Program-made: the position numbers and the translations under genes
Source: Pleurocapsales cyanobacterium LEGE 06147
GTDB taxonomy: Bacteria > Cyanobacteriota > Cyanobacteriia > Cyanobacteriales > Xenococcaceae
Assembly (NCBI GenBank): GCA_015207585.1
Contig: JADEWQ010000009.1
Coordinates: forward strand, 1-64,000
Length of the DNA: 64,000 nt
Reading direction: 5' to 3'
The notes under the pieces: generated by a model
Told to the model about the DNA's origin: nothing
Database searches by the model: none
What the model saw: the letters and a program-made list of their open reading frames with translations, nothing else
Part shown: positions 1 to 64,000 of the stretch, piece by piece
Layout of the letters: every line of letters begins with the position of its first letter
How positions within the stretch are numbered: the first letter of the stretch is position 1

Positions 1-135
1 TGAATGTGCCATGACGCAAGAGCGCGAGCGCACTTTAATCTGTTTCCTTTTTTAGTTTAAAATGCCCTTGATGCTTCTATTTCTATATACTTGACAATTT
101 GTACATTTTCTTAACTTGTCACCAATGACCATTAC

Positions 136-1026
136 CTAATTGGTTTTATTTTTGTGACCGTGAAAACGGATACCTAGAAAAATGTCGTAGAGAAAACTCC
201 AGAAATTTTTGCCTTCAAACAAACCTAAAGATTGAGCGCACCCTTGAGCATCTAACAGTGGCTTGGTCGCATAGTAGGCTGCTTGGTATTTATACCAGGG
301 AATTGAAGGCCAGAGGTGATGCACGAGATGATAGTTTTGTCCGAGAATGAGCAGATTAAGAATGGGACTGGGATAAACTCTAGCATTTTTCCAGCGATCG
401 CGTTCTTGGAAAGGACGATGGGGTAAATAATCAAAAAAAAGTCCAAGAGTCATTCCCACTACGAACGCTGGTACAAACCAAAAATTCATAACATAGCCGA
501 TAAAGCCATAGCGAATACCCAGAAAAACGATAGTAGCTAGAAACAACCTACTCAAGAACCATTCTAGTAGTTCATATTTTCGCCATAAACGTCGCTTGAA
601 AAAAAATACTTCGTGGTAAAAAAATCGAGCGGCTATAAGCCATAAGGGACCGCCTGTAGAGACAAAGTGATCGGGGTCGTTTTCGGGGTCGTTTACATGA
701 GCGTGATGCTGAAGATGTACTCTAGTAAAAACAGGGAAAGCAAACCCCAGCATGAGTGCGCTGCCATGTCCTAAGATGGCATTAATAATGCGGTTCTTAT
801 GGGCACTATTGTGGGATGCATCGTGAATTACTGTCCCCGATAAATGTAAGGCAAGTACGTTTGCCAAAAAGCAGCACCAGCCTGGAACAATCCCTAGAAA
901 ATAACTACAAGTTGAGAAGAACATCAGCATCAGAGCTGCTGTAAACATTAAAACATTAGGATTTATGCCACCAGGAGGTTTTAGAAACTGTTTTGGTACT
1001 GTTTGCAGCGTCTGAGCCGACTGCAT
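136..1026 (-). CDS. crtR: Beta-carotene hydroxylase, fatty-acid-desaturase superfamily
   Basis: Diiron membrane enzyme that hydroxylates the rings of beta-carotene toward zeaxanthin in thylakoid or cytoplasmic membranes. The 296-residue protein shows the three histidine clusters of the desaturase superfamily: HDASH near residue 68, HLQHHAH near residue 104 and HLVHH near residue 233, with hydrophobic membrane segments around residues 25-65 and 160-200. Length and overall sequence match cyanobacterial CrtR. The ATG at 1026 is followed by a typical N-terminus rich in Gln and Pro. It is read leftward alone, with a long AT-rich upstream region. A different fatty-acid desaturase is the main alternative, but the NDPENDPDHF stretch after the second histidine box fits CrtR. 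Confidence 0.9.
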   Translation of the reverse strand: MQSAQTLQTVPKQFLKPPGGINPNVLMFTAALMLMFFSTCSYFLGIVPGWCCFLANVLALHLSGTVIHDASHNSAHKNRIINAILGHGSALMLGFAFPVFTRVHLQHHAHVNDPENDPDHFVSTGGPLWLIAARFFYHEVFFFKRRLWRKYELLEWFLSRLFLATIVFLGIRYGFIGYVMNFWFVPAFVVGMTLGLFFDYLPHRPFQERDRWKNARVYPSPILNLLILGQNYHLVHHLWPSIPWYKYQAAYYATKPLLDAQGCAQSLGLFEGKNFWSFLYDIFLGIRFHGHKNKTN

Positions 1027-1694
1027 CGTTGTTTTTGCTCCTTCATCTACATCTATACCTTTCCTCGCGTAGTTTACACTACAACGGCAGCGCGGTAAAG
1101 ATTTGTAACGTTATCTAATTTATTTTTAGTCAGTCAATAATAGGTTATCTATTATCAATTGAGAAAGAGAGCATCTACTTTTTTCTGAATCAAAATTTTA
1201 TTTTTTTCTGCTAAACCCATATCTGTATGTGTTATTTTGTCAATAGTAAATAATTTAATTTAACCTTTGACCCGTTCTTTTTTCAAGGCTTTTAATTGTA
1301 ATTTGAATCTTTATATTATATTTAAAAAGTTCTACTTATTACGATATTCGTTAAGAAATCATGGTCGAATCATCTTTAACGCCCCTTAATATATCTACTG
1401 ATAAGTAAATAAAAGTTTTCCAGTAAAAATTTTTGGAATTAACTAATGAGCTTACGTATGCAGAAGAAAGATTTTATTAAGATAATGAATATTTAAGAAT
1501 TGAAATTGGTAGCCATAGGCTCAGTTAATGGACGAGATAATTCAATTATTTTTACATTAATAATTTTATATACTGCTTTAAAAAATATAAGTTAGAATCT
1601 CCTACACTTATCAAAATCTTAATTTCAACTTTGACAAGCAACTCAACCGAATAATGGATCGTTTAAACGTACGATGAAGAGGCAGAACAAGATA
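1027..1694. other. AT-rich intergenic region upstream of crtR
   Basis: No convincing gene is seen in these roughly 670 bases. The part next to crtR should hold its promoter. A perfect 7-bp inverted repeat (ATAATAG / CTATTAT, 1137-1155, 5-base loop) lies about 110 bases upstream of the crtR start and could be an operator or a small hairpin. The rest is very AT-rich with only short reading frames. Confidence 0.4.
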
Positions 1695-1949
1695 ATGAGC
1701 AAAGTTCTCTACATGCTTATTGGTCCCAAAGGTGCAGGAAAGACTTATATCGGAACGCTTATCAATACGCATACAGATATTCGGTTTATTCGGGTTGAAC
1801 CTATCTGGCTTAGCCTTCAGGCAGGGGAAGATGGATGGAAGAAAGTAGAGCAGATCATAGATACTGCATTTAATAGCCATAGCAAGATCGCGATCAAAAG
1901 TCTAGGAGCAGGTGAAGAGTTTGGCAAGTTCCACACCTCCTTGGAGAAG

Positions 1950-2455
1950 AAATACACGCGTGAACTACCCGCGCCGGAGACGCGACGGGGCGTTTAAAGT
2001 GCGGAACTTGTTTCCTAGATAGTTGCTGTTGTTTGATTTTTAGGTTGCGCTCGTGCTTGACTAACCATTTAGGATTATCAAACTTACTCCCATCACTAGT
2101 AATAGCAAAATGAGTCAATCCTAAATCAATCCCAATAGCATTACCTTCTATTGATTGAATCGGTTTCTTAGTTCCATCTTCAAACAATATAGAAGCGTAG
2201 TATTGGTCGCAAGAATTCTTAGTAATCGTAAAGGTAATAATTCCATAACCAACGAGTAGAACCCATAGCCTTAGCTAACGATTCCTTCTGTTCTTTTGGT
2301 GGATATAATCTAACCTTGACTGTTTTAAGCATTGATTTCGATCTTATCAAATATTACTTTCATGATAACATACACACTTACAATTTGTCCAGCTTAGTTA
2401 TAAGTTCGCTTTCATCCCGTCGCCAGAGGCGAGGGACTTCTCGCTCACGGAGTTA
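1950..2455 (-). mobile_element. Decayed IS200/IS605-type element carrying a tnpB remnant
   Basis: The insertion interrupts a P-loop gene whose two halves can be read on either side, so its approximate ends come from the host frame. Stem-loop sequences lie at both ends: near 1970-1993 (CCCG-CGC paired with GCG-A-CGGG) and near 2418-2440 (CCCGTCGCC paired with GGCGAGGG). Subterminal hairpins of this sort are typical of IS200/IS605 elements, and the tnpB-3'-side hairpin is where an omega-RNA scaffold would lie. No tnpA is present and tnpB is badly deleted, so the element cannot move by itself. Exact ends are uncertain by several bases. Confidence 0.65.
2008..2332 (-). pseudogene. tnpB (OrfB, IS605 family) remnant
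   Basis: Read leftward, the N-terminus MLKTVKVRLYPPKEQKESL and the following RWLWNYY are typical of TnpB. The frame then breaks near 2228, where an internal deletion joins it to a block starting TITKNSCDQYYASILFEDG. That block contains the RuvC-I motif GIDLGL with its catalytic Asp near 2126. Homology stops after QQLSRKQ near 2008, so the second and third catalytic residues and the zinc finger are gone. Two large deletions and a frameshift make it a dead copy. Confidence 0.75.
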
Positions 2456-2663
2456 AAATGATCCGGGTGTACGCAGATTTAGAACATGCTTTGCAAGAGT
2501 CAAAAGCCACAATAGTGCTGACCATATTCCCGTCTCGGATGATAAGGTCGAATAGTACAATAAGATAGCTGCAGCTGTGATGTATGACTGGGATTTAGAA
2601 ATAAATAATAATGCTCCAGCCTCTGACGAAAAAATACTTGCAGCTATTCAACTTTTGTCGTAG

Positions 2664-2963
2664 CAGCATATGAGCAAGACTGTATCTGCCAAAATAGTAA
2701 CCAGAAGCTAAACGCGCCGAACACTGAGTTGAAGCCGACCGTATTAAGCTATTTGCGGAGTCAGAAAAATCATTTGCGATGGCACAACTTTGCCGTTATC
2801 TTTATATTTTCTGTAAAATTTATACTAATGAATATTCCGAATTATGAGTTCTTGATTGCTATGCAATAGTAATTTAATTGTTAAATAGATTTAACAATAA
2901 ACAAGCCTAAAAATAAACCAATTTTGGCAACCAGAGTAAATCTAAAAATACTCAGATATTGAT
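2664..2963. other. Intergenic stretch with faint coding remnants
   Basis: About 300 bases between the broken P-loop gene and mntB. A stretch near 2700-2800 on the plus strand reads EAKRAEH, a stop, then VEADRIKLFAESEKSFAMAQL. It looks like the tail of a decayed charged or coiled-coil gene, not an active one. No RNA gene or terminator was recognised. Confidence 0.3.
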
Positions 2964-3863
2964 TTATCTTCGATTCGCTAAAATTAAACCTTTTAACTCT
3001 TTGAGTATGGCTATCTGTCCAGAATTAGAGGGAGGATGAGTAAAAACCCCTTGACCGGGACTAAAGAGGAAAGCCAGTATAAATATACCAGATGTAACTA
3101 AAACGATCGCAGGACCAGAAGGTAAATTATAAAAATAACTTAGATACATGCCAGCGATACTAGCAGTTACTGCAATTGCTACTCCAAGAAACATTACTTG
3201 GTGTAGTCGCTCGACCAACAGATACGCTGTGGCTGCTGGCGTGATGAGGAGAGATAAAACTAAGATTACTCCTACGGCTTTGAGGCTAGCTACTATGGTT
3301 AAGCCAATCAGCATCATTAAGCCTAAATCGAGTAAATTGACGGGTAAACCTACTGCTTGGGCTCCTAACTTATCGAAAGTATAAAATAATAGTTCTTTAT
3401 ATAGTAAAACAACTACCGAAATAACGATAAAAGCAATAATTAAGGTATCTCTAACATCAGCGGCTGTCACCCCTAAAATATTGCCAAAAAGAAAGTGATT
3501 GAGATCTATTTTAGTATCTTTTTGAATAGTTGTAATTAGAGTAATACCGAGGGCAAAAAAAGCAGAAAAAACAATGCCCATCGCCGTATCTTCTTTAATG
3601 TTGGAGCGAGTTCGAATAAGATTAATAAAAATAGTGCTAATTATACCAGCTACAAAAGCACCAACAAAAATATTGGCACCCATTAAATAAGCAATAGCTA
3701 ATCCGGGTAAAACCGAATGACTAATGGCATCTCCCAATAAAGCTAGTCGCTGAACCATCAGATAACTACCAACTACAGCACAAATAATACCGACAACAAT
3801 TGCAACAATCAGCGATCGCTGCATGAAGCTATACTGTAATGGTTCGAGTAAGGTTTCTAGCAT
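2964..3863 (-). CDS. mntB: Manganese/zinc-family ABC transporter permease
   Basis: Membrane channel subunit of an ABC-3 family metal importer (ZnuB/MntB/SitC group). The 299 residues contain seven to eight hydrophobic segments and the conserved early stretch VVGSYLMVQRLALLGDAISHSVLPG, with the middle GVILVLSLLITPAATAYLL typical of the family. It lies 32 bases downstream of the ATPase gene in the same direction, so the two are probably cotranscribed. The solute-binding gene diverges on the other side and carries manganese-type ligands, which supports Mn over Zn as substrate. That choice is inference. Confidence 0.87.
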   Translation of the reverse strand: MLETLLEPLQYSFMQRSLIVAIVVGIICAVVGSYLMVQRLALLGDAISHSVLPGLAIAYLMGANIFVGAFVAGIISTIFINLIRTRSNIKEDTAMGIVFSAFFALGITLITTIQKDTKIDLNHFLFGNILGVTAADVRDTLIIAFIVISVVVLLYKELLFYTFDKLGAQAVGLPVNLLDLGLMMLIGLTIVASLKAVGVILVLSLLITPAATAYLLVERLHQVMFLGVAIAVTASIAGMYLSYFYNLPSGPAIVLVTSGIFILAFLFSPGQGVFTHPPSNSGQIAILKELKGLILANRR

Positions 3864-3895
3864 TGAAATAGTCTTACATTTGGCGACTAATAATT

Positions 3896-4651
3896 TTAGG
3901 CTGCTAAATGAGAACTCATCTCGGAGAAAAATGTTACCTTGCTACCGTAAGCACGATAGAGATTTTCTTCCTGCAAAACTTCTTTCCTATCTCCAACAGC
4001 AACTAGTTCTTTATTAAGCAAAATTAGCTCGTCGAAATTAGTAATAGATTCGCCCAAATCGTGGTTAATTACCAAAATAATTTTACCTAAATCTGCTAGT
4101 TCGTGAAAAATATTAAAAATAATGTTTTCTGTCTTTTGGTCTACCCCGACAAAAGGCTCGTCAAAAAAGAAAATATCTGCTTCTTGTGCCAGCGATCGCG
4201 CTAAAAATACTCGCTGTTGCTGTCCGCCAGAAAGTTGACCGATAGGACGATTTTTATAAGCTTCCATCTGCACTTTGGCTAGTGCTTCCATCCCTTGGCG
4301 ATGGCTGACAGTAGAAAAACGCCGAAACCACCCCGTTTTCCTTACCCTACCCATCATTACTACATCCCAAACCGTCACGGGATAAGTCCAATCGATCTGC
4401 GATCGCTGAGGTACGTAAGCTACTTTTTCTAAACAATTTTGTAAAGGTTGACCATCATACAACACCGTACCGACTCGAACGGGAATCAATCCCAACATAG
4501 CTTTAACCAATGTACTCTTACCCGCACCATTGGGACCAAATACCCCCGTTACTTTTCCTGGTAATACTTCTAGACTGATATTGTGTAACGCCTCTACTGT
4601 CCGATAGTACACTCCTAAATTATTAATCGCGATCGCTGCCGTACCATTCAT
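3896..4651 (-). CDS. mntA: Manganese-type ABC transporter ATP-binding protein
   Basis: Cytoplasmic ATPase that powers the neighbouring metal permease. The 251-residue protein has Walker A GPNGAGKS near residue 40, the signature [16 protein letters not shown] near residue 140, Walker B DIFFFDEP and a switch His in VINHDLGE. The YVPQRSQIDWTYPVTVWDVVMMGR stretch is characteristic of the metal-chelate ATPases ZnuC/MntA. The gene is the first of a leftward mntA-mntB pair and diverges from mntC across a 168-base region that contains phased repeats. Zinc specificity cannot be excluded from the ATPase alone. Confidence 0.88.
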   Translation of the reverse strand: MNGTAAIAINNLGVYYRTVEALHNISLEVLPGKVTGVFGPNGAGKSTLVKAMLGLIPVRVGTVLYDGQPLQNCLEKVAYVPQRSQIDWTYPVTVWDVVMMGRVRKTGWFRRFSTVSHRQGMEALAKVQMEAYKNRPIGQLSGGQQQRVFLARSLAQEADIFFFDEPFVGVDQKTENIIFNIFHELADLGKIILVINHDLGESITNFDELILLNKELVAVGDRKEVLQEENLYRAYGSKVTFFSEMSSHLAA

Positions 4652-4742
4652 CTAAATTCCTCCCGTAGTCAATCTCGTTTGTTTTTGTTGTGACACGGTT
4701 TTACCCTTTATTCCTCTGTCAAAAGCACAATTTGCTGACAAA

Positions 4743-4781
4743 TATGAAAAGAATATGATAAACATTATGAAAGGATTATGA
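4743..4781. promoter_or_regulatory. Four phased TATGA direct repeats in the mntA/mntC divergent promoter
   Basis: TATGA occurs at 4743, 4754, 4766 and 4777, i.e. with 11-12-11 base spacing, one per helical turn. Direct repeats with this spacing are the usual target layout of OmpR/PhoB-class response regulators. In Synechocystis, Mn transport is repressed by the OmpR-class regulator ManR, so this is a plausible ManR-type site controlling both directions. The repeats are seen directly; the binding protein is inference. Confidence 0.55.
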
Positions 4782-4819
4782 AAAAAAAGCAATAGGATTT
4801 ACTCTCGATCGCGATAGAA

Positions 4820-5845
4820 ATGGTCTCAAATATGTCAGCACGATTCGGTCAAAGGAAAACAGCAGTCCAAATATTTAGCATCAAATCCAGATGGTTAGCA
4901 GTCGTAGGTATTTTTATCGGAATTTGGTTGGGTAGTTGTGAATCCCAAACTCCTGGTAGCGATCGAACAGATCCTAGAAATAGACCGCAAGTCGTTTCTA
5001 CTAGCACGATTATTGCAGACTTAACTACTCAAGTAGGTGGGGATGAGATCGACCATACAAGTATTCTCCAACCCGGTACAGATCCCCATATCTACGAACC
5101 TACACCGAAAGATAGTATTGCTTTAGAACAAGCAGATCTAATTCTTTATAACGGCTACAATCTCGAACCAGGACTGATTAGACTGATAAATGCAGCTGGG
5201 ATTGGAGGAAAAAAATTTGCTGTCGGGGAAGTAGTTACACCCCTCGATTTTGAATATCAAGGACAAACACAACCCGATCCTCACGTCTGGGGAGATGCCA
5301 AAAATGCGATCGCTATGGTAGAGGCAATTCGCGATCGATTAATTGAACTATCTCCAGAAGACGAAGCAGAATTTACAGCTAACGCAGCACAACTAATAGA
5401 AGAATTGAGGCGTTTAGATACTTGGATTGCCGAGCAAATACAAACTATTCCCGAAACTCAACGCCAGCTAGTTACCACCCACGATGCGTTTCAATATTAT
5501 GCTAATGCTTATGGTTTAGAAGTAACTGGTACTCTCATTGGTATTAGTACGGAAGAACAACCAAGCGCACAAACAGTCAAAAATTTAGCCGATGCCATCA
5601 GAAAGGCTAATGTTCCTGCTATTTTTGCCGAAACAACTATCAATCCTCAACTGATCGAAACCGTAGCCGCAGAAGCAGGAGTAAAGCTAGCACCGCGAGA
5701 ATTATATTCCGATTCCATTGGCGCACCAGGTAGTGAAGGAGATAGTTATATAAACATGATGATTGCCAATACTCGCACTATTGTGGAAGCTTTAGGCGGA
5801 CAGGATCGGGATTTTGAATTTTCTAATTCTGTTAAGGATAATTAA
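4820..5845 (+). CDS. mntC: Manganese ABC transporter substrate-binding lipoprotein
   Basis: Cluster A-I solute-binding protein that captures Mn2+ in the periplasm for the MntAB importer. A hydrophobic segment (residues about 26-40) ends in GSC, a plausible lipobox. Four expected metal ligands are visible: His in DPHIYEP, His in DPHVWGD, Glu in FAETTINPQ and Asp in YSDSIG. Glu at the third position, instead of the His seen in zinc binders, is the MntC/PsaA pattern. A linker EEQPSA also matches the family. Length 341 residues is normal. An ATG 12 bases downstream (4832) is an alternative start. Divergent from mntA, unlike the single mntCAB operon of Synechocystis. Confidence 0.9.
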   Translation: MVSNMSARFGQRKTAVQIFSIKSRWLAVVGIFIGIWLGSCESQTPGSDRTDPRNRPQVVSTSTIIADLTTQVGGDEIDHTSILQPGTDPHIYEPTPKDSIALEQADLILYNGYNLEPGLIRLINAAGIGGKKFAVGEVVTPLDFEYQGQTQPDPHVWGDAKNAIAMVEAIRDRLIELSPEDEAEFTANAAQLIEELRRLDTWIAEQIQTIPETQRQLVTTHDAFQYYANAYGLEVTGTLIGISTEEQPSAQTVKNLADAIRKANVPAIFAETTINPQLIETVAAEAGVKLAPRELYSDSIGAPGSEGDSYINMMIANTRTIVEALGGQDRDFEFSNSVKDN

Positions 5846-5915
5846 TTTATTAATATATAGTAATTCTCAGTTAAGTTCGAGCAGATAATAAGAATCAGGG
5901 AAGAATTAATCAACT

Positions 5916-6665
5916 TTAATTACTGTTACTGTCAACTTTTATCCGTCCATCTTCTAATTCGATAATTCGGTCGGCTACGTCCAAAATACGGTTATCATGA
6001 GTAACGATAAGGATAGTACATCCTTGTTCTTTGGCTAGTTGCTGCATCAGTTCCACTACGCCACGACCGGATTTACTGTCGAGTGCAGCAGTAGGTTCGT
6101 CGGCTAAAACCATTTTGGGATGACTGACTAAAGCACGAGCGATCGCTACTCTTTGTTTTTGTCCTCCAGAAAGATTGTGGGGATGGTAATCTATATGGTC
6201 GCCCAATCCTACTTCTTCTAATATAGCGGTTGTTTTTGCCTTGATTTCCTGCGAGGATAGTCCCTCGTGCAACTCCAAAGACATTTGCACATTTTGTCTG
6301 GCAGTTAGAGATTCTAATAAGTTATGCGCCTGGAATATATAACCAATATTTTTTCTAATCTCAACTAGTATACTTTTTTTTGCTCCCACTAATTCTTGAC
6401 CTAAAACTTTCAGGCTACCTGACTGTGGCGATCGCAGTCCACCTATCAAAGTTAACAGAGTAGTTTTTCCCGATCCCGAAGGTCCTCTTAAGATTACTAC
6501 TTCTCCCGCTTGAAGTTGTAAATTAATATCAAATAAAATTTGCTTTCTTAACTGTCCTTGTCCAAAAAAATGATCGAGATTGTTAATTTCTACTATTAGT
6601 TTTTGAGGTTGAGTTAATTGTTGTTGATTATTAGGTATTAGAGAATTATTATTATATTTATTCAT
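5916..6665 (-). CDS. devA: DevA-family ABC exporter ATP-binding protein
   Basis: ATPase of a DevBCA-type exporter (MacB/LolD-like class). Visible motifs are Walker A GPSGSGKTT near residue 60, the signature [15 protein letters not shown] and Walker B MVLADEPTAALD. The GYIFQAHNLLESLTARQNVQMSLEL stretch is typical of cyanobacterial DevA. It is the last gene of a leftward devB-devC-devA run, 52 bases after devC. In Anabaena, DevBCA exports heterocyst glycolipids, but paralogues are common in non-heterocystous cyanobacteria, so the substrate here is unknown. Confidence 0.87.
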   Translation of the reverse strand: MNKYNNNSLIPNNQQQLTQPQKLIVEINNLDHFFGQGQLRKQILFDINLQLQAGEVVILRGPSGSGKTTLLTLIGGLRSPQSGSLKVLGQELVGAKKSILVEIRKNIGYIFQAHNLLESLTARQNVQMSLELHEGLSSQEIKAKTTAILEEVGLGDHIDYHPHNLSGGQKQRVAIARALVSHPKMVLADEPTAALDSKSGRGVVELMQQLAKEQGCTILIVTHDNRILDVADRIIELEDGRIKVDSNSN

Positions 6666-6717
6666 GAGCTAACGTTTGACATCTATTATCTATTACTCAT
6701 CGCTAATTTCTTATTAT

Positions 6718-7866
6718 CTAAAATATATCTGCTGGATCGGCTGCACTTAATTTTCTAACCGCAATTGCCCCCGATACACAACACATAATAATGGTAAGAA
6801 TCAAAACAAGAACTGCTCTGTTTAAAGTCATTAGAATGGGCAAATTTGTTGCTTGAGCAGCTAGAAAATATAAACCTTGAGCAATAGCAAGACCAGGAAT
6901 GAAACCGAGTAAAGCAAGAATAACTGCTTCTTGAAAGACGACCATTACAAAATAGCTATCTCGATATCCCATCGCTTTTAAAGTGGCATATTCTGAAAGG
7001 TGATCGGTAACATCTGTATATAAAATTTGATAGACAATAACTGTACCAACTATAAAACCGATAGCTGTTCCCAAAGTAAAAACAAAACCTATAGCTGTAC
7101 TATTTTGCCAGTAGTTTATTTCGTGCTGAATAAATTCTTCTTTGGAGAAAACTTCGACATCTTTAGGTAACTTTTGTCTTAGCTGAGCGAGAACAATATC
7201 TAAATTTGCTCCCGATTCTAGCTTAATAACACCAATATCAACTAACCCTCGCTCGCGATCGGGAAAAATGCGTAAAAAGTTAATATCGCTGGTAATAATA
7301 TTGCCATCCGCTGCAAAAGAGGCACCGAGAGAGAATAAACCTCTAGCTCGAACGCGACGAGAAGATACTTCTGTAACGGCTGGTCGATCCTGTTGGAGTA
7401 ACTCGGGAATCGGACCAAATTCGGGACGAGATTGTTCGTCAAACAAAACTACATCTTGCAATTTAATTTGGTCGAGATTTTCTGCCAAACCTGGTAAATC
7501 GAGAATATTATTTGCCGGATTAAATCCGATTACTAGTAAATTGCGCGTGTTGCGCTCAACGGGATTTTTCCAATTACCAAAATTAAGATAGACAGAACTA
7601 GCAGACTCTACTCCATCAACTGCTAAAGACTCATATAAACGTCGATCGGAAAAAGTTCTGGTAAAGCCAAGGGCATCAGATTGGGGACTCATTAAAAAAA
7701 TATCCCCATTAAAAGCTTGATGCAAAATAACGCTACTGTCAAACAAAGCATTCTGAAATCCTAACTGTATAAACATCAGCATGTCAGCAAAACCAATTCC
7801 AGCTAGGGCAATCAGCAGACGCATTTTTTCGTGAGTTAGTTGTAACCAAGCTAAAGGGGTTTTCAT
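6718..7866 (-). CDS. devC: DevC-family ABC exporter permease
   Basis: FtsX/MacB-type permease of 382 residues. One membrane helix near the N-terminus (residues 17-37) is followed by a large periplasmic domain and three helices in the last 130 residues (about 255-280, 305-330 and 345-370), the standard layout for DevC. The N-terminus MKTPLAWLQLTHEKMRLLIALAGIGF is characteristic. It lies between devB and devA in the same direction with 45- and 52-base gaps, consistent with one operon. Confidence 0.87.
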   Translation of the reverse strand: MKTPLAWLQLTHEKMRLLIALAGIGFADMLMFIQLGFQNALFDSSVILHQAFNGDIFLMSPQSDALGFTRTFSDRRLYESLAVDGVESASSVYLNFGNWKNPVERNTRNLLVIGFNPANNILDLPGLAENLDQIKLQDVVLFDEQSRPEFGPIPELLQQDRPAVTEVSSRRVRARGLFSLGASFAADGNIITSDINFLRIFPDRERGLVDIGVIKLESGANLDIVLAQLRQKLPKDVEVFSKEEFIQHEINYWQNSTAIGFVFTLGTAIGFIVGTVIVYQILYTDVTDHLSEYATLKAMGYRDSYFVMVVFQEAVILALLGFIPGLAIAQGLYFLAAQATNLPILMTLNRAVLVLILTIIMCCVSGAIAVRKLSAADPADIF

Positions 7867-7911
7867 CTTAAAAAAGGTAAAAGAAAAAAAGATATTTTAC
7901 ATTTTTAATTT

Positions 7912-9207
7912 TCATAGGTGAATTTTTGTAATTACCTTGGAGTTAGTTAAACCAGAAACGCGATCGCTATCTTCTTTATTTAGACGAATTTTGACTTCTA
8001 CTACCCTGCTATCCACATCAGCAGCCGGATCGGTATCGAGAACGTCTCGTTTGCCAATTTGTAATCCAATTTGACTGACAGTTCCTGCTAGTTTGTCTTC
8101 AAATGCTCCTGTTTCACTGGTAATGGTTGCTTGCTGTCCGAGACGAACTTTGGCAATATCGCTCTCGTAAACTTCGGCAACTACCATCATTTGTTCGGTT
8201 TGCCCAAATTCGACTACGCCTAGATCTTGACCGACTAATTCTCCAGGATAGGCATTAATTTTCAGCACTTGACCGTTCGTAGGAGCTATTACATAAGTTA
8301 ATTTCAGATCCTCTTCTGTCTGTTTTAGAGCAGCAGTTGCTCGTTCCACTTCTGCCTGGGCTTGTTGTACGTCTACATCCCGTACTTCGGCAATACTATC
8401 GAGAGTTGCCGTCGCTTCAGCGATTTGCTCTTGTAAACTTTCTCGTTGTTGTTGTGCGGTTGCCTGAGCTTGTTTGATTTGTTCTTGAAGGGTATCTAAA
8501 GTTTTATTGTAGCTAGCTTGCGCTTCGGTCAGATTTTCTCGGGCAGTGTCTAAAGTTAATCGACGAGAATCTAATTCCGATTCAGAAATTACTCCTTCTC
8601 GAGCTAATTGGTGGTACCTTTGAAATTCCCTTTCGGCATTGCGTAATTCTGCTTTTAAGCGGTCGATAGTAGCTAATCTTTCTTCTGTCTCTCTTTGAAG
8701 TTGAGCTTGTAAGCGGGCAACTTCTGCATCGTTGGCAGCGATTTCTCCTTGAAGTTGGGCTTGTAGACGTTTAATAGTCGCTTCTTGAGCTTGTATTTCT
8801 CCTGTTTTTGCTCCTGCTAAAACAATTGCCAGATTGGCTCTAGCTACTTTTACATCTTGCTCGGCTACTTCTAAAGCAGCGGTAGCGCGATCGTGATTAT
8901 CTAAAATGGCAATAGTTTGTCCGGCAGAAACGCGATCGCCTTGTTTGACTAACAACTGTCCTATTCTCGTTCCACCTAAGTCTGGGGGTGGAGCTAGTTG
9001 AATTACTTCACCTTCTGGTTCGAGTCGTCCTAAAGCAGTTACTGCCCTAATTGCTGGAGCCTCAGTCGCTGGCGGGATGGGTTCGGTAGACTCTCGATTG
9101 CTAATTACATAGACTGCCGTAGCACCGATAACTACAATTCCAGCTATCGATAGGGGCAATATCCACTTTTTTTCTGGCTTGAACCAAGAAATTCGCTCTA
9201 GGCTCAT
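7912..9207 (-). CDS. devB: DevB-family membrane fusion protein
   Basis: HlyD-like periplasmic adaptor that links the DevCA pump to an outer-membrane TolC-type channel. The 431 residues show an N-terminal membrane anchor (about 17-37), a split biotinyl-lipoyl-like motif (GEVIQLAPP and GQTIAILDNHDRA on one side, ITYVIAPTNGQVLKINAYPGE-like on the other) and a long coiled-coil hairpin rich in Gln, Glu and Ala (about 115-295). It is the first gene of the leftward devBCA run. Its promoter region faces a divergent TetR gene and contains a tandem repeat. Confidence 0.87.
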   Translation of the reverse strand: MSLERISWFKPEKKWILPLSIAGIVVIGATAVYVISNRESTEPIPPATEAPAIRAVTALGRLEPEGEVIQLAPPPDLGGTRIGQLLVKQGDRVSAGQTIAILDNHDRATAALEVAEQDVKVARANLAIVLAGAKTGEIQAQEATIKRLQAQLQGEIAANDAEVARLQAQLQRETEERLATIDRLKAELRNAEREFQRYHQLAREGVISESELDSRRLTLDTARENLTEAQASYNKTLDTLQEQIKQAQATAQQQRESLQEQIAEATATLDSIAEVRDVDVQQAQAEVERATAALKQTEEDLKLTYVIAPTNGQVLKINAYPGELVGQDLGVVEFGQTEQMMVVAEVYESDIAKVRLGQQATITSETGAFEDKLAGTVSQIGLQIGKRDVLDTDPAADVDSRVVEVKIRLNKEDSDRVSGLTNSKVITKIHL

Positions 9208-9344
9208 TATTGTTGTCCGTATTTTTTTTTAGTCAGAAGGCTGTTTTAAAAAAGTTTGTAGGAAACTTTTTAGTGACTAAGCCAACAGCGATTTCTATTG
9301 TTAGGAGAGAAATAAATTGCCATCGCTCAAATACTCTTCTTATC

Positions 9345-9400
9345 ATACTATACTGTACGGTTTGATTATGTTTATACTAGACTGTAAGGTTTGATTATGT
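9345..9400. promoter_or_regulatory. Tandem 27-bp direct repeat between devB and its TetR regulator
   Basis: Two 27-base copies at 9345-9371 and 9374-9400 match at 25 of 27 positions, with a 29-base period. Each contains ACTGTA followed by GGTTTGATTATG. They lie 138 to 193 bases upstream of devB and about 100 upstream of the TetR start. Their position in a divergent TetR/exporter promoter makes them probable operators for that TetR. Confidence 0.6.
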
Positions 9401-9503
9401 CAATCAGTCTCTCAAGATAATAAATAAACATAAACAATAAAAATAAACCTAAATAAGAATAAATTGTTTTTTATTGACATTTAAATCTTAATTTTATTTT
9501 CTT

Positions 9504-10115
9504 ATGGCAAAAAATAATCGAAAAGAAGATATTCGCCAACGCTCGATTGATAAAGCACAACAAATCTTACTAGGTGCTTTACCAGAATTTTTGCAGCACG
9601 GCTATGCCAGTACCAGTATGGATAGAATAGCTAGTTCGGCGGGAGTTTCTAAACAAACCTTGTATAGCTATTTCTCCGATAAAGATGGACTTTTCACCAG
9701 TTTAATCAAACATATCGCCAGTCAGAAGTTTCAGCTAGTCTGGTCAAAACCCCTTCAAGGAGAACCAAAACAAGTACTACAAGATTTAGCGCAGCGAATA
9801 CTTCAAGAAATAAATGACGAAGAATACCTTAATTTCGTCAGGTTAGTTGTGGCTGAGTCGGGAAAAAGACCAGAGTTGTCGAAATTATTTCTAAGCAACC
9901 TGGCTAAACCAGCAAATAAGATCTTAACTCGCTATTTTCAAGAACATAAAGAACTAAACTTTGCCGATCCAGAAGCAACTGCCATGATTTTCATTGGCTC
10001 TCTAATTTTTTTGATGATTAGCCAAGAGGTGCTTCACGGCAAAGAAATTATGCCTATCGCAAGCGATCGCTATGTCAATAATCTAATTCAACTCGTTTTA
10101 AATCGCACTTGCTAA
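9504..10115 (+). CDS. TetR/AcrR-family regulator, probably of devBCA
   Basis: 203-residue one-component regulator. The N-terminal helix-turn-helix domain (residues about 12-60) reads YASTSMDRIASSAGVSKQTLYSYFSDKDGLF, the TetR consensus. The C-terminal ligand domain has a long helix ending in MISQEVLHGKE, as in AcrR-like regulators with a TetR_C-type domain. It is transcribed away from devBCA, and the shared intergenic region has a tandem 27-bp repeat, so autoregulation and control of the exporter are likely. The ligand is unknown. Confidence 0.85.
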   Translation: MAKNNRKEDIRQRSIDKAQQILLGALPEFLQHGYASTSMDRIASSAGVSKQTLYSYFSDKDGLFTSLIKHIASQKFQLVWSKPLQGEPKQVLQDLAQRILQEINDEEYLNFVRLVVAESGKRPELSKLFLSNLAKPANKILTRYFQEHKELNFADPEATAMIFIGSLIFLMISQEVLHGKEIMPIASDRYVNNLIQLVLNRTC

Positions 10116-10129
10116 CTTTATTTTTCTGT

Positions 10130-10906
10130 TCAAACAGAAGTTGTCGGTACGTCAAATAATACCGTTTTCATGTAATATTCAGCCCAGTCGGGACCAAAAG
10201 CTTTTTCCAGAACCCGTCGAGTTTTATCGTTTTGTTGTTGTTTGGTGCAGTAATAATTCTGTCCTGCTAAATATAACTCTTGCTCTTGAGGGGAAATGGA
10301 TTGAACTTCTAAAGCCTGCTGACAGTGAATTTTTAGAAAACCTTCGACGCGCTCGAGAAATTCTTGTTCTTCGGCAGAACTTTGAGGACGAATAAATAAA
10401 CAAAATTCAGAAAAAATATCCGCCCATTGCGGTAATTCCCGAGGCTGGGAAAATTGGCTGTTAGATAGAACTGAAAGAGCTTGTCGATAAGATTGAGGTA
10501 GAGTACGTTCTGGACTGGTGGGAGAAAGATCGGCGATCGCAGCACTCACGCCTGCTTTTCCAGCAACAATATCGCAACCAAACATTGGTAAAGGATATTC
10601 TGGACGAGGAAACATGACACAGTGAAGAATATCTAAACTGCCCCCTACTTTGGCTAATTCTAAATGCATTTTGCGAAACTGGGGAGTTTGATAGCAGCGA
10701 TTTTCGATACGAAGACGTTCTCCTTCTAATTTTCCTTCCACATAGCCCAATCCTTCCGGTAGGGAGTAAGGAGACAACTCCAGATATTGATGCCAAAAAT
10801 TAAGGATAGACTCCGCCAGTTGAGAGATAAGTGGATGTTGTTCTTGGTGCAGTGTCGGTTGTGAAGTTTCTGTCATTCCAGTCATCAAAACGTTGGCTTG
10901 CGGCAC
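10130..10906 (-). CDS. pcyA: Phycocyanobilin:ferredoxin oxidoreductase
   Basis: Ferredoxin-dependent bilin reductase that converts biliverdin IXalpha to phycocyanobilin, the chromophore of phycobilisomes and phytochromes. The 258-residue protein contains the PcyA core [27 protein letters not shown], which carries the catalytic His and Asp, preceded by a conserved Glu near residue 84. The end [18 protein letters not shown] is also typical. An in-frame ATG at 10876 (MTETSQ) would remove ten residues and may be the true start. It converges with the upstream TetR gene, only 14 bases apart. Confidence 0.95.
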
Positions 10907-11006
10907 TCAGGAACATCTGCCACAAGTGCCTATAACTTTAAAGATATACTAAGACTGACACGATTGACTCACTCTCAGGCGACACGAAAGAAGGAGAAGA
11001 ATTAAT

Positions 11007-11183
11007 ATGTTTGGATTAGGTTGGCCGGAGATAGCTATAATTGCTGTAGTCGCCTTGTTAATTTTTGGTCCCAAAAAGATTCCTGAAATCGGTAGCGCGC
11101 TCGGTAAAACTTTACGTGGCTTTAAAGATGAAATTAATAATCCTCAACTAGAAGATGCTGATTCTGAAGAGCATGAGGAATAA
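11007..11183 (+). CDS. tatA: Twin-arginine translocase subunit TatA/TatE
   Basis: Small ORF of 58 residues: an N-terminal hydrophobic helix starting MFGLGWPEIAIIAVVALLIF, the hinge FGPKKIPEIG, an amphipathic helix with SALGKTLRGFKDEI, and an acidic tail ending EEHEE. This is the TatA/E pattern; the protein oligomerises in the membrane to move folded proteins. A good ribosome-binding site, AAGGAG, lies at 10991-10996. It stands alone between pcyA and the cyclase gene, with a clear terminator 60 bases downstream. TatB is less likely given the short tail. Confidence 0.92.
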   Translation: MFGLGWPEIAIIAVVALLIFGPKKIPEIGSALGKTLRGFKDEINNPQLEDADSEEHEE

Positions 11184-11246
11184 AAGATTTGAGTTTGGCG
11201 ATCGCACTACCCCTTCATCTTTAGTTGCTATTGATAGGAAAAAATT

Positions 11247-11268
11247 AGGGGCAATTTGCCCCTCTTTT
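11247..11268 (+). terminator. Rho-independent terminator after tatA
   Basis: AGGGGC and GCCCCT form a 6-bp stem around the loop AATTT, followed directly by CTTTT. It lies about 60 bases past the tatA stop and before the next gene. Confidence 0.75.
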
Positions 11269-11318
11269 GCGTTGAGAACCACAGTTTGAAGTAATTTTAA
11301 GATATTAGATATTACTCA

Positions 11319-12212
11319 ATGCAAAGAGCGGTTATGGATAGAAGGCGCAATTGGCAAAATATCCTAGCTAAAACAATTATTGCTTCTTTATTAGTGCTGG
11401 CGATCGCTCCTCAGCTATTGGCAATAAGTTTAATAGTTGGCTCGCCAAAGACTTCCGAAACAATTACCCTCGCACAAGCCTATGAAGCGATCGAGAGTAA
11501 AAAATTTGTCGATCTCACTCACTCTTTTGCCCCAGGTATTCCTCACTGGCAAAATTACCCCGACGAAAAACGAGAAACTATCTATTGGTATGAACCCCGC
11601 AATGATACTCTCGGTTCGGGCTTTTTCGCAGAGACTTTTTATCATGTCGGTCAATGGGGAACTCATGTCGATCCACCCGCTCATTTTATTCAAGGATTGC
11701 GTACTGTTGACCAAATCGATGCCAAAGAAATGTTTCTGCCTTTGGTCGTAATCGATGTTCACGATAAGGTTGCGCAAAACCCAGACTATACTATCACCAT
11801 GGACGATATTCGAGCTTGGGAAGCCAAACACGGTAAAATTCCAGCCAAGGCATTCGTAGCGATGCGGACGGATTGGTCAAAACGTTGGCCTGACAGCGAA
11901 GCAATGCAGAATAAGGATGAAGCAGGTATTGCTCACTATCCTGGTTGGAGTTTGCCCGTACTCGAGTATCTTTATGAAGAATGCCAGATTACTGCTTCCG
12001 GTCACGAAGCTACGGATACCGATCCTGGAATAGCTACCAGTCAAGATGATTATTCTTTAGAAGCCTATATATTGCAACAAGATCGTTATCAAATTGAACT
12101 TTTAACAAATCTCGATCGAGTTCCCGAAGCGGAGGCGTTAGTAGTAGTATCTTTTCCCAAGCCTCAAGGCGGTTCGGGATTTCCCGCCAGAGTATTTGCT
12201 ATTTTGCCTTGA
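11319..12212 (+). CDS. Exported cyclase-family (kynurenine formamidase-like) hydrolase
   Basis: Metal-dependent hydrolase of the Cyclase/KynB-like family (PF04199 type). The signature GQWGTHVDPPAHF near residue 110 carries the metal-binding histidines and Asp. A later GHEATDTDPG and the earlier DLTHSFAPGIPHW also fit. Residues about 13-36 form a hydrophobic signal sequence after basic residues, so the protein is probably periplasmic. Length 297. The start may be ATG 11319 or ATG 11334. The substrate is unknown; kynurenine formamidase activity should not be assumed. Confidence 0.8.
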   Translation: MQRAVMDRRRNWQNILAKTIIASLLVLAIAPQLLAISLIVGSPKTSETITLAQAYEAIESKKFVDLTHSFAPGIPHWQNYPDEKRETIYWYEPRNDTLGSGFFAETFYHVGQWGTHVDPPAHFIQGLRTVDQIDAKEMFLPLVVIDVHDKVAQNPDYTITMDDIRAWEAKHGKIPAKAFVAMRTDWSKRWPDSEAMQNKDEAGIAHYPGWSLPVLEYLYEECQITASGHEATDTDPGIATSQDDYSLEAYILQQDRYQIELLTNLDRVPEAEALVVVSFPKPQGGSGFPARVFAILP

Positions 12213-12259
12213 GCTAAACTAGTCTGACAAGCCAAGCAAAGCAATTGTACAACTAAACC

Positions 12260-12399
12260 CATTGACATCCTCTCCGCACTTCAGGGCGGAGATTTCCAAA
12301 CCTGACAAATAAATGATGATGAAGTCTAAGCAGGCGAGGAGCTGTGTGGGGGTCTAGAGTGCGGGAACCTACATCCCGCCCGTCTAACGGCGGAGTACC
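12260..12399. mobile_element. IS200/IS605 end-like remnant without a transposase gene
   Basis: A non-coding block with three compact hairpins: CTCCGC/GCGGAG (12272-12291), GCGGGA/TCCCGC (12361-12379) and CCGT/ACGG (12380-12390). The opening TTGACATCCTCTCCGC and the run of stem-loops look like the ends of cyanobacterial tnpB-type elements, including a possible omega-RNA scaffold. No tnpB remains between the ends. A 28-base piece (12321-12348) resembles a sequence upstream of rimP. Identification is by pattern, not by comparison with a named element. Confidence 0.45.
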
Positions 12400-12557
12400 T
12401 TAAATTAATGAGAATAGTTCTTTATCTGCCCATGTCAGAGTTTTGCAACTTAATGAGTGACTGAGCGATCGCTGACAATGTTAAGAAAATTAAAATTTCC
12501 TCAAATTACTTAGCACTGAGTATATAGCATTAAATTTATTTTTTTCCTACTTAATTT

Positions 12558-13214
12558 ATGCAAATCCTGGCAATATTACTCGTAGCAATAACCAGCTTTA
12601 TTGCAACTAACATAGATGACATCATCGTCTTAGTGCTGCTTTTCTCTCAGCTAAACAGCCGATTTCGTCTTCAACATATTATTGCCGGTCAATATATTGG
12701 TTTTACTGCACTGATCCTTGCTAGTTTGCCCGGTCTTTTTGGCAGCTTAATAATACCACAAGCTTGGATTGGATTACTTGGTTTGGTTCCTATTGCTATG
12801 GGTGTTAAGCAACTACTCAGTCAAGGTGAAGAGGAAGAACAAATACAGTTAGTTTCTGACGTATCCACTCAACCCAAAAATCAGAAATTTCCAGCATCTT
12901 TTATCTCTAATCTTGTCAGTATTCAAACTTACAAAGTTGCTGCGATTAGATTGGCTAATGGAGGAGACAATATCGGGATTTATGTACCTTTATTTGCTAG
13001 TGGCAATTTGCTGAATTTTGGTATAACTCTCAGTGTCTTTTATTTTCTTGTAGGAGTTTGGTGTGTTATCGCTTATCTGCTGACTCGTCATCCAGCTTTA
13101 GCTAAGTTGATTGCTCGTTATGGTCATAAAGTTGTTCCTTTTGTGCTGATAGGTTTAGGAATTTTTATCTTATTCGATAGTGAGACTTATCAACTTTTAC
13201 CATTATTTCAATAG
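12558..13214 (+). CDS. CadD-family cadmium-resistance-type transporter
   Basis: 218-residue integral membrane protein with five to six hydrophobic segments and a short charged cytoplasmic loop (residues about 88-110). The opening FIATNIDDIIVLVLLFSQ and the second half AAIRLANGGDNIGIYVPLF are the paired N-x-D-D / G-G-D-N motifs typical of the CadD family within the LysE-like transporters. Members confer cadmium resistance in staphylococci; in cyanobacteria the true substrate is not established. It stands alone, with a bidirectional hairpin downstream. Confidence 0.83.
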   Translation: MQILAILLVAITSFIATNIDDIIVLVLLFSQLNSRFRLQHIIAGQYIGFTALILASLPGLFGSLIIPQAWIGLLGLVPIAMGVKQLLSQGEEEEQIQLVSDVSTQPKNQKFPASFISNLVSIQTYKVAAIRLANGGDNIGIYVPLFASGNLLNFGITLSVFYFLVGVWCVIAYLLTRHPALAKLIARYGHKVVPFVLIGLGIFILFDSETYQLLPLFQ

Positions 13215-13249
13215 ATAATTAAAATCCAAAGAACAGAAGAATTAAAAAC

Positions 13250-13275
13250 ACCACCAGACATAAAAATCTGATGGT
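13250..13275. terminator. Bidirectional hairpin between convergent genes
   Basis: ACCACCAGA and TCTGATGGT form a 9-base stem with one mismatch around an A-rich loop, lying between the convergent cadD-like and pentapeptide-repeat genes. It probably terminates transcription from both sides, though the following T-tract is weak. Confidence 0.5.
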
Positions 13276-13325
13276 AATCTTGTCCGAGGGACGAAAAATA
13301 ATTGATATTTCAATCGTTATTTAGT

Positions 13326-13826
13326 TTACTTACATCCTAAAGATTCGCGAGTATCTACACCAGTTTTAGAATTTATGCCCGAAGCATTGGCACATAATTG
13401 CTTAATTTGCCAGCGGTCTAAAATGGCAGAGGTAAAATCAGCTCCTGTAATCTTAGCCCCTTCAAAAGTAGAGAAGGACAAAATTGCTTCCTGGAAAATC
13501 GCATCAGTCAAATCTGCCCCATCAAAAGTGGTGAGATAAGCAAAGCCGTTAGTAAAATCAACTCCATGTAGATTAGCATTGCTTAGATTCGAGGCATTAA
13601 ATACTGCTCCTCTCAAATCGGCATTACTAAAGTTGGCTTCTTCTAGATTAACTTTGGCAAAATTAGCAGTTGGGAAACTTTGATTAGAGAAATCTTTACT
13701 TTTCAAATTAGCATCGCTAAATTTAGCGGGGGTAACTGCCGAAGAACTAGCTGCTTGAACCGGTAAAGGAAAAACAAGAAAAATCAGCAGTAACAGAAAA
13801 GCACATAGTCGGAGAAAATACTTCAT
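13326..13826 (-). CDS. Exported pentapeptide-repeat protein
   Basis: A 166-residue protein with a signal peptide (hydrophobic residues about 5-20, cleavage after PVQAA) and then some 15 pentapeptide repeats of the A(D/N)LXX type, for example ANFSNADLRGAVFNASNLSNANLHGVDF. This predicts a right-handed quadrilateral beta-helix. The C-terminal cap has two Cys residues (LCANASG and SLGCK), which may form a disulfide. It is expected in the thylakoid lumen or periplasm. Its function is unknown, as for most cyanobacterial lumenal pentapeptide proteins. Confidence 0.85.
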   Translation of the reverse strand: MKYFLRLCAFLLLLIFLVFPLPVQAASSSAVTPAKFSDANLKSKDFSNQSFPTANFAKVNLEEANFSNADLRGAVFNASNLSNANLHGVDFTNGFAYLTTFDGADLTDAIFQEAILSFSTFEGAKITGADFTSAILDRWQIKQLCANASGINSKTGVDTRESLGCK

Positions 13827-13924
13827 AGATAAACTTTAGTTTATTTAACCTAGCTCGACAGAATACGATAATTGATTGTAATTCTTCTTTTGTCTTCCTT
13901 GGAAGTACTAAATTTTTATAACTG

Positions 13925-14980
13925 ATGGTACAAAACTCCGATCGCACAACCCTCAATTTACCCGATTTGCTCCAACGGCTACTCGATAAACAGTCCCTGT
14001 CTCAAACTCAAGCTGCCCAACTGATGGAGGGATGGCTGAAGGAGGAAATACCCCCCGTACTATCAGGAGCAATTTTAGCTGCCATTCAAGCTAAAGGAGT
14101 TTCGGCGGCTGAATTAGCGGGGATGGCGCAGGTACTGCAAGCCCAATCACTACAAGAACAAAAGATTAGTCGCGACTGCCCGGTTATCGATACCTGCGGT
14201 ACGGGAGGCGATGGGGCTTCTACTTTTAATATTTCCACTGCCGTTGCTTTTGTGGCAGCAGCGGCGGGAGTAAAAGTTGCCAAACACGGTAATCGTTCAG
14301 CTTCTAGTAAGGTTGGGTCGGCTGATGTTTTAGAATATTTGGGAGTCGAGCTCGCCGCACACCCCGAGAAAGTAAGAACCGCTCTCGACGAGGTAGGAAT
14401 CACTTTTCTTTTTGCTCCTGGCTGGCATCCGGCTATGAAAAGTGTTGTGCCTTTAAGGCGTACTCTCAAGATAAGAACGGTATTTAATCTTTTAGGTCCT
14501 TTAGTTAATCCCTTATGTCCTACCGGTCAAGTTATTGGTGTCTATGACGGAGCCTTTTTAAATAGTATGGCTGAGGCATTAAATAGACTGGGAATACCAA
14601 AGGCGATCGTTTTGCACGGACGGGAAAAACTTGATGAAGCGGGATTGGGAGATGGTACTGATTTAGTTATGGTAGTTGATGGTAAAGTCGAGCAAAGTAG
14701 GATTAATCCTCAAGAATTGGGTTTGAGATCGGCACCGATTAGCGCATTGAGAGGGGGCGAAATAGAGACAAATGCCGCTATTCTGCGCGATGTTCTTCAA
14801 GGTAAAGGAACTGAAGCCCAACAAGATGCAGTAGCTTTAAATACTTCTTTAGCGTTGCAAGTAGGAGATGTCGTTTCCTTCGGCGATTATTGGGGAGGCA
14901 TCCACAAAGCTAAAACAATTCTCGCCAGTGGTGCGGCTTGGTCTAAGTTAGAGGAATTGGTACAGTTTCTGCAAAGTTGA
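13925..14980 (+). CDS. trpD: Anthranilate phosphoribosyltransferase
   Basis: Second step of tryptophan synthesis, joining anthranilate and PRPP. The 351 residues contain the PRPP-binding glycine motif [14 protein letters not shown] near residue 88, the conserved KHGNRS, and the acidic metal site within [35 protein letters not shown] and [13 protein letters not shown] are also standard. The ATG at 13925 gives a normal length. It is not linked to other trp genes here, which is usual in cyanobacteria. Confidence 0.96.
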
Positions 14981-15220
14981 TTTCGATCGTTAGAAAGTAT
15001 CACTTTTATACTCATCCCACAGAAACACCAAAAGCGATCGAGCGCCCATTCCTTCTAAGGTGGTTTGCGATAGTCGCCTGTCGCTTCCTCATTAGTCCTT
15101 GGTCATTGGTTACTAATCAACATAAAGGATAAAGGACGAATGACTATCCCTAGAAGGGTCTGAGCTTTCCGTCGCTTTCTGTCAAAATGGGAGTATACTT
15201 CCTTAAACTTTATTGCCTTA

Positions 15221-15967
15221 ATGACATCTTCCCATCATCTTCAACCATATCATCCTGTCATTATTCGCTTAGAAGAGATAGAGAAAATCTATGGTAGTGG
15301 AGACACTGCCGTTCACGCCTTAGATGAAGTAAATTTAATTATCCATCAAGGAGAATATTGCTCGATTATGGGCGTGTCTGGTTCGGGTAAATCCACAGTC
15401 ATGAATATCATTGGCTGTTTGGATCGTCCTACTGCTGGAAGTTATTATCTCGAGCGAGTGGATGTGTCGCAATTATCTGATGAAGAATTAGCAGAAATTC
15501 GCAACCGCAAAATTGGTTTTGTCTTTCAGCAGTTCCACCTACTACCCCAGATGAGTGCCCTAGAAAATGTTATGTTACCTATGGTATATGCGAGCGTACC
15601 GAGTCAAGAAAGACGCGATCGCGCTGTCGAAGCTCTCAAAAGAGTGGGTTTGGGTAACAAGTTGCATAATAAGCCCAATCAACTTTCTGGCGGACAACAA
15701 CAAAGGGTAGCGATCGCTCGTGCTATTGTTAACAAACCTTTACTCTTACTTGCCGATGAACCCACGGGCGCACTAGACTCTCGCACGACCAAGGAAGTAA
15801 TGGATATTTTTAACGAATTACATAGCAGTGGGATTACAATCGTGTTGGTCACTCACGAACCCGAAGTTGCTCGTTTGACAGAGAGAATTGTTTGGTTTCG
15901 CGATGGTCGAGTAGTTTATAACCATCTCACGCCAGAAGAAATGCTCAATGTCGCACTTGCTACCTAA
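15221..15967 (+). CDS. MacB/LolD-type ABC transporter ATP-binding protein
   Basis: 248-residue ATPase with Walker [10 protein letters not shown] near residue 50, the signature [16 protein letters not shown], Walker [14 protein letters not shown] and switch His in [31 protein letters not shown] places it in the MacB/LolD/FtsE class, which works with FtsX-like permeases. No permease gene is adjacent; the next gene, 117 bases downstream, is an ABC1-type kinase. The partner must be encoded elsewhere, and the exported substrate cannot be told. Confidence 0.85.
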
Positions 15968-16084
15968 CATTTACTTTGTGCAACTAATGATAAATAATAC
16001 TAGATTAAGTTATTTGTATTTTTGTATACTAAAGTTACCAGCAATTAAATATTTGTTGAGTAACAAGGGGTTAAAAAGACGCTC

Positions 16085-17893
16085 GTGAGTCAGTATAAAA
16101 TAGTTTCTTCTGACGAAGTCGATGCAGAGAGGGAAGATAAGGTTCTTCCGCTCATAGAAAGAGATGGTAAACTTTCCGCTGCTACAAGGTGGAGTACCGT
16201 CGAACCAAGACTAGAGGAAAAACAGCCAAGACAGTACGATCCTGAAGCGATCGCCAAATACTATCGCTATCGACCTTGGCGAGTCCTCTGGCGTGCCTTA
16301 AGAATTATCTGGTTTTTTGGCAGTTTTCTCTTTTCTTTAGAATGGGATAAGTGGACAAATCAAACCGAAAAAAATAAACCCCGACGTGCCAGTCAATTAC
16401 GCCAAATTCTCACTCGCTTAGGACCTACTTTTATAAAGGTAGGACAAGCTTTATCGACTAGACCCGATCTAGTCCGGCGCGACTTTCTTGAGGAGTTGGT
16501 TAAACTACAAGACCAACTACCTCCTTTCGACAATCAAATTGCTTTCGACCTGATTGAGTCAGAACTAGGTCATTCAGTTGCGCGAACTTATCGCGAATTT
16601 TCCGATCATCCAGTAGCCGCAGCTAGCCTCGGTCAAGTTTATCATGCTGTTTTGCACACTGGAGAAGAAGTAGCAGTCAAAGTACAACGTCCTAATTTAA
16701 GACCTCTGTTAACCCTCGATCTTTATCTCCTGCGCTGGAGTGCCCGTTGGCTTGCTCCTTGGCTACCATTAAATCTAGGTCATGACCTTAGTTTAATCGT
16801 TGATGAATTCGGCACTAAACTCTTTGAAGAGATCGATTACCTCAACGAAGCCCAAAACGCTGAAAAATTTGCCGCCAATTTTCAGGACGATCCAAATGTA
16901 AAAGTACCTCTGATTTACTGGGAATACACTAGCCAGCGCGTCTTGACCTTAGAGTGGATTAACGGCTTTAAGTTAACAGATGTCGAAAAGATTAAAACTG
17001 CTGGCTTAGATCTCAATCGTTTTATTAAAATTGGCGTAATTTCCGGACTGCGCCAACTATTAGAATTTGGCTTTTTCCATGCAGATCCCCATCCTGGTAA
17101 TTTATTTGCTACTCCCGACGGTCGGATGGCTTATATTGACTTTGGGATGATGGATCAGTTGGAGGAAGAAACTAAAGAAACTATTGCCAGCGCAGTAGTT
17201 CAACTAATTAATCGCGATTATTATGCTCTGGCTAAAGATTTCATAAAACTGGGCTTTTTAACTCCAGATACCGATATTAAACCGATTATCCCTGCCTTGG
17301 AACAGGTATTGGGTAACGCTATAGAGGGAAGTGTTGCTAACTTCAACTTCAAAACCATTACCGATGAGTTTTCCGAGTTGATGTACGACTATCCTTTCCG
17401 CGTTCCCGCTAAGTTCGCCCTTATTATTAGATCTTTGATCACCCAAGAAGGACTTGCTTTAACTCTCAATCCGAATTTCAAGATTGTTGAGGTATCTTAC
17501 CCTTACGTATCGCGAAGGTTACTTACTGGTGAGTCTCCCCAGCTAAGACGACATTTACTAGATGTATTAATTCAAGATGGCAAATTCCGGTGGGACAGGC
17601 TAGAAAATATGATTGCGATCGCTCGTTGTGAGGAAGGTTTCGATCTTTTACCTACAGCTCAATTAGGCTTACAATATCTCCTTTCAGAAGAAGGACGCTA
17701 TCTCCGTCGTCAGTTAATACTAGCATTAACTGAAGATGAACGATTACATACAGAAGAAGTACAACGTCTGTGGAGGTTAATTAAAGACGACATCAAACCT
17801 CAAAAAATATTAGATCTTGCCTTCCATACTCTACGGGAAATTTCTGCCGAAAGAGTTACAGCAATTCTTCCCATAGCTAGTTTTTCAAGATAA
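16085..17893 (+). CDS. ABC1/UbiB-family atypical kinase
   Basis: 602-residue member of the AarF/UbiB/ABC1 atypical kinase family, linked to quinone and prenyl-lipid metabolism in bacteria and plastids. The Ala-rich nucleotide loop is seen in HPVAAASLGQVYHAVL, the family KxGQ motif in IKVGQALSTRPDL, the invariant Lys in VAVKVQRP, the catalytic GFFHADPHPGN and the metal-binding Asp in YIDFGMMD. The N-terminal extension (about 90 residues) is usual for cyanobacterial members. GTG at 16085 is the start that gives the full N-terminus. The biochemical activity remains uncertain. Confidence 0.9.
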   Translation: MSQYKIVSSDEVDAEREDKVLPLIERDGKLSAATRWSTVEPRLEEKQPRQYDPEAIAKYYRYRPWRVLWRALRIIWFFGSFLFSLEWDKWTNQTEKNKPRRASQLRQILTRLGPTFIKVGQALSTRPDLVRRDFLEELVKLQDQLPPFDNQIAFDLIESELGHSVARTYREFSDHPVAAASLGQVYHAVLHTGEEVAVKVQRPNLRPLLTLDLYLLRWSARWLAPWLPLNLGHDLSLIVDEFGTKLFEEIDYLNEAQNAEKFAANFQDDPNVKVPLIYWEYTSQRVLTLEWINGFKLTDVEKIKTAGLDLNRFIKIGVISGLRQLLEFGFFHADPHPGNLFATPDGRMAYIDFGMMDQLEEETKETIASAVVQLINRDYYALAKDFIKLGFLTPDTDIKPIIPALEQVLGNAIEGSVANFNFKTITDEFSELMYDYPFRVPAKFALIIRSLITQEGLALTLNPNFKIVEVSYPYVSRRLLTGESPQLRRHLLDVLIQDGKFRWDRLENMIAIARCEEGFDLLPTAQLGLQYLLSEEGRYLRRQLILALTEDERLHTEEVQRLWRLIKDDIKPQKILDLAFHTLREISAERVTAILPIASFSR

Positions 17894-17962
17894 AGTAATT
17901 TTGAATTCTGAATTTACAAAAGATTTTTTTTGCCTTTTTACTTTTTAATTTTTACTTTACTT

Positions 17963-18334
17963 ATGTACTACTTGCCGCAACCACCATTTTTACTTTCTCT
18001 GTTTGGACTGTTTATTGCAATTACCTGTGGTTCTGCCTTTCAAGCTTTAGTTCAACAAAGCTCTCAAAATTGGAAAAAAAATCCCAATAGTCAGGATGCT
18101 TATAAGCTACAAGGAGGGAATATCATCATAACCTATTGGGGCATTTGTCTGGGGATTTGGGTATTTTTGGGTGGCGGCTTACAAATTTTCGGCTTTGACT
18201 CGATTTTTGCTTACGGTATCTCTCTTCTCTTAACCATCGCTACCGCTGCTTTAGTCTGGACTCAACTGAGCCAAGTGCTTTTACTATTACAGAAAGGTGG
18301 TTCTAAAGCACTAGATTTAGATTATTTTACCTAA
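17963..18334 (+). CDS. Small predicted membrane protein of unknown function
   Basis: From ATG 17963 (MYYLPQPPFLL) the protein has 123 residues; a longer frame from TTG 17930 adds 11 hydrophobic residues and seems less likely. It has about three hydrophobic segments (residues 8-25, 55-75 and 80-110) and a polar loop with QNWKKNPNSQDAYKLQGG. It follows the ABC1-kinase gene by 69 bases and might be cotranscribed. No known domain was recognised. Confidence 0.6.
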   Translation: MYYLPQPPFLLSLFGLFIAITCGSAFQALVQQSSQNWKKNPNSQDAYKLQGGNIIITYWGICLGIWVFLGGGLQIFGFDSIFAYGISLLLTIATAALVWTQLSQVLLLLQKGGSKALDLDYFT

Positions 18335-18553
18335 CTTAACGTTCGACCGGAGCGAACTTCGGCTGCTGCGATGAGAAGGACGCAGTTGGCGCGGTTGCAG
18401 AGTGAGACCTTCCATTTACACAACACCTAAACAAGACCGCGCGATCGCAGTTAAGTGTCATCAATTCTCCATTTATAGAATAAATATTAACTCTTACCAG
18501 TCTGAACCGAAAATACAGAAAAATAGATTTTGTCAGTCACTCAAAGCGCGGAC

Positions 18554-19633
18554 ATGGGAGAAAAAAAACGCATTGGTATTCTGACCAGTGGCGGTGATTG
18601 TGCTGGTTTAAACGCAGTAATTCGCGCAGTCACTCGTTGTGCCGTCAATATGTATGGTTGGGAAGTATTGGGTCTTTGTAAGGCAACTCACGGATTGATG
18701 AGTCGCCCACCGCAGGCAATATGCTTGGACGTTGCTAAAGTCGATCCGATCTTGACGATGGGAGGCACAATTTTAGGCACTACCAACAAAGGGGATCCCT
18801 TTGCCTTTCCCATGCCTGACGGAACATTAACCGACCGTTCTGCCGAAATTATTGAAGGTTATCATCAGCTAGGATTAAATGCTCTCATTGGTATAGGTGG
18901 AGATGGAAGTTTAGCCATCTTGCGCAAACTAGCCCAACAAGGCGGAATCAATTTAGTAGGGATTCCCAAAACAATTGACAATGATGTAGGCATCACTGAG
19001 CGTTCCATTGGATTCGACACAGCAGTCAATATTGCTACGGAAGCGATCGATCGCCTGCATTTTACGGCAGCCAGTCACAGTCGGGTAATGATTGTAGAAG
19101 TGATGGGACGGGATGCGGGACATATTGCCCTCAATGCTGGCATTGCTGGGGGAGCAGATCTCATTTTGATTCCCGAAATTATCTATCATTTAGAAAATAT
19201 CTGCCGTCACATCAAACAACGTCAAGCCCAAGGGCAAGATTACTCGATCGCAGTTGTCTCTGAAGCAGTTTGTACTGAAATGGGTAAATTAGTTCAACAA
19301 GGACATTTTGATGACTGTCGTCTTGGCGGAATAGGTCAATATCTAGCCGAGAGAATTACCGCCCTCTGTGGGGCAGAAACTAGGGTTACTGTTTTAGGAC
19401 ATACGCAACGGGGTGGGATTTCCTCTCCTTTAGACCGCATTCTTGCCTCGGCTTTTGGCGTAGCCGCAGTCGAATTAATTGCCAAACAAATGTACGATCG
19501 CATGGTAACCTGGCAAAATCGACAAGTAATTAGTGTACCTATTGATGATGCAATTAAATACTATCGGGCAGTAGACCCCAACGATACTCTAGTCAGGACT
19601 GCTAGAGGCTTGGGAATTTGTTTCGGAGACTAA
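18554..19633 (+). CDS. pfkA: 6-phosphofructokinase
   Basis: Glycolytic enzyme phosphorylating fructose 6-phosphate. The 359 residues from ATG 18554 begin MGEKKRIGILTSGGDCAGLN; a TTG at 18530 would add eight residues. Visible sites are the phosphoryl-donor loop GIGGDGS, the catalytic PKTIDND, the substrate loop MGRDAGHIAL and LGHTQRGG. Gly in GGDGS suggests ATP as donor, while Lys in PKTIDND is the residue seen in PPi-type enzymes, a mixed pattern also known from actinobacterial ATP-dependent enzymes. ATP dependence is therefore probable, not certain. Confidence 0.93.
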   Translation: MGEKKRIGILTSGGDCAGLNAVIRAVTRCAVNMYGWEVLGLCKATHGLMSRPPQAICLDVAKVDPILTMGGTILGTTNKGDPFAFPMPDGTLTDRSAEIIEGYHQLGLNALIGIGGDGSLAILRKLAQQGGINLVGIPKTIDNDVGITERSIGFDTAVNIATEAIDRLHFTAASHSRVMIVEVMGRDAGHIALNAGIAGGADLILIPEIIYHLENICRHIKQRQAQGQDYSIAVVSEAVCTEMGKLVQQGHFDDCRLGGIGQYLAERITALCGAETRVTVLGHTQRGGISSPLDRILASAFGVAAVELIAKQMYDRMVTWQNRQVISVPIDDAIKYYRAVDPNDTLVRTARGLGICFGD

Positions 19634-19708
19634 TTTTCAGTCATCACTCATCAGTTATCAGTTATCAGTCACCAATTACCCATTCCTTGTTTCTTATCTC
19701 TATTCCCT

Positions 19709-20764
19709 ATGAATGAAACGATTGTATCCGCGCCCGTATCTGCTGAAGAAATTGTTGCTGCTTTAGAAACACCAGTAGATTTTAATTTTCAACTACCCGA
19801 TCCCGAAGATGAAGCAATCGAGGAATTTGATTTTCAACAGCAACTAGATGCAGTCTGGAAAGTATGCGATCGCTTCGATCTCCAGACAGATATCTGGCGC
19901 GGACGCATTCTTAGGGCAGTACGGGACAGGGAAAAAAAAGGAGGTGACGGGCGAGGAACTGGTTTTCTCAACTGGCTCAAACAGCGAGAAATTACTAAAT
20001 CTCAAGCCTATAATTTAATCCAGCTAGCTAATAGTGCCGATACTCTCTTGGCAGAGGGACAGCTAGACCCCGATAGTATCAATAATTTTAGTAAACGAGC
20101 GTTTGTCGAAACAGCTAAAGCTGCCCCAGAAGTACAAAAATTAGTCAGTGAGGCTGCCCAAAAAGGCGATCGCATTACCAGGCGGGAAGTCAAACAACTG
20201 TCCGATGAATGGACAGCTATGAGTTCAGAACTGTTGCCCACCGAAGTTAAAGAAAAGGCGGCGGCTGGGGTATTACCTGCCCGCCATCTCGCCCCTTTGG
20301 TTAAAGAGATGGAAAAATTACCCGATTCCCATCTTGAAGAAATTCAAAAAGAAATTGCTGATAGTCCCGATATCGACACCGTCAAACTCATGACCACCGA
20401 GGCAAAGAATTTAGCCAAATATCTCGATGCTGCTGCCCAGGTTCAGACTCTACGAGAATCGACAGTAGATATAGAAATGGCACTAGAAGAAGCCTTACGC
20501 CTCGATTGTATTAACACGGCAGCAGATATAGTCAAACAAGCTACTAACCTCGAACAGACAGTAGCCAAACTCTACACTACTTGGAAGCGTCTGGGTAGTT
20601 TGGCAGACCGCCTCTATGTAGAGACAGGGGCTTCCAATCCTCATTTGCGATCGCTTTTAACTACTTTGGAAGTCCTTACTAACGAGATGATCGAAGTTCC
20701 CATAGATGAGGGGGGCGAACAAATAGTGCGTCTGAAGGTAATTTCTAATACAGCCGATGCCTGA
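19709..20764 (+). CDS. Unknown conserved protein with a ParB/KorB-like helical region
   Basis: 351 residues, no signal or membrane segment. It has an acidic N-terminus (residues 1-55), a central helical region with WLKQREITKSQAYNLIQLANSADTLLAEGQLDPDSINNFSKRAFVETAKA (described here by its parts, residues about 91-140) and a long C-terminal helical part with coiled-coil propensity. The central part has the feel of a helix-turn-helix plus ParB/KorB-like spacing, so nucleic-acid binding is possible. I do not recognise a named family. It is a single gene between pfkA and a convergent FAH-family gene; codon use and HIP1 sites look native. Confidence 0.7.
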   Translation: MNETIVSAPVSAEEIVAALETPVDFNFQLPDPEDEAIEEFDFQQQLDAVWKVCDRFDLQTDIWRGRILRAVRDREKKGGDGRGTGFLNWLKQREITKSQAYNLIQLANSADTLLAEGQLDPDSINNFSKRAFVETAKAAPEVQKLVSEAAQKGDRITRREVKQLSDEWTAMSSELLPTEVKEKAAAGVLPARHLAPLVKEMEKLPDSHLEEIQKEIADSPDIDTVKLMTTEAKNLAKYLDAAAQVQTLRESTVDIEMALEEALRLDCINTAADIVKQATNLEQTVAKLYTTWKRLGSLADRLYVETGASNPHLRSLLTTLEVLTNEMIEVPIDEGGEQIVRLKVISNTADA

Positions 20765-20908
20765 GTTTCTGTAGCGGTTGCGGCGATCGATCGTAGCAAT
20801 TTTCGGAAAGCGCGAGGTAGGCACCTCGGTAGGGACTTTCCGGCTGTTTGCCCGTACAAAGTTCAAAAAAGAGAATGGTTCTTAATGAACGAACGCGCGA
20901 ACTATTTT

Positions 20909-21685
20909 TTAAGAATAGACAACTACCTGATTTTCCAAGCTGCCAATTCCCTCAATTTCGATCCGGACGCGATCGCCTGGTAGCATAGCCCCAATTCCTT
21001 CAGGAGTACCTGTCAAAATAATATCTCCAGGTAAAAGAGTCATAACTTGGGATATATAGGAGACAAGAAACTCAGGGGAAAAAATCATGTCCTCTACTGT
21101 GGCTGATTGGCAGGGGACTGAATTATCGTTCAAAAAAGTTTGCAGTTTGGCTCCTGCACTCAATTCTCGCACTATCCAGGGTCCTAGAGGGCAGAAAGTA
21201 TCAAATCCTTTGGCTCTAGTCCATTGCCCATCTTTTCCTTGCAAATCTCTGGCGGTTACATCATTAGCGATCGTATAACCCCAAATTTTACTATGAGTTT
21301 GCTCGGGAGTTAAATGACGACAGCGAGCGCCAATTACTAAAGCAAGTTCCCCTTCATAATCAACTCGTTCGGATTGCCAAGGATAATAGATTGGTTGACC
21401 ATCGGCGATGATAGTAGTGGGAGGCTTGAGGAAAATTAGCGGTTCTGTAGGAACGGGAGTTCCCATTTCTGCCGCATGATTGGCATAATTTTTCCCTACT
21501 GCCACAATTTTAGAAGGAGCGCAGGGAGCAAGCAGCTGATAGCTTTCTGGTTGTAATTCGATATCCGTAGATTGTCCGCCTAACCATGGTGGTGCATCAA
21601 AAACAGCAACACTTCGATTAGGCTGAAGCGAACCATAGTAAATTTGTTCTTGAATAGTTTTAACTCGGACGTAGCGTTGTGCCAT
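20909..21685 (-). CDS. Fumarylacetoacetate hydrolase (FAH) family protein
   Basis: 258-residue FAH-fold protein. The metal-binding acidic residues lie in DYEGELALVIG (E-x-E type) and in TIANDVTARDLQ, with GKNYANHAAEMG before them and LTGTPEGIGAMLPGD after; all are standard for the family, which includes hydratases, oxaloacetate tautomerases and acylpyruvases. The specific substrate cannot be assigned. The last 10 residues end QVVVYS. It is convergent with the preceding unknown gene and divergent from rpsF. Confidence 0.88.
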   Translation of the reverse strand: MAQRYVRVKTIQEQIYYGSLQPNRSVAVFDAPPWLGGQSTDIELQPESYQLLAPCAPSKIVAVGKNYANHAAEMGTPVPTEPLIFLKPPTTIIADGQPIYYPWQSERVDYEGELALVIGARCRHLTPEQTHSKIWGYTIANDVTARDLQGKDGQWTRAKGFDTFCPLGPWIVRELSAGAKLQTFLNDNSVPCQSATVEDMIFSPEFLVSYISQVMTLLPGDIILTGTPEGIGAMLPGDRVRIEIEGIGSLENQVVVYS

Positions 21686-21823
21686 AACTAAGACTAGCTA
21701 ATGCTAATAAGATATATTGAATGGGCGAGCGGATTTTTTTGCATAAGATAGTAGCGTTTGTCTCCACAGTAATAGTAAGATCGTAATTCCTTGCTTCTTG
21801 CATTTATTGCTAGATATCAAAAA

Positions 21824-21853
21824 CTCAACCTTTTGTCTAGCTATAAAGTTGAG
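21824..21853 (+). promoter_or_regulatory. Small inverted repeat in the rpsF leader
   Basis: CTCAAC (21824-21829) and GTTGAG (21848-21853) could pair in the rpsF leader, 30 bases before the start codon and just ahead of the ribosome-binding site AAGGAG. It may be a simple leader hairpin; autoregulation by S6 is known in bacteria, but no consensus was checked. Confidence 0.3.
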
Positions 21854-21882
21854 AAGCCATGTAGTCCATAAGGAGTAATTAT

Positions 21883-22233
21883 ATGAGTCGAAGCTACGAA
21901 ATGATGTATATCTTGCGTCCCGATTTATCTGAGGAGCAAGTAGAAGAGACAGTTAACAAATATACAAATTTTCTTAGGGAACATGGCGTAGAAAACATTC
22001 AGATTCAACATCGAGGTAAAAGAAGGTTAGCATACCCGATTAAGAAGTACCTAGATGGAATCTATATTCAAATGAATTACGAAGCTGATGGTACGCAAAT
22101 TGCTCCTTTAGAAAGGGCAATGCGTCTGAGTGAAGAAGTCATTCGCTATTTAACCATTAAATTAAAAGAGCAACATTCTGTAGTCGAAGAAGAATCCGAG
22201 TCTGAACCTGTTGCCGCCGAAGCAGAAGCTTAA
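21883..22233 (+). CDS. rpsF: 30S ribosomal protein S6
   Basis: Small-subunit protein that pairs with S18 on 16S rRNA. The 116 residues begin [19 protein letters not shown] and contain [25 protein letters not shown], both standard for S6. The C-terminal tail is acidic ([15 protein letters not shown]), a common feature in cyanobacteria. A strong ribosome-binding site, AAGGAG, lies 8 bases before the ATG. It is monocistronic here, ended by a long perfect inverted repeat. Confidence 0.97.
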
Positions 22234-22235
22234 TT

Positions 22236-22276
22236 CAGTTAATAATGGATAATTAATAATTATCCATTATTAACTG
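22236..22276. terminator. Perfect 20-bp AT-rich inverted repeat between rpsF and a MOSC gene
   Basis: The 41 bases form two perfect 20-base arms with a single central base, immediately after the rpsF stop and before the convergent MOSC gene. It is almost pure A/T and lacks a GC-rich stem, so it may act as a bidirectional terminator or be a mobile small repeat. Confidence 0.5.
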
Positions 22277-22293
22277 TTCCCTATTCATCGCTC

Positions 22294-23142
22294 TTACCCC
22301 CGGAGTTCCAAGATTTTGAGCGGCTCGCCCACTCGGACAATTCCTGTATTTCGGGGAGTCATATTTTCTCCAAACATGACTCCTCGATCGCCAAACTGTC
22401 GAAAAGTCTCCAGAGTTCTTAAAGGTTCTCTCAATTGATTTCTTTCTCCAGTTTGTTGATCGGTAGTAATAATAATGCAGCGACTACAGGGTTTAACCAC
22501 CGTAAACTGAACTGTGCCGATCTCGATCGCTCTCCAGTTGCCTTCAATAAAAGGTTGTTCAGTTTCTACGACAATATTAGGCCGAAATTGATTCATGGGT
22601 ACTGTTTGCGCCTCTTTTTGATAAATTTCTCCGATTCGACGATTTAATTCAGATAAAGAAGCAGTTGCCGTTAGTAAAAAAGGAAAGCTGTCAGCAAAAC
22701 TGACAATTTCTTCGTTTTTGAACGAAAATTGGTGTTTGATGAGGCGAAGGTGTTGGGGAGACTGTCTGACTAAGCGGCATTTTTGATGGCTATCTAATGC
22801 CAGTAAACTATGAAACCATTGGGCTACTTCGTCTCCTTGATCGATCGCCGTAATAAAATCGTGCCAAATTTCTACTTCTATTGCTTTACCTATTAAGGTT
22901 GAGGTAAAAGTCAAAGGTTCGACACTATCATCTTGTACTGACAAAGATACTCGTTCATCGGCAATTTGTACTTTAACTTTAGCTAGATGGGGATATTGCC
23001 TTTGAGTCAGAAACTTGCCCTTGGCATTAACAAGCATAAATTCTCGATCCCAAAGAAATCCCTTGGGAGTTACTTGCGCCTGTTGCAGTTTAATTCCCTG
23101 ACAAGATTTGATTGGATAAATCCACAGTTGTGAGACAATCAT
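22294..23142 (-). CDS. MOSC-domain protein with N-terminal beta-barrel domain
   Basis: 282 residues from the ATG at 23142 (MIVSQLWIYPIKSCQG); an upstream in-frame ATG at 23295 adds 51 unlike residues and is rejected. The N-terminal MOSC-N beta barrel (about 1-120) is followed by the MOSC domain (about 130-280) with MNQFRPNIVVET and the conserved Cys in VKPCSRCIIITTDQQTG, the residue expected to bind the molybdenum cofactor. Relatives include mARC and YcbX, which reduce N-hydroxylated compounds. Fused ferredoxin domains are absent, so electrons must come from a partner. Confidence 0.87.
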   Translation of the reverse strand: MIVSQLWIYPIKSCQGIKLQQAQVTPKGFLWDREFMLVNAKGKFLTQRQYPHLAKVKVQIADERVSLSVQDDSVEPLTFTSTLIGKAIEVEIWHDFITAIDQGDEVAQWFHSLLALDSHQKCRLVRQSPQHLRLIKHQFSFKNEEIVSFADSFPFLLTATASLSELNRRIGEIYQKEAQTVPMNQFRPNIVVETEQPFIEGNWRAIEIGTVQFTVVKPCSRCIIITTDQQTGERNQLREPLRTLETFRQFGDRGVMFGENMTPRNTGIVRVGEPLKILELRG

Positions 23143-23312
23143 AGGCTTTGGCAAGACAGACAAAAAATAAGAGCGATCGCACGACTTTAGTTTACTGACA
23201 GTTAGAAAAATGAAATTTAAATAAACTAATAAGTAATACTCTATGTTTTGTAGAGCAAAATTTGTGATTCGTCCACTTTTGCAACAAATCGCCAAGATTT
23301 ACCCAAATTAAA

Positions 23313-24689
23313 CTATAGATAATTTATAGTTCTTTCATCCTCCAAAACTTGAGCAACGCGAAGAATTAAGGATTCATAGTAAGGAGCAGCAATAACCTGC
23401 ACTCCTAAAGGAAGCTTACCCGCTCGCCAAATCGGAACCGACAGCACGGGTAAACCAATGAAAGAAAGAGGCTGGGTAAAACGCCCTAAATTGGGACGCA
23501 CTAGCACTTCCTCTCCTGCAATTATCATCTTTTCTTGACCTAATGGTGGAGCGACGCAGGGAGTAGTTGGCGCGAGGATAATATCTACTTGTTGAAAAAT
23601 TGCTTGTAGCTGAGTACGATACCAGCGACGAAATCTCTGGGCTTGAATATACCAAGAAGCAGGAATTAACGCTCCAGCCAAAAAGCGATTGCGAGTGGCG
23701 GGATCGAAGTCTTCAGGACGAGATTGTAAGTTTTTTAAATGTAAATTGGCTCCTTCGGTTGCCGTAATAATATAAGCAGCAGCCCTTGCCCTGTGGCTTT
23801 CTGGGATGGCGATTCTTTCTTTTACATCCAAGGCTTTAGCTACTATGGCAACGGCTTCTAAGGCTTCTGGTTCTGCCCCTTCAGTAAAATAGCCATCTGC
23901 GACAACAATTTTTAAATTCTCAATTCCCTGATTCAGTTCAGGTAAGCAGAGTTGAGCTGGTTTTTTAGTACAAACAGGATCTCTAGGATCTTCTCCTTGC
24001 AATACATCAAAAACTGTAGCTATATCTCTAACAGAGCGAGCAAAAGGTCCAATACAATCTAAGCTGCTTGAAAATAAAAATGCACCCGCACGGGAAAGAC
24101 GACTATAGGTAGGTTTAAAGCCATAGACTCCACATAAGGCTGCTGGAACTCGGATCGAACCATTAGTATCCGAACCAAGGGTGAGGGGAACTAATCCTGC
24201 TGCTACAGCCGCTGCCGAACCACCGGAAGAACCGCCAGCGATCCGAGTGCGATCGCGAGGATTGAGAGTTGCCCCGTAGTGACTATTTTCCGTCACGAAA
24301 CCGTAGGCATACTCGTCCATATTTAATGCCCCGAGCGAGATTGCCCCTGTTTGTTTTAGTCTAGTGATAGCCGTAGCATCTTCTCTAGCTGGAGGATTTT
24401 CAGCATTAATTTTGGAGCCAGCAAGGGTAGTTATTCCTTCGATATCGAAAAGATTTTTGACTGCAAAAGGAACTCCTGCTAAAATCCCCGGATCTTTACC
24501 TCCAGCTATGGCTGCATCTATTTCTTCTGCTTGAGTTAAAGCTGCCTCAGCAGTAACGGTAGTAAAACAGTTTAGTTGGGGGTTGTGTCGGTAAATTTTT
24601 TCTATAGTTTTACTAACGACAACTCTAGCAGTAATTTCTTTCTTACCAATAGCAGCAGCAAGGGCGACGGCATCGGCATAATCTTTCAT
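23313..24689 (-). CDS. atzE: AtzE-family amidase (GatA-like)
   Basis: Amidase-signature enzyme of 458 residues. The Ser-cisSer-Lys triad is visible: Lys in PFAVKNLFDIEG near residue 78, the cis-Ser in GGSSGGSAAAVAAGLV and the nucleophile Ser in GSDTNGSIRVPA. AtzE of the cyanuric acid pathway deaminates 1-carboxybiuret in complex with the small subunit AtzG. The overlapping upstream gene (4 bases, ATGA) has exactly the size and type of AtzG, which supports the AtzE family over GatA. A native nitrogen-compound hydrolase role is inferred; cyanuric acid hydrolase genes are not in the window. Confidence 0.82.
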   Translation of the reverse strand: MKDYADAVALAAAIGKKEITARVVVSKTIEKIYRHNPQLNCFTTVTAEAALTQAEEIDAAIAGGKDPGILAGVPFAVKNLFDIEGITTLAGSKINAENPPAREDATAITRLKQTGAISLGALNMDEYAYGFVTENSHYGATLNPRDRTRIAGGSSGGSAAAVAAGLVPLTLGSDTNGSIRVPAALCGVYGFKPTYSRLSRAGAFLFSSSLDCIGPFARSVRDIATVFDVLQGEDPRDPVCTKKPAQLCLPELNQGIENLKIVVADGYFTEGAEPEALEAVAIVAKALDVKERIAIPESHRARAAAYIITATEGANLHLKNLQSRPEDFDPATRNRFLAGALIPASWYIQAQRFRRWYRTQLQAIFQQVDIILAPTTPCVAPPLGQEKMIIAGEEVLVRPNLGRFTQPLSFIGLPVLSVPIWRAGKLPLGVQVIAAPYYESLILRVAQVLEDERTINYL

Positions 24690-24892
24690 GGCTCAAAAAT
24701 AGGTGCGGCTTCGATATCTTCTGGTAAATCGAATTGATTCACCAAAGAAGCGATCGCGGCAATTCGCTCAAAATTATCCACTACTCCAGGCAAGTATTCT
24801 GGTTTCAGCTTTAAACCCATCAACTGGGCTGTTTGTTTTACGTATTCGGTAAAATCTTCTTTTTGTTCTGTCATTTCGATTCTGTTGTCCAT
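24686..24892 (-). CDS. atzG: AtzG-like small subunit (DUF4089)
   Basis: 68-residue helical protein (61 if the second Met, MTEQKEDF at 24874, is the start). YVKQTAQLMGLKLKPEYLPGVVDNFERIAAIASLVNQFDLP resembles GatC/AtzG chaperone-like subunits that wrap around the amidase. Its stop overlaps the amidase start by 4 bases, indicating translational coupling. Function is inferred from AtzEG of Pseudomonas. Confidence 0.78.
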   Translation of the reverse strand: MDNRIEMTEQKEDFTEYVKQTAQLMGLKLKPEYLPGVVDNFERIAAIASLVNQFDLPEDIEAAPIFEP

Positions 24893-24994
24893 CAGAACTA
24901 TTGCCTTGTAGTTAATCCTAATCCACTAGCAATTAACTAGCTTATTTTTCTGGTACAGCAAAAGTGCTACCAGTAATTGAATGAAAAGAACTTG

Positions 24995-26143
24995 CTAAGC
25001 TCTGTAAGCATGAAGAGACTTGAAACTATTACTAATTGCTGAACCCATCACTTTTATAAATGTGTTGCGGAGTCCCGCAGCCAAAGGATTTTTCAATTCC
25101 CCCATTCTGCCCGCTTGTAAAGACTGCTCAACAATCGCCTTGGTGCGTGGGAATCGGAGAGATTCATAGTGTTGGAAAGCAGTCGTCGGTAGTGATTCTT
25201 CTTTCAGACATTTTGCTACGATATACGCATCTTCTAGAGCAGTACAAGCTCCCTGTCCCATCGTTGGCAGCATTGGATGGGCAGCATCACCGAGTAGTGT
25301 AATGTTCTGCTGGCTCCAGGGCTGAGTAGGGGGGCGATCGTAGAGATCCGTAGTCAAAATGTCCGCTTCATTGGTAGCAGCAATCAGCTCAGGAATTGAC
25401 GAAAACCAATCTTGATACATCATTTCAAGTTCTTTCTTGCGACCAATTTCCAAATCTGGCTGTGCTTTTGGTGCGGTGGCTGCGGCATACCAGTACATTT
25501 TTTCTTTGCCCAGCATCATGAAGCCAAATCCTTTACCACGCCCTAAGAACTCCTGAATGTAGCCAGGACGGTATTTACTAGGGACGTAATCCGTCAGACC
25601 ACGCCAGGTCTTATAGTTTCGATAAGTGGGCGGACGATCGCCCCAAAGTTCTGCTCGTACCCGAGATCGCAAACCGTCTGCACCAATCAAGGCATCCCCT
25701 TCCACACTTAAGCCAGAAGCAAAATAGGCACGAACTTGGTTCTCATTGCGCTCAAACCGCTCAAACTTTTCTCCAAGAACAAATTTTTCTTGAGGCAAAT
25801 TTTTCCATAGTAGCTGCTGAAGTTCTGCACGATGAATTCCCACAACAGGCAACTCAAAACCAGCGACAGGCACATTCACTAATTCCTTACCCAGTTGCGA
25901 ATTGAATTGGTAATTTGTCGTGAGACAGCCAACTCGGATCGCGTCTTCGAGCAAATCTAACTGCTTCAAGATGTGGGTTGCATTTGCCCAAAGGGCGATA
26001 CCAGCCCCAACTTCCCGTAACTCTTTGGTTCGCTCATAGATGACAGCATCAAGACCAGCACGGTGCAGAGCAAGTGCCGTTGCCGCACCGCCGATTCCAC
26101 CGCCAACCACAATTATTCTCTTTGTTGTGTGCATATTTTTCAA
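24995..26143 (-). CDS. FAD-dependent aromatic-type monooxygenase (UbiH/NahG-like)
   Basis: 382-residue class A flavoprotein monooxygenase. The N-terminal Rossmann motif is GGGIGGAATALALHRAG, the second site is GADGLRSRVRAEL near residue 155, and the FAD ribityl motif is GDAAHPMLPTMGQGACTALEDA near residue 290. These fit the PF01494 group of salicylate-hydroxylase-like and zeaxanthin-epoxidase-like enzymes. It diverges from a TetR gene and precedes atzG by 102 bases in the same direction. The substrate is unknown. The pairing with TetR suggests an inducible, possibly transferred catabolic or modifying function. Confidence 0.85.
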   Translation of the reverse strand: MKNMHTTKRIIVVGGGIGGAATALALHRAGLDAVIYERTKELREVGAGIALWANATHILKQLDLLEDAIRVGCLTTNYQFNSQLGKELVNVPVAGFELPVVGIHRAELQQLLWKNLPQEKFVLGEKFERFERNENQVRAYFASGLSVEGDALIGADGLRSRVRAELWGDRPPTYRNYKTWRGLTDYVPSKYRPGYIQEFLGRGKGFGFMMLGKEKMYWYAAATAPKAQPDLEIGRKKELEMMYQDWFSSIPELIAATNEADILTTDLYDRPPTQPWSQQNITLLGDAAHPMLPTMGQGACTALEDAYIVAKCLKEESLPTTAFQHYESLRFPRTKAIVEQSLQAGRMGELKNPLAAGLRNTFIKVMGSAISNSFKSLHAYRA

Positions 26144-26158
26144 AGGAGGTTAAACGAT

Positions 26159-26236
26159 TTAACCGACAGACTTGTCAGTTGATTAATATCTATTAAACCG
26201 AGCCCACGCCGCTCTGTCAACTGATTATTCAGTCGA
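26159..26236. promoter_or_regulatory. Candidate TetR operators between the monooxygenase and its regulator
   Basis: Two imperfect palindromes lie in the 140-base divergent region. One is at 26159-26186, centred on GACTTGTC, with arms TTAACCGACAG and CAGTTGATTAA. The other is at 26217-26236, TCAACTGA facing TTCAGTCGA. Both share CAACTGA/TCAGTTG half-sites. This is the usual position and size for TetR-family operators. Binding is inferred. Confidence 0.5.
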
Positions 26237-26283
26237 TAGGGGTTATACTGACTTAACGAGTCTGTTGAACTATTGAAAATGCT

Positions 26284-26928
26284 ATGGCACGTCAAGCAAA
26301 AGCTGAAAAGGTAGGAAAGACCAAGTCAGTGCGGGATGCGGAAGCAACTCAAGCGGTTATTTTGGCAGCTGCCGAGGAGGAGTTTGCCCAACATGGCTTC
26401 ATAGCTGCCAGGACAGAGGCGATCGCTGCTAAAACGGGTGTGGCAAAGTCGATGATTTATTACTACTTTAAGGATAAGGAAGGCTTATATAAGTCAGTCT
26501 TGGAGCGATCGCATTCAGACCTTTGGCAGACCATTCAACAATTAGACCTAGACCATTTCTCTCCTGAAGTAGCGTTAGAGAAGTTCCTCATTGCATTGCT
26601 CGATTGTGTATCGCGTAATCCAAAGTTGCCAACAATAATGTTTCACGAAGCTGTGCAAAATCAGGGGAAATACTATAAGCACAGTAGCTCTCTAAGCATT
26701 GATACAACGTTGGTCAAGATTTTAGAACGAGGGATTGCTGAGGGAGTATTTCGTCAACTCGATCCGTTTCAGTCAGCGATTAATATCATGGGAACTTGTC
26801 TGTTCTATTTCATTGGTACGGGAAATATCCAGCAGCTTCCTCAAGGAAAGCGGCTCCTGAGTAAAGTGATGTTGGAACAACACGCACAGGAGGCGATCGC
26901 CTTAATTTTGACAGGTGTGCGGAAATAA
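26284..26928 (+). CDS. TetR/AcrR-family regulator divergent from the monooxygenase
   Basis: 214 residues. After a basic N-terminus, the DNA-binding domain (about 18-65) reads FAQHGFIAARTEAIAAKTGVAKSMIYYYFKDKEGLY, a TetR consensus. The C-terminal domain resembles the RutR-like TetR_C set, with PKLPTIMFHEAVQNQGKYY. It is transcribed away from the monooxygenase and probably represses it and itself through the shared palindromes. The inducer is unknown. Confidence 0.85.
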   Translation: MARQAKAEKVGKTKSVRDAEATQAVILAAAEEEFAQHGFIAARTEAIAAKTGVAKSMIYYYFKDKEGLYKSVLERSHSDLWQTIQQLDLDHFSPEVALEKFLIALLDCVSRNPKLPTIMFHEAVQNQGKYYKHSSSLSIDTTLVKILERGIAEGVFRQLDPFQSAINIMGTCLFYFIGTGNIQQLPQGKRLLSKVMLEQHAQEAIALILTGVRK

Positions 26929-27035
26929 CTTTGGAATTAAATATATGAGGAAAAATAAGAGCGATCGCTTTCTCTCTCGGCGAAAAATTGGGAATTATTT
27001 TATAATTTTCCCGATCTACACAATTTTACGGGGAA

Positions 27036-27884
27036 ATGGCTTCTAATCTCTACCAACAAATCGAGCAACTCTACGATGCTTCTAGCGGACTGTGGGAGCA
27101 AATTTGGGGCGAACACATGCACCATGGCTATTATGGTAGGGATGGCAAGTATAAAATTAATCGCCGCCAAGCACAGATCGATCTGATTGAAGAACTGCTT
27201 TACTGGGGCAAGATCGATAAGGCGAAAAAAATTGTAGATATTGGCTGTGGCATTGGTGGTAGCACTCTTTTTTTGGCACAAAAATATCAAGCCAAAGCTC
27301 AAGGTATAACTTTGTCGCCGCAACAAGCAAAGCGAGCAACAGAAAGAGCAAAAGAGGCTGGTTTGGCAGAACGGGTCAGTTTTCAAGTAGCAGATGCCCT
27401 CCAAATGCCTTTTGCGGATAATAGTTTCGATCTAGTTTGGTCTTTAGAAAGTGGCGAGCATATGTCCGATAAGACTAAATTCTTACAAGAATGCTACCGC
27501 GTGTTGCAGCCAGGAGGAAAATTAGTAATGGCAACTTGGTGTCATCGTCCTACCAATTCCCTGGCAGGGGAACTGACTGCCGACGAACAGAAACATCTAA
27601 AAGAAATATATCGAGTTTATTGTCTCCCCTATGTAATTTCCTTACCAGAATACGAAGCGATCGCCCTAAACTGTGGCTTTCAAAACATCCGTACCGATGA
27701 TTGGTCGATAGGGGTTGCCCCTTTTTGGGATGTAGTTATTGGCTCTGCTTTCACTCCTCAAGCAATCATTGGTTTACTAGGCAGTGGCTGGCAAACCATC
27801 GAAGCAGCCCTTTCTCTTAGTTTAATGAGTCGAGGATACGAACGGGGTTTGATTCGCTTCGGTTTACTTGTCGGAGAAAAGTAG
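27036..27884 (+). CDS. Gamma-tocopherol-methyltransferase-like SAM methyltransferase
   Basis: 282-residue class I methyltransferase. The SAM-binding motif I is VDIGCGIGGSTLFLA near residue 68, then QGITLSPQQAKRA, the acidic VADALQMPFADNSFDLVWSLESGEHM and motif III VLQPGGKLVMATWCHR. This series is characteristic of the gamma-tocopherol/MPBQ and alkaloid N-methyltransferase group; Synechocystis slr0089-type enzymes make alpha-tocopherol. It lacks an N-terminal transit or signal segment. It stands alone. Other small-molecule substrates are possible. Confidence 0.72.
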   Translation: MASNLYQQIEQLYDASSGLWEQIWGEHMHHGYYGRDGKYKINRRQAQIDLIEELLYWGKIDKAKKIVDIGCGIGGSTLFLAQKYQAKAQGITLSPQQAKRATERAKEAGLAERVSFQVADALQMPFADNSFDLVWSLESGEHMSDKTKFLQECYRVLQPGGKLVMATWCHRPTNSLAGELTADEQKHLKEIYRVYCLPYVISLPEYEAIALNCGFQNIRTDDWSIGVAPFWDVVIGSAFTPQAIIGLLGSGWQTIEAALSLSLMSRGYERGLIRFGLLVGEK

Positions 27885-27938
27885 AGGCGTTCGATTGCAG
27901 ATATATTTATGATTTATGTGAGAACCGCTATATGAGTT

Positions 27939-28200
27939 ATGTTTACCCTTAAGCTCGAACCTATAATTAATCTGGGCGATGAACAATTTAAGCAACTGTG
28001 CTCGAACCCCCCGGTTGCAAGATAAAATGACTGAATATAGGGACAACGGCGTTCGACTGGGATGGTTAATCGATCCAATTAAAAAACAAGTTGAAATAAC
28101 CAGAATCGGACAGCTGAAAGAAGTTCTCTCTAACCCAAGTCAATTATCAGGAGAAGAAATTTTACCTGGTTTTGTTCTTTCCTTAAAAGGAATTCTTTAA
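27939..28200 (+). pseudogene. Uma2-family gene with a large internal deletion
   Basis: The ATG at 27939 opens MFTLKLEPIINLGDEQFKQLCSN, the typical first 23 residues of the cyanobacterial Uma2 (DUF820) nuclease-fold family. Then the frame changes and only the end of the family remains: KMTEYRDNGVRLGWLIDPIKKQVEITR, finishing at 28200. About 110 central residues, including most of the PD-(D/E)XK core, are missing. A dead copy next to a transposable element, so deletion during element activity is plausible. Confidence 0.75.
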
Positions 28201-28260
28201 AAAGTTATTCTTAGCGCACTTTGCGCCTTTGCGCGAGGCAAATATTTCATCATATTCTTA

Positions 28261-28309
28261 GGCTCTCCTCCCCCTCTTCTGCCGTAAGGCGAAGAGTGGG
28301 AGGAGAGCC
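28261..28309 (+). repeat. Left-end hairpin of the tnpB element
   Basis: A 12-bp perfect stem (GGCTCTCCTCCC / GGGAGGAGAGCC), one mismatch, then CTCTTC / GAAGAG and an inner GCC-GTAA-GGC tip. This is an unusually strong stem-loop for the subterminal hairpin recognised by TnpA. Confidence 0.7.
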
Positions 28310-28358
28310 GTACTCCGTATAATGGTTGACATTTAAGTGCAAGTAATCTCTATTTCTA

Positions 28359-29503
28359 ATGAATACAGTTACTGGTAAAGTAGGCAAGCAACCATCCGTC
28401 TCTAACTGACACCATCTAAAGAAGCTTCCGAAGTACTGTCCGAAACTATCGAACAGTACAGCTGGGCTTTTAACGATGTTTGTTACTACGGGTGGCATAA
28501 CAACGTTAGCAATGGAATTAAGTTGCACGATGCTACTTATAAACTCCATCGCGGCGTTACCGACCTGCCTTCTCAGCTTGTCTGCTCGGCTAGGGTAAAA
28601 GCCGCAGAAGCGATCAAAAGCAGTAAAGCACTTAAGAAAAAAGGCAAGCTTGTCTCTTTCCCGCACTCTACCAGTTGTCCTATTAGGTATGACGCTCGTT
28701 CTTACACTGTTTGGTGGAATAAGAACGAGTTGTCGTTGACGACTATCAAAGGAAGGCTCAAGTTTTCTTTTGAGCTTGCTAACTACTACAATCAGTACCT
28801 TGATTGGAAAACTACTAGTGCCGACCTTGTTAAAGACAGGTTCGGCAGATGGTGGCTGCAGATAGTTAAAGAAACTGAATCTCCAAAAGTCGAACCGACT
28901 ACCGAAATAGTCGGGGTTGACCTCGGGGAAATTAATGCAGCTACCGACCAGAGAGGAAACTTTTATGGGAACCCTAACTGGAAAAATGTAGAAGAAAAAA
29001 CATGCCCATTGCGTCGTAGACTTCAGAGCAAAGGCACAAAATCCGCGAAAAGACATCTTAAAAAGATATCTCGCAGACAGAGACGGTTTCGCTCCGATTG
29101 TGACCACCTACTTTCTAAAAGACTGGTGCAATCTGTTAATCTCTGCGCAACAATTGTTTTTGAAGAGCTCACGAAGATTAGAAGTAATTCCAAGAGAAGA
29201 AAACAACAAAGACCCAGGTTCCATAGCTGGAGCTTCAAAAGATTTCAGCAATTTGTTACCTACAAAGCCGAAAGAAAGGGTGTTCTGGTTGATTATGTTG
29301 ACCCGAGGTACACCAGTCAGAAATGCAGCTGCTGCGGTCACATTACCCGTAGTAATAGACCTTCTCAGGCTATATTTAGGTGTAAAAAATGCTCTTACTC
29401 GAACCATGCTGATATAAATGCGTCTATAAATATTCGTGAGGACTATCTTAAGCAAAGGGCTGCGGTCAATCAGCCTATTGTAGTAACCGAAGTTTTTGGT
29501 TAG
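28359..29503 (+). pseudogene. tnpB: tnpB (OrfB, IS605 family), frameshifted near its N-terminus
   Basis: RNA-guided nuclease family ancestral to Cas12. The ATG at 28359 gives MNTVTGKVGKQPSVSN and then stops at 28407; the main frame (LTPSKEASEVLSETIEQYSWAFNDVCYYGWHN onward) is open only after 28405, so a frameshift separates them. From about 28406 the rest is intact for some 365 codons: RuvC-I GVDLGEIN, RuvC-II Glu in IVFEEL, zinc finger CSCCG...CKKC and RuvC-III HADINASINI. All three catalytic acids are present. An internal TTG at 28523 could start a shortened product. It may be a recent inactivation or a sequencing error. Confidence 0.8.
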
Positions 29504-29510
29504 TTACAAG

Positions 29511-29544
29511 CCGCGATTGTATTGCGTTAGCAATCAATCGTCGG
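29511..29544 (+). repeat. Right-end hairpin / possible omega-RNA end of the tnpB element
   Basis: CCGC-GATTG-T-ATTGC pairs with GCAAT-CAATC-GTCGG around a GTTA loop, giving a 14-bp stem with small bulges, starting seven bases after the tnpB stop. In this family the omega-RNA scaffold overlaps the tnpB 3' end and the right end. The hairpin overlaps the last codons of coaE. Confidence 0.55.
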
Positions 29545-30142
29545 TAGTTGACTTATCTATAGCAATATCGACTTGTCTTAACAATTCCTCCACAGTCGAA
29601 TTGTTATTTAAAACCACATCAGCCATTGCTACCTTTTGTTCTAGGGGCAGTTGACTCTTTATACGTGCTTGTGCTTGGGCTTCGCTAAGACGATCCCGCT
29701 CGATTAAACGCCTAACTTGTTCCTGGCGATCGCAACTAACTACCCAAATTTCCGTAACCAAATCCGTCATCTTTGCTTCAAATAATAAGGGTATGGCTAA
29801 AACAACAGTATCTACTTCTAGTTGTTGTAATGTAGCGGTAAAGCGATCGCGCACGTAGGGATGAATTTTGCTCTCTAACCAAAGTTTCTCCTCTGGATTA
29901 TTAAAAATAATCTCGCCCAAAGCCGAGCGATTGAGATTATTATCGGGTAATTTTACTTTATTCCCGTAACGGTTAAAAATATCCGTCAAAATAGGCGAAC
30001 CAGCTTTGACGGCATCTCTAGCGTAAATATCTGCATCTAATACAGGTAAGTGATAAGCTCGAACGAGGTAATTGGATACAGTGGTTTTCCCCGTACCGAT
30101 ACCGCCAGTTAAACCAATTCGTCTTTTAGGAATATTTACCAT
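29534..30142 (-). CDS. coaE: Dephospho-CoA kinase
   Basis: Last step of coenzyme A synthesis. The 202 residues begin with IGLTGGIGTGKTTV (P-loop), then VLDADIYARDAVKAG with the substrate-binding Asp, PLLFEAKMTDLV and VVSCDRQEQVRRLIERD; all are CoaE hallmarks. The final residues (DKSTTDD) are encoded within the right-end hairpin of the neighbouring IS605-type element, so the native C-terminus may have been trimmed or replaced, though the catalytic core is complete. Confidence 0.94.
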   Translation of the reverse strand: MVNIPKRRIGLTGGIGTGKTTVSNYLVRAYHLPVLDADIYARDAVKAGSPILTDIFNRYGNKVKLPDNNLNRSALGEIIFNNPEEKLWLESKIHPYVRDRFTATLQQLEVDTVVLAIPLLFEAKMTDLVTEIWVVSCDRQEQVRRLIERDRLSEAQAQARIKSQLPLEQKVAMADVVLNNNSTVEELLRQVDIAIDKSTTDD

Positions 30143-30211
30143 CAGTTGTTACTATTACCCCTATTAACCACACTTGAAAACGTAAACTATTACCAAAACT
30201 AACTACCCAAC

Positions 30212-31936
30212 TTGAAAACTCGTTCCAACTACTGGCAGCTTATCCCTTATCTTCGTCCTCAGACTACTACTATTGGACAAGCGTTTGTTTGTACTATAGC
30301 TTTTACCGTTTTTTGGCCGATCCTGGCTTGGTTAGCCGGATACATGGCAGAGTATATCGGACAAGGAGATTTAGTCAAAATTGCCCAAATTGCTGGAGTA
30401 GCTGCAGTCGTATTTTTACTACGGGGTGCCGCTCAGTATGGACAAGATTCCCTAATGGCAAAAGCTGCCCTCAAGATTGCTCTAGACTTGCGCCAAAGAG
30501 TTTACGCTCACTTACACCAGTTGAGTCTTAACTATTTTGAAGTAGCTAAAACTGGGGATCTTTCCTATCGACTCACGGAAGATATCGATCGCATTGGCGA
30601 GGTAATCAACAAATTTTTTCACGATTTTATTCCTTGCGTTTTGCAGCTTATTGTCGTCTTGGGTTACATGTTCTATCTCAACTGGCAGTTAACCCTGGCT
30701 GCTCTTATTGTTGCTCCTTTAATGGCATTGCTCATTGGTGCCTTTGGCGATAAATTGCTACAGTCTTCCCACCGCAGTCAAGAACGTATCTCCAATTTAT
30801 CTTCTCTAATTGCAGAGGTATTTAGCGGAATTCGGCTAGTACAAGCTTTTGCTGCCGAAGATTACGAACTTCAAAGGTTTCTTCACGAAGCCGAACAAAA
30901 TCGACGAGCCAACTATCGTGCCAAGCAAATTATGGCATTTCAGTTTGTGGTAGTGGGTTTTCTCTATGGTATGAGTATCGTCCTTTTGCTCTTTCTGGGA
31001 GGCTGGCAAATTTCCCAAAATAACCTAACGGCAAGTGCATTTGTGAGCTATGTCTTTGCTGTTGGCTTGTTGATCGATCCGATCGCTCATATTACAAGTA
31101 ACTACAATGAATTCAAACAAGGACAAGCTTCAGTAGACCGAATTTTTGAACTGATGGCAATCAAGCCAACAATCGTAGAAAAAGAAGGAGCGATCGCCCT
31201 TCCCCCAGTAACGGGAAAAGTGGAATATTGCCAGGTAAGTTTTAGTTATTCCCGTGGCAAACCCGTACTCAAAAATATCGGCTTATTGGTTCACCCAGGA
31301 GAAACGATCGCTTTAGTTGGCGAATCTGGCGCGGGAAAATCTACCTTAGTCAATTTATTACCCCGCTTTTACAATCCCGATGCCGGAGCAATCTTAATCG
31401 ATGGCATTAATATTCAAGATGTCACTCTAAAAAGTTTGCGGCAACAAATCGGCATCGTTCCCCAAGAAACAGTCTTATTCTCCGGTACCATTGCTCAAAA
31501 TATTGCTTTTGGTAAAACCGAATTGAACCTCCAAGAAATAGAAGCAGCAGCTAAAATTGCTAATGCCCATCAATTTATTACTGAATTAACCCAAGGTTAC
31601 TATACCTATGTGGGCGAGCGGGGCGTAAACTTATCTGGAGGACAGAGACAGAGAATTGCGATCGCTCGTGCTATTCTCCTCAATCCGCGCATTCTTATTC
31701 TAGATGAAGCAACTTCTGCTTTAGACTCGGAGTCGGAAGCTTTAGTTCAAGAAGCCTTAGAGCGAATTATGCAAGAGCGAACCGTCTTTGTTATTGCTCA
31801 CCGTTTAGCCACCGTACGCCGCGTTAACCGAATTTTGGTTGTAGAGCAGGGGCAAATTATCGAATCCGGTACTCACAAAGAACTTTTAGCGCAAAATGGT
31901 CGTTATGCTCGCTTCCACGCTCAACAATTTGTATGA
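30212..31936 (+). CDS. ABC exporter, fused membrane and ATPase domains (MsbA-like)
   Basis: 574-residue half-transporter that would work as a homodimer. Six membrane helices fill residues 1-310, then the nucleotide-binding domain with Walker A GESGAGKST near residue 370, Q-loop GIVPQETVLFSGTI, signature LSGGQRQRIAIARAI, Walker B ILILDEATSALDS and switch His in VIAHRLATV. It starts with TTG at 30212. Lipid or multidrug export is the family range; the substrate is unknown. It diverges from coaE, 69 bases apart. Confidence 0.9.
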   Translation: MKTRSNYWQLIPYLRPQTTTIGQAFVCTIAFTVFWPILAWLAGYMAEYIGQGDLVKIAQIAGVAAVVFLLRGAAQYGQDSLMAKAALKIALDLRQRVYAHLHQLSLNYFEVAKTGDLSYRLTEDIDRIGEVINKFFHDFIPCVLQLIVVLGYMFYLNWQLTLAALIVAPLMALLIGAFGDKLLQSSHRSQERISNLSSLIAEVFSGIRLVQAFAAEDYELQRFLHEAEQNRRANYRAKQIMAFQFVVVGFLYGMSIVLLLFLGGWQISQNNLTASAFVSYVFAVGLLIDPIAHITSNYNEFKQGQASVDRIFELMAIKPTIVEKEGAIALPPVTGKVEYCQVSFSYSRGKPVLKNIGLLVHPGETIALVGESGAGKSTLVNLLPRFYNPDAGAILIDGINIQDVTLKSLRQQIGIVPQETVLFSGTIAQNIAFGKTELNLQEIEAAAKIANAHQFITELTQGYYTYVGERGVNLSGGQRQRIAIARAILLNPRILILDEATSALDSESEALVQEALERIMQERTVFVIAHRLATVRRVNRILVVEQGQIIESGTHKELLAQNGRYARFHAQQFV

Positions 31937-32083
31937 TTGTTCAATTTTGAAGCGAGATTGATAGAGCTATTTGTTTGGTATAGCTGTCTCCACCAAAGTT
32001 AGGACGCATTGAATAACCTAAACTATTACAGTTTAAGAATCATACTCCTGACTTCTGACTCCTGCTCTAATAGGTAATCGGTA

Positions 32084-32803
32084 ATGGGTAATCGGCTTTT
32101 TTTACAACTACTAGGAATTGGACTCTGCGGGCAAATACTGCTAAATTTCCCTGTAGCAGCTCAAGAAACCATACACGCAGGGGAAGAAAATATTGATTCT
32201 CCTCAAGATAAACTCGATCTCCCGCCAGAAATTATTGAAGATAGTCCCGTCTTGCAACGCTGGCTCAAAGAAATACCTGACGTTCTCGAAGATATTCGTC
32301 GCGATCCCAGTTTTCGTACTCGCTTGCAGTTGGGTTTTGCTCTTTTTCCTTCTACTGAAAGTGCAGCAGGAATTAATGTTGGCGTAAAAGATATCTTTAT
32401 CGGTCGTACTGGCTTAACTCTCAGTGCCGATTATCAAACTGCCTTTAATGGTAGCAGAGTTTCAGTAGGGACGGATTTACATTATTTTCTCTTTCCTCTC
32501 GGTGGTTATGTTAATTTTGCTCCTTTAGTTGGTTATCGCTACGTGCAGAGTAATGATTACTTTACCGATGGAGTGAGAGTAGGTGGAAGGTTGATGTTGG
32601 CTTTGTCTCGCACTGGTGCAGCCGATATTTCCCTATCTCAGAGCTTTATCTCTCCTGGTGGCGAAAATGAGGTAGGTATAACTAACTTGGCTGTCGGTTA
32701 TGCCGTTACTTCTCAGCTGCGCTTGTCTACCGAACTAGAGCAACAAAATTCTCGCGAAGCAAAAGATAATCGAGTGACGATTAATCTTGAGTGGATGCTT
32801 TAG
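32084..32803 (+). CDS. Predicted exported beta-barrel protein of unknown function
   Basis: 239 residues. A signal peptide (hydrophobic residues 5-24, cleavage after PVAAQ) is followed by an acidic linker (25-85), then alternating hydrophobic/polar strands with LQLGFALFPSTE, GLTLSADYQTAF, YVNFAPLVGYRYV and a terminal VTINLEWML. Alternation and the aromatic-rich end suggest an outer-membrane barrel of about ten strands. No named family was recognised. It follows the ABC exporter by 147 bases. Confidence 0.65.
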   Translation: MGNRLFLQLLGIGLCGQILLNFPVAAQETIHAGEENIDSPQDKLDLPPEIIEDSPVLQRWLKEIPDVLEDIRRDPSFRTRLQLGFALFPSTESAAGINVGVKDIFIGRTGLTLSADYQTAFNGSRVSVGTDLHYFLFPLGGYVNFAPLVGYRYVQSNDYFTDGVRVGGRLMLALSRTGAADISLSQSFISPGGENEVGITNLAVGYAVTSQLRLSTELEQQNSREAKDNRVTINLEWML

Positions 32804-32976
32804 TAGTTTGTTCCGTGTCAGTTTTAGAAAGTATGGATTAAGAATTGCCCCAGACATTTGTCTTAAATAAGATGAAGATTGCTCTGTCATCTATTCTACA
32901 AAGTTCAGCACTGAATTTTTTATAGATAACGCAGAGATACCATCTCCACCAAAAATTCACGTCACATAATTATCTT

Positions 32977-33759
32977 ATGCAACGATATTTACGGGTCTTA
33001 TTGTTATTTTGGACCACAGCGATCGCCGCTGAATTGGAATACCGTCTTAATTTTGCGATCGCTACTGTTACCAGTATTGCCAATCTTGCAGGCAGCATCT
33101 TTGGGTTGTTTTTGTTTTATCGCACTGGCTATACCTTTGAGGGTTGGACTTGGGAAGAAGCGATAATTGTCCTGGGTTTATTTACTCTACTACAAGGCTT
33201 TGCCGCTACTTTTTTAGTACCTAATCTCAATCGCATTGTCGAGCAAGTAGAACAAGGAACGCTAGATTTTGTCCTTCTCAAACCTATCAGCAGTCAGTTT
33301 TGGTTATCGACTAGAATGGTTTCTCCTTGGGGACTGCCGGATTTATGCTTTGGTGCAATTTTAATTTTTTATGCGGGTACGCAACTAGGTTTAAGTAGTC
33401 AAGATTATTTAATTGGTGTTATTCCTATTTTCTTTGGTTCAATCGTTCTCTATAGTCTCTGGTTTATATTAGGAGCAACCAGTATTTGGTTTGTCAAGAT
33501 TTATAACGTTACAGAAGTTCTTAGAGGATTATTGGAAGCAGGACGTTATCCCATAGTTGCCTATCCTGCGGTTTATCGTTTCTTTTTTACTTTTGTCGTT
33601 CCCGTCGCTTTTTTGACTACTGTTCCAGCCGAAGCAATGCTCGGACGCAGTCAGATTGTCTGGATTTTAGGTGCTGCTGTGTTGGCAGTTATTTTATCCA
33701 TCGTCTCGATATTTTTCTGGCAATTTGCTTTACGTTTTTATACCAGTGCTTCCAGCTAA
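32977..33759 (+). CDS. ABC-2-family permease (DUF990-like), orphan
   Basis: 260 residues with six hydrophobic segments. The opening LLLFWTTAIAAELEYRLNFAIATVTSI and the middle QVEQGTLDFVLLKPISSQFWLS are typical of ABC-2 permeases of the DUF990 group. Such permeases usually come with a second permease and an ATPase gene; none is adjacent here, so partners must be encoded elsewhere. Substrate unknown. Confidence 0.8.
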   Translation: MQRYLRVLLLFWTTAIAAELEYRLNFAIATVTSIANLAGSIFGLFLFYRTGYTFEGWTWEEAIIVLGLFTLLQGFAATFLVPNLNRIVEQVEQGTLDFVLLKPISSQFWLSTRMVSPWGLPDLCFGAILIFYAGTQLGLSSQDYLIGVIPIFFGSIVLYSLWFILGATSIWFVKIYNVTEVLRGLLEAGRYPIVAYPAVYRFFFTFVVPVAFLTTVPAEAMLGRSQIVWILGAAVLAVILSIVSIFFWQFALRFYTSASS

Positions 33760-33830
33760 AACAGTCGCACTAGCTCGATTACAAATTTGTAAAATAGATT
33801 TAGATAATCCGACGGCTAGGAAGTTGAGCA

Positions 33831-34058
33831 ATGAGTAATATAAAAAGTCAGTCGCTGAGATTGCCTCAGAGTCGGCTACGTTTATTTCCCTACGTTATTT
33901 TGGGCGGACTGATATTTGCTTTTAATTCTTCTCTTAATCTTAATTATTTTCTAAGAGGATATTTAGCTTTAATTGAATCCCAAATAGTAATAATAGCGAT
34001 ATTTTTTCTGATGGCTAAACTAGCAAAAAGAAAAAAAAAGCGATCGCAATTAGATTAG
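33831..34058 (+). CDS. Small two-helix membrane protein, unknown
   Basis: 75 residues: a basic N-terminus, a hydrophobic segment at about 20-38, a second at about 45-62, and a very basic tail (KLAKRKKKRSQ). Transcribed with the following TM2-SHOCT and HhH genes at 30-40 base gaps, so it may be part of a three-gene unit. No family recognised. Confidence 0.55.
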   Translation: MSNIKSQSLRLPQSRLRLFPYVILGGLIFAFNSSLNLNYFLRGYLALIESQIVIIAIFFLMAKLAKRKKKRSQLD

Positions 34059-34097
34059 TACAACTTACTCAATGACTAAATAGCTAGAATATAAATA

Positions 34098-34472
34098 ATG
34101 ATGAGAAATAAATATTTAGCTGCCTTAATTGCATTTTTTGGTGGTGCCTTTGGTCTTCATAAATTTTACTTGGGTCAAAATGGTGCCGGTATTTTATATC
34201 TCTTGTTCTGTTGGACTTGGATTCCAGGCATAATTGCTTTTTTTGAAGGAATTGGCTTGTTATTTATGTCAGATGAGGCTTTTGATACTAAATTTAATCG
34301 CGGTATTGCTCCAATAACAAGAACTATATATTCTCTTCCTGCTACTCCCACCTCAGAATCTACCAAAGATAAAATAGCTACCTTAGCCGAACTAAAAAAA
34401 CTTTATGATGCGGGGATAATTACAGCAGAAGAATTTGAACAAAAGCGAAGAAAAATTTTAAATTCTATCTAA
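34098..34472 (+). CDS. TM2-domain protein with C-terminal SHOCT motif
   Basis: 124 residues. The N-terminal TM2 domain has two membrane helices joined by GGAFGLHKFYLGQNGAGILYL and WTWIPGIIAFFEGI. A linker of about 25 residues leads to a SHOCT (short C-terminal) motif, LAELKKLYDAGIITAEEFEQKRRKIL. SHOCT motifs are often assembly or oligomerisation tags. Function unknown; it sits between two other small membrane-protein genes. Confidence 0.85.
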   Translation: MMRNKYLAALIAFFGGAFGLHKFYLGQNGAGILYLLFCWTWIPGIIAFFEGIGLLFMSDEAFDTKFNRGIAPITRTIYSLPATPTSESTKDKIATLAELKKLYDAGIITAEEFEQKRRKILNSI

Positions 34473-34502
34473 AGTTAAATTAATTATATTTATTAATTAC
34501 GA

Positions 34503-35201
34503 ATGTTAGACTACTCCAACTGGCTGAAAAGAACTCCGAATTGGGTTTGGTGGTCTTGTTTACCTATTTTTGGTGGTTTGGCGATCGCTTATGCCGGTCG
34601 TAAAGCGAATATTCCCGTTTGGGTGAAGCTAGGACTGGTAATTACGGCAGTAGCGTTCATTTTATCATCGAGTGAGTTAGGGTTACTCGTTTGGTTGGCT
34701 CAAATCGGTACTGCTTTTTATCTAAGAAAAAAGTTTTTAATTAAAACAGTACCCAAAGGATTATTAGTAAGCGATAGAGAAACGGCAGAATTAATTGCAG
34801 AAACTCACGGAACCATAGATATTAATAACTGCTCTAAAGATGATTTAGTATATCAATTGGGATTACCCATTGTTTATGCTAACGATATAGAATCTTTACG
34901 TAATGAAGGCTATATTTTTACTCACTTAGAAGAATTAGGAGAACTTATTGGTATTTCTGAAAATTATCTGACTCGTCTTGCACCTTTAGTTAGTTTTAGC
35001 TACGACATTAATAAAGAGGCAGAGCGATCTTGGCGTAAAGTAAATTCTTTATCTGTTGATGAATTAATTGCTTGCAATATAGATATAATAACGGCACAAC
35101 AAATAATTAGAGAAAGAAGTCGAAGAGGACCCTATAAATCTTTAGTCGATCTGAGAAATCGTACTGGTTTACCTTTAAATAAATATCGTCATTTACTGTA
35201 G
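34503..35201 (+). CDS. Membrane protein with ComEA-like helix-hairpin-helix repeats
   Basis: 232 residues. Two to three hydrophobic segments (about 15-32, 40-58 and 62-72) are followed by a cytoplasmic or periplasmic part with two helix-hairpin-helix-like units: GTIDINNCSKDDLVYQLGLPIVYANDI and a second with VNSLSVDELIACNIDIITAQQIIRERSRRGPYKSLVDLRNRTGL. The latter closely follows the ComEA/T2SK HhH pattern. DNA binding at the membrane is possible but not shown. Confidence 0.7.
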   Translation: MLDYSNWLKRTPNWVWWSCLPIFGGLAIAYAGRKANIPVWVKLGLVITAVAFILSSSELGLLVWLAQIGTAFYLRKKFLIKTVPKGLLVSDRETAELIAETHGTIDINNCSKDDLVYQLGLPIVYANDIESLRNEGYIFTHLEELGELIGISENYLTRLAPLVSFSYDINKEAERSWRKVNSLSVDELIACNIDIITAQQIIRERSRRGPYKSLVDLRNRTGLPLNKYRHLL

Positions 35202-35422
35202 AAATGGGCAAAAAGTAATATGCTAGCAGTGGAGCTTATGACTTTTTTTGTCTAAAAATAATACGAAAATGACATTGAGTTAGACTATTTTTTCAAGAAA
35301 ATTTTTAGAGTTATATCTTTTATTTAATTCTGACATAAGAATTGGCTTCAGTTATTAATTAATTTACTGGATTTTCTTAGTTTTTTTTCAATAAATATTA
35401 AGTAGGTAACAGCCTAGTCTAT

Positions 35423-35641
35423 CTAAGCAGGAATTTGAGTTTCTATATATTCAATTAAACTAGAAGGTTGAGGAATTTCCTCGCCATCTTCAACCATTCC
35501 TTCTAAATGAAATTCTATTGCTTCTTGAATTAAAATCCTAACCTCTTCAATTGTTTCTCCGACTGCTACACATCCAGGCAAATCTGGGACATAAGCACCA
35601 TAACTGTTTCTTCCTTTTTCAATAATTACTGCATAGCGCAT
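35423..35641 (-). CDS. hicB: HicB-like antitoxin
   Basis: 72 residues: MRYAVIIEKGRNSYGAYVPDLPGCVAVGETIEEV-type start (RNase-H-like HicB fold) and a helical end with FHLEGMVEDGEEIPQPSS. It neutralises the HicA RNA interferase encoded just upstream, 2 bases away in the same direction. The order toxin-then-antitoxin is normal for hicAB. No separate DNA-binding domain is seen. Confidence 0.85.
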   Translation of the reverse strand: MRYAVIIEKGRNSYGAYVPDLPGCVAVGETIEEVRILIQEAIEFHLEGMVEDGEEIPQPSSLIEYIETQIPA

Positions 35642-35643
35642 GG

Positions 35644-35838
35644 CTATATTTCCTCTTCTAATTGAGCCTGTCGTAAAATGCTTTTTAGTGTACCTATAGG
35701 AATATCTATGCTGGGTTTTCCTGCTACTGTAACCGTACCCAATTTAACAGAATGTTTGTATTGTCTATGACTTCCTTTCGTTCTTGCTAAATACCAGCCG
35801 TCCTGTTCTAACTTTTTAATGACATCCTTTAGTTTCAC
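35644..35838 (-). CDS. hicA: HicA-like mRNA interferase toxin
   Basis: 64 residues with the double-stranded RNA-binding-like fold: VIKKLEQDGWYLARTKGSHRQYKH, where GSHRQY holds the catalytic His, then VTVAGKPSIDIPIGTLKSILRQA. Standard length. It is paired with hicB, forming a type II toxin-antitoxin module that should halt translation when freed. Confidence 0.85.
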   Translation of the reverse strand: MKLKDVIKKLEQDGWYLARTKGSHRQYKHSVKLGTVTVAGKPSIDIPIGTLKSILRQAQLEEEI

Positions 35839-36069
35839 ATTCTACAAGTAGTTGCTAATTATTTGTAATTTACAGCGATCGCCTTATTTGATGCACAATT
35901 TAAAATAGGGGAAACGTTCAAAGTCAGCCATATTTTAGTTATTTTCGCGAAATTGCAGTTGAGGTAGGCAGGTTCTCTAAGTGTTTTTTGCTGGATTGCG
36001 CTCGCTGATTGTAAGCAACTTTTCAAATAATCTGCTATACTTGTACGAGTAAACGGACAGGTTCTAGCC

Positions 36070-36324
36070 ATGAAAGTAATAACTTTTACTGAAGCAAGAA
36101 ATAAACTAAAAAACGTTTTAGATCGAGTGGTTGAGGATGCCGACTATACTATAATCACTAGGCGAGATGCTGATAATGCTGTAGTTATGTCTTTAGACTA
36201 TTTCAATAGTCTGCTAGAAACCGTTCATTTGCTTAAGTCTCCTGCTAATGCAGTTCATTTAGAAAAATCGATCGCCCAGTATAGACAGGGACAGGTAACA
36301 GAGAAAGACTTATTAGATGAGTAG
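36070..36324 (+). CDS. yefM: YefM/Phd-family antitoxin
   Basis: 84 residues. The N-terminal DNA-binding part reads VITFTEARNKLKNVLDRVVEDADYTIITRRDADNAVVMSLDYFNSL, a YefM consensus, and the acidic tail contacts the toxin. It overlaps the toxin gene by 8 bases, implying translational coupling. It probably represses its own promoter together with YoeB. Confidence 0.9.
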   Translation: MKVITFTEARNKLKNVLDRVVEDADYTIITRRDADNAVVMSLDYFNSLLETVHLLKSPANAVHLEKSIAQYRQGQVTEKDLLDE

Positions 36325-36580
36325 TCGGAAACTAGCTTGGACTGATGAAGCTTGGGATAGCTACATTTATTGGCAGACTCAAGACAAGAAGACGCTTAGA
36401 AGAATTAATAAGTTGATTCAAGCAACCAAAAAGGCTCCCTTTGAAGGAATCGGCAAACCCGAACCCTTAAAAGAAAATTTATCGGGATTTTGGTCACGTC
36501 GTATTGATGATACTAATCGCCTTGTCTATGCAGTAGATGATAACTATTTAACGATTATTTCTTGTCGGTATCATTATTAA
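36317..36580 (+). CDS. yoeB: YoeB/Txe-family ribosome-dependent mRNA interferase
   Basis: 87 residues of the RelE/YoeB fold: LAWTDEAWDSYIYWQTQDKKTLRRINKLIQATKKAPFEGIGKPEPL, then LSGFWSRRIDDTNRLVYAV and a final ISCRYHY. Catalytic Glu, Arg and the C-terminal His-Tyr end are retained, so the toxin looks active. Cotranscribed with yefM. Confidence 0.92.
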   Translation: MSSRKLAWTDEAWDSYIYWQTQDKKTLRRINKLIQATKKAPFEGIGKPEPLKENLSGFWSRRIDDTNRLVYAVDDNYLTIISCRYHY

Positions 36581-36937
36581 AAATCAAAAAATATCTTATT
36601 TATCTTTTAAAGCGATCGCTCTTAGAAAGTATGTTAATAATTTATTGAATTACCTGGCTTAAAACGGAATTAGTCTTGTAATTATTGCGATCGTCTTATT
36701 GATTTGTAAAATAAAAATATCTCAATCATAATCGCAAACCTAAAGAGTTTATAAGCCCCGTTCCGTTGTAGCAAGTGGCGTTTGAAGAATGAAACCCAAC
36801 AACTATAAGCAATAGATGGGTTTCGCGCTTCGCTCTACCCATCCTACCAATAATTAGGTTGACCTACTTAGTAATGCGATCGCACAATTCGAAATTTTTA
36901 ATTTTTATGCAAAAAATATAATAAAGAAGTGGCTTAA
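36581..36937. other. Intergenic region with a common palindromic repeat
   Basis: No gene is seen. GATGGGT (36815) and ACCCATC (36837) bracket CGCGCTTCGCT, forming a small hairpin of the kind scattered through cyanobacterial genomes. The remainder is AT-rich. Confidence 0.5.
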
Positions 36938-37102
36938 ATGTCCGTTCAAATTGAATCCGCTCTAAAAGATATTCTCAATAAATTTGATAAAAAATTAGAT
37001 AAATTAGACGAGAAATTTACTCGTAAACTAGACGTTTTTAGTAAAGATGTTACCGCCTTAAAAGTTGATGTTGCTACAATTAAAAGTCAAGAATTTGATT
37101 AA
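36938..37102 (+). CDS. Short coiled-coil ORF, possibly a fragment
   Basis: 54 residues from ATG 36938: MSVQIESALKDILNKFDKKL and then DKLDEKFTRKLDVFSKDVTALKVDVATIKSQ. The heptad pattern predicts a coiled coil. It resembles the first third of longer cyanobacterial coiled-coil proteins that begin with MSVQ, so it may be a truncated remnant. No clear ribosome-binding site. Confidence 0.45.
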   Translation: MSVQIESALKDILNKFDKKLDKLDEKFTRKLDVFSKDVTALKVDVATIKSQEFD

Positions 37103-37107
37103 ACTTT

Positions 37108-37135
37108 GTAAGGGTGTTTTGCAAAACACCCCTAC
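37108..37135. terminator. Hairpin repeat between the coiled-coil ORF and a solute-binding gene
   Basis: GTA-AGGGTGTTTTG pairs with CAAAACACCC-CTAC (13 bp, one mismatch). This AGGGGTGTTTTGC-type palindrome is widespread in cyanobacteria and here separates two convergent genes, where it could act as a terminator. Confidence 0.55.
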
Positions 37136-37139
37136 GATT

Positions 37140-38453
37140 TTATATTTGTTGCTGATTCCACTCTTCAGCTGCATCTGCAACAGCTTGTTCTACAGTTTTT
37201 TCTCCTAACATTGCCGCCTGTAAATTTTCATAAATTGCCTTTTGCAGCTTATTGAGGTCTTTCATCGCCGGAATTAATACTTCTGCATCCTCTAATTGAA
37301 CTGCACTTACTTTCCGTGCTTGTTCTACTGGAGTAGTTGTTTGTTGTTGTTCTAGTTCCTGAATATACTTTTCTACCGCCTCGACAGTAGAAGGAAGTAC
37401 ATTCGCTTCTTTGGCAAAAGCCAACTGATTTTCTGTATTGGTAACATACAGGGCAAATTCTACAGCTTCTTCTGGTTTGTCTGTATTGCGGGGAACGACT
37501 AAATTCATCACCGCCACATTTTTCTTGCCAGTTTCTCCAGTAATTTGAGGTGCAGCAGCAGAAACAGCCGCAACTGTCGGCGCGTTGTTGGCGATCGTCT
37601 CTAAAAACTCTGCTCCCGAGGATAGTAAGGCTGTCTCTCCAGCTTGATACAATTCAATAGCATGGCGATGACCCTGGGTGAGAACTTCTGGAGGCAGAAG
37701 TCCCTGCTTATACAAATCTACCCAATAGCGAAAAGCTTCTACTCCAGCAGAATTATTAAAAGCTGCTTTCCCTTCTTCATCGACTAACTCTACTCCCATT
37801 TGAACGAAGGATTCTAACACTTCACTAGAATCGCCAGGAACAAAAGTAACAAAGAAGGCATATTTACCAGTTTTCGCCTTAATCTGTTTAGCTACTTCTG
37901 CTAGTTCGGCATAAGTTGCTGGTGGCTGAGTCAAGTTTGCCTCTTTTAACAATTCTTGGTTGTAGATAGTTACTCTGGTTGTTAGATACCAAGGAATACC
38001 AAAAGTAGAAAGATTACAGGTTGTGTCTTGGCAAACTTCAATAGTGCTGGCTTCCCAAATCTTTGGTAGATAGGCTTGTTTTACCTCTAGCGAGACTACT
38101 TCATTCAAACTCAACCAAGCATTACGAGTTGCTAATTGGGAGGCAAAATTGGGATTGAGGTTGACTACATCCGGTGCTGTTTGAGCCGACATAGAAGTTA
38201 AAATTTTACTTTCCATTGCCGACCAAGGTACATCTACCCAACGTACTTTTACTGCTTGGTTTGCTGTTTCAAAATTAGTATTTAACCGAGCAAAATAGTC
38301 ATTAAATTGTGGTTGAAGTTGCATCGTCCAAAATTCTAGTTCCTGAGAACTCGATGTAGAAGAAGGAGCTGGCTGACAACTAAATAGCCAACTGGATAAT
38401 AAACCGATCGCAAACCATAAACTTATTTTTTTGAACGTTAAAATACTTTTCAT
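37140..38453 (-). CDS. Family 1 extracellular solute-binding lipoprotein
   Basis: 437 residues, a sugar-type ABC substrate-binding protein. A signal sequence (about 10-24) ends in the lipobox LFSC, so the mature protein is a lipoprotein. ELEFWTMQLQPQFNDYFARLNTNFE and the middle FGIPWYLTTRVTIYNQELLKEANL match family 1 (MalE-like). No permease or ATPase gene is next to it, so it may be served by a distant transporter. Preceded by a 360-base gap toward pilM. Confidence 0.85.
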   Translation of the reverse strand: MKSILTFKKISLWFAIGLLSSWLFSCQPAPSSTSSSQELEFWTMQLQPQFNDYFARLNTNFETANQAVKVRWVDVPWSAMESKILTSMSAQTAPDVVNLNPNFASQLATRNAWLSLNEVVSLEVKQAYLPKIWEASTIEVCQDTTCNLSTFGIPWYLTTRVTIYNQELLKEANLTQPPATYAELAEVAKQIKAKTGKYAFFVTFVPGDSSEVLESFVQMGVELVDEEGKAAFNNSAGVEAFRYWVDLYKQGLLPPEVLTQGHRHAIELYQAGETALLSSGAEFLETIANNAPTVAAVSAAAPQITGETGKKNVAVMNLVVPRNTDKPEEAVEFALYVTNTENQLAFAKEANVLPSTVEAVEKYIQELEQQQTTTPVEQARKVSAVQLEDAEVLIPAMKDLNKLQKAIYENLQAAMLGEKTVEQAVADAAEEWNQQQI

Positions 38454-38817
38454 TAATTTTAAACTCGGATAAAGTGCTAGTTAAATTAACTAATAAATAA
38501 GTGTGAGCGACCCTTACGCGATCTCAACTATACTATGACAAATTAAGAAAAAATTTTCGGTAAAACCACTTAATTGGAAAAAAAAATTTAGCAGCTAAAA
38601 TGTCCAACATGAGTTAGGATTAGCAAAATTTAATCCGCTCATTATTTTACTTTTAACCAAAGAATCCGCAAGCAATAAAGCAAATAAAAAAAATATGTAA
38701 TAAATTTAGGCAGCGGATTTATATAGCGTGTATTAATTAGGGATCGATGCTCCATGAAAATAACTTAGGTAATTATTAATTATAATTAGCGATCGCCAAA
38801 CGATTAAGGATATATAT
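38454..38817. other. Divergent promoter region between the solute-binding gene and pilM
   Basis: AT-rich, with no gene. It should contain promoters for both neighbours. TAATTATTAATTATAATTA near 38770 is a partial palindrome. A HIP1 octamer is near 38790. No riboswitch was recognised. Confidence 0.4.
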
Positions 38818-39927
38818 ATGCTTGGTAATTTAACTAATCCTTTTGCTCCCAAAACTAAAGGCGTGGGCTTAGAAATCAATCCACAACAAATTAATATCGT
38901 GCAGATTACTAAACAACGCCAACAGTATAAGCTGCTTAAAAATATATCCGTAGAAGTTCCCGAAGGAATATATGAAGATGGACAAATTGTTGATTCGTTG
39001 ACTTTGTCAGAGCTGATTAAAGATACTTTCAAACAACACAGAGTTAATGCCAAGCAAGTGACAACTGCTGTCCCCATGCGAGAAGCTATCATCCGCATTA
39101 TTCCCGTTCCTGCCGAACTGGACGAGGAGGAATTGCGGGATATGGTATTAGTCCACGAAGCAAGCATGTATCTTCCCTATCCCCGTGAAGAAGTAGACCT
39201 AGATTATCAGAAACTCGGTTATTTTATCGATGAAGATGGCATCGAAAAAGTAAATGTATTGCTAGTCGCAACTAAGCGGGAAGTAACCGACCTTTATCTC
39301 GAAATTTTTGAGCAAGCAGACCTAAAAATAGATGTCTTAGAAATTAATAGTTTTGCACTGATCAGGACCATTAGAGAACAACTGCGTCAATTTGGTTCTA
39401 AAGAAGCGGTAGTCCTCGTAGATATTGAATTTGATAGCACGGAAATTGCCATTATCGTCGAAGGAGTTCCTCAATTTTCGCGAACCGTACCCATCGGTAC
39501 CTACCAAATGCGTAGTGCTCTTTCCCAAGCGATGGGTTTACCAGACTCTAGAGATACAGAATTATTACAAGAGATGGCATTAATCCTCACTGCTACCGAC
39601 GATACTCAAGCGGAAACGGGTTTGACCGCTATTAATCCAGGGATGGCTGCTTTGGTAAGAATTTTGGGAGAACTGGTCGATGAGCTAGGTCGTTCTATCA
39701 ATTTCTATTTAAATCAAAGCGAGGATTTGGAAATAGCCCAATTACTGCTGGCGGGACCGGGGGCAGGAATTGGACAGATAGATGAGTTTTTTACCCAAAG
39801 ACTCAATTTACCTACCATGCAAATCGACCCCGTAGCTGCCTTAGCTTTGGAAGTAAACGAACAAATTCCCCTAGTAAAACGCCCTGGTTTGGGTATTGTT
39901 CTAGGTTTAGGTATTCGGAAGGTGTAA
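38818..39927 (+). CDS. pilM: Type IV pilus assembly protein PilM
   Basis: 369-residue actin-like ATPase on the cytoplasmic face of the type IV pilus machine. Phosphate-binding regions are GVGLEINPQQINIVQITKQ near the start and VVLVDIEFDSTEIAIIVEG near residue 200; QLLLAGPGAGIGQIDEFF near 310 is the adenosine-site part. It opens a four-gene run, pilM-N-O-Q, with 4- and 2-base gaps between the first three genes, required for motility and DNA uptake. Confidence 0.93.
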   Translation: MLGNLTNPFAPKTKGVGLEINPQQINIVQITKQRQQYKLLKNISVEVPEGIYEDGQIVDSLTLSELIKDTFKQHRVNAKQVTTAVPMREAIIRIIPVPAELDEEELRDMVLVHEASMYLPYPREEVDLDYQKLGYFIDEDGIEKVNVLLVATKREVTDLYLEIFEQADLKIDVLEINSFALIRTIREQLRQFGSKEAVVLVDIEFDSTEIAIIVEGVPQFSRTVPIGTYQMRSALSQAMGLPDSRDTELLQEMALILTATDDTQAETGLTAINPGMAALVRILGELVDELGRSINFYLNQSEDLEIAQLLLAGPGAGIGQIDEFFTQRLNLPTMQIDPVAALALEVNEQIPLVKRPGLGIVLGLGIRKV

Positions 39928-39931
39928 ATAA

Positions 39932-40675
39932 ATGTATAGTCTAGACGTTAATTTTCTTAAAGATCGGGGGTTAGATGCAACCTCAAAAGCTGCCACTCTA
40001 ACGGAGAAACCCAAAAAACCAATTACTGATAAGTTGCCTATCCTGGTAGGAGCGATCGCAGCTCTGTTGTTACCTGCTGCTACCTTTGGCTACCTCAAAA
40101 AGATTGAAGCAAAGCAAGCGGCGGCAGAGAAAAGTATTCAGGATATTGAAGCTGAAATAGCCAGTGTTAATAATCAAAACCAAAAAATTGACCAGCTAAA
40201 GTCCCAAGTCCAGGCAATTAAACAAGAAAACCAAGCTCTGGTAGGTGTTTTTGAGAAAATCAAACCCTGGTCTGCCATTTTACAGGAGGTGAGCGATCGC
40301 ACGCCCCCAGGAGTTCAGATTGACTCTCTCACCCAAAGTGGTTCGGCAGAAGGTATTCAGTTGGCGATCGCCGGAACTGCCCGTTCTTACGACGACATCA
40401 ACGATTTCGTTTTGTTTTTGCAACGTTCTCCCTTTTTCAACGGACAAAAAATTACCTTAAACGGTGCTAGCGTCGCCCCTCTTTCTGTGGAAATTACCAA
40501 CCAAGACGACTTGCCGGAGAATGCGTCAATTGAAATTCCCCAGGGAGTTAAATACACGATTGGCGCCCAATTGAGTAATACTCCAGCTTCCAAACTAATT
40601 CGGGAAATAGAAAGTAAAGGTTCTGTTGGCATGGTCACTCGGTTGAAAATCTTAGAGCACAAAGGAGTTTTTTAA
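39932..40675 (+). CDS. pilN: Type IV pilus assembly protein PilN
   Basis: 247 residues. The N-terminus YSLDVNFLKDRG corresponds to the INLLP-type motif that fits a groove on PilM. One membrane helix (about 34-55), a coiled coil (about 60-100) and a ferredoxin-like domain (about 110-245) follow. It starts 4 bases after pilM. It forms a heterodimer with PilO. Confidence 0.88.
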   Translation: MYSLDVNFLKDRGLDATSKAATLTEKPKKPITDKLPILVGAIAALLLPAATFGYLKKIEAKQAAAEKSIQDIEAEIASVNNQNQKIDQLKSQVQAIKQENQALVGVFEKIKPWSAILQEVSDRTPPGVQIDSLTQSGSAEGIQLAIAGTARSYDDINDFVLFLQRSPFFNGQKITLNGASVAPLSVEITNQDDLPENASIEIPQGVKYTIGAQLSNTPASKLIREIESKGSVGMVTRLKILEHKGVF

Positions 40676-40677
40676 AC

Positions 40678-41424
40678 ATGACACTAGCAGATGATTTTAT
40701 TAGTGAAGACGGTTCGGAATTAGCAGCAGATTATCCGACAGCTTTTGGGATTACTTTTACTCCGACAGTCAGTGGAATTGTTCTAGCAGTTGTGGGACTA
40801 GTGGGAGCAGGTTATATATTTATGAATATGGTAAAGCCGGCTCTAGAAAGCTATGAACAAGTCAAAAGTCAACAGCAGGAAAAACAAGGTCAAATAGATC
40901 GGCTCAAATCGGGAGATTTACAGCAGCAAGTTACTAATCTCAATGCCGAGTTGCAAGCAGAACAAGATTTAAAGTCGAGAATTCTCACTTTATTTACTAA
41001 CGAAAAAGATTTGGATACCTTACTGCTCGATCTCAGTAGTTTTATTGCTGCCAATCAAGGAAAGTTGATTAATTACACCCCAGATAGCAGCGTAGTTACC
41101 ATCCAAGATGGCTCGTTGGGTACTGAAGTCAATGGCAAACTGAAAAAAATCAGTATTGCTTTGGAAATAGAAGGTACTTTTTCTCAGATTCAAGCAATTT
41201 TAAGAGATTTAGAACGGTTGCAACCTCTCTTAGTCGTACAAAGCTATAGCTCTAAGGTAAGCCAACCACCAACAGCAGTTTTATCTGTCAGTACAGGTGA
41301 ATTAGTTCCCTCTAAGGAAGCCAAACTGCAAACTCAATTGAAGCTAGATGCCATCTTGCCTCTAAGTCCACAAGAACAAGAGCAAGCCGAGCAACAAAAC
41401 GAAGAAGAAAAATCAGAGAGCTAA
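40678..41424 (+). CDS. pilO: Type IV pilus assembly protein PilO
   Basis: 248 residues. The short cytoplasmic start is followed by a membrane helix (about 30-52), a coiled coil (about 58-100) and a periplasmic ferredoxin-like domain. The C-terminal tail is Gln/Glu-rich. Sits 2 bases after pilN, as expected for the coupled PilN-PilO pair that bridges PilM and the PilQ secretin. Confidence 0.86.
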   Translation: MTLADDFISEDGSELAADYPTAFGITFTPTVSGIVLAVVGLVGAGYIFMNMVKPALESYEQVKSQQQEKQGQIDRLKSGDLQQQVTNLNAELQAEQDLKSRILTLFTNEKDLDTLLLDLSSFIAANQGKLINYTPDSSVVTIQDGSLGTEVNGKLKKISIALEIEGTFSQIQAILRDLERLQPLLVVQSYSSKVSQPPTAVLSVSTGELVPSKEAKLQTQLKLDAILPLSPQEQEQAEQQNEEEKSES

Positions 41425-41452
41425 CTAAATAAATTAGGTTGAGGAGTCGAAC

Positions 41453-43858
41453 GTGAACAAATATCAAAATCCCATAAGTTTTTTGACGGGAGTAACTCTC
41501 TTACTTGCAGCAACCCCGTCTTCTCAAGCTGTTAATAACCAAATTACTAGGGTAAAATTAAACACCAGCAGTCAGGGAATTGAACTGAGATTGAGCAAAT
41601 CTGGGACATCAGCGGGACAAGAAGATCGCCCTTCTTTTTTTACCATCAGTCGAGGTAACACTCTAGAAACCCATCTGATCGACACGAAGCTAAACTTACC
41701 TGAAGGAACTAACTTTCGTAAAGAGAATCCTTTCCCTGGTATAAAAGCAGTAGAAGTCAATCAGCTAGATAAAAGACACGCCCAGATCGCGATCGCCGGA
41801 GGCGCGCCAGGGGCAATCGCGGCAGAAAAAGGAATTCCCGTCGGACAGATGCTGCAGGAACAAGAAGAACTAATCTTCAATTTAAGCGCACAAACAACAG
41901 CTAAAGACAACCAAACAAATCTTATTGCTCAAATACCGACCCATAGCGAACAAAGATCCGTTCCTCAAACTAATCCTTCCCAGGCTCCAGATGTCTTAGT
42001 TCCCAACCCCCAAGTTGTGATAGAAGATACTAATAGCAATCCCGATGATTTTGTCCGGGGAGAAGAACCGACTCAACCTTCTTTACCCAGAGCAGTTGCT
42101 CCTGCTGTAGGCGATATGGCTGTTTCTAATATCGATACTAGCCCAGAGGCGATCGATCTTGGCTCGTCAGTACTGGTTCCCCGCTTGGTCTTGCGAGAGG
42201 CACCCGTCAGAGAAGTTTTATCCTTACTGGCTCGTTCTGCAGGCTTAAACTTAGTTTTTACCGATACCCAGACAAAAGCAGAAGGAGAAGGAGCACAGGG
42301 ACAAGCTCAAACTGGAGAACAAACTATTTCTCTCGACTTAGAAAATGAACCAGTTCAAGAAGTATTTAATTCGGTACTACTAGTTTCTGGATTAAATGCT
42401 AACCGCAAAGGAAATACCATCTATGTAGGTAGTAATTTACCAGCCCAAGCGCGAAATCTGATCAGTCGTACTCTCCGCCTCAATCAAGTTCGTGCCGAAA
42501 ATGCCGCTCTATTCCTTGCCAGTCAAGGAGCAGAAGGACAAAGATTAGTTACAGAAATTAATGAAGTAGTCGATCCAGAAACCGGTAGAGTCGTTCAGAG
42601 AACAGAAAGACCCGCAACGCTACAAAGCTTGAGTCCTGGTGGGGAAGGTCAGAATGCTCAAGGTACTGCTCCTTCCTTGCTGAGAGGATTGCAAATATCT
42701 ACAGATGACCGCCTCAACTCGATTACTCTGGTGGGAGAACCTCGTAAAGTACAGTTTGCTACTGCTCTGTTGACTCAATTAGATGCCCGTCGCCGTCAGG
42801 TAGCCGTCAATGTCAAGGTAATTGACGTTAATTTGTTAAACCAAGATCTGTTTAACAGTAGTTTTTCTTTTGGTATTAACGATACCTTCTTCGTTCAAGA
42901 CCAAGGAACGGCTCTTCTAAATTTTGGCGATACAAGGTCTCCTAGTGCAGCCCAGGTAAGAGGAAGTCAGTTTTCTCCATCTATAGTCCCCTTTCAAGTT
43001 CCTGGAGCTGAACTAGCTCCTTTCTTTGACATACAAAATGCTCCTTTCGACAATATTACTCCTGGCTTGAATAATTTTACTGATACTATTGCTCCCTATG
43101 CTCGTCCTAACTTTGGTACAAACAATAATCCCTTTCAGCCTGGGGTTTCGGATATTACTCCTAATATAGAAGAAGGAACGGTTGAGTACGAATATAGTCT
43201 TCCTGGCTTGTTCGAGTTTCCGAGAAGATTCTTATCAAGATTAGAAGCGCAAATTACTAACGGTAATGCCAAAGTTCTTACCGACCCAACTTTAGTAGTA
43301 CAGGAAGGTCAACAAGCGACGGTAAAACTAGCTCAAAACATTGTCGAAAGTGTCAGAACAGAGATCGATGCAGAAAGCGGTACCAGAACTATTACCCCAG
43401 TAATTGCCGAAGCAGGTTTAGTTCTCACGGTAAACATTGAAAGAATAGACGACAACGGTTTTATTTCCCTCTCGGTCAGTCCTACTGTCAGTTCTGTTGG
43501 ACAAACTCAAAACTTTGATAGCGGTGGTGGAGCTGTTAACTTACTTAACCTTTTAAGTAAGCGAGAAATCAGTTCCGGCTTGATTCGCCTCAGAGATGGT
43601 CAAACTCTCATTCTTTCTGGAATTATTCAAGATCAAGAGCGGACGACTATTTCTAAGGTGCCGATTTTAGGAGATATTCCTTTGCTCGGTTCTCTATTTA
43701 GGAGTACAGATAAAACTAACGAACGCGCTGAAGTAATCGTTTTACTCACCCCTCAGGTTGTAGATGAACAAGCTGAGTTTGGTTACAATTACAATCCCAG
43801 CAAAGAAGCTCGCCAAATGCTGCAACAGCAAGGCTTTAAGCTTCCCGACACCCCCTAA
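41453..43858 (+). CDS. pilQ: Type IV pilus secretin PilQ
   Basis: 801 residues starting at GTG 41453. A signal peptide ending near SSQA leads to an AMIN domain (about 27-115), which binds peptidoglycan, a Pro/Asn-rich linker, secretin N0/N1 domains (about 245-460) and the C-terminal secretin barrel (about 465-790) ending with LFRSTDKTNERAEVIVLLTPQVVDE. It forms the outer-membrane ring through which pili pass. The gap in the barrel (NTFF...FEFP, Asn/Pro-rich, about 500-590) is typical of cyanobacteria. Confidence 0.93.
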   Translation: MNKYQNPISFLTGVTLLLAATPSSQAVNNQITRVKLNTSSQGIELRLSKSGTSAGQEDRPSFFTISRGNTLETHLIDTKLNLPEGTNFRKENPFPGIKAVEVNQLDKRHAQIAIAGGAPGAIAAEKGIPVGQMLQEQEELIFNLSAQTTAKDNQTNLIAQIPTHSEQRSVPQTNPSQAPDVLVPNPQVVIEDTNSNPDDFVRGEEPTQPSLPRAVAPAVGDMAVSNIDTSPEAIDLGSSVLVPRLVLREAPVREVLSLLARSAGLNLVFTDTQTKAEGEGAQGQAQTGEQTISLDLENEPVQEVFNSVLLVSGLNANRKGNTIYVGSNLPAQARNLISRTLRLNQVRAENAALFLASQGAEGQRLVTEINEVVDPETGRVVQRTERPATLQSLSPGGEGQNAQGTAPSLLRGLQISTDDRLNSITLVGEPRKVQFATALLTQLDARRRQVAVNVKVIDVNLLNQDLFNSSFSFGINDTFFVQDQGTALLNFGDTRSPSAAQVRGSQFSPSIVPFQVPGAELAPFFDIQNAPFDNITPGLNNFTDTIAPYARPNFGTNNNPFQPGVSDITPNIEEGTVEYEYSLPGLFEFPRRFLSRLEAQITNGNAKVLTDPTLVVQEGQQATVKLAQNIVESVRTEIDAESGTRTITPVIAEAGLVLTVNIERIDDNGFISLSVSPTVSSVGQTQNFDSGGGAVNLLNLLSKREISSGLIRLRDGQTLILSGIIQDQERTTISKVPILGDIPLLGSLFRSTDKTNERAEVIVLLTPQVVDEQAEFGYNYNPSKEARQMLQQQGFKLPDTP

Positions 43859-44112
43859 ATCGAGCTTGTCCAACACGCAATTTTAGTGCCTGAAATCGAA
43901 AAAATTGTTGAAATCTGCATCAATTAGTAGTTTCAGCGATCCATATTGGGCAAGTAGAGCTTAGAATAGGTCAGTGAAAACTAGAGCCTATGGCTATTTC
44001 GAGGGCAACTCCCTCTGCTACTGGGTTTGCTAAGTCGATCCTCCAAAACCGAGGTCAGACAAGCAATCCAAATCAAATAAATCACTAATCAAAACATGAA
44101 GGAGTTTTTTGT
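43859..44112. other. hupB leader region with a small ORF
   Basis: An ATG at 43990 opens a 32-codon frame ending at 44088 (MAISRATPSATGFAKSILQN then RGQTSNPNQINH). GAGGG-CAACT-CCCTC inside it forms a hairpin. Whether it is translated is unclear; it could equally be a structured leader of the HU gene. Confidence 0.3.
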
Positions 44113-44394
44113 ATGAATAAAGGTGAATTAGTCGATCAAATTGCTCAGAGAGCTACCGTAACCAAAAAACAAGCTGATGCAGTTTTGAGTGCTGCCATTG
44201 AAGCTATTATGGAAGCTGTCTCTGAAGGAGATAAGGTAACTTTGGTCGGTTTCGGTTCTTTTGAACGCCGTCATCGCAAAGAAAGAGAGGGTCGTAATCC
44301 CAAAACGGGAGAAAAAATGTCAATCCCCGAAACCATGGTGCCTGCTTTTTCTGCTGGTAAACTATTCAAAGATAAAGTTGCACCGACAAAGTAG
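44113..44394 (+). CDS. hup: Histone-like DNA-binding protein HU
   Basis: 93 residues: MNKGELVDQIAQRATVTKKQADAV start, then FGSFERRHRKEREGRNPKTGEKMSIPET, the beta-arm that bends DNA (with the Pro at its tip), and a final FSAGKLFKDKV. Ribosome-binding site AAGGAG lies 9 bases upstream. HU organises the nucleoid. Single copy here. Confidence 0.97.
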   Translation: MNKGELVDQIAQRATVTKKQADAVLSAAIEAIMEAVSEGDKVTLVGFGSFERRHRKEREGRNPKTGEKMSIPETMVPAFSAGKLFKDKVAPTK

Positions 44395-44422
44395 TTTCCA
44401 GATTCCTTAGCTCAATTTCGAT

Positions 44423-45574
44423 TTGACTCGACCCAAACATGGAGGAAACTTAGCTTGGGCAGCAGCAATAGCAGGCTGTCCAGCTTCCTTCATCAGGGAT
44501 TTTTCTGCTAGTATCAATCCTTTAGGACCACCCCAAAGGGTACTTAATGCCATTGAGCAGGGTCTGCAACAACTTAAGTCTTATCCAGACCCTGATTATT
44601 TTGAACTAAGGTCGTCTCTGGCTCAATATCATCAACTTGAGACAAATTACATTTTGCCAGGCAATGGTTCTGCCGAGTTATTGACCTGGGCAAGTCGAGA
44701 ATTAGCGCAACAAAAAGTTACATATTTAATTACTCCCGCTTTTGGAGACTATTGGCGAGCATTAAAAGCATTTAATACCAACATATTCCCCCATTCCCTC
44801 ATCCCCGTGTCCCCACGTCTTTGCACGGACATCTCAAGCGCGGGAAATAAATTCCCGCGACGTGTCCTTGTCCCCGCGTCTCCCCATTTCCCCATCCCCC
44901 TATCTTCCCTACTCCCTGACAAGCCTCCTGACAACTCCGGCTTATTACTCAACAATCCCCACAATCCAACGGGAATGCTGTGGACGAGAGCAGAAATTTT
45001 ACCCTATTTAGAAAAATTTGCCTTGGTGGTGGTAGATGAAGCGTTTATGGACTTTTTACCCCCACACCAGGAACAAAGTTTAATTTCCTTAATCACAGAT
45101 TTTTCCAATCTAGTTATCTTGCGTTCCCTGACTAAATTTTACAGCTTGCCAGGACTGCGTATTGGTTACGCGATCGCTCATCCCAAAAGACTACAACGCT
45201 GGCAACAATGGCGCGATCCTTGGTCGGTCAATATTCTAGCTGCCTTGGCGGCAGAAGCAGCTATTCAAGATAGAGAGTTTCAACAACAAACTTGGGATTG
45301 GCTGCCATCAGCAAGAGCAAAGTTAATCCAGGGACTAGCTTCTATCCCAGGATTAAAACCTTTAGAGGGTGCCGCTAACTTTTTACTAGTGCCAACAAAA
45401 ATGTCTGGTCAGCAACTGCAACAAACCCTATTGCGGCAATATCATATTTTAATTAGGGACTGTCTTAGCTTTCCCGAATTAGGCGATCGCTATTTTCGCA
45501 TTGCCGTTCGTTCCCCAGAAGAAAATCAGCAGCTTATAGAAGCCATGGAACAAGCGATTTTCCAAGAAAGCTAA
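44423..45574 (+). CDS. cobD: Threonine-phosphate-decarboxylase-like PLP enzyme with an in-frame repeat insertion
   Basis: 383-residue fold-type I aminotransferase of the CobD/HisC group, likely making aminopropanol phosphate for cobalamin. HGGN at the start, FSASINPLGPP, the pyridoxal Lys in SLTKFYSLPGLRIGYAIA (near residue 236) and LLLNNPHNPTG are standard. It begins with TTG 44423. Between residues about 122 and 168 there is an unusual Pro/Ser-rich block (PHSLIPVSPRLCTD to SSLLPDKPPDN), encoded by a low-complexity repeat. Related proteins need fewer residues there, so this is an insertion in a surface loop that keeps the frame. Confidence 0.82.
   Translation: MTRPKHGGNLAWAAAIAGCPASFIRDFSASINPLGPPQRVLNAIEQGLQQLKSYPDPDYFELRSSLAQYHQLETNYILPGNGSAELLTWASRELAQQKVTYLITPAFGDYWRALKAFNTNIFPHSLIPVSPRLCTDISSAGNKFPRRVLVPASPHFPIPLSSLLPDKPPDNSGLLLNNPHNPTGMLWTRAEILPYLEKFALVVVDEAFMDFLPPHQEQSLISLITDFSNLVILRSLTKFYSLPGLRIGYAIAHPKRLQRWQQWRDPWSVNILAALAAEAAIQDREFQQQTWDWLPSARAKLIQGLASIPGLKPLEGAANFLLVPTKMSGQQLQQTLLRQYHILIRDCLSFPELGDRYFRIAVRSPEENQQLIEAMEQAIFQES
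44787..44920 (+). repeat. Low-complexity CCCCAT/CCCCACG-type repeat inserted within cobD
   Basis: C-rich degenerate heptamer-like tracts (TCCCC-N2-3 units) flank a central hairpin, CGCGGGAA/TTCCCGCG at 44839-44859, itself bracketed by ACGTC (44815) and GACGT (44859). Such short tandemly repeated repetitive sequences are known from cyanobacterial genomes, usually outside genes. Here the insertion is in frame and free of stops. Confidence 0.6.
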
Positions 45575-45672
45575 GCCAGGAAATCAATTTCCTGGCTCAA
45601 AGCTAAAGTCAGTTTAAACTGGCTTGAAATTTGGTTAAGCTAACCCATTTCAATGGGTTTGAGCTTTGAGCC
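45575..45672. repeat. MITE-like nested palindromes
   Basis: Three consecutive palindromes: GCCAGGAAAT/ATTTCCTGGC (45575-45596), CAGTTTAAACTG (45610-45621) and AACCCATT/AATGGGTT (45642-45659). The last two are enclosed by a perfect 11-bp inverted repeat, GGCTCAAAGCT (45594) and AGCTTTGAGCC (45662). The arrangement resembles the element at 48.0 kb, suggesting a small non-autonomous repeat family. Confidence 0.6.
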
Positions 45673-45778
45673 GGAACTTTAGTTCACGGCAAACTTTTTT
45701 GAACAAATTCGCTGTCGCTCAGTGCCTGATTTGCAGGGCGATTCGCGAATTGCCTCTACCACAAACCGTTATAACATC

Positions 45779-47239
45779 ATGGCAGTAGACTATGACCTGG
45801 TAATTATTGGCAGCAGTCCGGAAGGGATTTATGCTGCTACTACTGCTGTTTATCTTAACGCCCGTGTTGCTTTAGTCACCCAGAATAGAAAAGGATATTT
45901 AGATAAATATGAGTCGATCCTCAGCCGTACTCTGAGTCAAATAACTCATTTAGTTAACCAAACGCAAATAGGTCAATTTGGTATTTATCCTGAAAACTTA
46001 TTTCCTATAGATGACTTACAACAAGCAAAAATCTGGGCAGAAGCAGTCAGTTCAAATCTAGCTATAGAAAATTCCCTTACTACTTTAGCCGCCTTGGGAG
46101 TAGATGTAATTGAAGGCGAGGGAGAATTTTGTCGCCTTCCCGAACAAGCATTGATTGTGGGTAAGAGGAAACTGCTTTCTCGTGCTTACCTATTGGCAAC
46201 TGGTTCTCATTCCGTAATGGATGAAGTTGAAGGCATAAAAGAAGTCGAGCATTTTACTATTGCCGATGTTCTCTCTCAAACAGAGTTAATTTCTCTTCCC
46301 GAACAAATAGCGATCGCGGGTTGCTCTCCCCTTACTCTAGAATTAACCCAAAGTTTAGCCAGATTGGGCAAACAAATCTTTCTCGTCGTGGAAGAAGAGA
46401 ATATTTTACCTCAAGAAGATCCAGAAGCTTCTATGCTAATTCAAGCCATACTCGAAGCAGAAGGAGTTAAAATTTTAACTGCCTCTAAAGTGACACAAAT
46501 TAAAAACTTGGAAGGCAAAAAATGGTTACAGGCAGGGAAAAAAGCGATCGCCACAGATGCAATCATCTTCACTGGCAATAGACAACCCAATATCGCTGGT
46601 TTAAATTTGGCAGGAGTTGGAGTGAAGTATTCTTCTGGCGGCATGGAAGTCAACCAAAAATTACAAACTACTAATCCAACTATTTATGCCTGTGGATCTG
46701 TCATCGGTGGTTATGATTTGCCTCATTTAGCTCGCTACGAAGCCAATATTGCGCTGAAAAATGCTTTATTTTTGCCCTGGTTTAAAATCGATTATCGCTA
46801 CCTTCCCTGGGCAATTTTTACCGAACCCAATGTAGCTAGAGTTGGCATGACAGAAACTCAAGCTAGAAGGCGTTATGGTAACAATGTATATGTCGTACGT
46901 CAATATTGTAAGGGTGTTGCTCAAGCACAGATTCGAGGAGAAACGACAGGATTTTGCCAATTCTTAGTCCACCGCAATGGAGAGATTTTAGGAGCGTATA
47001 TTATAGGTTCTCAAGCAGCAGAGACAATCGGCGCGATCGCTCTAGCAATGAAACAAAAAATAAAACTGAACAAAAATACCGTCTCAGGATTACTTCAAGT
47101 AGACTTTCCTTATGTCGATCTTAGTTTTTCCGAGATTTTGCAACAAACAGCAACTCTCTTTTATCAACAAAAATTACAACAGAGTCGAAACTGGCGTAAA
47201 TTGCTTAATAACTGGTTTAACTGGCGACGTAATTGTTAA
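45779..47239 (+). CDS. FAD/NAD-dependent oxidoreductase, lipoamide-dehydrogenase-like but without the redox disulfide
   Basis: 486 residues from ATG 45779 (MAVDYDLVIIGSSPEGIYAAT); an upstream GTG at 45722 seems unlikely. The FAD motif VIIGSSPEG, the second Rossmann motif IAIAGCSPLTLELTQSLARLG, the FAD-ribityl site TNPTIYACGSVIGGYDL and the dimerisation domain (about 350-460) all match class I pyridine-nucleotide-disulfide oxidoreductases. The CXXXXC redox motif expected around residues 40-50 is missing; that region reads NRKGYLDKYESILSRT. It cannot act as a classical dihydrolipoamide or mercuric reductase. Confidence 0.82.
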   Translation: MAVDYDLVIIGSSPEGIYAATTAVYLNARVALVTQNRKGYLDKYESILSRTLSQITHLVNQTQIGQFGIYPENLFPIDDLQQAKIWAEAVSSNLAIENSLTTLAALGVDVIEGEGEFCRLPEQALIVGKRKLLSRAYLLATGSHSVMDEVEGIKEVEHFTIADVLSQTELISLPEQIAIAGCSPLTLELTQSLARLGKQIFLVVEEENILPQEDPEASMLIQAILEAEGVKILTASKVTQIKNLEGKKWLQAGKKAIATDAIIFTGNRQPNIAGLNLAGVGVKYSSGGMEVNQKLQTTNPTIYACGSVIGGYDLPHLARYEANIALKNALFLPWFKIDYRYLPWAIFTEPNVARVGMTETQARRRYGNNVYVVRQYCKGVAQAQIRGETTGFCQFLVHRNGEILGAYIIGSQAAETIGAIALAMKQKIKLNKNTVSGLLQVDFPYVDLSFSEILQQTATLFYQQKLQQSRNWRKLLNNWFNWRRNC

Positions 47240-47249
47240 TAATGTAGGG

Positions 47250-47267
47250 GACGTAGCATGCTACGTC
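47250..47267. repeat. Perfect 18-bp palindrome after the oxidoreductase gene
   Basis: GACGTAGCATGCTACGTC is a perfect palindrome, followed by TTT, 10 bases after the oxidoreductase stop. Could terminate transcription before tmk. Similar palindromes are common repeats in cyanobacteria. Confidence 0.5.
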
Positions 47268-47303
47268 TTTAGCGATCTTCCCTGTTCACTGTTTTTATTG
47301 CTA

Positions 47304-47933
47304 ATGAATCAAAAATTATTTATTGTTCTTGAAGGTATAGATGGCTCCGGTACTTCTACTCAAGTACAGTTATTAAAAGATTATTTTTTAGCCCGAGGCG
47401 ACAAAGCAGTAATCAGTCCCGAACCTTCTAGTGGTCCCATTGGTAATCTGATTAGAGATACTTTAAAACAAAGAATTTTTTTCACTCATCAACGAGACAA
47501 ATTAGACGAACAATTAGCTTATTTATTTGCCGCCGATCGCCACGATCATTTATACAACGATATTGATGGAGTATATAAACTGATAAATGATGGTTTTCAT
47601 GTTCTTAGCACTCGCTATTATTTCTCTTCTTTAGCTTATAATTGTCAGACCAAAGAACAATTTGATTTTGTGAAAAAATTAAATGATAGATTTCCCAATC
47701 CCGATTTAGTAATTTATATCGATCTACCACTAGAAGTTTCTTTGACCAGATTAGAAGAGCGTTCTTCAAGAGAAATATACGAAACCAAAACTAAATTAAC
47801 CATCGCAAAAGAAAATTTTCTTCAAATTTTTCAGCAATATAAAGATCTTTTACTTATAGTTGATGGGACTGAAAGTAAACAGAATATTCATCAAAAAATT
47901 GTTAAATTTATTCAAAAAAATTTTATAATTTAA
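47304..47933 (+). CDS. tmk: Thymidylate-kinase-like protein with altered P-loop
   Basis: 209 residues from ATG 47304 (MNQKLFIVLEGIDGSGTSTQ); an upstream start at 47112 is rejected because it overlaps the preceding gene and adds unrelated residues. It has the dTMP-kinase P-loop region, but the usual GKS/GKT Lys is Thr (GSGTST). Other dTMP-kinase features are present: SPEPSSGPIGNLIRDTL, LFAADRHDHL with the DRY-like motif, STRYYFSSLAY and PDLVIYIDLP. Missing the invariant Lys would normally cripple phosphate binding; either this subgroup is divergent or this is a specialised paralogue. Confidence 0.75.
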   Translation: MNQKLFIVLEGIDGSGTSTQVQLLKDYFLARGDKAVISPEPSSGPIGNLIRDTLKQRIFFTHQRDKLDEQLAYLFAADRHDHLYNDIDGVYKLINDGFHVLSTRYYFSSLAYNCQTKEQFDFVKKLNDRFPNPDLVIYIDLPLEVSLTRLEERSSREIYETKTKLTIAKENFLQIFQQYKDLLLIVDGTESKQNIHQKIVKFIQKNFII

Positions 47934-48014
47934 CAACAAAAAACAGGAAATAGGGAACAGGGAACAGATATTAAATTTTCGGTTAAATAATAATTCATCT
48001 AATACCTAACACCC

Positions 48015-48143
48015 AGGGCTATTTCATTCTTCGATAGCCAGAGAATAAATTCTCTGTCTCATAGCAAAAGTCCTATAAGACGGACTTTAGTTTTAACCAA
48101 GAAATTCATTTCTTGGTTAATTAGATAAGGATGAAATAACCCT
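48015..48143. repeat. MITE-like element with terminal inverted repeats
   Basis: Outer 16-base inverted repeats AGGGCTATTTCATTCT (48015) and AGGATGAAATAACCCT (48128) pair at 14 of 16 positions. Inside are three palindromes: CAGAGAAT/ATTCTCTG (48039-48056), AAAGTCC/GGACTTT (48067-48088) and AACCAAGAAA/TTTCTTGGTT (48095-48118). Same three-palindrome plan as the 45.6-kb element. No ORF inside; non-autonomous. Confidence 0.65.
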
Positions 48144-48280
48144 GCCTAACATCCAACACCTAATACCAAATCCGATTCTGAAAACATACTTTTCGTTTGG
48201 GAGTTTTAATTAGGCTAAAAAGCTTCTGCCCAATAACAATTGGCAGTGCTGCTCCGCAATCTGAATGGAACGCAGTTATT

Positions 48281-48322
48281 AATTGCGAACTGCGAATTGC
48301 GAACTGCGAATTGCGAATTGCC
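48281..48322. repeat. Heptameric tandem repeat (TGCGAAT/TGCGAAC)
   Basis: About five tandem 7-base units, TTGCGAA/CTGCGAA. This is a short tandemly repeated repetitive (STRR) sequence of the kind found between cyanobacterial genes. Unit number probably varies between strains. Confidence 0.65.
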
Positions 48323-48536
48323 TTTACCCAACTTTTAAATGTTGTATTTCAACAGGATTTAGTATAACACCTACTTTCGGTAAAATATTTATCTCTGCTC
48401 ATTATCCTCCGCCAAATCCCTAGCACTAATACGTTAGAATCAACATCAGAAAAGCCTAATCGGAGCAGATAAGGTTGTTTCTCTGTGTTTTTTGGAGCAA
48501 ACGACTAATAGCTGATAACCAATACTCAAAAATACT

Positions 48537-49226
48537 ATGAATTCAAGAATCCAGGCTGTTCAAGCTCCTTACAGAGGAGATGCATACTACCGAACTCCGC
48601 CCCCAGACTTACCCTCTTTACTTCTTAAAGAGCGCATTGTCTATCTGGGACTACCTTTAGTTTCTCCAGATGAATACAAAGAACAAATTGGAGTTGATGT
48701 TACCGAGCTAATTATTGCTCAGTTACTTTTCCTGCAATTTGACGACCCTGAAAAACCGATCCGTATGTACATTAATTCCACTGGTACTTCTTGGTACGGT
48801 GGGGAATCTATCGGCTTTGAAACCGAAGCCTTTGCAATTTGCGACACCATAGATTATATTAAGCCTCCCGTACATACCATCTGTATCGGTCAAGCTATGG
48901 GAACGGCAGCGATGATCCTCTCCGCTGGAACTAAAGGCTTTCGTGCTAGTTTACCCCACGGTACTATTATTCTTCACCAAGCTCGTCAGGGGACTCAAGG
49001 TCAAGCCACAGATATTCAAATTCGTGCTAAAGAAGTTTTAGAAAACAAACGGATCATGATGGAGATTTTGGCTAAAAATACTGGTCAGCCTGTGGAAAAA
49101 TTAGCCAAAGATACGGATCGAATGTTCTATATGACTCCCGAACAAGCAAAAGAATATGGCTTGATTGATAAGGTATTAGAGAGTTCTAAGCAGTTACCCA
49201 CTCCTATTCCTACTACTTTTTCTTAA
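48537..49226 (+). CDS. clpR: ClpR, ClpP-like subunit lacking the catalytic Ser and Asp
   Basis: 229-residue non-catalytic member of the ClpP family, forming mixed rings with ClpP3 in cyanobacteria and plastids. Where ClpP has AASMGA, this protein has GQAMGTAAM, with Gly for the active Ser. The His is kept in [10 protein letters not shown], while the catalytic Asp region ([13 protein letters not shown]) has Met in the Asp position. An N-terminal extension (about 25 residues) is normal for ClpR. It lies 32 bases before clpP in the same direction. Confidence 0.93.
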
Positions 49227-49258
49227 ATTCGATTGAAATTTACAAGGTAAAAAATCTC

Positions 49259-49858
49259 ATGCCCATTGGTATTCCCAAAGTTCCCTATCAAATGCCAGGT
49301 CAGCCCTATAGCGACTGGATTAGTATCTACGATCGCCTCTACCGCGAACGAATTATTTTTCTAGGTCGGGGTATCAATGATGGTCTTGCCAATCAAATCA
49401 TTGCTATCATGCTATACCTCGATTCTGAAGATCCTGGTAAGCCAATCTATCTTTATCTCAACTCTCCTGGCGGTTCGGTTACGGCAGGTCTGGCAATTTA
49501 CGATACGATACAGCATATCAAATCCGATGTAGTCACCATTTGTGTGGGTTTGGCGGCTTCTATGGGAGCATTTCTCTTGGCAGGGGGAACGAAAGGAAAA
49601 CGCCTCGCCTTACCCCATTCCCGCATTATGATTCACCAACCCTTGGGTGGAATTCAAGGTCGCCGACAAGCTACTGACATTGAAATTGAAGCTAAAGAAA
49701 TTCTTCGTATTCGCGATCAACTCGATCGGATTATGGCAGAAAATACCGGACAACCGCTAGAAAAGATCAAAAAAGATACCGATCGCGATTATTTTATGTC
49801 GGCTGAAGAAGCCAAAGAATATGGCATTATCGACAAGGTAATTGAAGAAAAACCTTAA
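49259..49858 (+). CDS. clpP: ATP-dependent Clp protease proteolytic subunit
   Basis: 199-residue serine protease with a complete triad: Ser in [14 protein letters not shown], His in [10 protein letters not shown] and Asp in [13 protein letters not shown]. Being directly after clpR, it corresponds to ClpP3, the essential vegetative partner that works with ClpC. It ends with a hairpin shared with the convergent M16 gene. Confidence 0.95.
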
Positions 49859-49864
49859 TCGTTC

Positions 49865-49893
49865 AGTAGGGCAAACAGCCGTTTGCCCCTACT
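49865..49893. terminator. Bidirectional hairpin between clpP and an M16 gene
   Basis: AGTAGGGCAAACAG and GTTTGCCCCTACT form a stem of about 12 pairs around CC. Position between convergent genes suggests termination from both sides. The sequence belongs to a GTAGGGGCAAAC-type repeat common in cyanobacteria. Confidence 0.6.
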
Positions 49894-51364
49894 AGCTCGT
49901 TGGCGACTGAGGAATACTGATATCTACTGTTTTCACCTCTGTTCCCAAGCTACTGAGAGGAGGCTCGATCGCCCGATTGCTACCGACAACCAGAGTGACC
50001 ATTTTATCTGGGTGAAGATGTTGTTGGGCAACTCGTTGGATATCTTCAACGGTAGTTGTTTTGACGCCTTCTTGATACTGAAAGATAAAATCTTCTGGAT
50101 AGCCAAAATATTTGTAACGCATTAGCCTTGCTAGAGTTTGACTGGGAGTTTCAAAATTAAACACAAAAGAATTGAGAATCGATTCTTTTGCCCTTGTCAA
50201 TTCCTCTTGAGAAATTGGTGTAGTACGCAGTCGCTCGATTTCTGTCAAGATAGATTGAACGAAAGGAACGGTAGTTTCTGATTGGGTTTGTCCGCCAGCG
50301 GTAAAAGTACCGGGATAATCGTAATTAGGATTCCAAACACTGTAAACGCTATAAGCAAGTCCTTGGCGCGATCGCACTTCATTAAACAAACGTCCGCCAA
50401 AACTATTCATTGTGCCGTTAAGTACGCTCAGTGTTGGATAATCGGGGTCATTTAAGGTTCCGTCTAAATGTCCTATCGAGACAGTGCTTTGAGTTAACTC
50501 GGGGCGATCTACTAAGAAAACTCCCTTATCGTGTTTTTGAGTAGCGGGGGGAACTTCTAATTGAGGCGGTGTAGATGTTACTTGCCAATTCTCGAAAGCT
50601 TCTGCGATCGCGGCTTTCATCTTAGCTGGTTCAAAATCTCCCACTATTCCCAAAATTATGCTTTCGGGACGAACATAGTTTTGGTAGAAATTTATTACAT
50701 CTTCCCTAGAAATATTATCTAAGGTGACATACTCCACAGTCCGAGCATAGGGACTATCTTCACCGTAGATTAACTTGTCAAATTCTCTGCTAGCGATATC
50801 ACTCGGGTTATCATTGCGGCGCGCGATCGCCCCTCGTTGCTGATTTTTGGCTAATTCCAATTGATCTGCTGCAAAAGCAGGTTTGCGAATGACCTCGGCA
50901 AACAAGTTAAATACCGTATCTAAATCTTCGGTTAAAGTATCAAAGTTAACACTACCAGAAGTAGTTTCTATGCTACTTTCTATGCTGGCAGCTCTTTGTT
51001 CTAACATTAAATTTAATTGGTCGGCAGGATGGCTTTGTGTTCCACCGCTACGCATCACCGTTCCTGTCAATTCAGCCAATCCTACTTGCTCTTCTGGCTC
51101 CCAACGAGAACCCGTACGGATTAATGCCGTACCGTTCACTAGAGGCAAATCATGGTCTTCTAGCAAATACACTACCATGCCATTATCTAGTTCGTATTGC
51201 TCGTATTCGGGAAGTTCAATCTCCGGCGGCGGGGGCAATTCCAATTCTGTATAGTGTTTGGGAACTTCTGCTGTCGCTGGAAAACGAAGAATAGATAATA
51301 AGAGAACGGCTAGTAACCCCAAACCAAGTCGGCTAATTATCTTTTTAAATCGTTCTTTATTCAT
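49892..51364 (-). CDS. M16-family peptidase-like subunit without the zinc motif
   Basis: 490 residues from ATG 51364 (MNKERFKK), preferred over the upstream start at 51421 because a clear signal peptide follows (hydrophobic residues about 12-30, cleavage after FPATAE). The M16 fold is clear (YELDNGMVVYLLEDHDLPLVNGTALIRTGS), but the HXXEH site reads LAELTG; it is the non-catalytic partner. The active M16 gene lies upstream in the same direction, so the two likely form a periplasmic heterodimer like mitochondrial MPP and bacterial YhjJ-type pairs. Confidence 0.87.
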   Translation of the reverse strand: MNKERFKKIISRLGLGLLAVLLLSILRFPATAEVPKHYTELELPPPPEIELPEYEQYELDNGMVVYLLEDHDLPLVNGTALIRTGSRWEPEEQVGLAELTGTVMRSGGTQSHPADQLNLMLEQRAASIESSIETTSGSVNFDTLTEDLDTVFNLFAEVIRKPAFAADQLELAKNQQRGAIARRNDNPSDIASREFDKLIYGEDSPYARTVEYVTLDNISREDVINFYQNYVRPESIILGIVGDFEPAKMKAAIAEAFENWQVTSTPPQLEVPPATQKHDKGVFLVDRPELTQSTVSIGHLDGTLNDPDYPTLSVLNGTMNSFGGRLFNEVRSRQGLAYSVYSVWNPNYDYPGTFTAGGQTQSETTVPFVQSILTEIERLRTTPISQEELTRAKESILNSFVFNFETPSQTLARLMRYKYFGYPEDFIFQYQEGVKTTTVEDIQRVAQQHLHPDKMVTLVVGSNRAIEPPLSSLGTEVKTVDISIPQSPTS

Positions 51365-51542
51365 TAGTTTTGCTTTTATCAAATTGAGATAACTAAGTAA
51401 GTAGGTGTCAATAAATATCAAACCAAGATGAGGTATTAGGTATTTGTGGTTTGTCCTTTGTGTTGCGCCTATCGGCGTGTCCTTTGTCCTTTGTTGTTTA
51501 TCATTTGTTATAACCCTAGTATTAGTAGTTATCGAATGACTC

Positions 51543-53240
51543 TTAAGAAGAAGGTAATAAACGTCCTACAGTGCGATTTTCTGGGATAAAGGTAGCTCGT
51601 GCTACTGTTTGAATATCGGCAGCACTCACCGCCGCGATCGCCTCTAATTGTTCAAACACATTGCGCCAACTGCCAGTTTTAGCGTCATATTCAGCCAAAA
51701 GGCGTGCCATACCCATATTCGAGTCCAAGGTTCGCACTAGATCGGCTTTTAATTGGGTCTTAACTCGCTCTAACTCTACTTCTCTAACTGGTTCGGTTTT
51801 TAGTCGTTCGATTTCTTCCCTCAGTGCGATCTCTACATCATCAACGCTGCTGCCTGGTGCAGTTAAAGCATAAAACAACATTAAATTGGGATACTTGTTG
51901 CCTGGAAATCCACTGAATCCTTCCGCTGAGAGAGCAACCTGTTGTTTCTCCACCAAAGATTGATAGAGGCGAGAAGTTCTTCCGCTACTGAGCAATCCAG
52001 CCATTACTTCATATACTGGATATTCCGAAGCAGTCAAGGCAGGAATGTGATATCCTTCCAGATACCAAGGTTGGCTGGGAAACTCGACAGTAACTTCTCT
52101 TGTCTCTTGCTGGACTGGTTCAACTACTTTTACTCCTGGGGGTTTGGGTTGAGCCTGGTAACGTCCAAAATAAACTTTGGCTAGACTTTCAGCTTCTGTT
52201 GGATCGACATCACCGACGATCGCCACTGTTAAATTACTGGGAGGATAATAAGTAGAGAAAAACTCACTTATATCATTCCGTGTCAGATTACGAATATCTT
52301 CTTCATAGCCAATCACTGGACGTTTATAAGGATGTTTGACAAAAGCAGTATCGAGAAAGACTTCAAGCATCTTACCGATAGGAGAGTTGTCCGTACGCAA
52401 ACGTCTCTCTTCTAAAATGACCTGTTTTTCTTTATAAAATTCGCGGAATACTGGTTCTAAAAATCGCTCCGATTCTAACGACATCCACAACTCCAATTTA
52501 TTGGCAGGAAAACTATAAAAATAGCTCGTATAATCGGCAGAAGTTACTGCATTTAAACCAACACCGCCAGCAGTATCTACAATTTGTCCGTATTCGTTTT
52601 GTTTGACTAACTTATCTGCTTCGGTTTGAACCTTGGTAAATTCTTTGGTCAGTTTCGCTACTCGTGCCTCATCTCCCTGTTCTTGTGCTCTTTGAATTTG
52701 AGCGAATAAGCGATCCATACGGTCTAATAGCTCTTTTTCTGCTTGATAATTAGTCGTTCCTATCCTTTTTGTTCCTTTAAAAGCTAAATGTTCTAAAAAA
52801 TGAGCTACCCCAGTTTTACCATCCGGTTCATCTACTCCACCAACATCGGCATAAGTGACGAAAGAAACTACCGGAGCTTCATGATTTTCCAGTACGATAA
52901 ATTTCATGCCATTGTCGAGGCGAAACTCGCTTACTCGCTCGATTACTCTATTTAAATAAGGCTGAATCGAACTCGAAGGAGTGGGAGTATCGGCGTAAGC
53001 TAAGACGGGAAAACAATTCCAAAAAACTAAAATAGCCCCCAGACACCAACTCAATTTTTTGTGCCAATCGAGTGCGCTGGGTGCGGAAGTCAAGTTCCCG
53101 ACGGAATTCAGGAGCGCGAATTCAATTTGCACCCCAGTACTCTGCAGGAAGCACAGTGCTTTCACCCGTAAGTCTGCAATTTGAGGAAATAGTTTAATTT
53201 CCTTAACTAGATGTTTCATTTGTTGCCAAAATTGAGTCAT
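51543..53240 (-). CDS. M16-family zinc peptidase, active subunit
   Basis: 565 residues. The zinc motif HFLEH is present in GVAHFLEHLAFKGTKRIG, and the distant Glu in EERRLRTDNSP follows. A hydrophobic segment that looks like a signal peptide sits unusually far in, at about residues 64-84 (LSWCLGAILVFWNCFPVLAYAD), after 60 residues encoded partly by GC-richer, palindrome-containing DNA (53085-53165). The true start may be lower, or an in-frame repeat insertion has lengthened the N-terminus. A coiled-coil insert lies at about 165-205. Confidence 0.87.
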   Translation of the reverse strand: MTQFWQQMKHLVKEIKLFPQIADLRVKALCFLQSTGVQIEFALLNSVGNLTSAPSALDWHKKLSWCLGAILVFWNCFPVLAYADTPTPSSSIQPYLNRVIERVSEFRLDNGMKFIVLENHEAPVVSFVTYADVGGVDEPDGKTGVAHFLEHLAFKGTKRIGTTNYQAEKELLDRMDRLFAQIQRAQEQGDEARVAKLTKEFTKVQTEADKLVKQNEYGQIVDTAGGVGLNAVTSADYTSYFYSFPANKLELWMSLESERFLEPVFREFYKEKQVILEERRLRTDNSPIGKMLEVFLDTAFVKHPYKRPVIGYEEDIRNLTRNDISEFFSTYYPPSNLTVAIVGDVDPTEAESLAKVYFGRYQAQPKPPGVKVVEPVQQETREVTVEFPSQPWYLEGYHIPALTASEYPVYEVMAGLLSSGRTSRLYQSLVEKQQVALSAEGFSGFPGNKYPNLMLFYALTAPGSSVDDVEIALREEIERLKTEPVREVELERVKTQLKADLVRTLDSNMGMARLLAEYDAKTGSWRNVFEQLEAIAAVSAADIQTVARATFIPENRTVGRLLPSS

Positions 53241-53497
53241 AAACAGGTAAGATAAACTTTTATTCGAACAAAATGCTGATATGGTAGCAAATAAAGATAA
53301 ATTGAGACTGATCGAACAGGATGATTAAATTTTTGAAAAAAATTAGGATGTAATTGAAATAGCAAAAATAAACAAAAAATAAACAAAAAATTTTTTGAAG
53401 TGGACGGCAGTTTATGCTGTTTTTATTCCGATTATATGGCGCTCGCTCGCTCTTTCATCCCTAGTGCCCAGTCCAAGTCAGTTTAAATATCATTATT

Positions 53498-54139
53498 ATG
53501 CAAGTTTTTCCTCAACGAACTTTTAAGGAGACTAGAAAAGCCCTCCAGGTAGAAGAAGATCCTCGCGCTCGTATCTTACAAGCAGCACTGCGCTTATTTG
53601 CTCGTAAAGGCTATGATGGCACGACCACTAGGGATTTAGCTAACGCTGCCAATGTAGCTGAAGGAACTCTATTTCGCCACTTTACCAACAAAAAAGCGAT
53701 TTTAATAGAAGTAGCGACCTCTGGCTGGGTAGAAATTCTCACCGATTTACTAACGGAATTGAGCGAAATGGGCAGTTATAAAGCAGTTGCTCAAGTTATG
53801 CGGCGCAGAATGCTTCACATGCAAGCCAATGCCGATCTGCTGCGCGTCTGTTTTATAGAAGCCCAATTTCATCCCGAACTACGCAATCGCATTCAGTCGG
53901 AAGTAATTGCTAAAATGACTGATGTCGTCGAAGCCTTCTTTCAAACTGCCATGGAAAAAGGGATTTACCGCCCTATGAACCCTCGAATTGTCGCTCAAGT
54001 GTTTTTGGGCATGTTTGCGATCGCTGGTTTTTCTAATGAAACTATTGTCGATCCACAAGCTTCTCCTCAATCAATTCAAGAAATGGCAGAAGGAATTGCC
54101 GACATCTTTCTTAATGGAGTTTTAGCTAATAAAGAATAG
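53498..54139 (+). CDS. TetR-family regulator
   Basis: 213 residues. The DNA-binding domain (about 22-68) reads ARKGYDGTTTRDLANAANVAEGTLFRHFTNKKAIL, a TetR consensus. The C-terminal domain resembles TetR_C members with MRRRMLHMQANADLLRVCFIEAQFHPELRN. Divergent from the M16 peptidase pair with 257 bases between, and followed by a membrane-protein gene; either could be its target. Confidence 0.85.
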   Translation: MQVFPQRTFKETRKALQVEEDPRARILQAALRLFARKGYDGTTTRDLANAANVAEGTLFRHFTNKKAILIEVATSGWVEILTDLLTELSEMGSYKAVAQVMRRRMLHMQANADLLRVCFIEAQFHPELRNRIQSEVIAKMTDVVEAFFQTAMEKGIYRPMNPRIVAQVFLGMFAIAGFSNETIVDPQASPQSIQEMAEGIADIFLNGVLANKE

Positions 54140-54144
54140 TAGTA

Positions 54145-54191
54145 GGGGCGATGCTGCCTCCGGCAGTGCTGCGCAAGCGTGAATCGCCCTA
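54145..54191. repeat. Palindromic repeat between tetR and a membrane-protein gene
   Basis: AGGGGCGAT (54145) and ATCGCCCT (54184) bracket an inner CTGCCTCCGGCAG hairpin. A common cyanobacterial dispersed palindrome; could act as a weak terminator. Confidence 0.5.
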
Positions 54192-54203
54192 AACAATGGG
54201 GAC

Positions 54204-55703
54204 GTGAGCATTACTAGAAGGCTGCCCGAAAAAAAAGTCAAAAAATACCGTCCAAACCTATGGTTTGAGCGGATAATGGCTTTGATCGCCACACTGAATC
54301 TATTATTGGTGCTGTTTGATTTAAGCTACATTCCCCTACGAGATTTTTGGCTCCATGGTACTGTCAGACTGGGAAATTTTAAGGCTGGCTGGATTGAATT
54401 TGAAGGATTCAGATTACAACTACTTCCAGAACCAGTTTCCCAATTTATCACTCGCTACGATTGGGTCAAAGGTATCGTTCCCCATCGGGATACTCAACAA
54501 TACCTCGACACAGTAGACGAACTGATCCGAGTAGTAGCCAATAAAAACATTAATTCTCCGGAAGTAGCTGTCATTTTGGAAGATTTGCGCGATCGCAGCG
54601 TCGAGATGGTCGATACCAATCCCTTTGCTTTAGCTGATAAAACAGGGACTCTCGAACAAATCAAAAATCACATGCGCGATCGTCTTCCCAATCCAGAAAA
54701 CTCTTCCAAAGAAGCATTTCGTCAATTTTGGAGTCAAGAACATCTTCAAAACCAAACATTTCAAGAACTCCAATTTTTTGAAAGGGAAATTCGACTCTTA
54801 ATGGAAACTAATTATTTCCGTCCTATCGATGAAAACGGACAATTTGTTGATTATTTTGGTTTAATTGACTTTCCTTTTGGACTTATTTTTGGTTTAGAGT
54901 TTTTGGCTCGGACTTGGTACATCAGCCGTAAGCGTACGGGAGTTAGTTGGACAGATGCCATGCTGTGGCGTTGGTACGATCTTTTCTTCCTAATACCCTT
55001 CTGGCGATGGTTGCGAGTTATTCCGGTTACCATTCGTCTACATCAAGCAAGACTAATTAATTTGGAGCCCGTTCAAAGACAACTCAGTCAGGGATTGGTT
55101 GCCAATATTGCCGAAGATGTAACTGAAGTAGTGGTAATTCGCGTCATTAATCAAATTCAACGTTCAATTCAGCAAGGAGATATTGGCAAACTGGTATCTC
55201 AAAGAAATGTCAATCCTTATGTAGATATTAACGACATTAACGAAGTAACAGAAATAGCCAAAATAATGGCTCAACTGATTGTTTATCAAGTCTTGCCCCA
55301 AATTGAACCAGAAGCAAAAGCTCTTTTGAACTATAGCTTCAAAAAGACTTTAAAAGAAAGCCCTTTATATCAAGGAATAAAATTTTTTCCAGGAGGAGAA
55401 AGCACTTTTTCTCACCTGAGCGAACAACTAGTTAAGCAATCTTACCAAACTTTCTCCGATGCTCTTCAGGGCATTTTAGAAGAAGATCGACAGTTTAATG
55501 AGTTGCTTGAGAATTTATTAACTAAGCTGATCCAATCCTTAGGTTCAGAAGTTACTGCTAAGCAAAGTATTGCCAAGATAGAAGTATTGCTGGTCGAGCT
55601 GCTTGAAGAAATTAAAATTAATTACGTTCAACGTCTGTCTGCTGAAGATATAGAAGAAATACTCGAACAAAAGAGAGGTCTGCGTCAAGTAACTCAAACC
55701 TAG
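54204..55703 (+). CDS. Membrane protein of unknown function with a voltage-sensor-like pattern
   Basis: 499 residues, GTG start at 54204. One membrane segment near residues 27-50 (ERIMALIATLNLLLVLFDLSYIPL), a soluble stretch of about 165 residues, then FGLIFGLEFLARTWYISRK (about 225-245) and WRWYDLFFLIPFWRWLRVIPVTIRLHQ (about 255-285). The acidic residue plus Arg in the second segment and the regularly spaced Arg in the last look like S2 and S4 of ion-channel voltage sensors. The remaining 210 residues are helical and soluble (VTEVVVIRVINQIQRSIQQGD). No pore region is seen. No named family recognised. Confidence 0.6.
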   Translation: MSITRRLPEKKVKKYRPNLWFERIMALIATLNLLLVLFDLSYIPLRDFWLHGTVRLGNFKAGWIEFEGFRLQLLPEPVSQFITRYDWVKGIVPHRDTQQYLDTVDELIRVVANKNINSPEVAVILEDLRDRSVEMVDTNPFALADKTGTLEQIKNHMRDRLPNPENSSKEAFRQFWSQEHLQNQTFQELQFFEREIRLLMETNYFRPIDENGQFVDYFGLIDFPFGLIFGLEFLARTWYISRKRTGVSWTDAMLWRWYDLFFLIPFWRWLRVIPVTIRLHQARLINLEPVQRQLSQGLVANIAEDVTEVVVIRVINQIQRSIQQGDIGKLVSQRNVNPYVDINDINEVTEIAKIMAQLIVYQVLPQIEPEAKALLNYSFKKTLKESPLYQGIKFFPGGESTFSHLSEQLVKQSYQTFSDALQGILEEDRQFNELLENLLTKLIQSLGSEVTAKQSIAKIEVLLVELLEEIKINYVQRLSAEDIEEILEQKRGLRQVTQT

Positions 55704-56005
55704 ACAATACTTGGGCACTAAATTTTTGTGAAAACTGGGAAAAGGGTAAAATAATCTTCAGTAATTTTTCGTTTTACGAAGTCCGAGCAGGCAAGAGGTC
55801 GTGTGCGGAAAGGGGGTCTGTTCCGAACCGAGTGCACCTTGTAAGTCCCGGATTCAGTGTAGTTGTAGAGTTTGTCAATTGTTTTAATTTCCTGGTAATA
55901 TATAAAGTAGGAAAAAATGTAGTTGACCAGCTTTACTTTCCCTGAGGAAAGGATCTAAGTAAAGAGAGAGTGGGTCTAGCCCGCTTTTTTTATTGCATAA
56001 ATTTC
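55704..56005 (+). promoter_or_regulatory. Structured leader of the rimP-nusA-ylxR-infB operon
   Basis: About 300 bases with no gene. It includes a hairpin CGGAA/TTCCG (55806-55825), a block resembling the IS-like remnant at 12.3 kb (55778 onward) and a terminator-like hairpin just before rimP. It may mediate attenuation of the operon, which encodes NusA itself. Confidence 0.4.
55970..55991 (+). terminator. Terminator-like hairpin 14 bases before rimP
   Basis: GTGGG and CCCGC form a 5-bp stem (one G-U pair) around TCTAG, followed by seven T. It lies entirely in the leader, directly before the rimP start at 56006. It could be an attenuator or end an upstream transcript. Its short stem makes the call tentative. 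Confidence 0.5.
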
Positions 56006-56470
56006 ATGACTCATCTTGTTGTAGTTTCTCAAATAATTGATTTAGCGACTCCTCTTGCCCAAGAGCTAAACTTAGAATTGGTCGATGTCGTTTTCCAGAC
56101 CAATAAAAGACCGCCAGTGCTGCGAGTGGATATTCGCAATCCGAGGGCTGATACCAGTCTTGATGACTGTGAGCGGATGAGCCGCGCTTTAGAAGCTAAG
56201 CTAGATGCCACAGAGATCTTATCTAGTTCTTACGTATTAGAAATTTCTAGTCCGGGAATTTCTCGGGTGTTAACTACAGACCGAGACTTTCTTGCCTTCA
56301 AGGGATTTGCAGTAATAGTTAAAACTTTTGCCCCATATAAAGAGCAAAAAGAGTGGCAGGGGAAGCTTCTAAGTCGTGATGGAGAAGCTGTTTACATTAA
56401 TCAAAAAGGAAAAGCGATCGCCATTCCCCGCAATTTAATTGCCAAAGTGCAGTTAGACGATGGTGGTTAG
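56006..56470 (+). CDS. rimP: Ribosome maturation factor RimP
   Basis: 154 residues from ATG 56006 (MTHLVVVSQIIDLATPLAQ). A GTG at 55970 is rejected because it lies in a terminator-like hairpin. RPPVLRVDIRNPRADTSLDDCERMSRALEAKLD and LEISSPGISRVL are RimP hallmarks. It assists 30S assembly. First gene of a conserved operon with nusA, ylxR and infB. Confidence 0.95.
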   Translation: MTHLVVVSQIIDLATPLAQELNLELVDVVFQTNKRPPVLRVDIRNPRADTSLDDCERMSRALEAKLDATEILSSSYVLEISSPGISRVLTTDRDFLAFKGFAVIVKTFAPYKEQKEWQGKLLSRDGEAVYINQKGKAIAIPRNLIAKVQLDDGG

Positions 56471-56528
56471 AGCGTGAATCTGCTCTCGAGCAAAATTTTT
56501 TAGTACAGTAATTTTAGGAGTTTTACCT

Positions 56529-57761
56529 ATGACCCTAGTCAGTTTGCCTGGTCTGAGGGACATGATCGAACAAATTAGCCAACGACACAACTTACCTCAA
56601 AGTGCAGTTCAAGAAGCCTTGCGGGAAGCTTTGCTAAAAGGTTATGAACGTTATCGCCGGGCTCAAAGTTTAGACCGACATCAGTTTGCAGACGAGTACT
56701 TCGATAATTTTAACGTTCAATTAGATATTGACGAAGAAGGATTTCGCATTTTAACTACGAAAAATATTGTTGAAGAAGTCACTAACAGCGATCACGAAAT
56801 TTCTCTCAAAGAAGTTAAAGAGCAATTAGAAGATTCCGATTTTCAAATCGGTGATGCCGTCTTGGTAGATGTTACTCCCGGACAAAGAGATTTCGGTCGA
56901 ATGGCAGCTATTCAAACTAAACAAGTCCTGCTACAAAAACTGCGGGATCAGCAGCGCAAGCTTATTCAAGCTGAATTTCAGGAATTAGAAAATACACTTT
57001 TGCAAGCCAGAGTTCTTCGCTTTGAAAGACAGTCAATTATTATGGCGGTTAGTAGCGGTGTAGGACAACCAGAAGTAGAAGCAGAGTTACCTAAAAGAGA
57101 ACAACTGCCCAATGATACTTATCGCTCCAATGCCACCTTCAAAGTTTATTTAAAAAAAGTCAGAGAAACCCCTCATCGAGGTCCTCAATTAATCGTTTCG
57201 CGAGCGGCTGCAGGTCTGGTAGTAGAATTATTTAGCAATGAAGTACCGGAAATTGAAGAAGAAATTGTCCGTATTGTTGCCATAGCTAGAGAAGCTCATC
57301 CCCCTTCTCGTCATGTCGGCGTTCGTACGAAAATTGCTGTAGATACTCTAGAACGCGATGTAGACCCCGTTGGTGCCTGTATCGGCGCTAGAGGTTCGCG
57401 GATTCAAGCAGTGGTCAATGAACTACGAGGGGAAAAAATTGACGTGATTCGTTGGTCTCCCGATCCCGCTACCTACATCGCTAATTCCCTCAGTCCAGCT
57501 AGAGTAGATAAAGTTTTGCTAATCGATCCCGAAGAACGTCAGGCTCTAGTTTTAGTAGCTGAAGATCAGCTCAGTTTAGCGATCGGTAAAGAAGGACAAA
57601 ACGTGAGGCTAGCTGCTCGTCTTACAGGTTGGAAAATAGATATCAAAGATATCGCTAAATATAAACAAGAAGCAGAAGAACAACCTTCATCACAAGAGTC
57701 AGAGGAAATAGCCGAGGAAACATCAGAGTTAGCAGGAATCAGCGAAACAGAACAAAAATAA
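56529..57761 (+). CDS. nusA: Transcription termination/antitermination factor NusA
   Basis: 410 residues. N-terminal RNA-polymerase-binding domain (about 1-130), S1 domain (about 135-200, partly divergent), then KH1 with VGACIGARGSRIQAVVNELRGEKIDVI and KH2 with LAIGKEGQNVRLAARLTGWKIDI. The C-terminus is a short acidic tail, without the E. coli repeats, as in other cyanobacteria. Sits 58 bases after rimP. Confidence 0.96.
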   Translation: MTLVSLPGLRDMIEQISQRHNLPQSAVQEALREALLKGYERYRRAQSLDRHQFADEYFDNFNVQLDIDEEGFRILTTKNIVEEVTNSDHEISLKEVKEQLEDSDFQIGDAVLVDVTPGQRDFGRMAAIQTKQVLLQKLRDQQRKLIQAEFQELENTLLQARVLRFERQSIIMAVSSGVGQPEVEAELPKREQLPNDTYRSNATFKVYLKKVRETPHRGPQLIVSRAAAGLVVELFSNEVPEIEEEIVRIVAIAREAHPPSRHVGVRTKIAVDTLERDVDPVGACIGARGSRIQAVVNELRGEKIDVIRWSPDPATYIANSLSPARVDKVLLIDPEERQALVLVAEDQLSLAIGKEGQNVRLAARLTGWKIDIKDIAKYKQEAEEQPSSQESEEIAEETSELAGISETEQK

Positions 57762-57886
57762 TTAAGCCATAACAGGAGGATAAATATTTTTGAGGTAACC
57801 AAACAAATAAGTTTTTTGTCGATTTATTAAAAATGGCTAATTAACTTACTTCTTGAGGGACTCGCAGACTACAACCAGTAGACTAC

Positions 57887-58150
57887 ATGAAACCAAACTA
57901 TCGACGTTGTATCAGTTGTTATAAAATTGCACCAAAAGCATCTTTCTGGCGCGTTGTCAGAGTTTACTTATCCCATCAGATTCAATTAGACTCTGGGATG
58001 GGCCGTTCGGTCTATATTTGTCCTCAGGCTGATTGTCTAAAGAAAGCTCGCCATAAAAACCGCTTGGGACGAGCTCTCAAAGCAAATGTACCGGAACAAA
58101 TTTATCAACAATTGCAGGAACGTTTGGTTACCTCAGCTAATAAAACTTAA
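57887..58150 (+). CDS. ylxR: YlxR-family RNA-binding protein
   Basis: 87 residues with the YlxR core: RRCISCYKIAPKASFWRVVRV near the start, then GMGRSVYICPQADCLKKARHKNRLGRALK. The cysteines and basic residues fit an RNA-binding fold. Located between nusA and infB, the conserved place of ylxR (nusA antiterminator-linked gene). Confidence 0.92.
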   Translation: MKPNYRRCISCYKIAPKASFWRVVRVYLSHQIQLDSGMGRSVYICPQADCLKKARHKNRLGRALKANVPEQIYQQLQERLVTSANKT

Positions 58151-58364
58151 GCATACAAGTCTGAGATTCAACTAGAATCTTGCCAAACCCAAAAAACACT
58201 TCTGTATTTTTCCCTAAAATAGTAACTAGGAGGAAGTAATTACTACCAGTAAATTTGCTGGAAGAGTTTTCTCCTTTACAAATAACTTATCTGAGGAAAA
58301 ATCATGTAGACCAACCAATTGTCAGAGAATAATTACAACTAGTCAATATTAAGGGGCATAGTGG

Positions 58365-61300
58365 ATGAACAACGGAAAAGTAAGAATTTACGAATTATCA
58401 AAAGAATTAAATTTAGATAATAAAGACATTAAAGAAATCTGCGAGCAACTCAATATTGCAGTCAAAAGTCATAGTAGTACAATTACATCAGCTCAAGCAG
58501 AAAGAGTAAGGGCGGCAGCAGTGAAATACATTCCAGAAAAAATGGCAAATAAGGTTACTGAAGAAGAAAAAGAAAAGTCATCTCCGTCCTCTTTAGGTAG
58601 TCCCAAACAGCAAATTCTGGCAGTTCATCACAAACAAACTTCCTCCCATGCTGCTTCTCAAGCCAATAAAGCAGAACATAGTGTTACGCCCGTACTATCA
58701 GCCCCTCCCCAACGACCAAGTAAGTCCCAATCTACTAATTCTCTCGAATCGCAGTTTGTGGCCAAACCAAAATCAAAAGAAACGCCCGAATCACCTGAAA
58801 AAGTTAAACCAATAGAAGAAAAAATAGAAGAAAAAATAGAAAACCGAGAAGAACGAGAACCAGTGGCAAATTCCCCCGCAGCAGAAAAACCCAAACTAAT
58901 AGGTCCTCCACCAAGACCACAAGCGTCCAAACCTATTACTCAAAAAACTGTTCAACCACCTTCTCCAAAACTGACTCGAGCAGCTGCAATTCCATCTCCA
59001 GTAAGTCGAACTGAGGCATTAGAAGAAACGCAAAGTAAAGAAGCAACTAGTCCAGTAACAAGTAGACAACAGCAGCCAGCACCTAAACTGCAAAGACCTC
59101 AAAGACCAAAACCAGCAGATGAGCTTCGACCAGAACCAGACGAAGTGGTTACCTTTGACCAACAAGAAACTGGTGTAGAAGAAGAGGACACAGAACTGGA
59201 TCTAGCTGACAAAAATGTCAATAAACTAAAGCTGAAGCGACCCTCTACTCCTCCACGAAAAGCAAAAGGAAAAGAGTGGCAAGAGGAAGAAGATGAGGAA
59301 GAAACCCTAGAAATTAAAGCTAGTAAAGCAAAGGCTGGTGTCAAGGGCAAGCGAAGACCCAAACCCCTTCTCGACGACGAAGACGAAGATTTTGAGAACG
59401 AACTAGATACGGTTCATATGCCTACAGCCGTTTCTCTTTCTATTGCTCGTCCGCCCAAACCAAAATCTTTAGAGCAAACACAACCAGCGACTTCTTCTGG
59501 CGTAACAAAGGCGAAAAAACCGACTCCCAAAGCAGAAAAAACAGAAAAAACCGAGCGACGCGATCGCCAAGTAGTCAATCAACCGCCAGAAAAAATAGTC
59601 ATAGCTAATGACTTGACTGTTAGAGAGTTGGCAGAATTGCTCCAAACTCCAGAGACGGAAATTATTAAAAACCTTTTCTTTAAAGGGATGGCCGTCAATA
59701 TTACCCAAACTCTCGATATAGATACTGCACGTCTAGTAGCTGAAGAATTGGGAGTAAAGGTAGAAACAGCAGAAGAAAAATCAGCGGCAGTTAAAGACAC
59801 TGAAATGTTAGACGTTGAAGATTTAGAAAATCTTCAGCATCGTCCGCCTGTGGTGACTATTATGGGTCACGTAGATCATGGCAAAACTACTCTACTCGAC
59901 TCTATTAGAAAAAGTAAAGTGGCTCAAGGAGAAGCAGGCGGTATCACCCAGCATATCGGTGCCTATCATGTCGATCTAGAACACAATGGCAAGCAACAAC
60001 AGATTGTTTTCCTCGACACCCCAGGTCACGAAGCATTTACGGCGATGCGGGCTAGAGGAACGCGCGTTACAGACATTGCCATTTTGGTCGTAGCAGCAGA
60101 CGATGGCGTTCAGCCTCAAACTAGAGAAGCGATCAGTCACGCTAGAGCTGCTGAAGTGCCGATTGTCGTAGCAATCAACAAAGTCGATAAACCAGAAGCC
60201 AATCAAGACCGAATCAAACAGGAGTTGGCCGAACAGGGATTGGTTCCCGAAGACTGGGGTGGCGATACAATTATGGTGCCCGTTAGTGCTCTTAAAGGAG
60301 ACAATCTCGATAATCTCCTAGAAATGATTTTGCTGGTAGCAGAAATTGAAGAACTCTCGGCAAACCCCAATCGCCCTGCAAAAGGAACCGTGATTGAAGC
60401 TAATCTCGACCGTGCCAGAGGTCCGGTAGCCACCCTGTTAGTGCAAAATGGTACTTTGAGGGTAGGAGATATCATTGTCGCTGGTTCGGTTTTTGGCAAG
60501 ATTCGTGCCATGGTTGACGATCGCGGGGATAAAGTAGAAGCTGTCACTCCTTCGTTCCCTGTTGAAATTTTGGGCTTGGGAGATGTACCTGAAGCAGGCG
60601 ATGAATTTCAAGTATATGATAGTGAAAAAGAAGCACGTGCGGTAGCTGAAAAAAGAGCAGCTCGACAACGTCATTCTCGTCTCCAACAAGCGATGTCATC
60701 TCGTCGCGTCAGTTTAAGCAGTCTTTCTGCTCAAGCTCAAGAAGGAGAACTTAAAGAGCTCAATTTGCTTCTCAAAGCCGACGTTCAAGGCTCGGTAGAA
60801 GCTATTTTGGGTGCGCTCCAACAGCTGCCGCAAGATGAAGTCCAAGTTCGCGTTCTTTTAGCTGCTCCCGGAGAAGTAACCGAAACAGATGTGGACTTAG
60901 CCGCTGCTAGTGGTGCCGTAATTATTGGCTTTAATACCACCCTCGCCAGTGGTGCCCGTCAAGCAGCCGACCGAGAAGGGGTGGATATTCGCCAATACAA
61001 TATTATCTACAAACTACTCGACGATATCCAAGGCGCAATGGAGGGTCTGCTCGAGCCAGAAGAAGTAGAAGAAACCCTCGGTCAAGCACAAGTAAGAGCT
61101 GTCTTCCCTGTAGGTCGCGGCGCAGTAGCTGGCTGTTACGTCCAGTCTGGCAAGATAGTTCGCAATTGCCAGATGCGAGTTCGTCGCGGTAACCAGGTAG
61201 TTTATAAAGGAACTCTTGATTCTCTTAAACGAGTTAAAGAGGATGCTAGAGAAGTCAATGCAGGCTATGAATGCGGTATCGGTTCGTCTAAATTCCAAGA

Positions 61301-61379
61301 TTGGCAAGAGGGTGACATAATTGAAGCCTACCAAATGGCTTATAAGCGTCGTACCCTTTCTTCCGCTAATTCTCGATAG
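58365..61379 (+). CDS. infB: Translation initiation factor IF-2
   Basis: 1004-residue GTPase that places initiator tRNA on the ribosome. IF2_N helical domain (1-55) is followed by a long low-complexity Pro/Lys/Glu region (about 65-400), a second IF2_N-like domain (about 415-465) and the G domain: G1 GHVDHGKT (501-508), G3 DTPGH (about 551) and G4 NKVD (about 605). Domains II-IV follow to the end. The long N-terminal extension is normal in cyanobacteria. Confidence 0.97.
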
Positions 61380-61488
61380 ATAGTGAGTGCTATTCGGTTG
61401 AGAAAAGAGAAGAAAATCGTTCACCCCATCGAGTGGTCAGCAATTAGCGATCGCTCCTCCAAGCGAAAACCAGTGACTAGTAACTAAC

Positions 61489-62106
61489 ATGTCTTCTTTT
61501 CGTTCCGAACCTTTTTTGTGGATTCACTTAGCTGGTATAGCCACACTACCTCTCTGGCTGGAGCTAGTGTGGCTGGGATTGGCGATAGGCGTTCCCTTAC
61601 CCTTTTCCTGGCTAGAATTATTGGTAGTGGGTGCGATAGGAATAGTTCCGGTTCTGGTGATGCAACTCATACGCCCCTTTGATATTTTTAGTATTTTAGT
61701 TGTATCCCTCAAACCAGAGCAGCTCACTACCGAACAAAGACAAATTCTCACCCTCTTTAAAACTAATAAACAGAAACTTTTGAGTCTAGGTGTTGCTGCT
61801 TTAATGGTGTTTGTCTTGTGGCAACTGTATCGTTTAGCTCCTTTAGCTGCTGGCGCGGCTTCCATTGCTCCCCAGTGGCGTATTTTAGGATTGCTGTTAG
61901 CTACAAGTACTTTTTTAGCCAGTAATTTATTTTTACAAGTACCAGTAAGCGTTCTAGGAGTGCTAACTAATAGCAAACAACAATTTGCCGTTACCGATCC
62001 TTATCCCCTCGAAAAAATCGAGAAAGAGTTTACGATTCCCGGACTGAAAGTGAAGCAAATTTTGCCTTTTACGATTTCAAAATCAACTACAGAAAAATCA
62101 GCATAA
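61489..62106 (+). CDS. Conserved cyanobacterial membrane protein downstream of infB
   Basis: 205 residues with about four hydrophobic segments (14-36, 40-60, 99-118 and 130-155) and a soluble C-terminal tail ending FTISKSTTEKSA. This matches the so-called low-complexity-tail membrane protein found after infB in cyanobacteria, here with a short tail. Function unknown. Confidence 0.72.
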   Translation: MSSFRSEPFLWIHLAGIATLPLWLELVWLGLAIGVPLPFSWLELLVVGAIGIVPVLVMQLIRPFDIFSILVVSLKPEQLTTEQRQILTLFKTNKQKLLSLGVAALMVFVLWQLYRLAPLAAGAASIAPQWRILGLLLATSTFLASNLFLQVPVSVLGVLTNSKQQFAVTDPYPLEKIEKEFTIPGLKVKQILPFTISKSTTEKSA

Positions 62107-62212
62107 GATAAGTAATATCAAAAAAATATTTAAATTTGTGTCTTAAGCATCATAAATTGCTTGGACGATTGCGTTATTGTGAAAATTAAGAGAATAATAC
62201 CGAGAAAGATCG

Positions 62213-62407
62213 ATGAAAAGTCCAATGCCTGCTTCAGAAAATCAATTTGAACGAGACCAGAAAATTTGGTCGAGTTTAAAAAAGGCGATCGCCAATAGTT
62301 CTGGTTTCAGACGATGGCAAAGAGAACAAAATATCAGTCTCGAACAGAACCTTGACGAGCAATTGCGTCGTTATCTTCAAGAAACTCTAGCAACTCTGGC
62401 ATACTAA
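62213..62407 (+). CDS. Small helical protein, unknown
   Basis: 64 residues: charged, no membrane segment, with FERDQKIWSSLKKAIANSSGFRRWQREQN and LDEQLRRYLQETLATLAY. Predicted all-helical. The intact frame and the helical pattern suggest a real gene. Function unknown. Confidence 0.6.
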   Translation: MKSPMPASENQFERDQKIWSSLKKAIANSSGFRRWQREQNISLEQNLDEQLRRYLQETLATLAY

Positions 62408-62576
62408 ATACTAAATAGATCTCTTAATTAAATTAGATCGATAAAATTCCGCTCGTTGGGGTTTAATTTTTAGGTAACATGGTATACTAATAATGTTTGA
62501 CCGTGAAAAAAGACCTTGAGAGTCAGGCTTAATAGTTTATTAGCCGACTTTATTTTCGGGTAAGATCTGGTATATT

Positions 62577-62650
62577 CGGGGCGTAGCGCAGCTTGGTAGC
62601 GCACCACTTTGGGGTAGTGGGGGTCGTGGGTTCAAATCCCGCCGCTCCGA
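62577..62650 (+). tRNA. trnP-GGG: tRNA-Pro (anticodon GGG)
   Basis: 74 bases folding into a cloverleaf. The acceptor stem CGGGGCG pairs with CGCTCCG (one G-U). The D arm contains AGCGCAGCTTGGTAGCGC, the anticodon stem CCACT/AGTGG encloses TTGGGGT with anticodon GGG at 62611-62613, and the T arm is GTGGG-TTCAAAT-CCCGC. The discriminator is A62650; CCA is not encoded. No intron. Confidence 0.95.
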
Positions 62651-62656
62651 TTTAAT

Positions 62657-62690
62657 GAAAAACCTTCTCTGGTGAGAGGGTTTTGTTGTT
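62657..62690 (+). terminator. Terminator after tRNA-Pro
   Basis: AAAACCTTCTC and GAGAGGGTTTT form a stem of about ten pairs with one mismatch around TGGT, ending in a T-rich run (TTTTGTTGTTTT). Confidence 0.75.
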
Positions 62691-62905
62691 TTCCTATCTA
62701 ATTTTAAACCTTTTCTGATTCTCAAAAAGTAACGTATTTTGGATATTTTTCAAATAAATTAATCTTTACGAGATGCAGGATTTAAAAATATGGCTTAGGC
62801 ACAGCGAAAATGTGGATTTGCATGAGAGCAGATTTTGATACTTTTTAGAATAAAATAGCCCTGATTTAAAAGTAAATTAACTTATTTACGCAAGCATTAC
62901 AATTA

Positions 62906-63814
62906 ATGATTTCAGAAATTCTAGCATTAGAGCCTGTTTTTGCTCGACACGAAACTTTTTACCCTCGGTTTGGCTGGCTTAAAAAGGGGTTCGATCGGGC
63001 AGAAGAAGATTCGGAGATTTTTCTGCGGGAAGATGCACCTGTACTTTTAGGTGTGGGAAAGAACATGGTGCGTTCTATTCGCTACTGGTGTCAAACGTTT
63101 AAAGTTTTAAAAGAGGACAGTCCTGCTGATTTTGGCAAACAGCTTTTTTCTAATAACGGCTGGGATTCTTTTTTAGAAGATCCAGCTTCTCTTTGGTTAT
63201 TACACTGGAATTTATTAAAACCAACCTGTCAAGCTGCCGCTTGGTATTTTACTTTCTTCGTTTTTAGAAAAGTTGAATTTACCGCAGATGATTTATTAAC
63301 AGAATTGAATGAATGGCAAAAAACTTTAAATAAAACTGTGGTCGAATCTTCTTTAAAGAAGGATGTTTCTTGTATTTTGCGAATGTATGGCTCTGAGGAA
63401 ACAAAAGCTGGGTATGTAGAAGACTCAATTGATTGTCCTTTTCAAGAACTAGGAATTATTCAAAACTCTGGAAATAGCAAACGCTACACTTTTAGAACTG
63501 GCGCAAAAGCAAATTTACCTGCCGAAGTTATTGTTGCTGCTTGTTTGGAATATGCTGGCTGGACTAGTCAAGGAGCAAAAACAATTGCAATATCTAGACT
63601 TTTGTACGATCTTGGTAGTCCAGGTCTGGCTTTTAAACTTTCTGAGAGTGTTCTTTGTGAAGCTATTGAAAAGGTGGCGCGGTCTACTGATTCGCTGAAT
63701 CTTTCTGACTCGGCAGGATTAATTCAATTTTCATACTTTTGCGACCCAAAACAACTAGCAGAAGATATTCTAGATAAGTATTATCAGTCCAGAGGCAGTG
63801 GATATAAATCGTAA
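62906..63814 (+). CDS. sspB: DUF4007-family protein, SspB-like subunit of a phosphorothioation system
   Basis: 302 residues. It opens with EPVFARHETFYPRFGWLKKGFDRA and continues with FLREDAPVLLGVGKNMVRSIRYWC, typical of DUF4007. In the Ssp DNA phosphorothioation system (SspA desulfurase, SspB, SspC ATPase, SspD PAPS-reductase-like), SspB is the DUF4007 nickase. Its stop (63812-63814) overlaps the start of the next gene by one base (TAATG). The assignment to Ssp rests on family recognition and on this coupling; the rest of the locus is beyond the edge. Confidence 0.75.
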   Translation: MISEILALEPVFARHETFYPRFGWLKKGFDRAEEDSEIFLREDAPVLLGVGKNMVRSIRYWCQTFKVLKEDSPADFGKQLFSNNGWDSFLEDPASLWLLHWNLLKPTCQAAAWYFTFFVFRKVEFTADDLLTELNEWQKTLNKTVVESSLKKDVSCILRMYGSEETKAGYVEDSIDCPFQELGIIQNSGNSKRYTFRTGAKANLPAEVIVAACLEYAGWTSQGAKTIAISRLLYDLGSPGLAFKLSESVLCEAIEKVARSTDSLNLSDSAGLIQFSYFCDPKQLAEDILDKYYQSRGSGYKS

Positions 63815-64000
63815 TGACTAATAAGGCACTTTCTACGGAGCGTTCAAGACGGTCGTCACAAGCTGCCGAGGTTTCCTCGGCAGACGCGACCTCCTCTGGA
63901 GGTTTCCTCCAGAGACAGCTCCTTCATTATTTCAGCCTCAACCGTCGCTACTCTCGTTCGGTTAATTTAGAGCGAGATTTAGAACAACCAGATGCGTTAG
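63814..64000 (+). CDS. Start of the next Ssp-locus gene (probable SspC-like ATPase), truncated by the window
   Basis: The ATG overlaps the DUF4007 stop, so the genes are coupled. The first 62 codons stay open to the window end: MTNKALSTERSRRSSQAAEVSS at first, then FLQRQLLHYFSLNRRYSRSVNLERDLEQPD. The section about 13-35 is encoded by two tandem hairpins and looks like an in-frame insertion. SspC is expected after SspB; the Walker A motif is not yet reached, so the identity is inferred from order. Confidence 0.55.
   Translation, partial: MTNKALSTERSRRSSQAAEVSSADATSSGGFLQRQLLHYFSLNRRYSRSVNLERDLEQPDAL
63863..63914. repeat. Two tandem GAGG-TTT-CCTC hairpins inside a coding region
   Basis: CTGCCGAGG-TTT-CCTCGGCAG (63863-63883) and CTCTGGAGG-TTT-CCTCCAGAG (63894-63914) are two perfect 9-bp hairpins with the same loop and inner GAGG/CCTC core, 10 bases apart. 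Both lie within the start of the gene at the window edge and keep its frame. Confidence 0.7.

Follow-up and report, generated by a model that had tools for sequence, protein, structure and literature searches.

A probable complete SspABCD-SspFGH DNA phosphorothioation restriction-modification locus in a Xenococcaceae cyanobacterium

Known Ssp systems and the genes of this locus

An Ssp system with an SspFGH restriction partner has been described from Vibrio anguillarum FF-93 (Wang et al. 2021, PMC8092258). In the part of that paper drawn on here, SspBCD and IscS give a single-stranded phosphorothioate at 5'-CCA-3', and SspFGH damages unmarked DNA and is toxic without the mark, with F, G and H each needed. 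The nickase role of DUF4007 proteins is likewise a literature claim (PMC8092258, same part), the excerpts used of PMC12839542 model DUF4007 as a three-part HTH/wHTH DNA-binding protein, and those of PMC10853773 regard SspB as the triple-wHTH recognition part. In SspABCD-SspE systems the same modification genes go with SspE, a single PT-sensing effector. Cyanobacterial Ssp genes have already been mentioned in the literature, at least in the form of SspBCDE (PMC11265339, in excerpt).

The window analysed here, 64,000 nucleotides of DNA, comprises positions 1-64000 of contig C198, which is 73,962 bases long, so that 10 kb could be read past the window in the same numbering. A 12-kb stretch of C198 (L002) is converted to window numbering by adding 61999 to its positions. 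Further ssp genes stand at the start of another contig of this genome, C139, of which a 16.8-kb stretch (L061) was taken. The features are as follows.

Contig C198, window numbering
62576..62651, + strand: tRNA-Pro(GGG), left neighbour, without evidence of locus membership or of an attachment-site role
62659..62684, + strand: terminator-like hairpin of 11 pairs, 4 of them G-C, directly after the tRNA and before sspB
62906..63814, + strand: sspB (DUF4007), intact, 302 aa; Pfam PF13182, PADLOC SspB, PDB 6juf
63814 to 67482, + strand (5' part, 63814..64000, within the window): sspC, 1222-aa ATPase; PADLOC SspC, E 0
67948-68166, + strand: Phd-type antitoxin, 72 aa; Pfam PhdYeFM, 1e-10
68163-68549, + strand: PIN toxin (PIN-domain protein), 128 aa; Pfam PIN, 3e-14
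69612-70412, + strand: sspD, 266 aa; PADLOC SspD, 1.8e-114; Pfam PAPS_reduct, 1.3e-13
70416-72272, + strand: sspF, 618 aa; PADLOC SspF, 7.1e-233
72269-73837, + strand: sspG, 522 aa; PADLOC SspG, 7.9e-200
73839-73962: end of a high-copy, IS-like repeat, inside which the contig stops
Contig C139
1-123: repeat end, opposite to the one closing C198
125-5461: sspH, 1778 aa; PADLOC SspH, E 0 over 1-1765 of 1766 positions
5466-6650: sspA, 394 aa, cysteine desulfurase; PADLOC SspA, 5.1e-142, and DndA, 1.2e-142

A sequence-only reading of the window had placed an SspB-like DUF4007 gene at its right edge, and this was borne out. The product of the reading frame at 62906-63814 matches Pfam PF13182 over its full length (E 1.1e-99, residues 12-293 on profile positions 1-288 of 288), the PADLOC SspB profile PDLC02768 (E 3.5e-123) and, by phmmer, PDB 6juf/6lb9, entered as SspB protein and DUF4007 domain-containing protein (E 2.2e-60), with zero NCBIfam matches at E up to 1. 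By sequence comparison these DUF4007/SspB scores are too large for chance, and the profile found is DUF4007 rather than any other family, so the assignment stands. The one-base overlap with a second gene was also confirmed: the next reading frame begins at 63814 and is open at the window edge, and on the full contig it is sspC.

The gene order on C198 is sspB-sspC-[Phd/PIN toxin-antitoxin insert]-sspD-sspF-sspG, all on the + strand. The SspC and PAPS-reductase-type SspD looked for past position 64000 thus lie within 10 kb of the edge, together with SspF and SspG, and sspB, the sspC ATPase and the PP-loop/PAPS-reductase-type sspD form a cluster, as an SspABCD module requires. The PP-loop SGGKDS of SspD and its six cysteines are invariant in all nine aligned relatives, and a Walker A motif, GTAGDGKT, is visible in SspF. 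NCBIfam named neither SspC nor SspF, and gave SspD below-cutoff PAPS-reductase-type matches only.

With the gene following sspG in a relative (genome G088, locus L036) as query, sspH was located on C139, as two pieces of 69-77% identity; a single further match in this genome, on C229, is partial (33%), which leaves C139 with the sole near-full-length copy. The SspA of a relative gave a match of 81% directly after sspH and weaker class-V matches elsewhere in the genome, so that the desulfurase gene sought in the earlier reading opens C139 together with sspH. In Pfam, SspH matches FtsK_SpoIIIE (1.1e-34) and SspA matches Aminotran_5 (5.9e-74); SspA also matches the solved SspA 6m4j at 4e-53, although higher scores go to general cysteine desulfurases and to DndA (3vax). 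Every ssp gene here (A, B, C, D, F, G and H) matches its own family profile over nearly its full length.

Judged from these sequences, a complete SspABCD-SspFGH locus for restriction-modification by DNA phosphorothioation very probably has its left end at the window edge, in a Xenococcaceae cyanobacterium (the family of Xenococcus sp. PCC 7305). The Ssp-type defence locus proposed earlier is thus represented by all of sspABCD and sspFGH. Its restriction partner is SspFGH and not the SspE that had been named as an example: the one SspE model searched of several, PDLC02792, gave no match in this genome and matched in eight of 14 control genomes. The genes are presumably co-transcribed, and by analogy their products would very likely mark host DNA with sulfur, presumably at a motif, and attack unmarked phage DNA, conferring resistance.

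The mechanism should, by homology, be that of the known system. SspA would draw sulfur from cysteine and SspD, a PP-loop enzyme, would activate or transfer it; SspB (target binding and reported nicking) with the SspC ATPase would insert the sulfur into a single strand of the host's DNA backbone; SspF (a P-loop protein), SspG and SspH (an FtsK-type translocase) would damage DNA without the mark. The FF-93 locus has the same adjacent sspBCD and sspFGH genes and shares with the present one the Walker A motif of SspF, the FtsK/SpoIIIE-like SspH C-terminus and a cysteine desulfurase as sulfur source (PMC8092258, in part). In FF-93, however, that source is iscS (in the part drawn on), whereas here sspA directly follows sspH; and the present locus differs in its cyanobacterial host, in a Phd-PIN pair between sspC and sspD and in an IS-like repeat between sspG and sspH.

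The contig join and two interruptions

Two genes of the SspFGH restriction module, sspF and sspG, lie on C198 and the third, sspH, on C139, presumably adjacent to them. We infer this link from the gene order in relatives, from the sole near-full-length SspH on C139 and from a match of 3 nt. The end of C198 and the start of C139 share zero overlap, and any left repeat end could join any right end. The order F-G-H was seen in six of the 80 best named loci listed, with sspA after sspH within the fetched flank in two of the six. The same order D-F-G-H is found in Chlorogloea purpurea JP212 (L153), Chlorogloea sp. CCALA 695 (L161) and G088, whose SspF, SspG and SspH are 52-66%, 55-61% and 59-68% identical to those here; in L153 and L161 sspA follows sspH, as here. 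Unlike the present locus, none of the three shows an IS-like break between G and H, and that of G088 has a split sspC and HNH/PIN reading frames within it.

In the genome, 22 matches were found to the final 125 bases of C198 and 18 to the opening 124 of C139. Every repeat copy examined (20 of 20 and 18 of 18) is cut by a contig end after 123-127 nt, so that the contig break between sspG and sspH is attributed to an unresolved multi-copy repeat. The ends of the repeat are 10-nt inverted repeats, AGACATCTCC...GGAGATGTCT, with at least 22 and 18 end copies. It is a putative IS-like element, seen by its two ends alone; a repeat end searched in a plasmid collection gave zero matches. The flanks at the C198/C139 pair, GTATAAT and AATGAATTCC, have AAT in common (by eye, with duplication checked at this pair only), a 3-nt match that could be chance. 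Without the repeat and one AAT they read TAATG, in which the sspG stop TAA and the sspH ATG overlap by one base, like sspB and sspC (also by eye). The AAT match and the restored overlap support the join.

The second interruption, between sspC and sspD, measures 2.1 kb and consists of the Phd-PIN pair, whose reading frames overlap (L002:5949-6550, equal to 67948-68549), and untranslated stretches. It is single-copy except for about 100 nt just past the PIN gene (L002:6544-6647), which recur with 73-82% identity at five further genomic sites. The two genes lie between the arms, 15 nt each (87%), of an inverted pair, AAAAGGGCTA/TAGCCCTTTT, that may be chance. PIN and HEPN RNases near Dnd genes (PMC10853773, in excerpt) offer a precedent for a PIN pair here. 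PIN-looking reading frames were also noticed by eye inside the G088 locus (L036:3536-3808 and 8150-8560). Several relatives carry between sspC and sspD a conserved HNH_4 protein some 380 aa long (L036:8621-9760, at 8.8e-11; L038:8693-9814; L045:662-1816, flipped; L050:6132-7268). It is absent here, and a search of the insert for a remnant of this gene found none.

With these two interruptions, part of the operon may have fallen silent, and the alternative of a decaying Ssp locus deserves attention, though we regard it as unlikely. It holds that transcription is cut, that sspH and sspA, perhaps also sspD-F-G, are silent, and that there is neither marking nor restriction. The insert splits sspC from sspD, genes often close together in relatives, and the high-copy repeat that separates sspG from sspH stops a single base short of the sspH ATG, in a system whose F, G and H are each essential according to the part used of PMC8092258. 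The ssp reading frames, however, are all full length against their profiles, which speaks against long disuse; promoters can sit in IS ends; and, given the further class-V matches in the genome, an IscS-type desulfurase could stand in for SspA. The reading as a complete SspABCD-SspFGH locus is preferred.

Flanking genes and further alternatives

The earlier reading noted tRNA-Pro(GGG) to the left, which is present at 62576-62651, and suggested that an island may begin there, at an integration point. The latter idea was not supported. An integrase targeting tRNA-Pro(GGG) might have delivered the ssp genes, since 254 nt separate the tRNA from the downstream start of sspB and, with neither flank in a conserved order in the family, a recent insertion would be allowed. 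We nevertheless consider such a mobile island very improbable: no duplicate of the tRNA 3' end occurs in L002 (12 kb) or L061 (16.8 kb), no integrase is among the eight flanking proteins scanned on the left and right, and the fetched ssp stretches of 18 relatives contain no tRNA-Pro, only one tRNA-Gly and one tRNA-Ala. Nor, in the 14 loci of relatives that were scanned, does tRNA-Pro come within 1.5 kb of the left flank protein.

By eye, the reading frames on the left resemble nusA, a YlxR-type gene and infB. The proteins encoded on the right are a hexapeptide-type transferase, an R3H/AAA protein, an OprB porin and a sugar transporter. The left flank protein is present in 15 of 27 family genomes and the cysE-like protein of the right flank in 26 of 27; no empty site or conserved order was found, the flank proteins lying far apart where comparable (e.g. 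in G001, G008 and G013). To the right of the ssp locus, three reading frames of 86, 97 and 269 aa (L061:8780-10197) resemble by eye one broken FAD-dependent oxidoreductase gene. Terminator-like sites in the region scanned numbered 7 against 6.3 expected and promoter-like sites 26 against 33.7; being at or below chance, these scans carry no weight as evidence.

A Type 4 BREX locus (BrxP, BrxC, PglZ, BrxL) would share the DUF4007, PAPS-reductase and SspC-like ATPase genes, whose homology in the two systems is reported in the excerpted PMC12839542, and SspC does match the BrxC model (6.1e-138) and SspD that of BrxP (1.4e-14), but this reading can be dismissed as exceedingly improbable because the Ssp models fit far better (E 0 for SspC and 1.8e-114 for SspD), PglZ and BrxL are absent among the ten proteins of the locus on C198 and C139 scanned against PADLOC, and SspD is a single 266-aa protein unfused to DUF4007.

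Attack modules beside sspD

SspD was found at E 1e-100 or better in 18 of the 99 other genomes searched, broken in two (G053, G076). The relatives' SspD is 71-95% identical to the present one (main piece), SspB 52-74% and SspC 48-75%. SspF occurs in only two of the 18 fetched ssp stretches of these relatives (G088 and G094); eight of the 18 carry instead at least two of three genes for a helicase, a GHKL protein and a PLD protein. The helicase is of the ResIII/Helicase_C type and PbeA-like (SF2), the GHKL protein has a HATPase_c_3 domain and an MzaB-like N-terminus, and the PLD protein is a weak PLDc_2 match, above the Pfam cut-off in one of three examples. These genes lie beside sspD, often before sspA (L035:6148-10555 on the - strand, L033:5839-16412, L040, L043, L037 and L047), and named loci with the module include L150, L157, L163, L168, L187, L210, L212 and L218. 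In actinobacterial loci the helicase and GHKL genes are mostly upstream of sspA on the other strand, and operon membership is not implied there.

The best 80 named loci, listed from a scan with the SspD alignment, were surveyed up to 11 kb from sspD (cyanobacterial seeds, E 1e-6), including those on contigs cut short. SspC was present in 73, SspB with SspC in 63, SspA in 42 and all of F, G and H in six; helicase with GHKL occurred in 25 (nine with a PLD gene), a GmrSD-type protein in 17 and a DndB-like protein in nine. Among the 41 named loci with full 10-kb flanks, helicase with GHKL was found in 16 and FGH in two. A GHKL protein at E 1e-200 or better was present in 11 of 99 relatives, nine of them among the 18 with SspD (Fisher p 1.3e-6, uncorrected for relatedness), at a line drawn after the list had been seen; at 1e-20, 14 of 100 genomes match.

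Two other proteins were noticed in these loci. One of about 1550 aa, with no Pfam match at 1e-3, lies near sspD in five of the 80 best named loci (L042, at 4513-9171 on the - strand, L050, L049, L172 and others among the loci seen). The other is a reading frame of 1328 residues in the ssp locus of genome G025, contig C199 (L033:7639-11622), whose first 96 residues share 62% identity with the infB N-terminus in the window; TPR repeats and a CHAT-type domain follow by eye, as of a translation-factor domain on a possible effector.

The nearest row to the present SspD in a tree of 92 rows is Xenococcaceae cyanobacterium MO_234.B1 (95% over 203 columns), whose locus has a GmrSD-type protein, an SF2 helicase, a GHKL ATPase and a PLD protein beside sspD. 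The tree, from a quick search with 20 of 89 inner branches starred, keeps 92 of 99 loci after removal of duplicate entries for one protein and of matches shorter than about 180 aa, and 12 short-contig rows were left unlabelled. On this tree the helicase-GHKL label is clustered, with 18 changes against a shuffled mean of 25.4 and none of 500 shuffles as low, and the module is therefore not exchanged freely. The scatter of the FGH label matches that of random placement (9 changes over nine rows, shuffled mean 8.7), with at least four changes forced by starred branches. The attack half FGH looks like a swapped-in part.

The GC values of the genes are 38.3 (B), 40.3 (C), 38.8 (D) and 40.0 (A) against 31.2 (F), 34.5 (G) and 34.3 (H), with 40.9 for the window, so that sspF, sspG and sspH lie about 4-9 GC points below sspB, sspC, sspD and sspA. 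The FGH genes appear to be a cassette that came in between sspD and sspA. The same contrast is clear in four of eight loci (here, L036, L205 and, in the opposite direction, L215); L153 shows it in part and L161, L164 and L207 not at all, which counts against the cassette reading.

It is conceivable, and proposed here only tentatively, that the interval after sspD is a plug-in slot in which one phosphorothioation core meets many interchangeable attack modules, that FGH replaced here the module of the nearest relative, and that the SF2 helicase, the GHKL (HATPase_c_3) protein and the PLD-type protein, often behind a GmrSD-type protein, are an undescribed SspABCD partner across several phyla. Exchange as such is already known, the SspBCD tree not being sorted by partner in the part used of PMC8092258. 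A helicase-GHKL(-PLD) module is a possible further restriction partner of Ssp; no published Ssp link for the helicase-GHKL-PLD module was found in the literature searched, which did not reach subscription papers. The part used of PMC8092258 leaves 2,211 of 2,678 sspBCD loci without a partner, and this module, if it is one, would explain some of them.

The system itself is of a known kind and ordinary, and the recurrent helicase-GHKL(-PLD) module is a lead worth following. The modification enzymes are conserved and the adjacent attack module varies, which makes the modules testable singly against one modification core. With its full SspABCD-SspFGH set, the present cyanobacterium is a candidate host for phosphorothioate DNA in the Xenococcus family.
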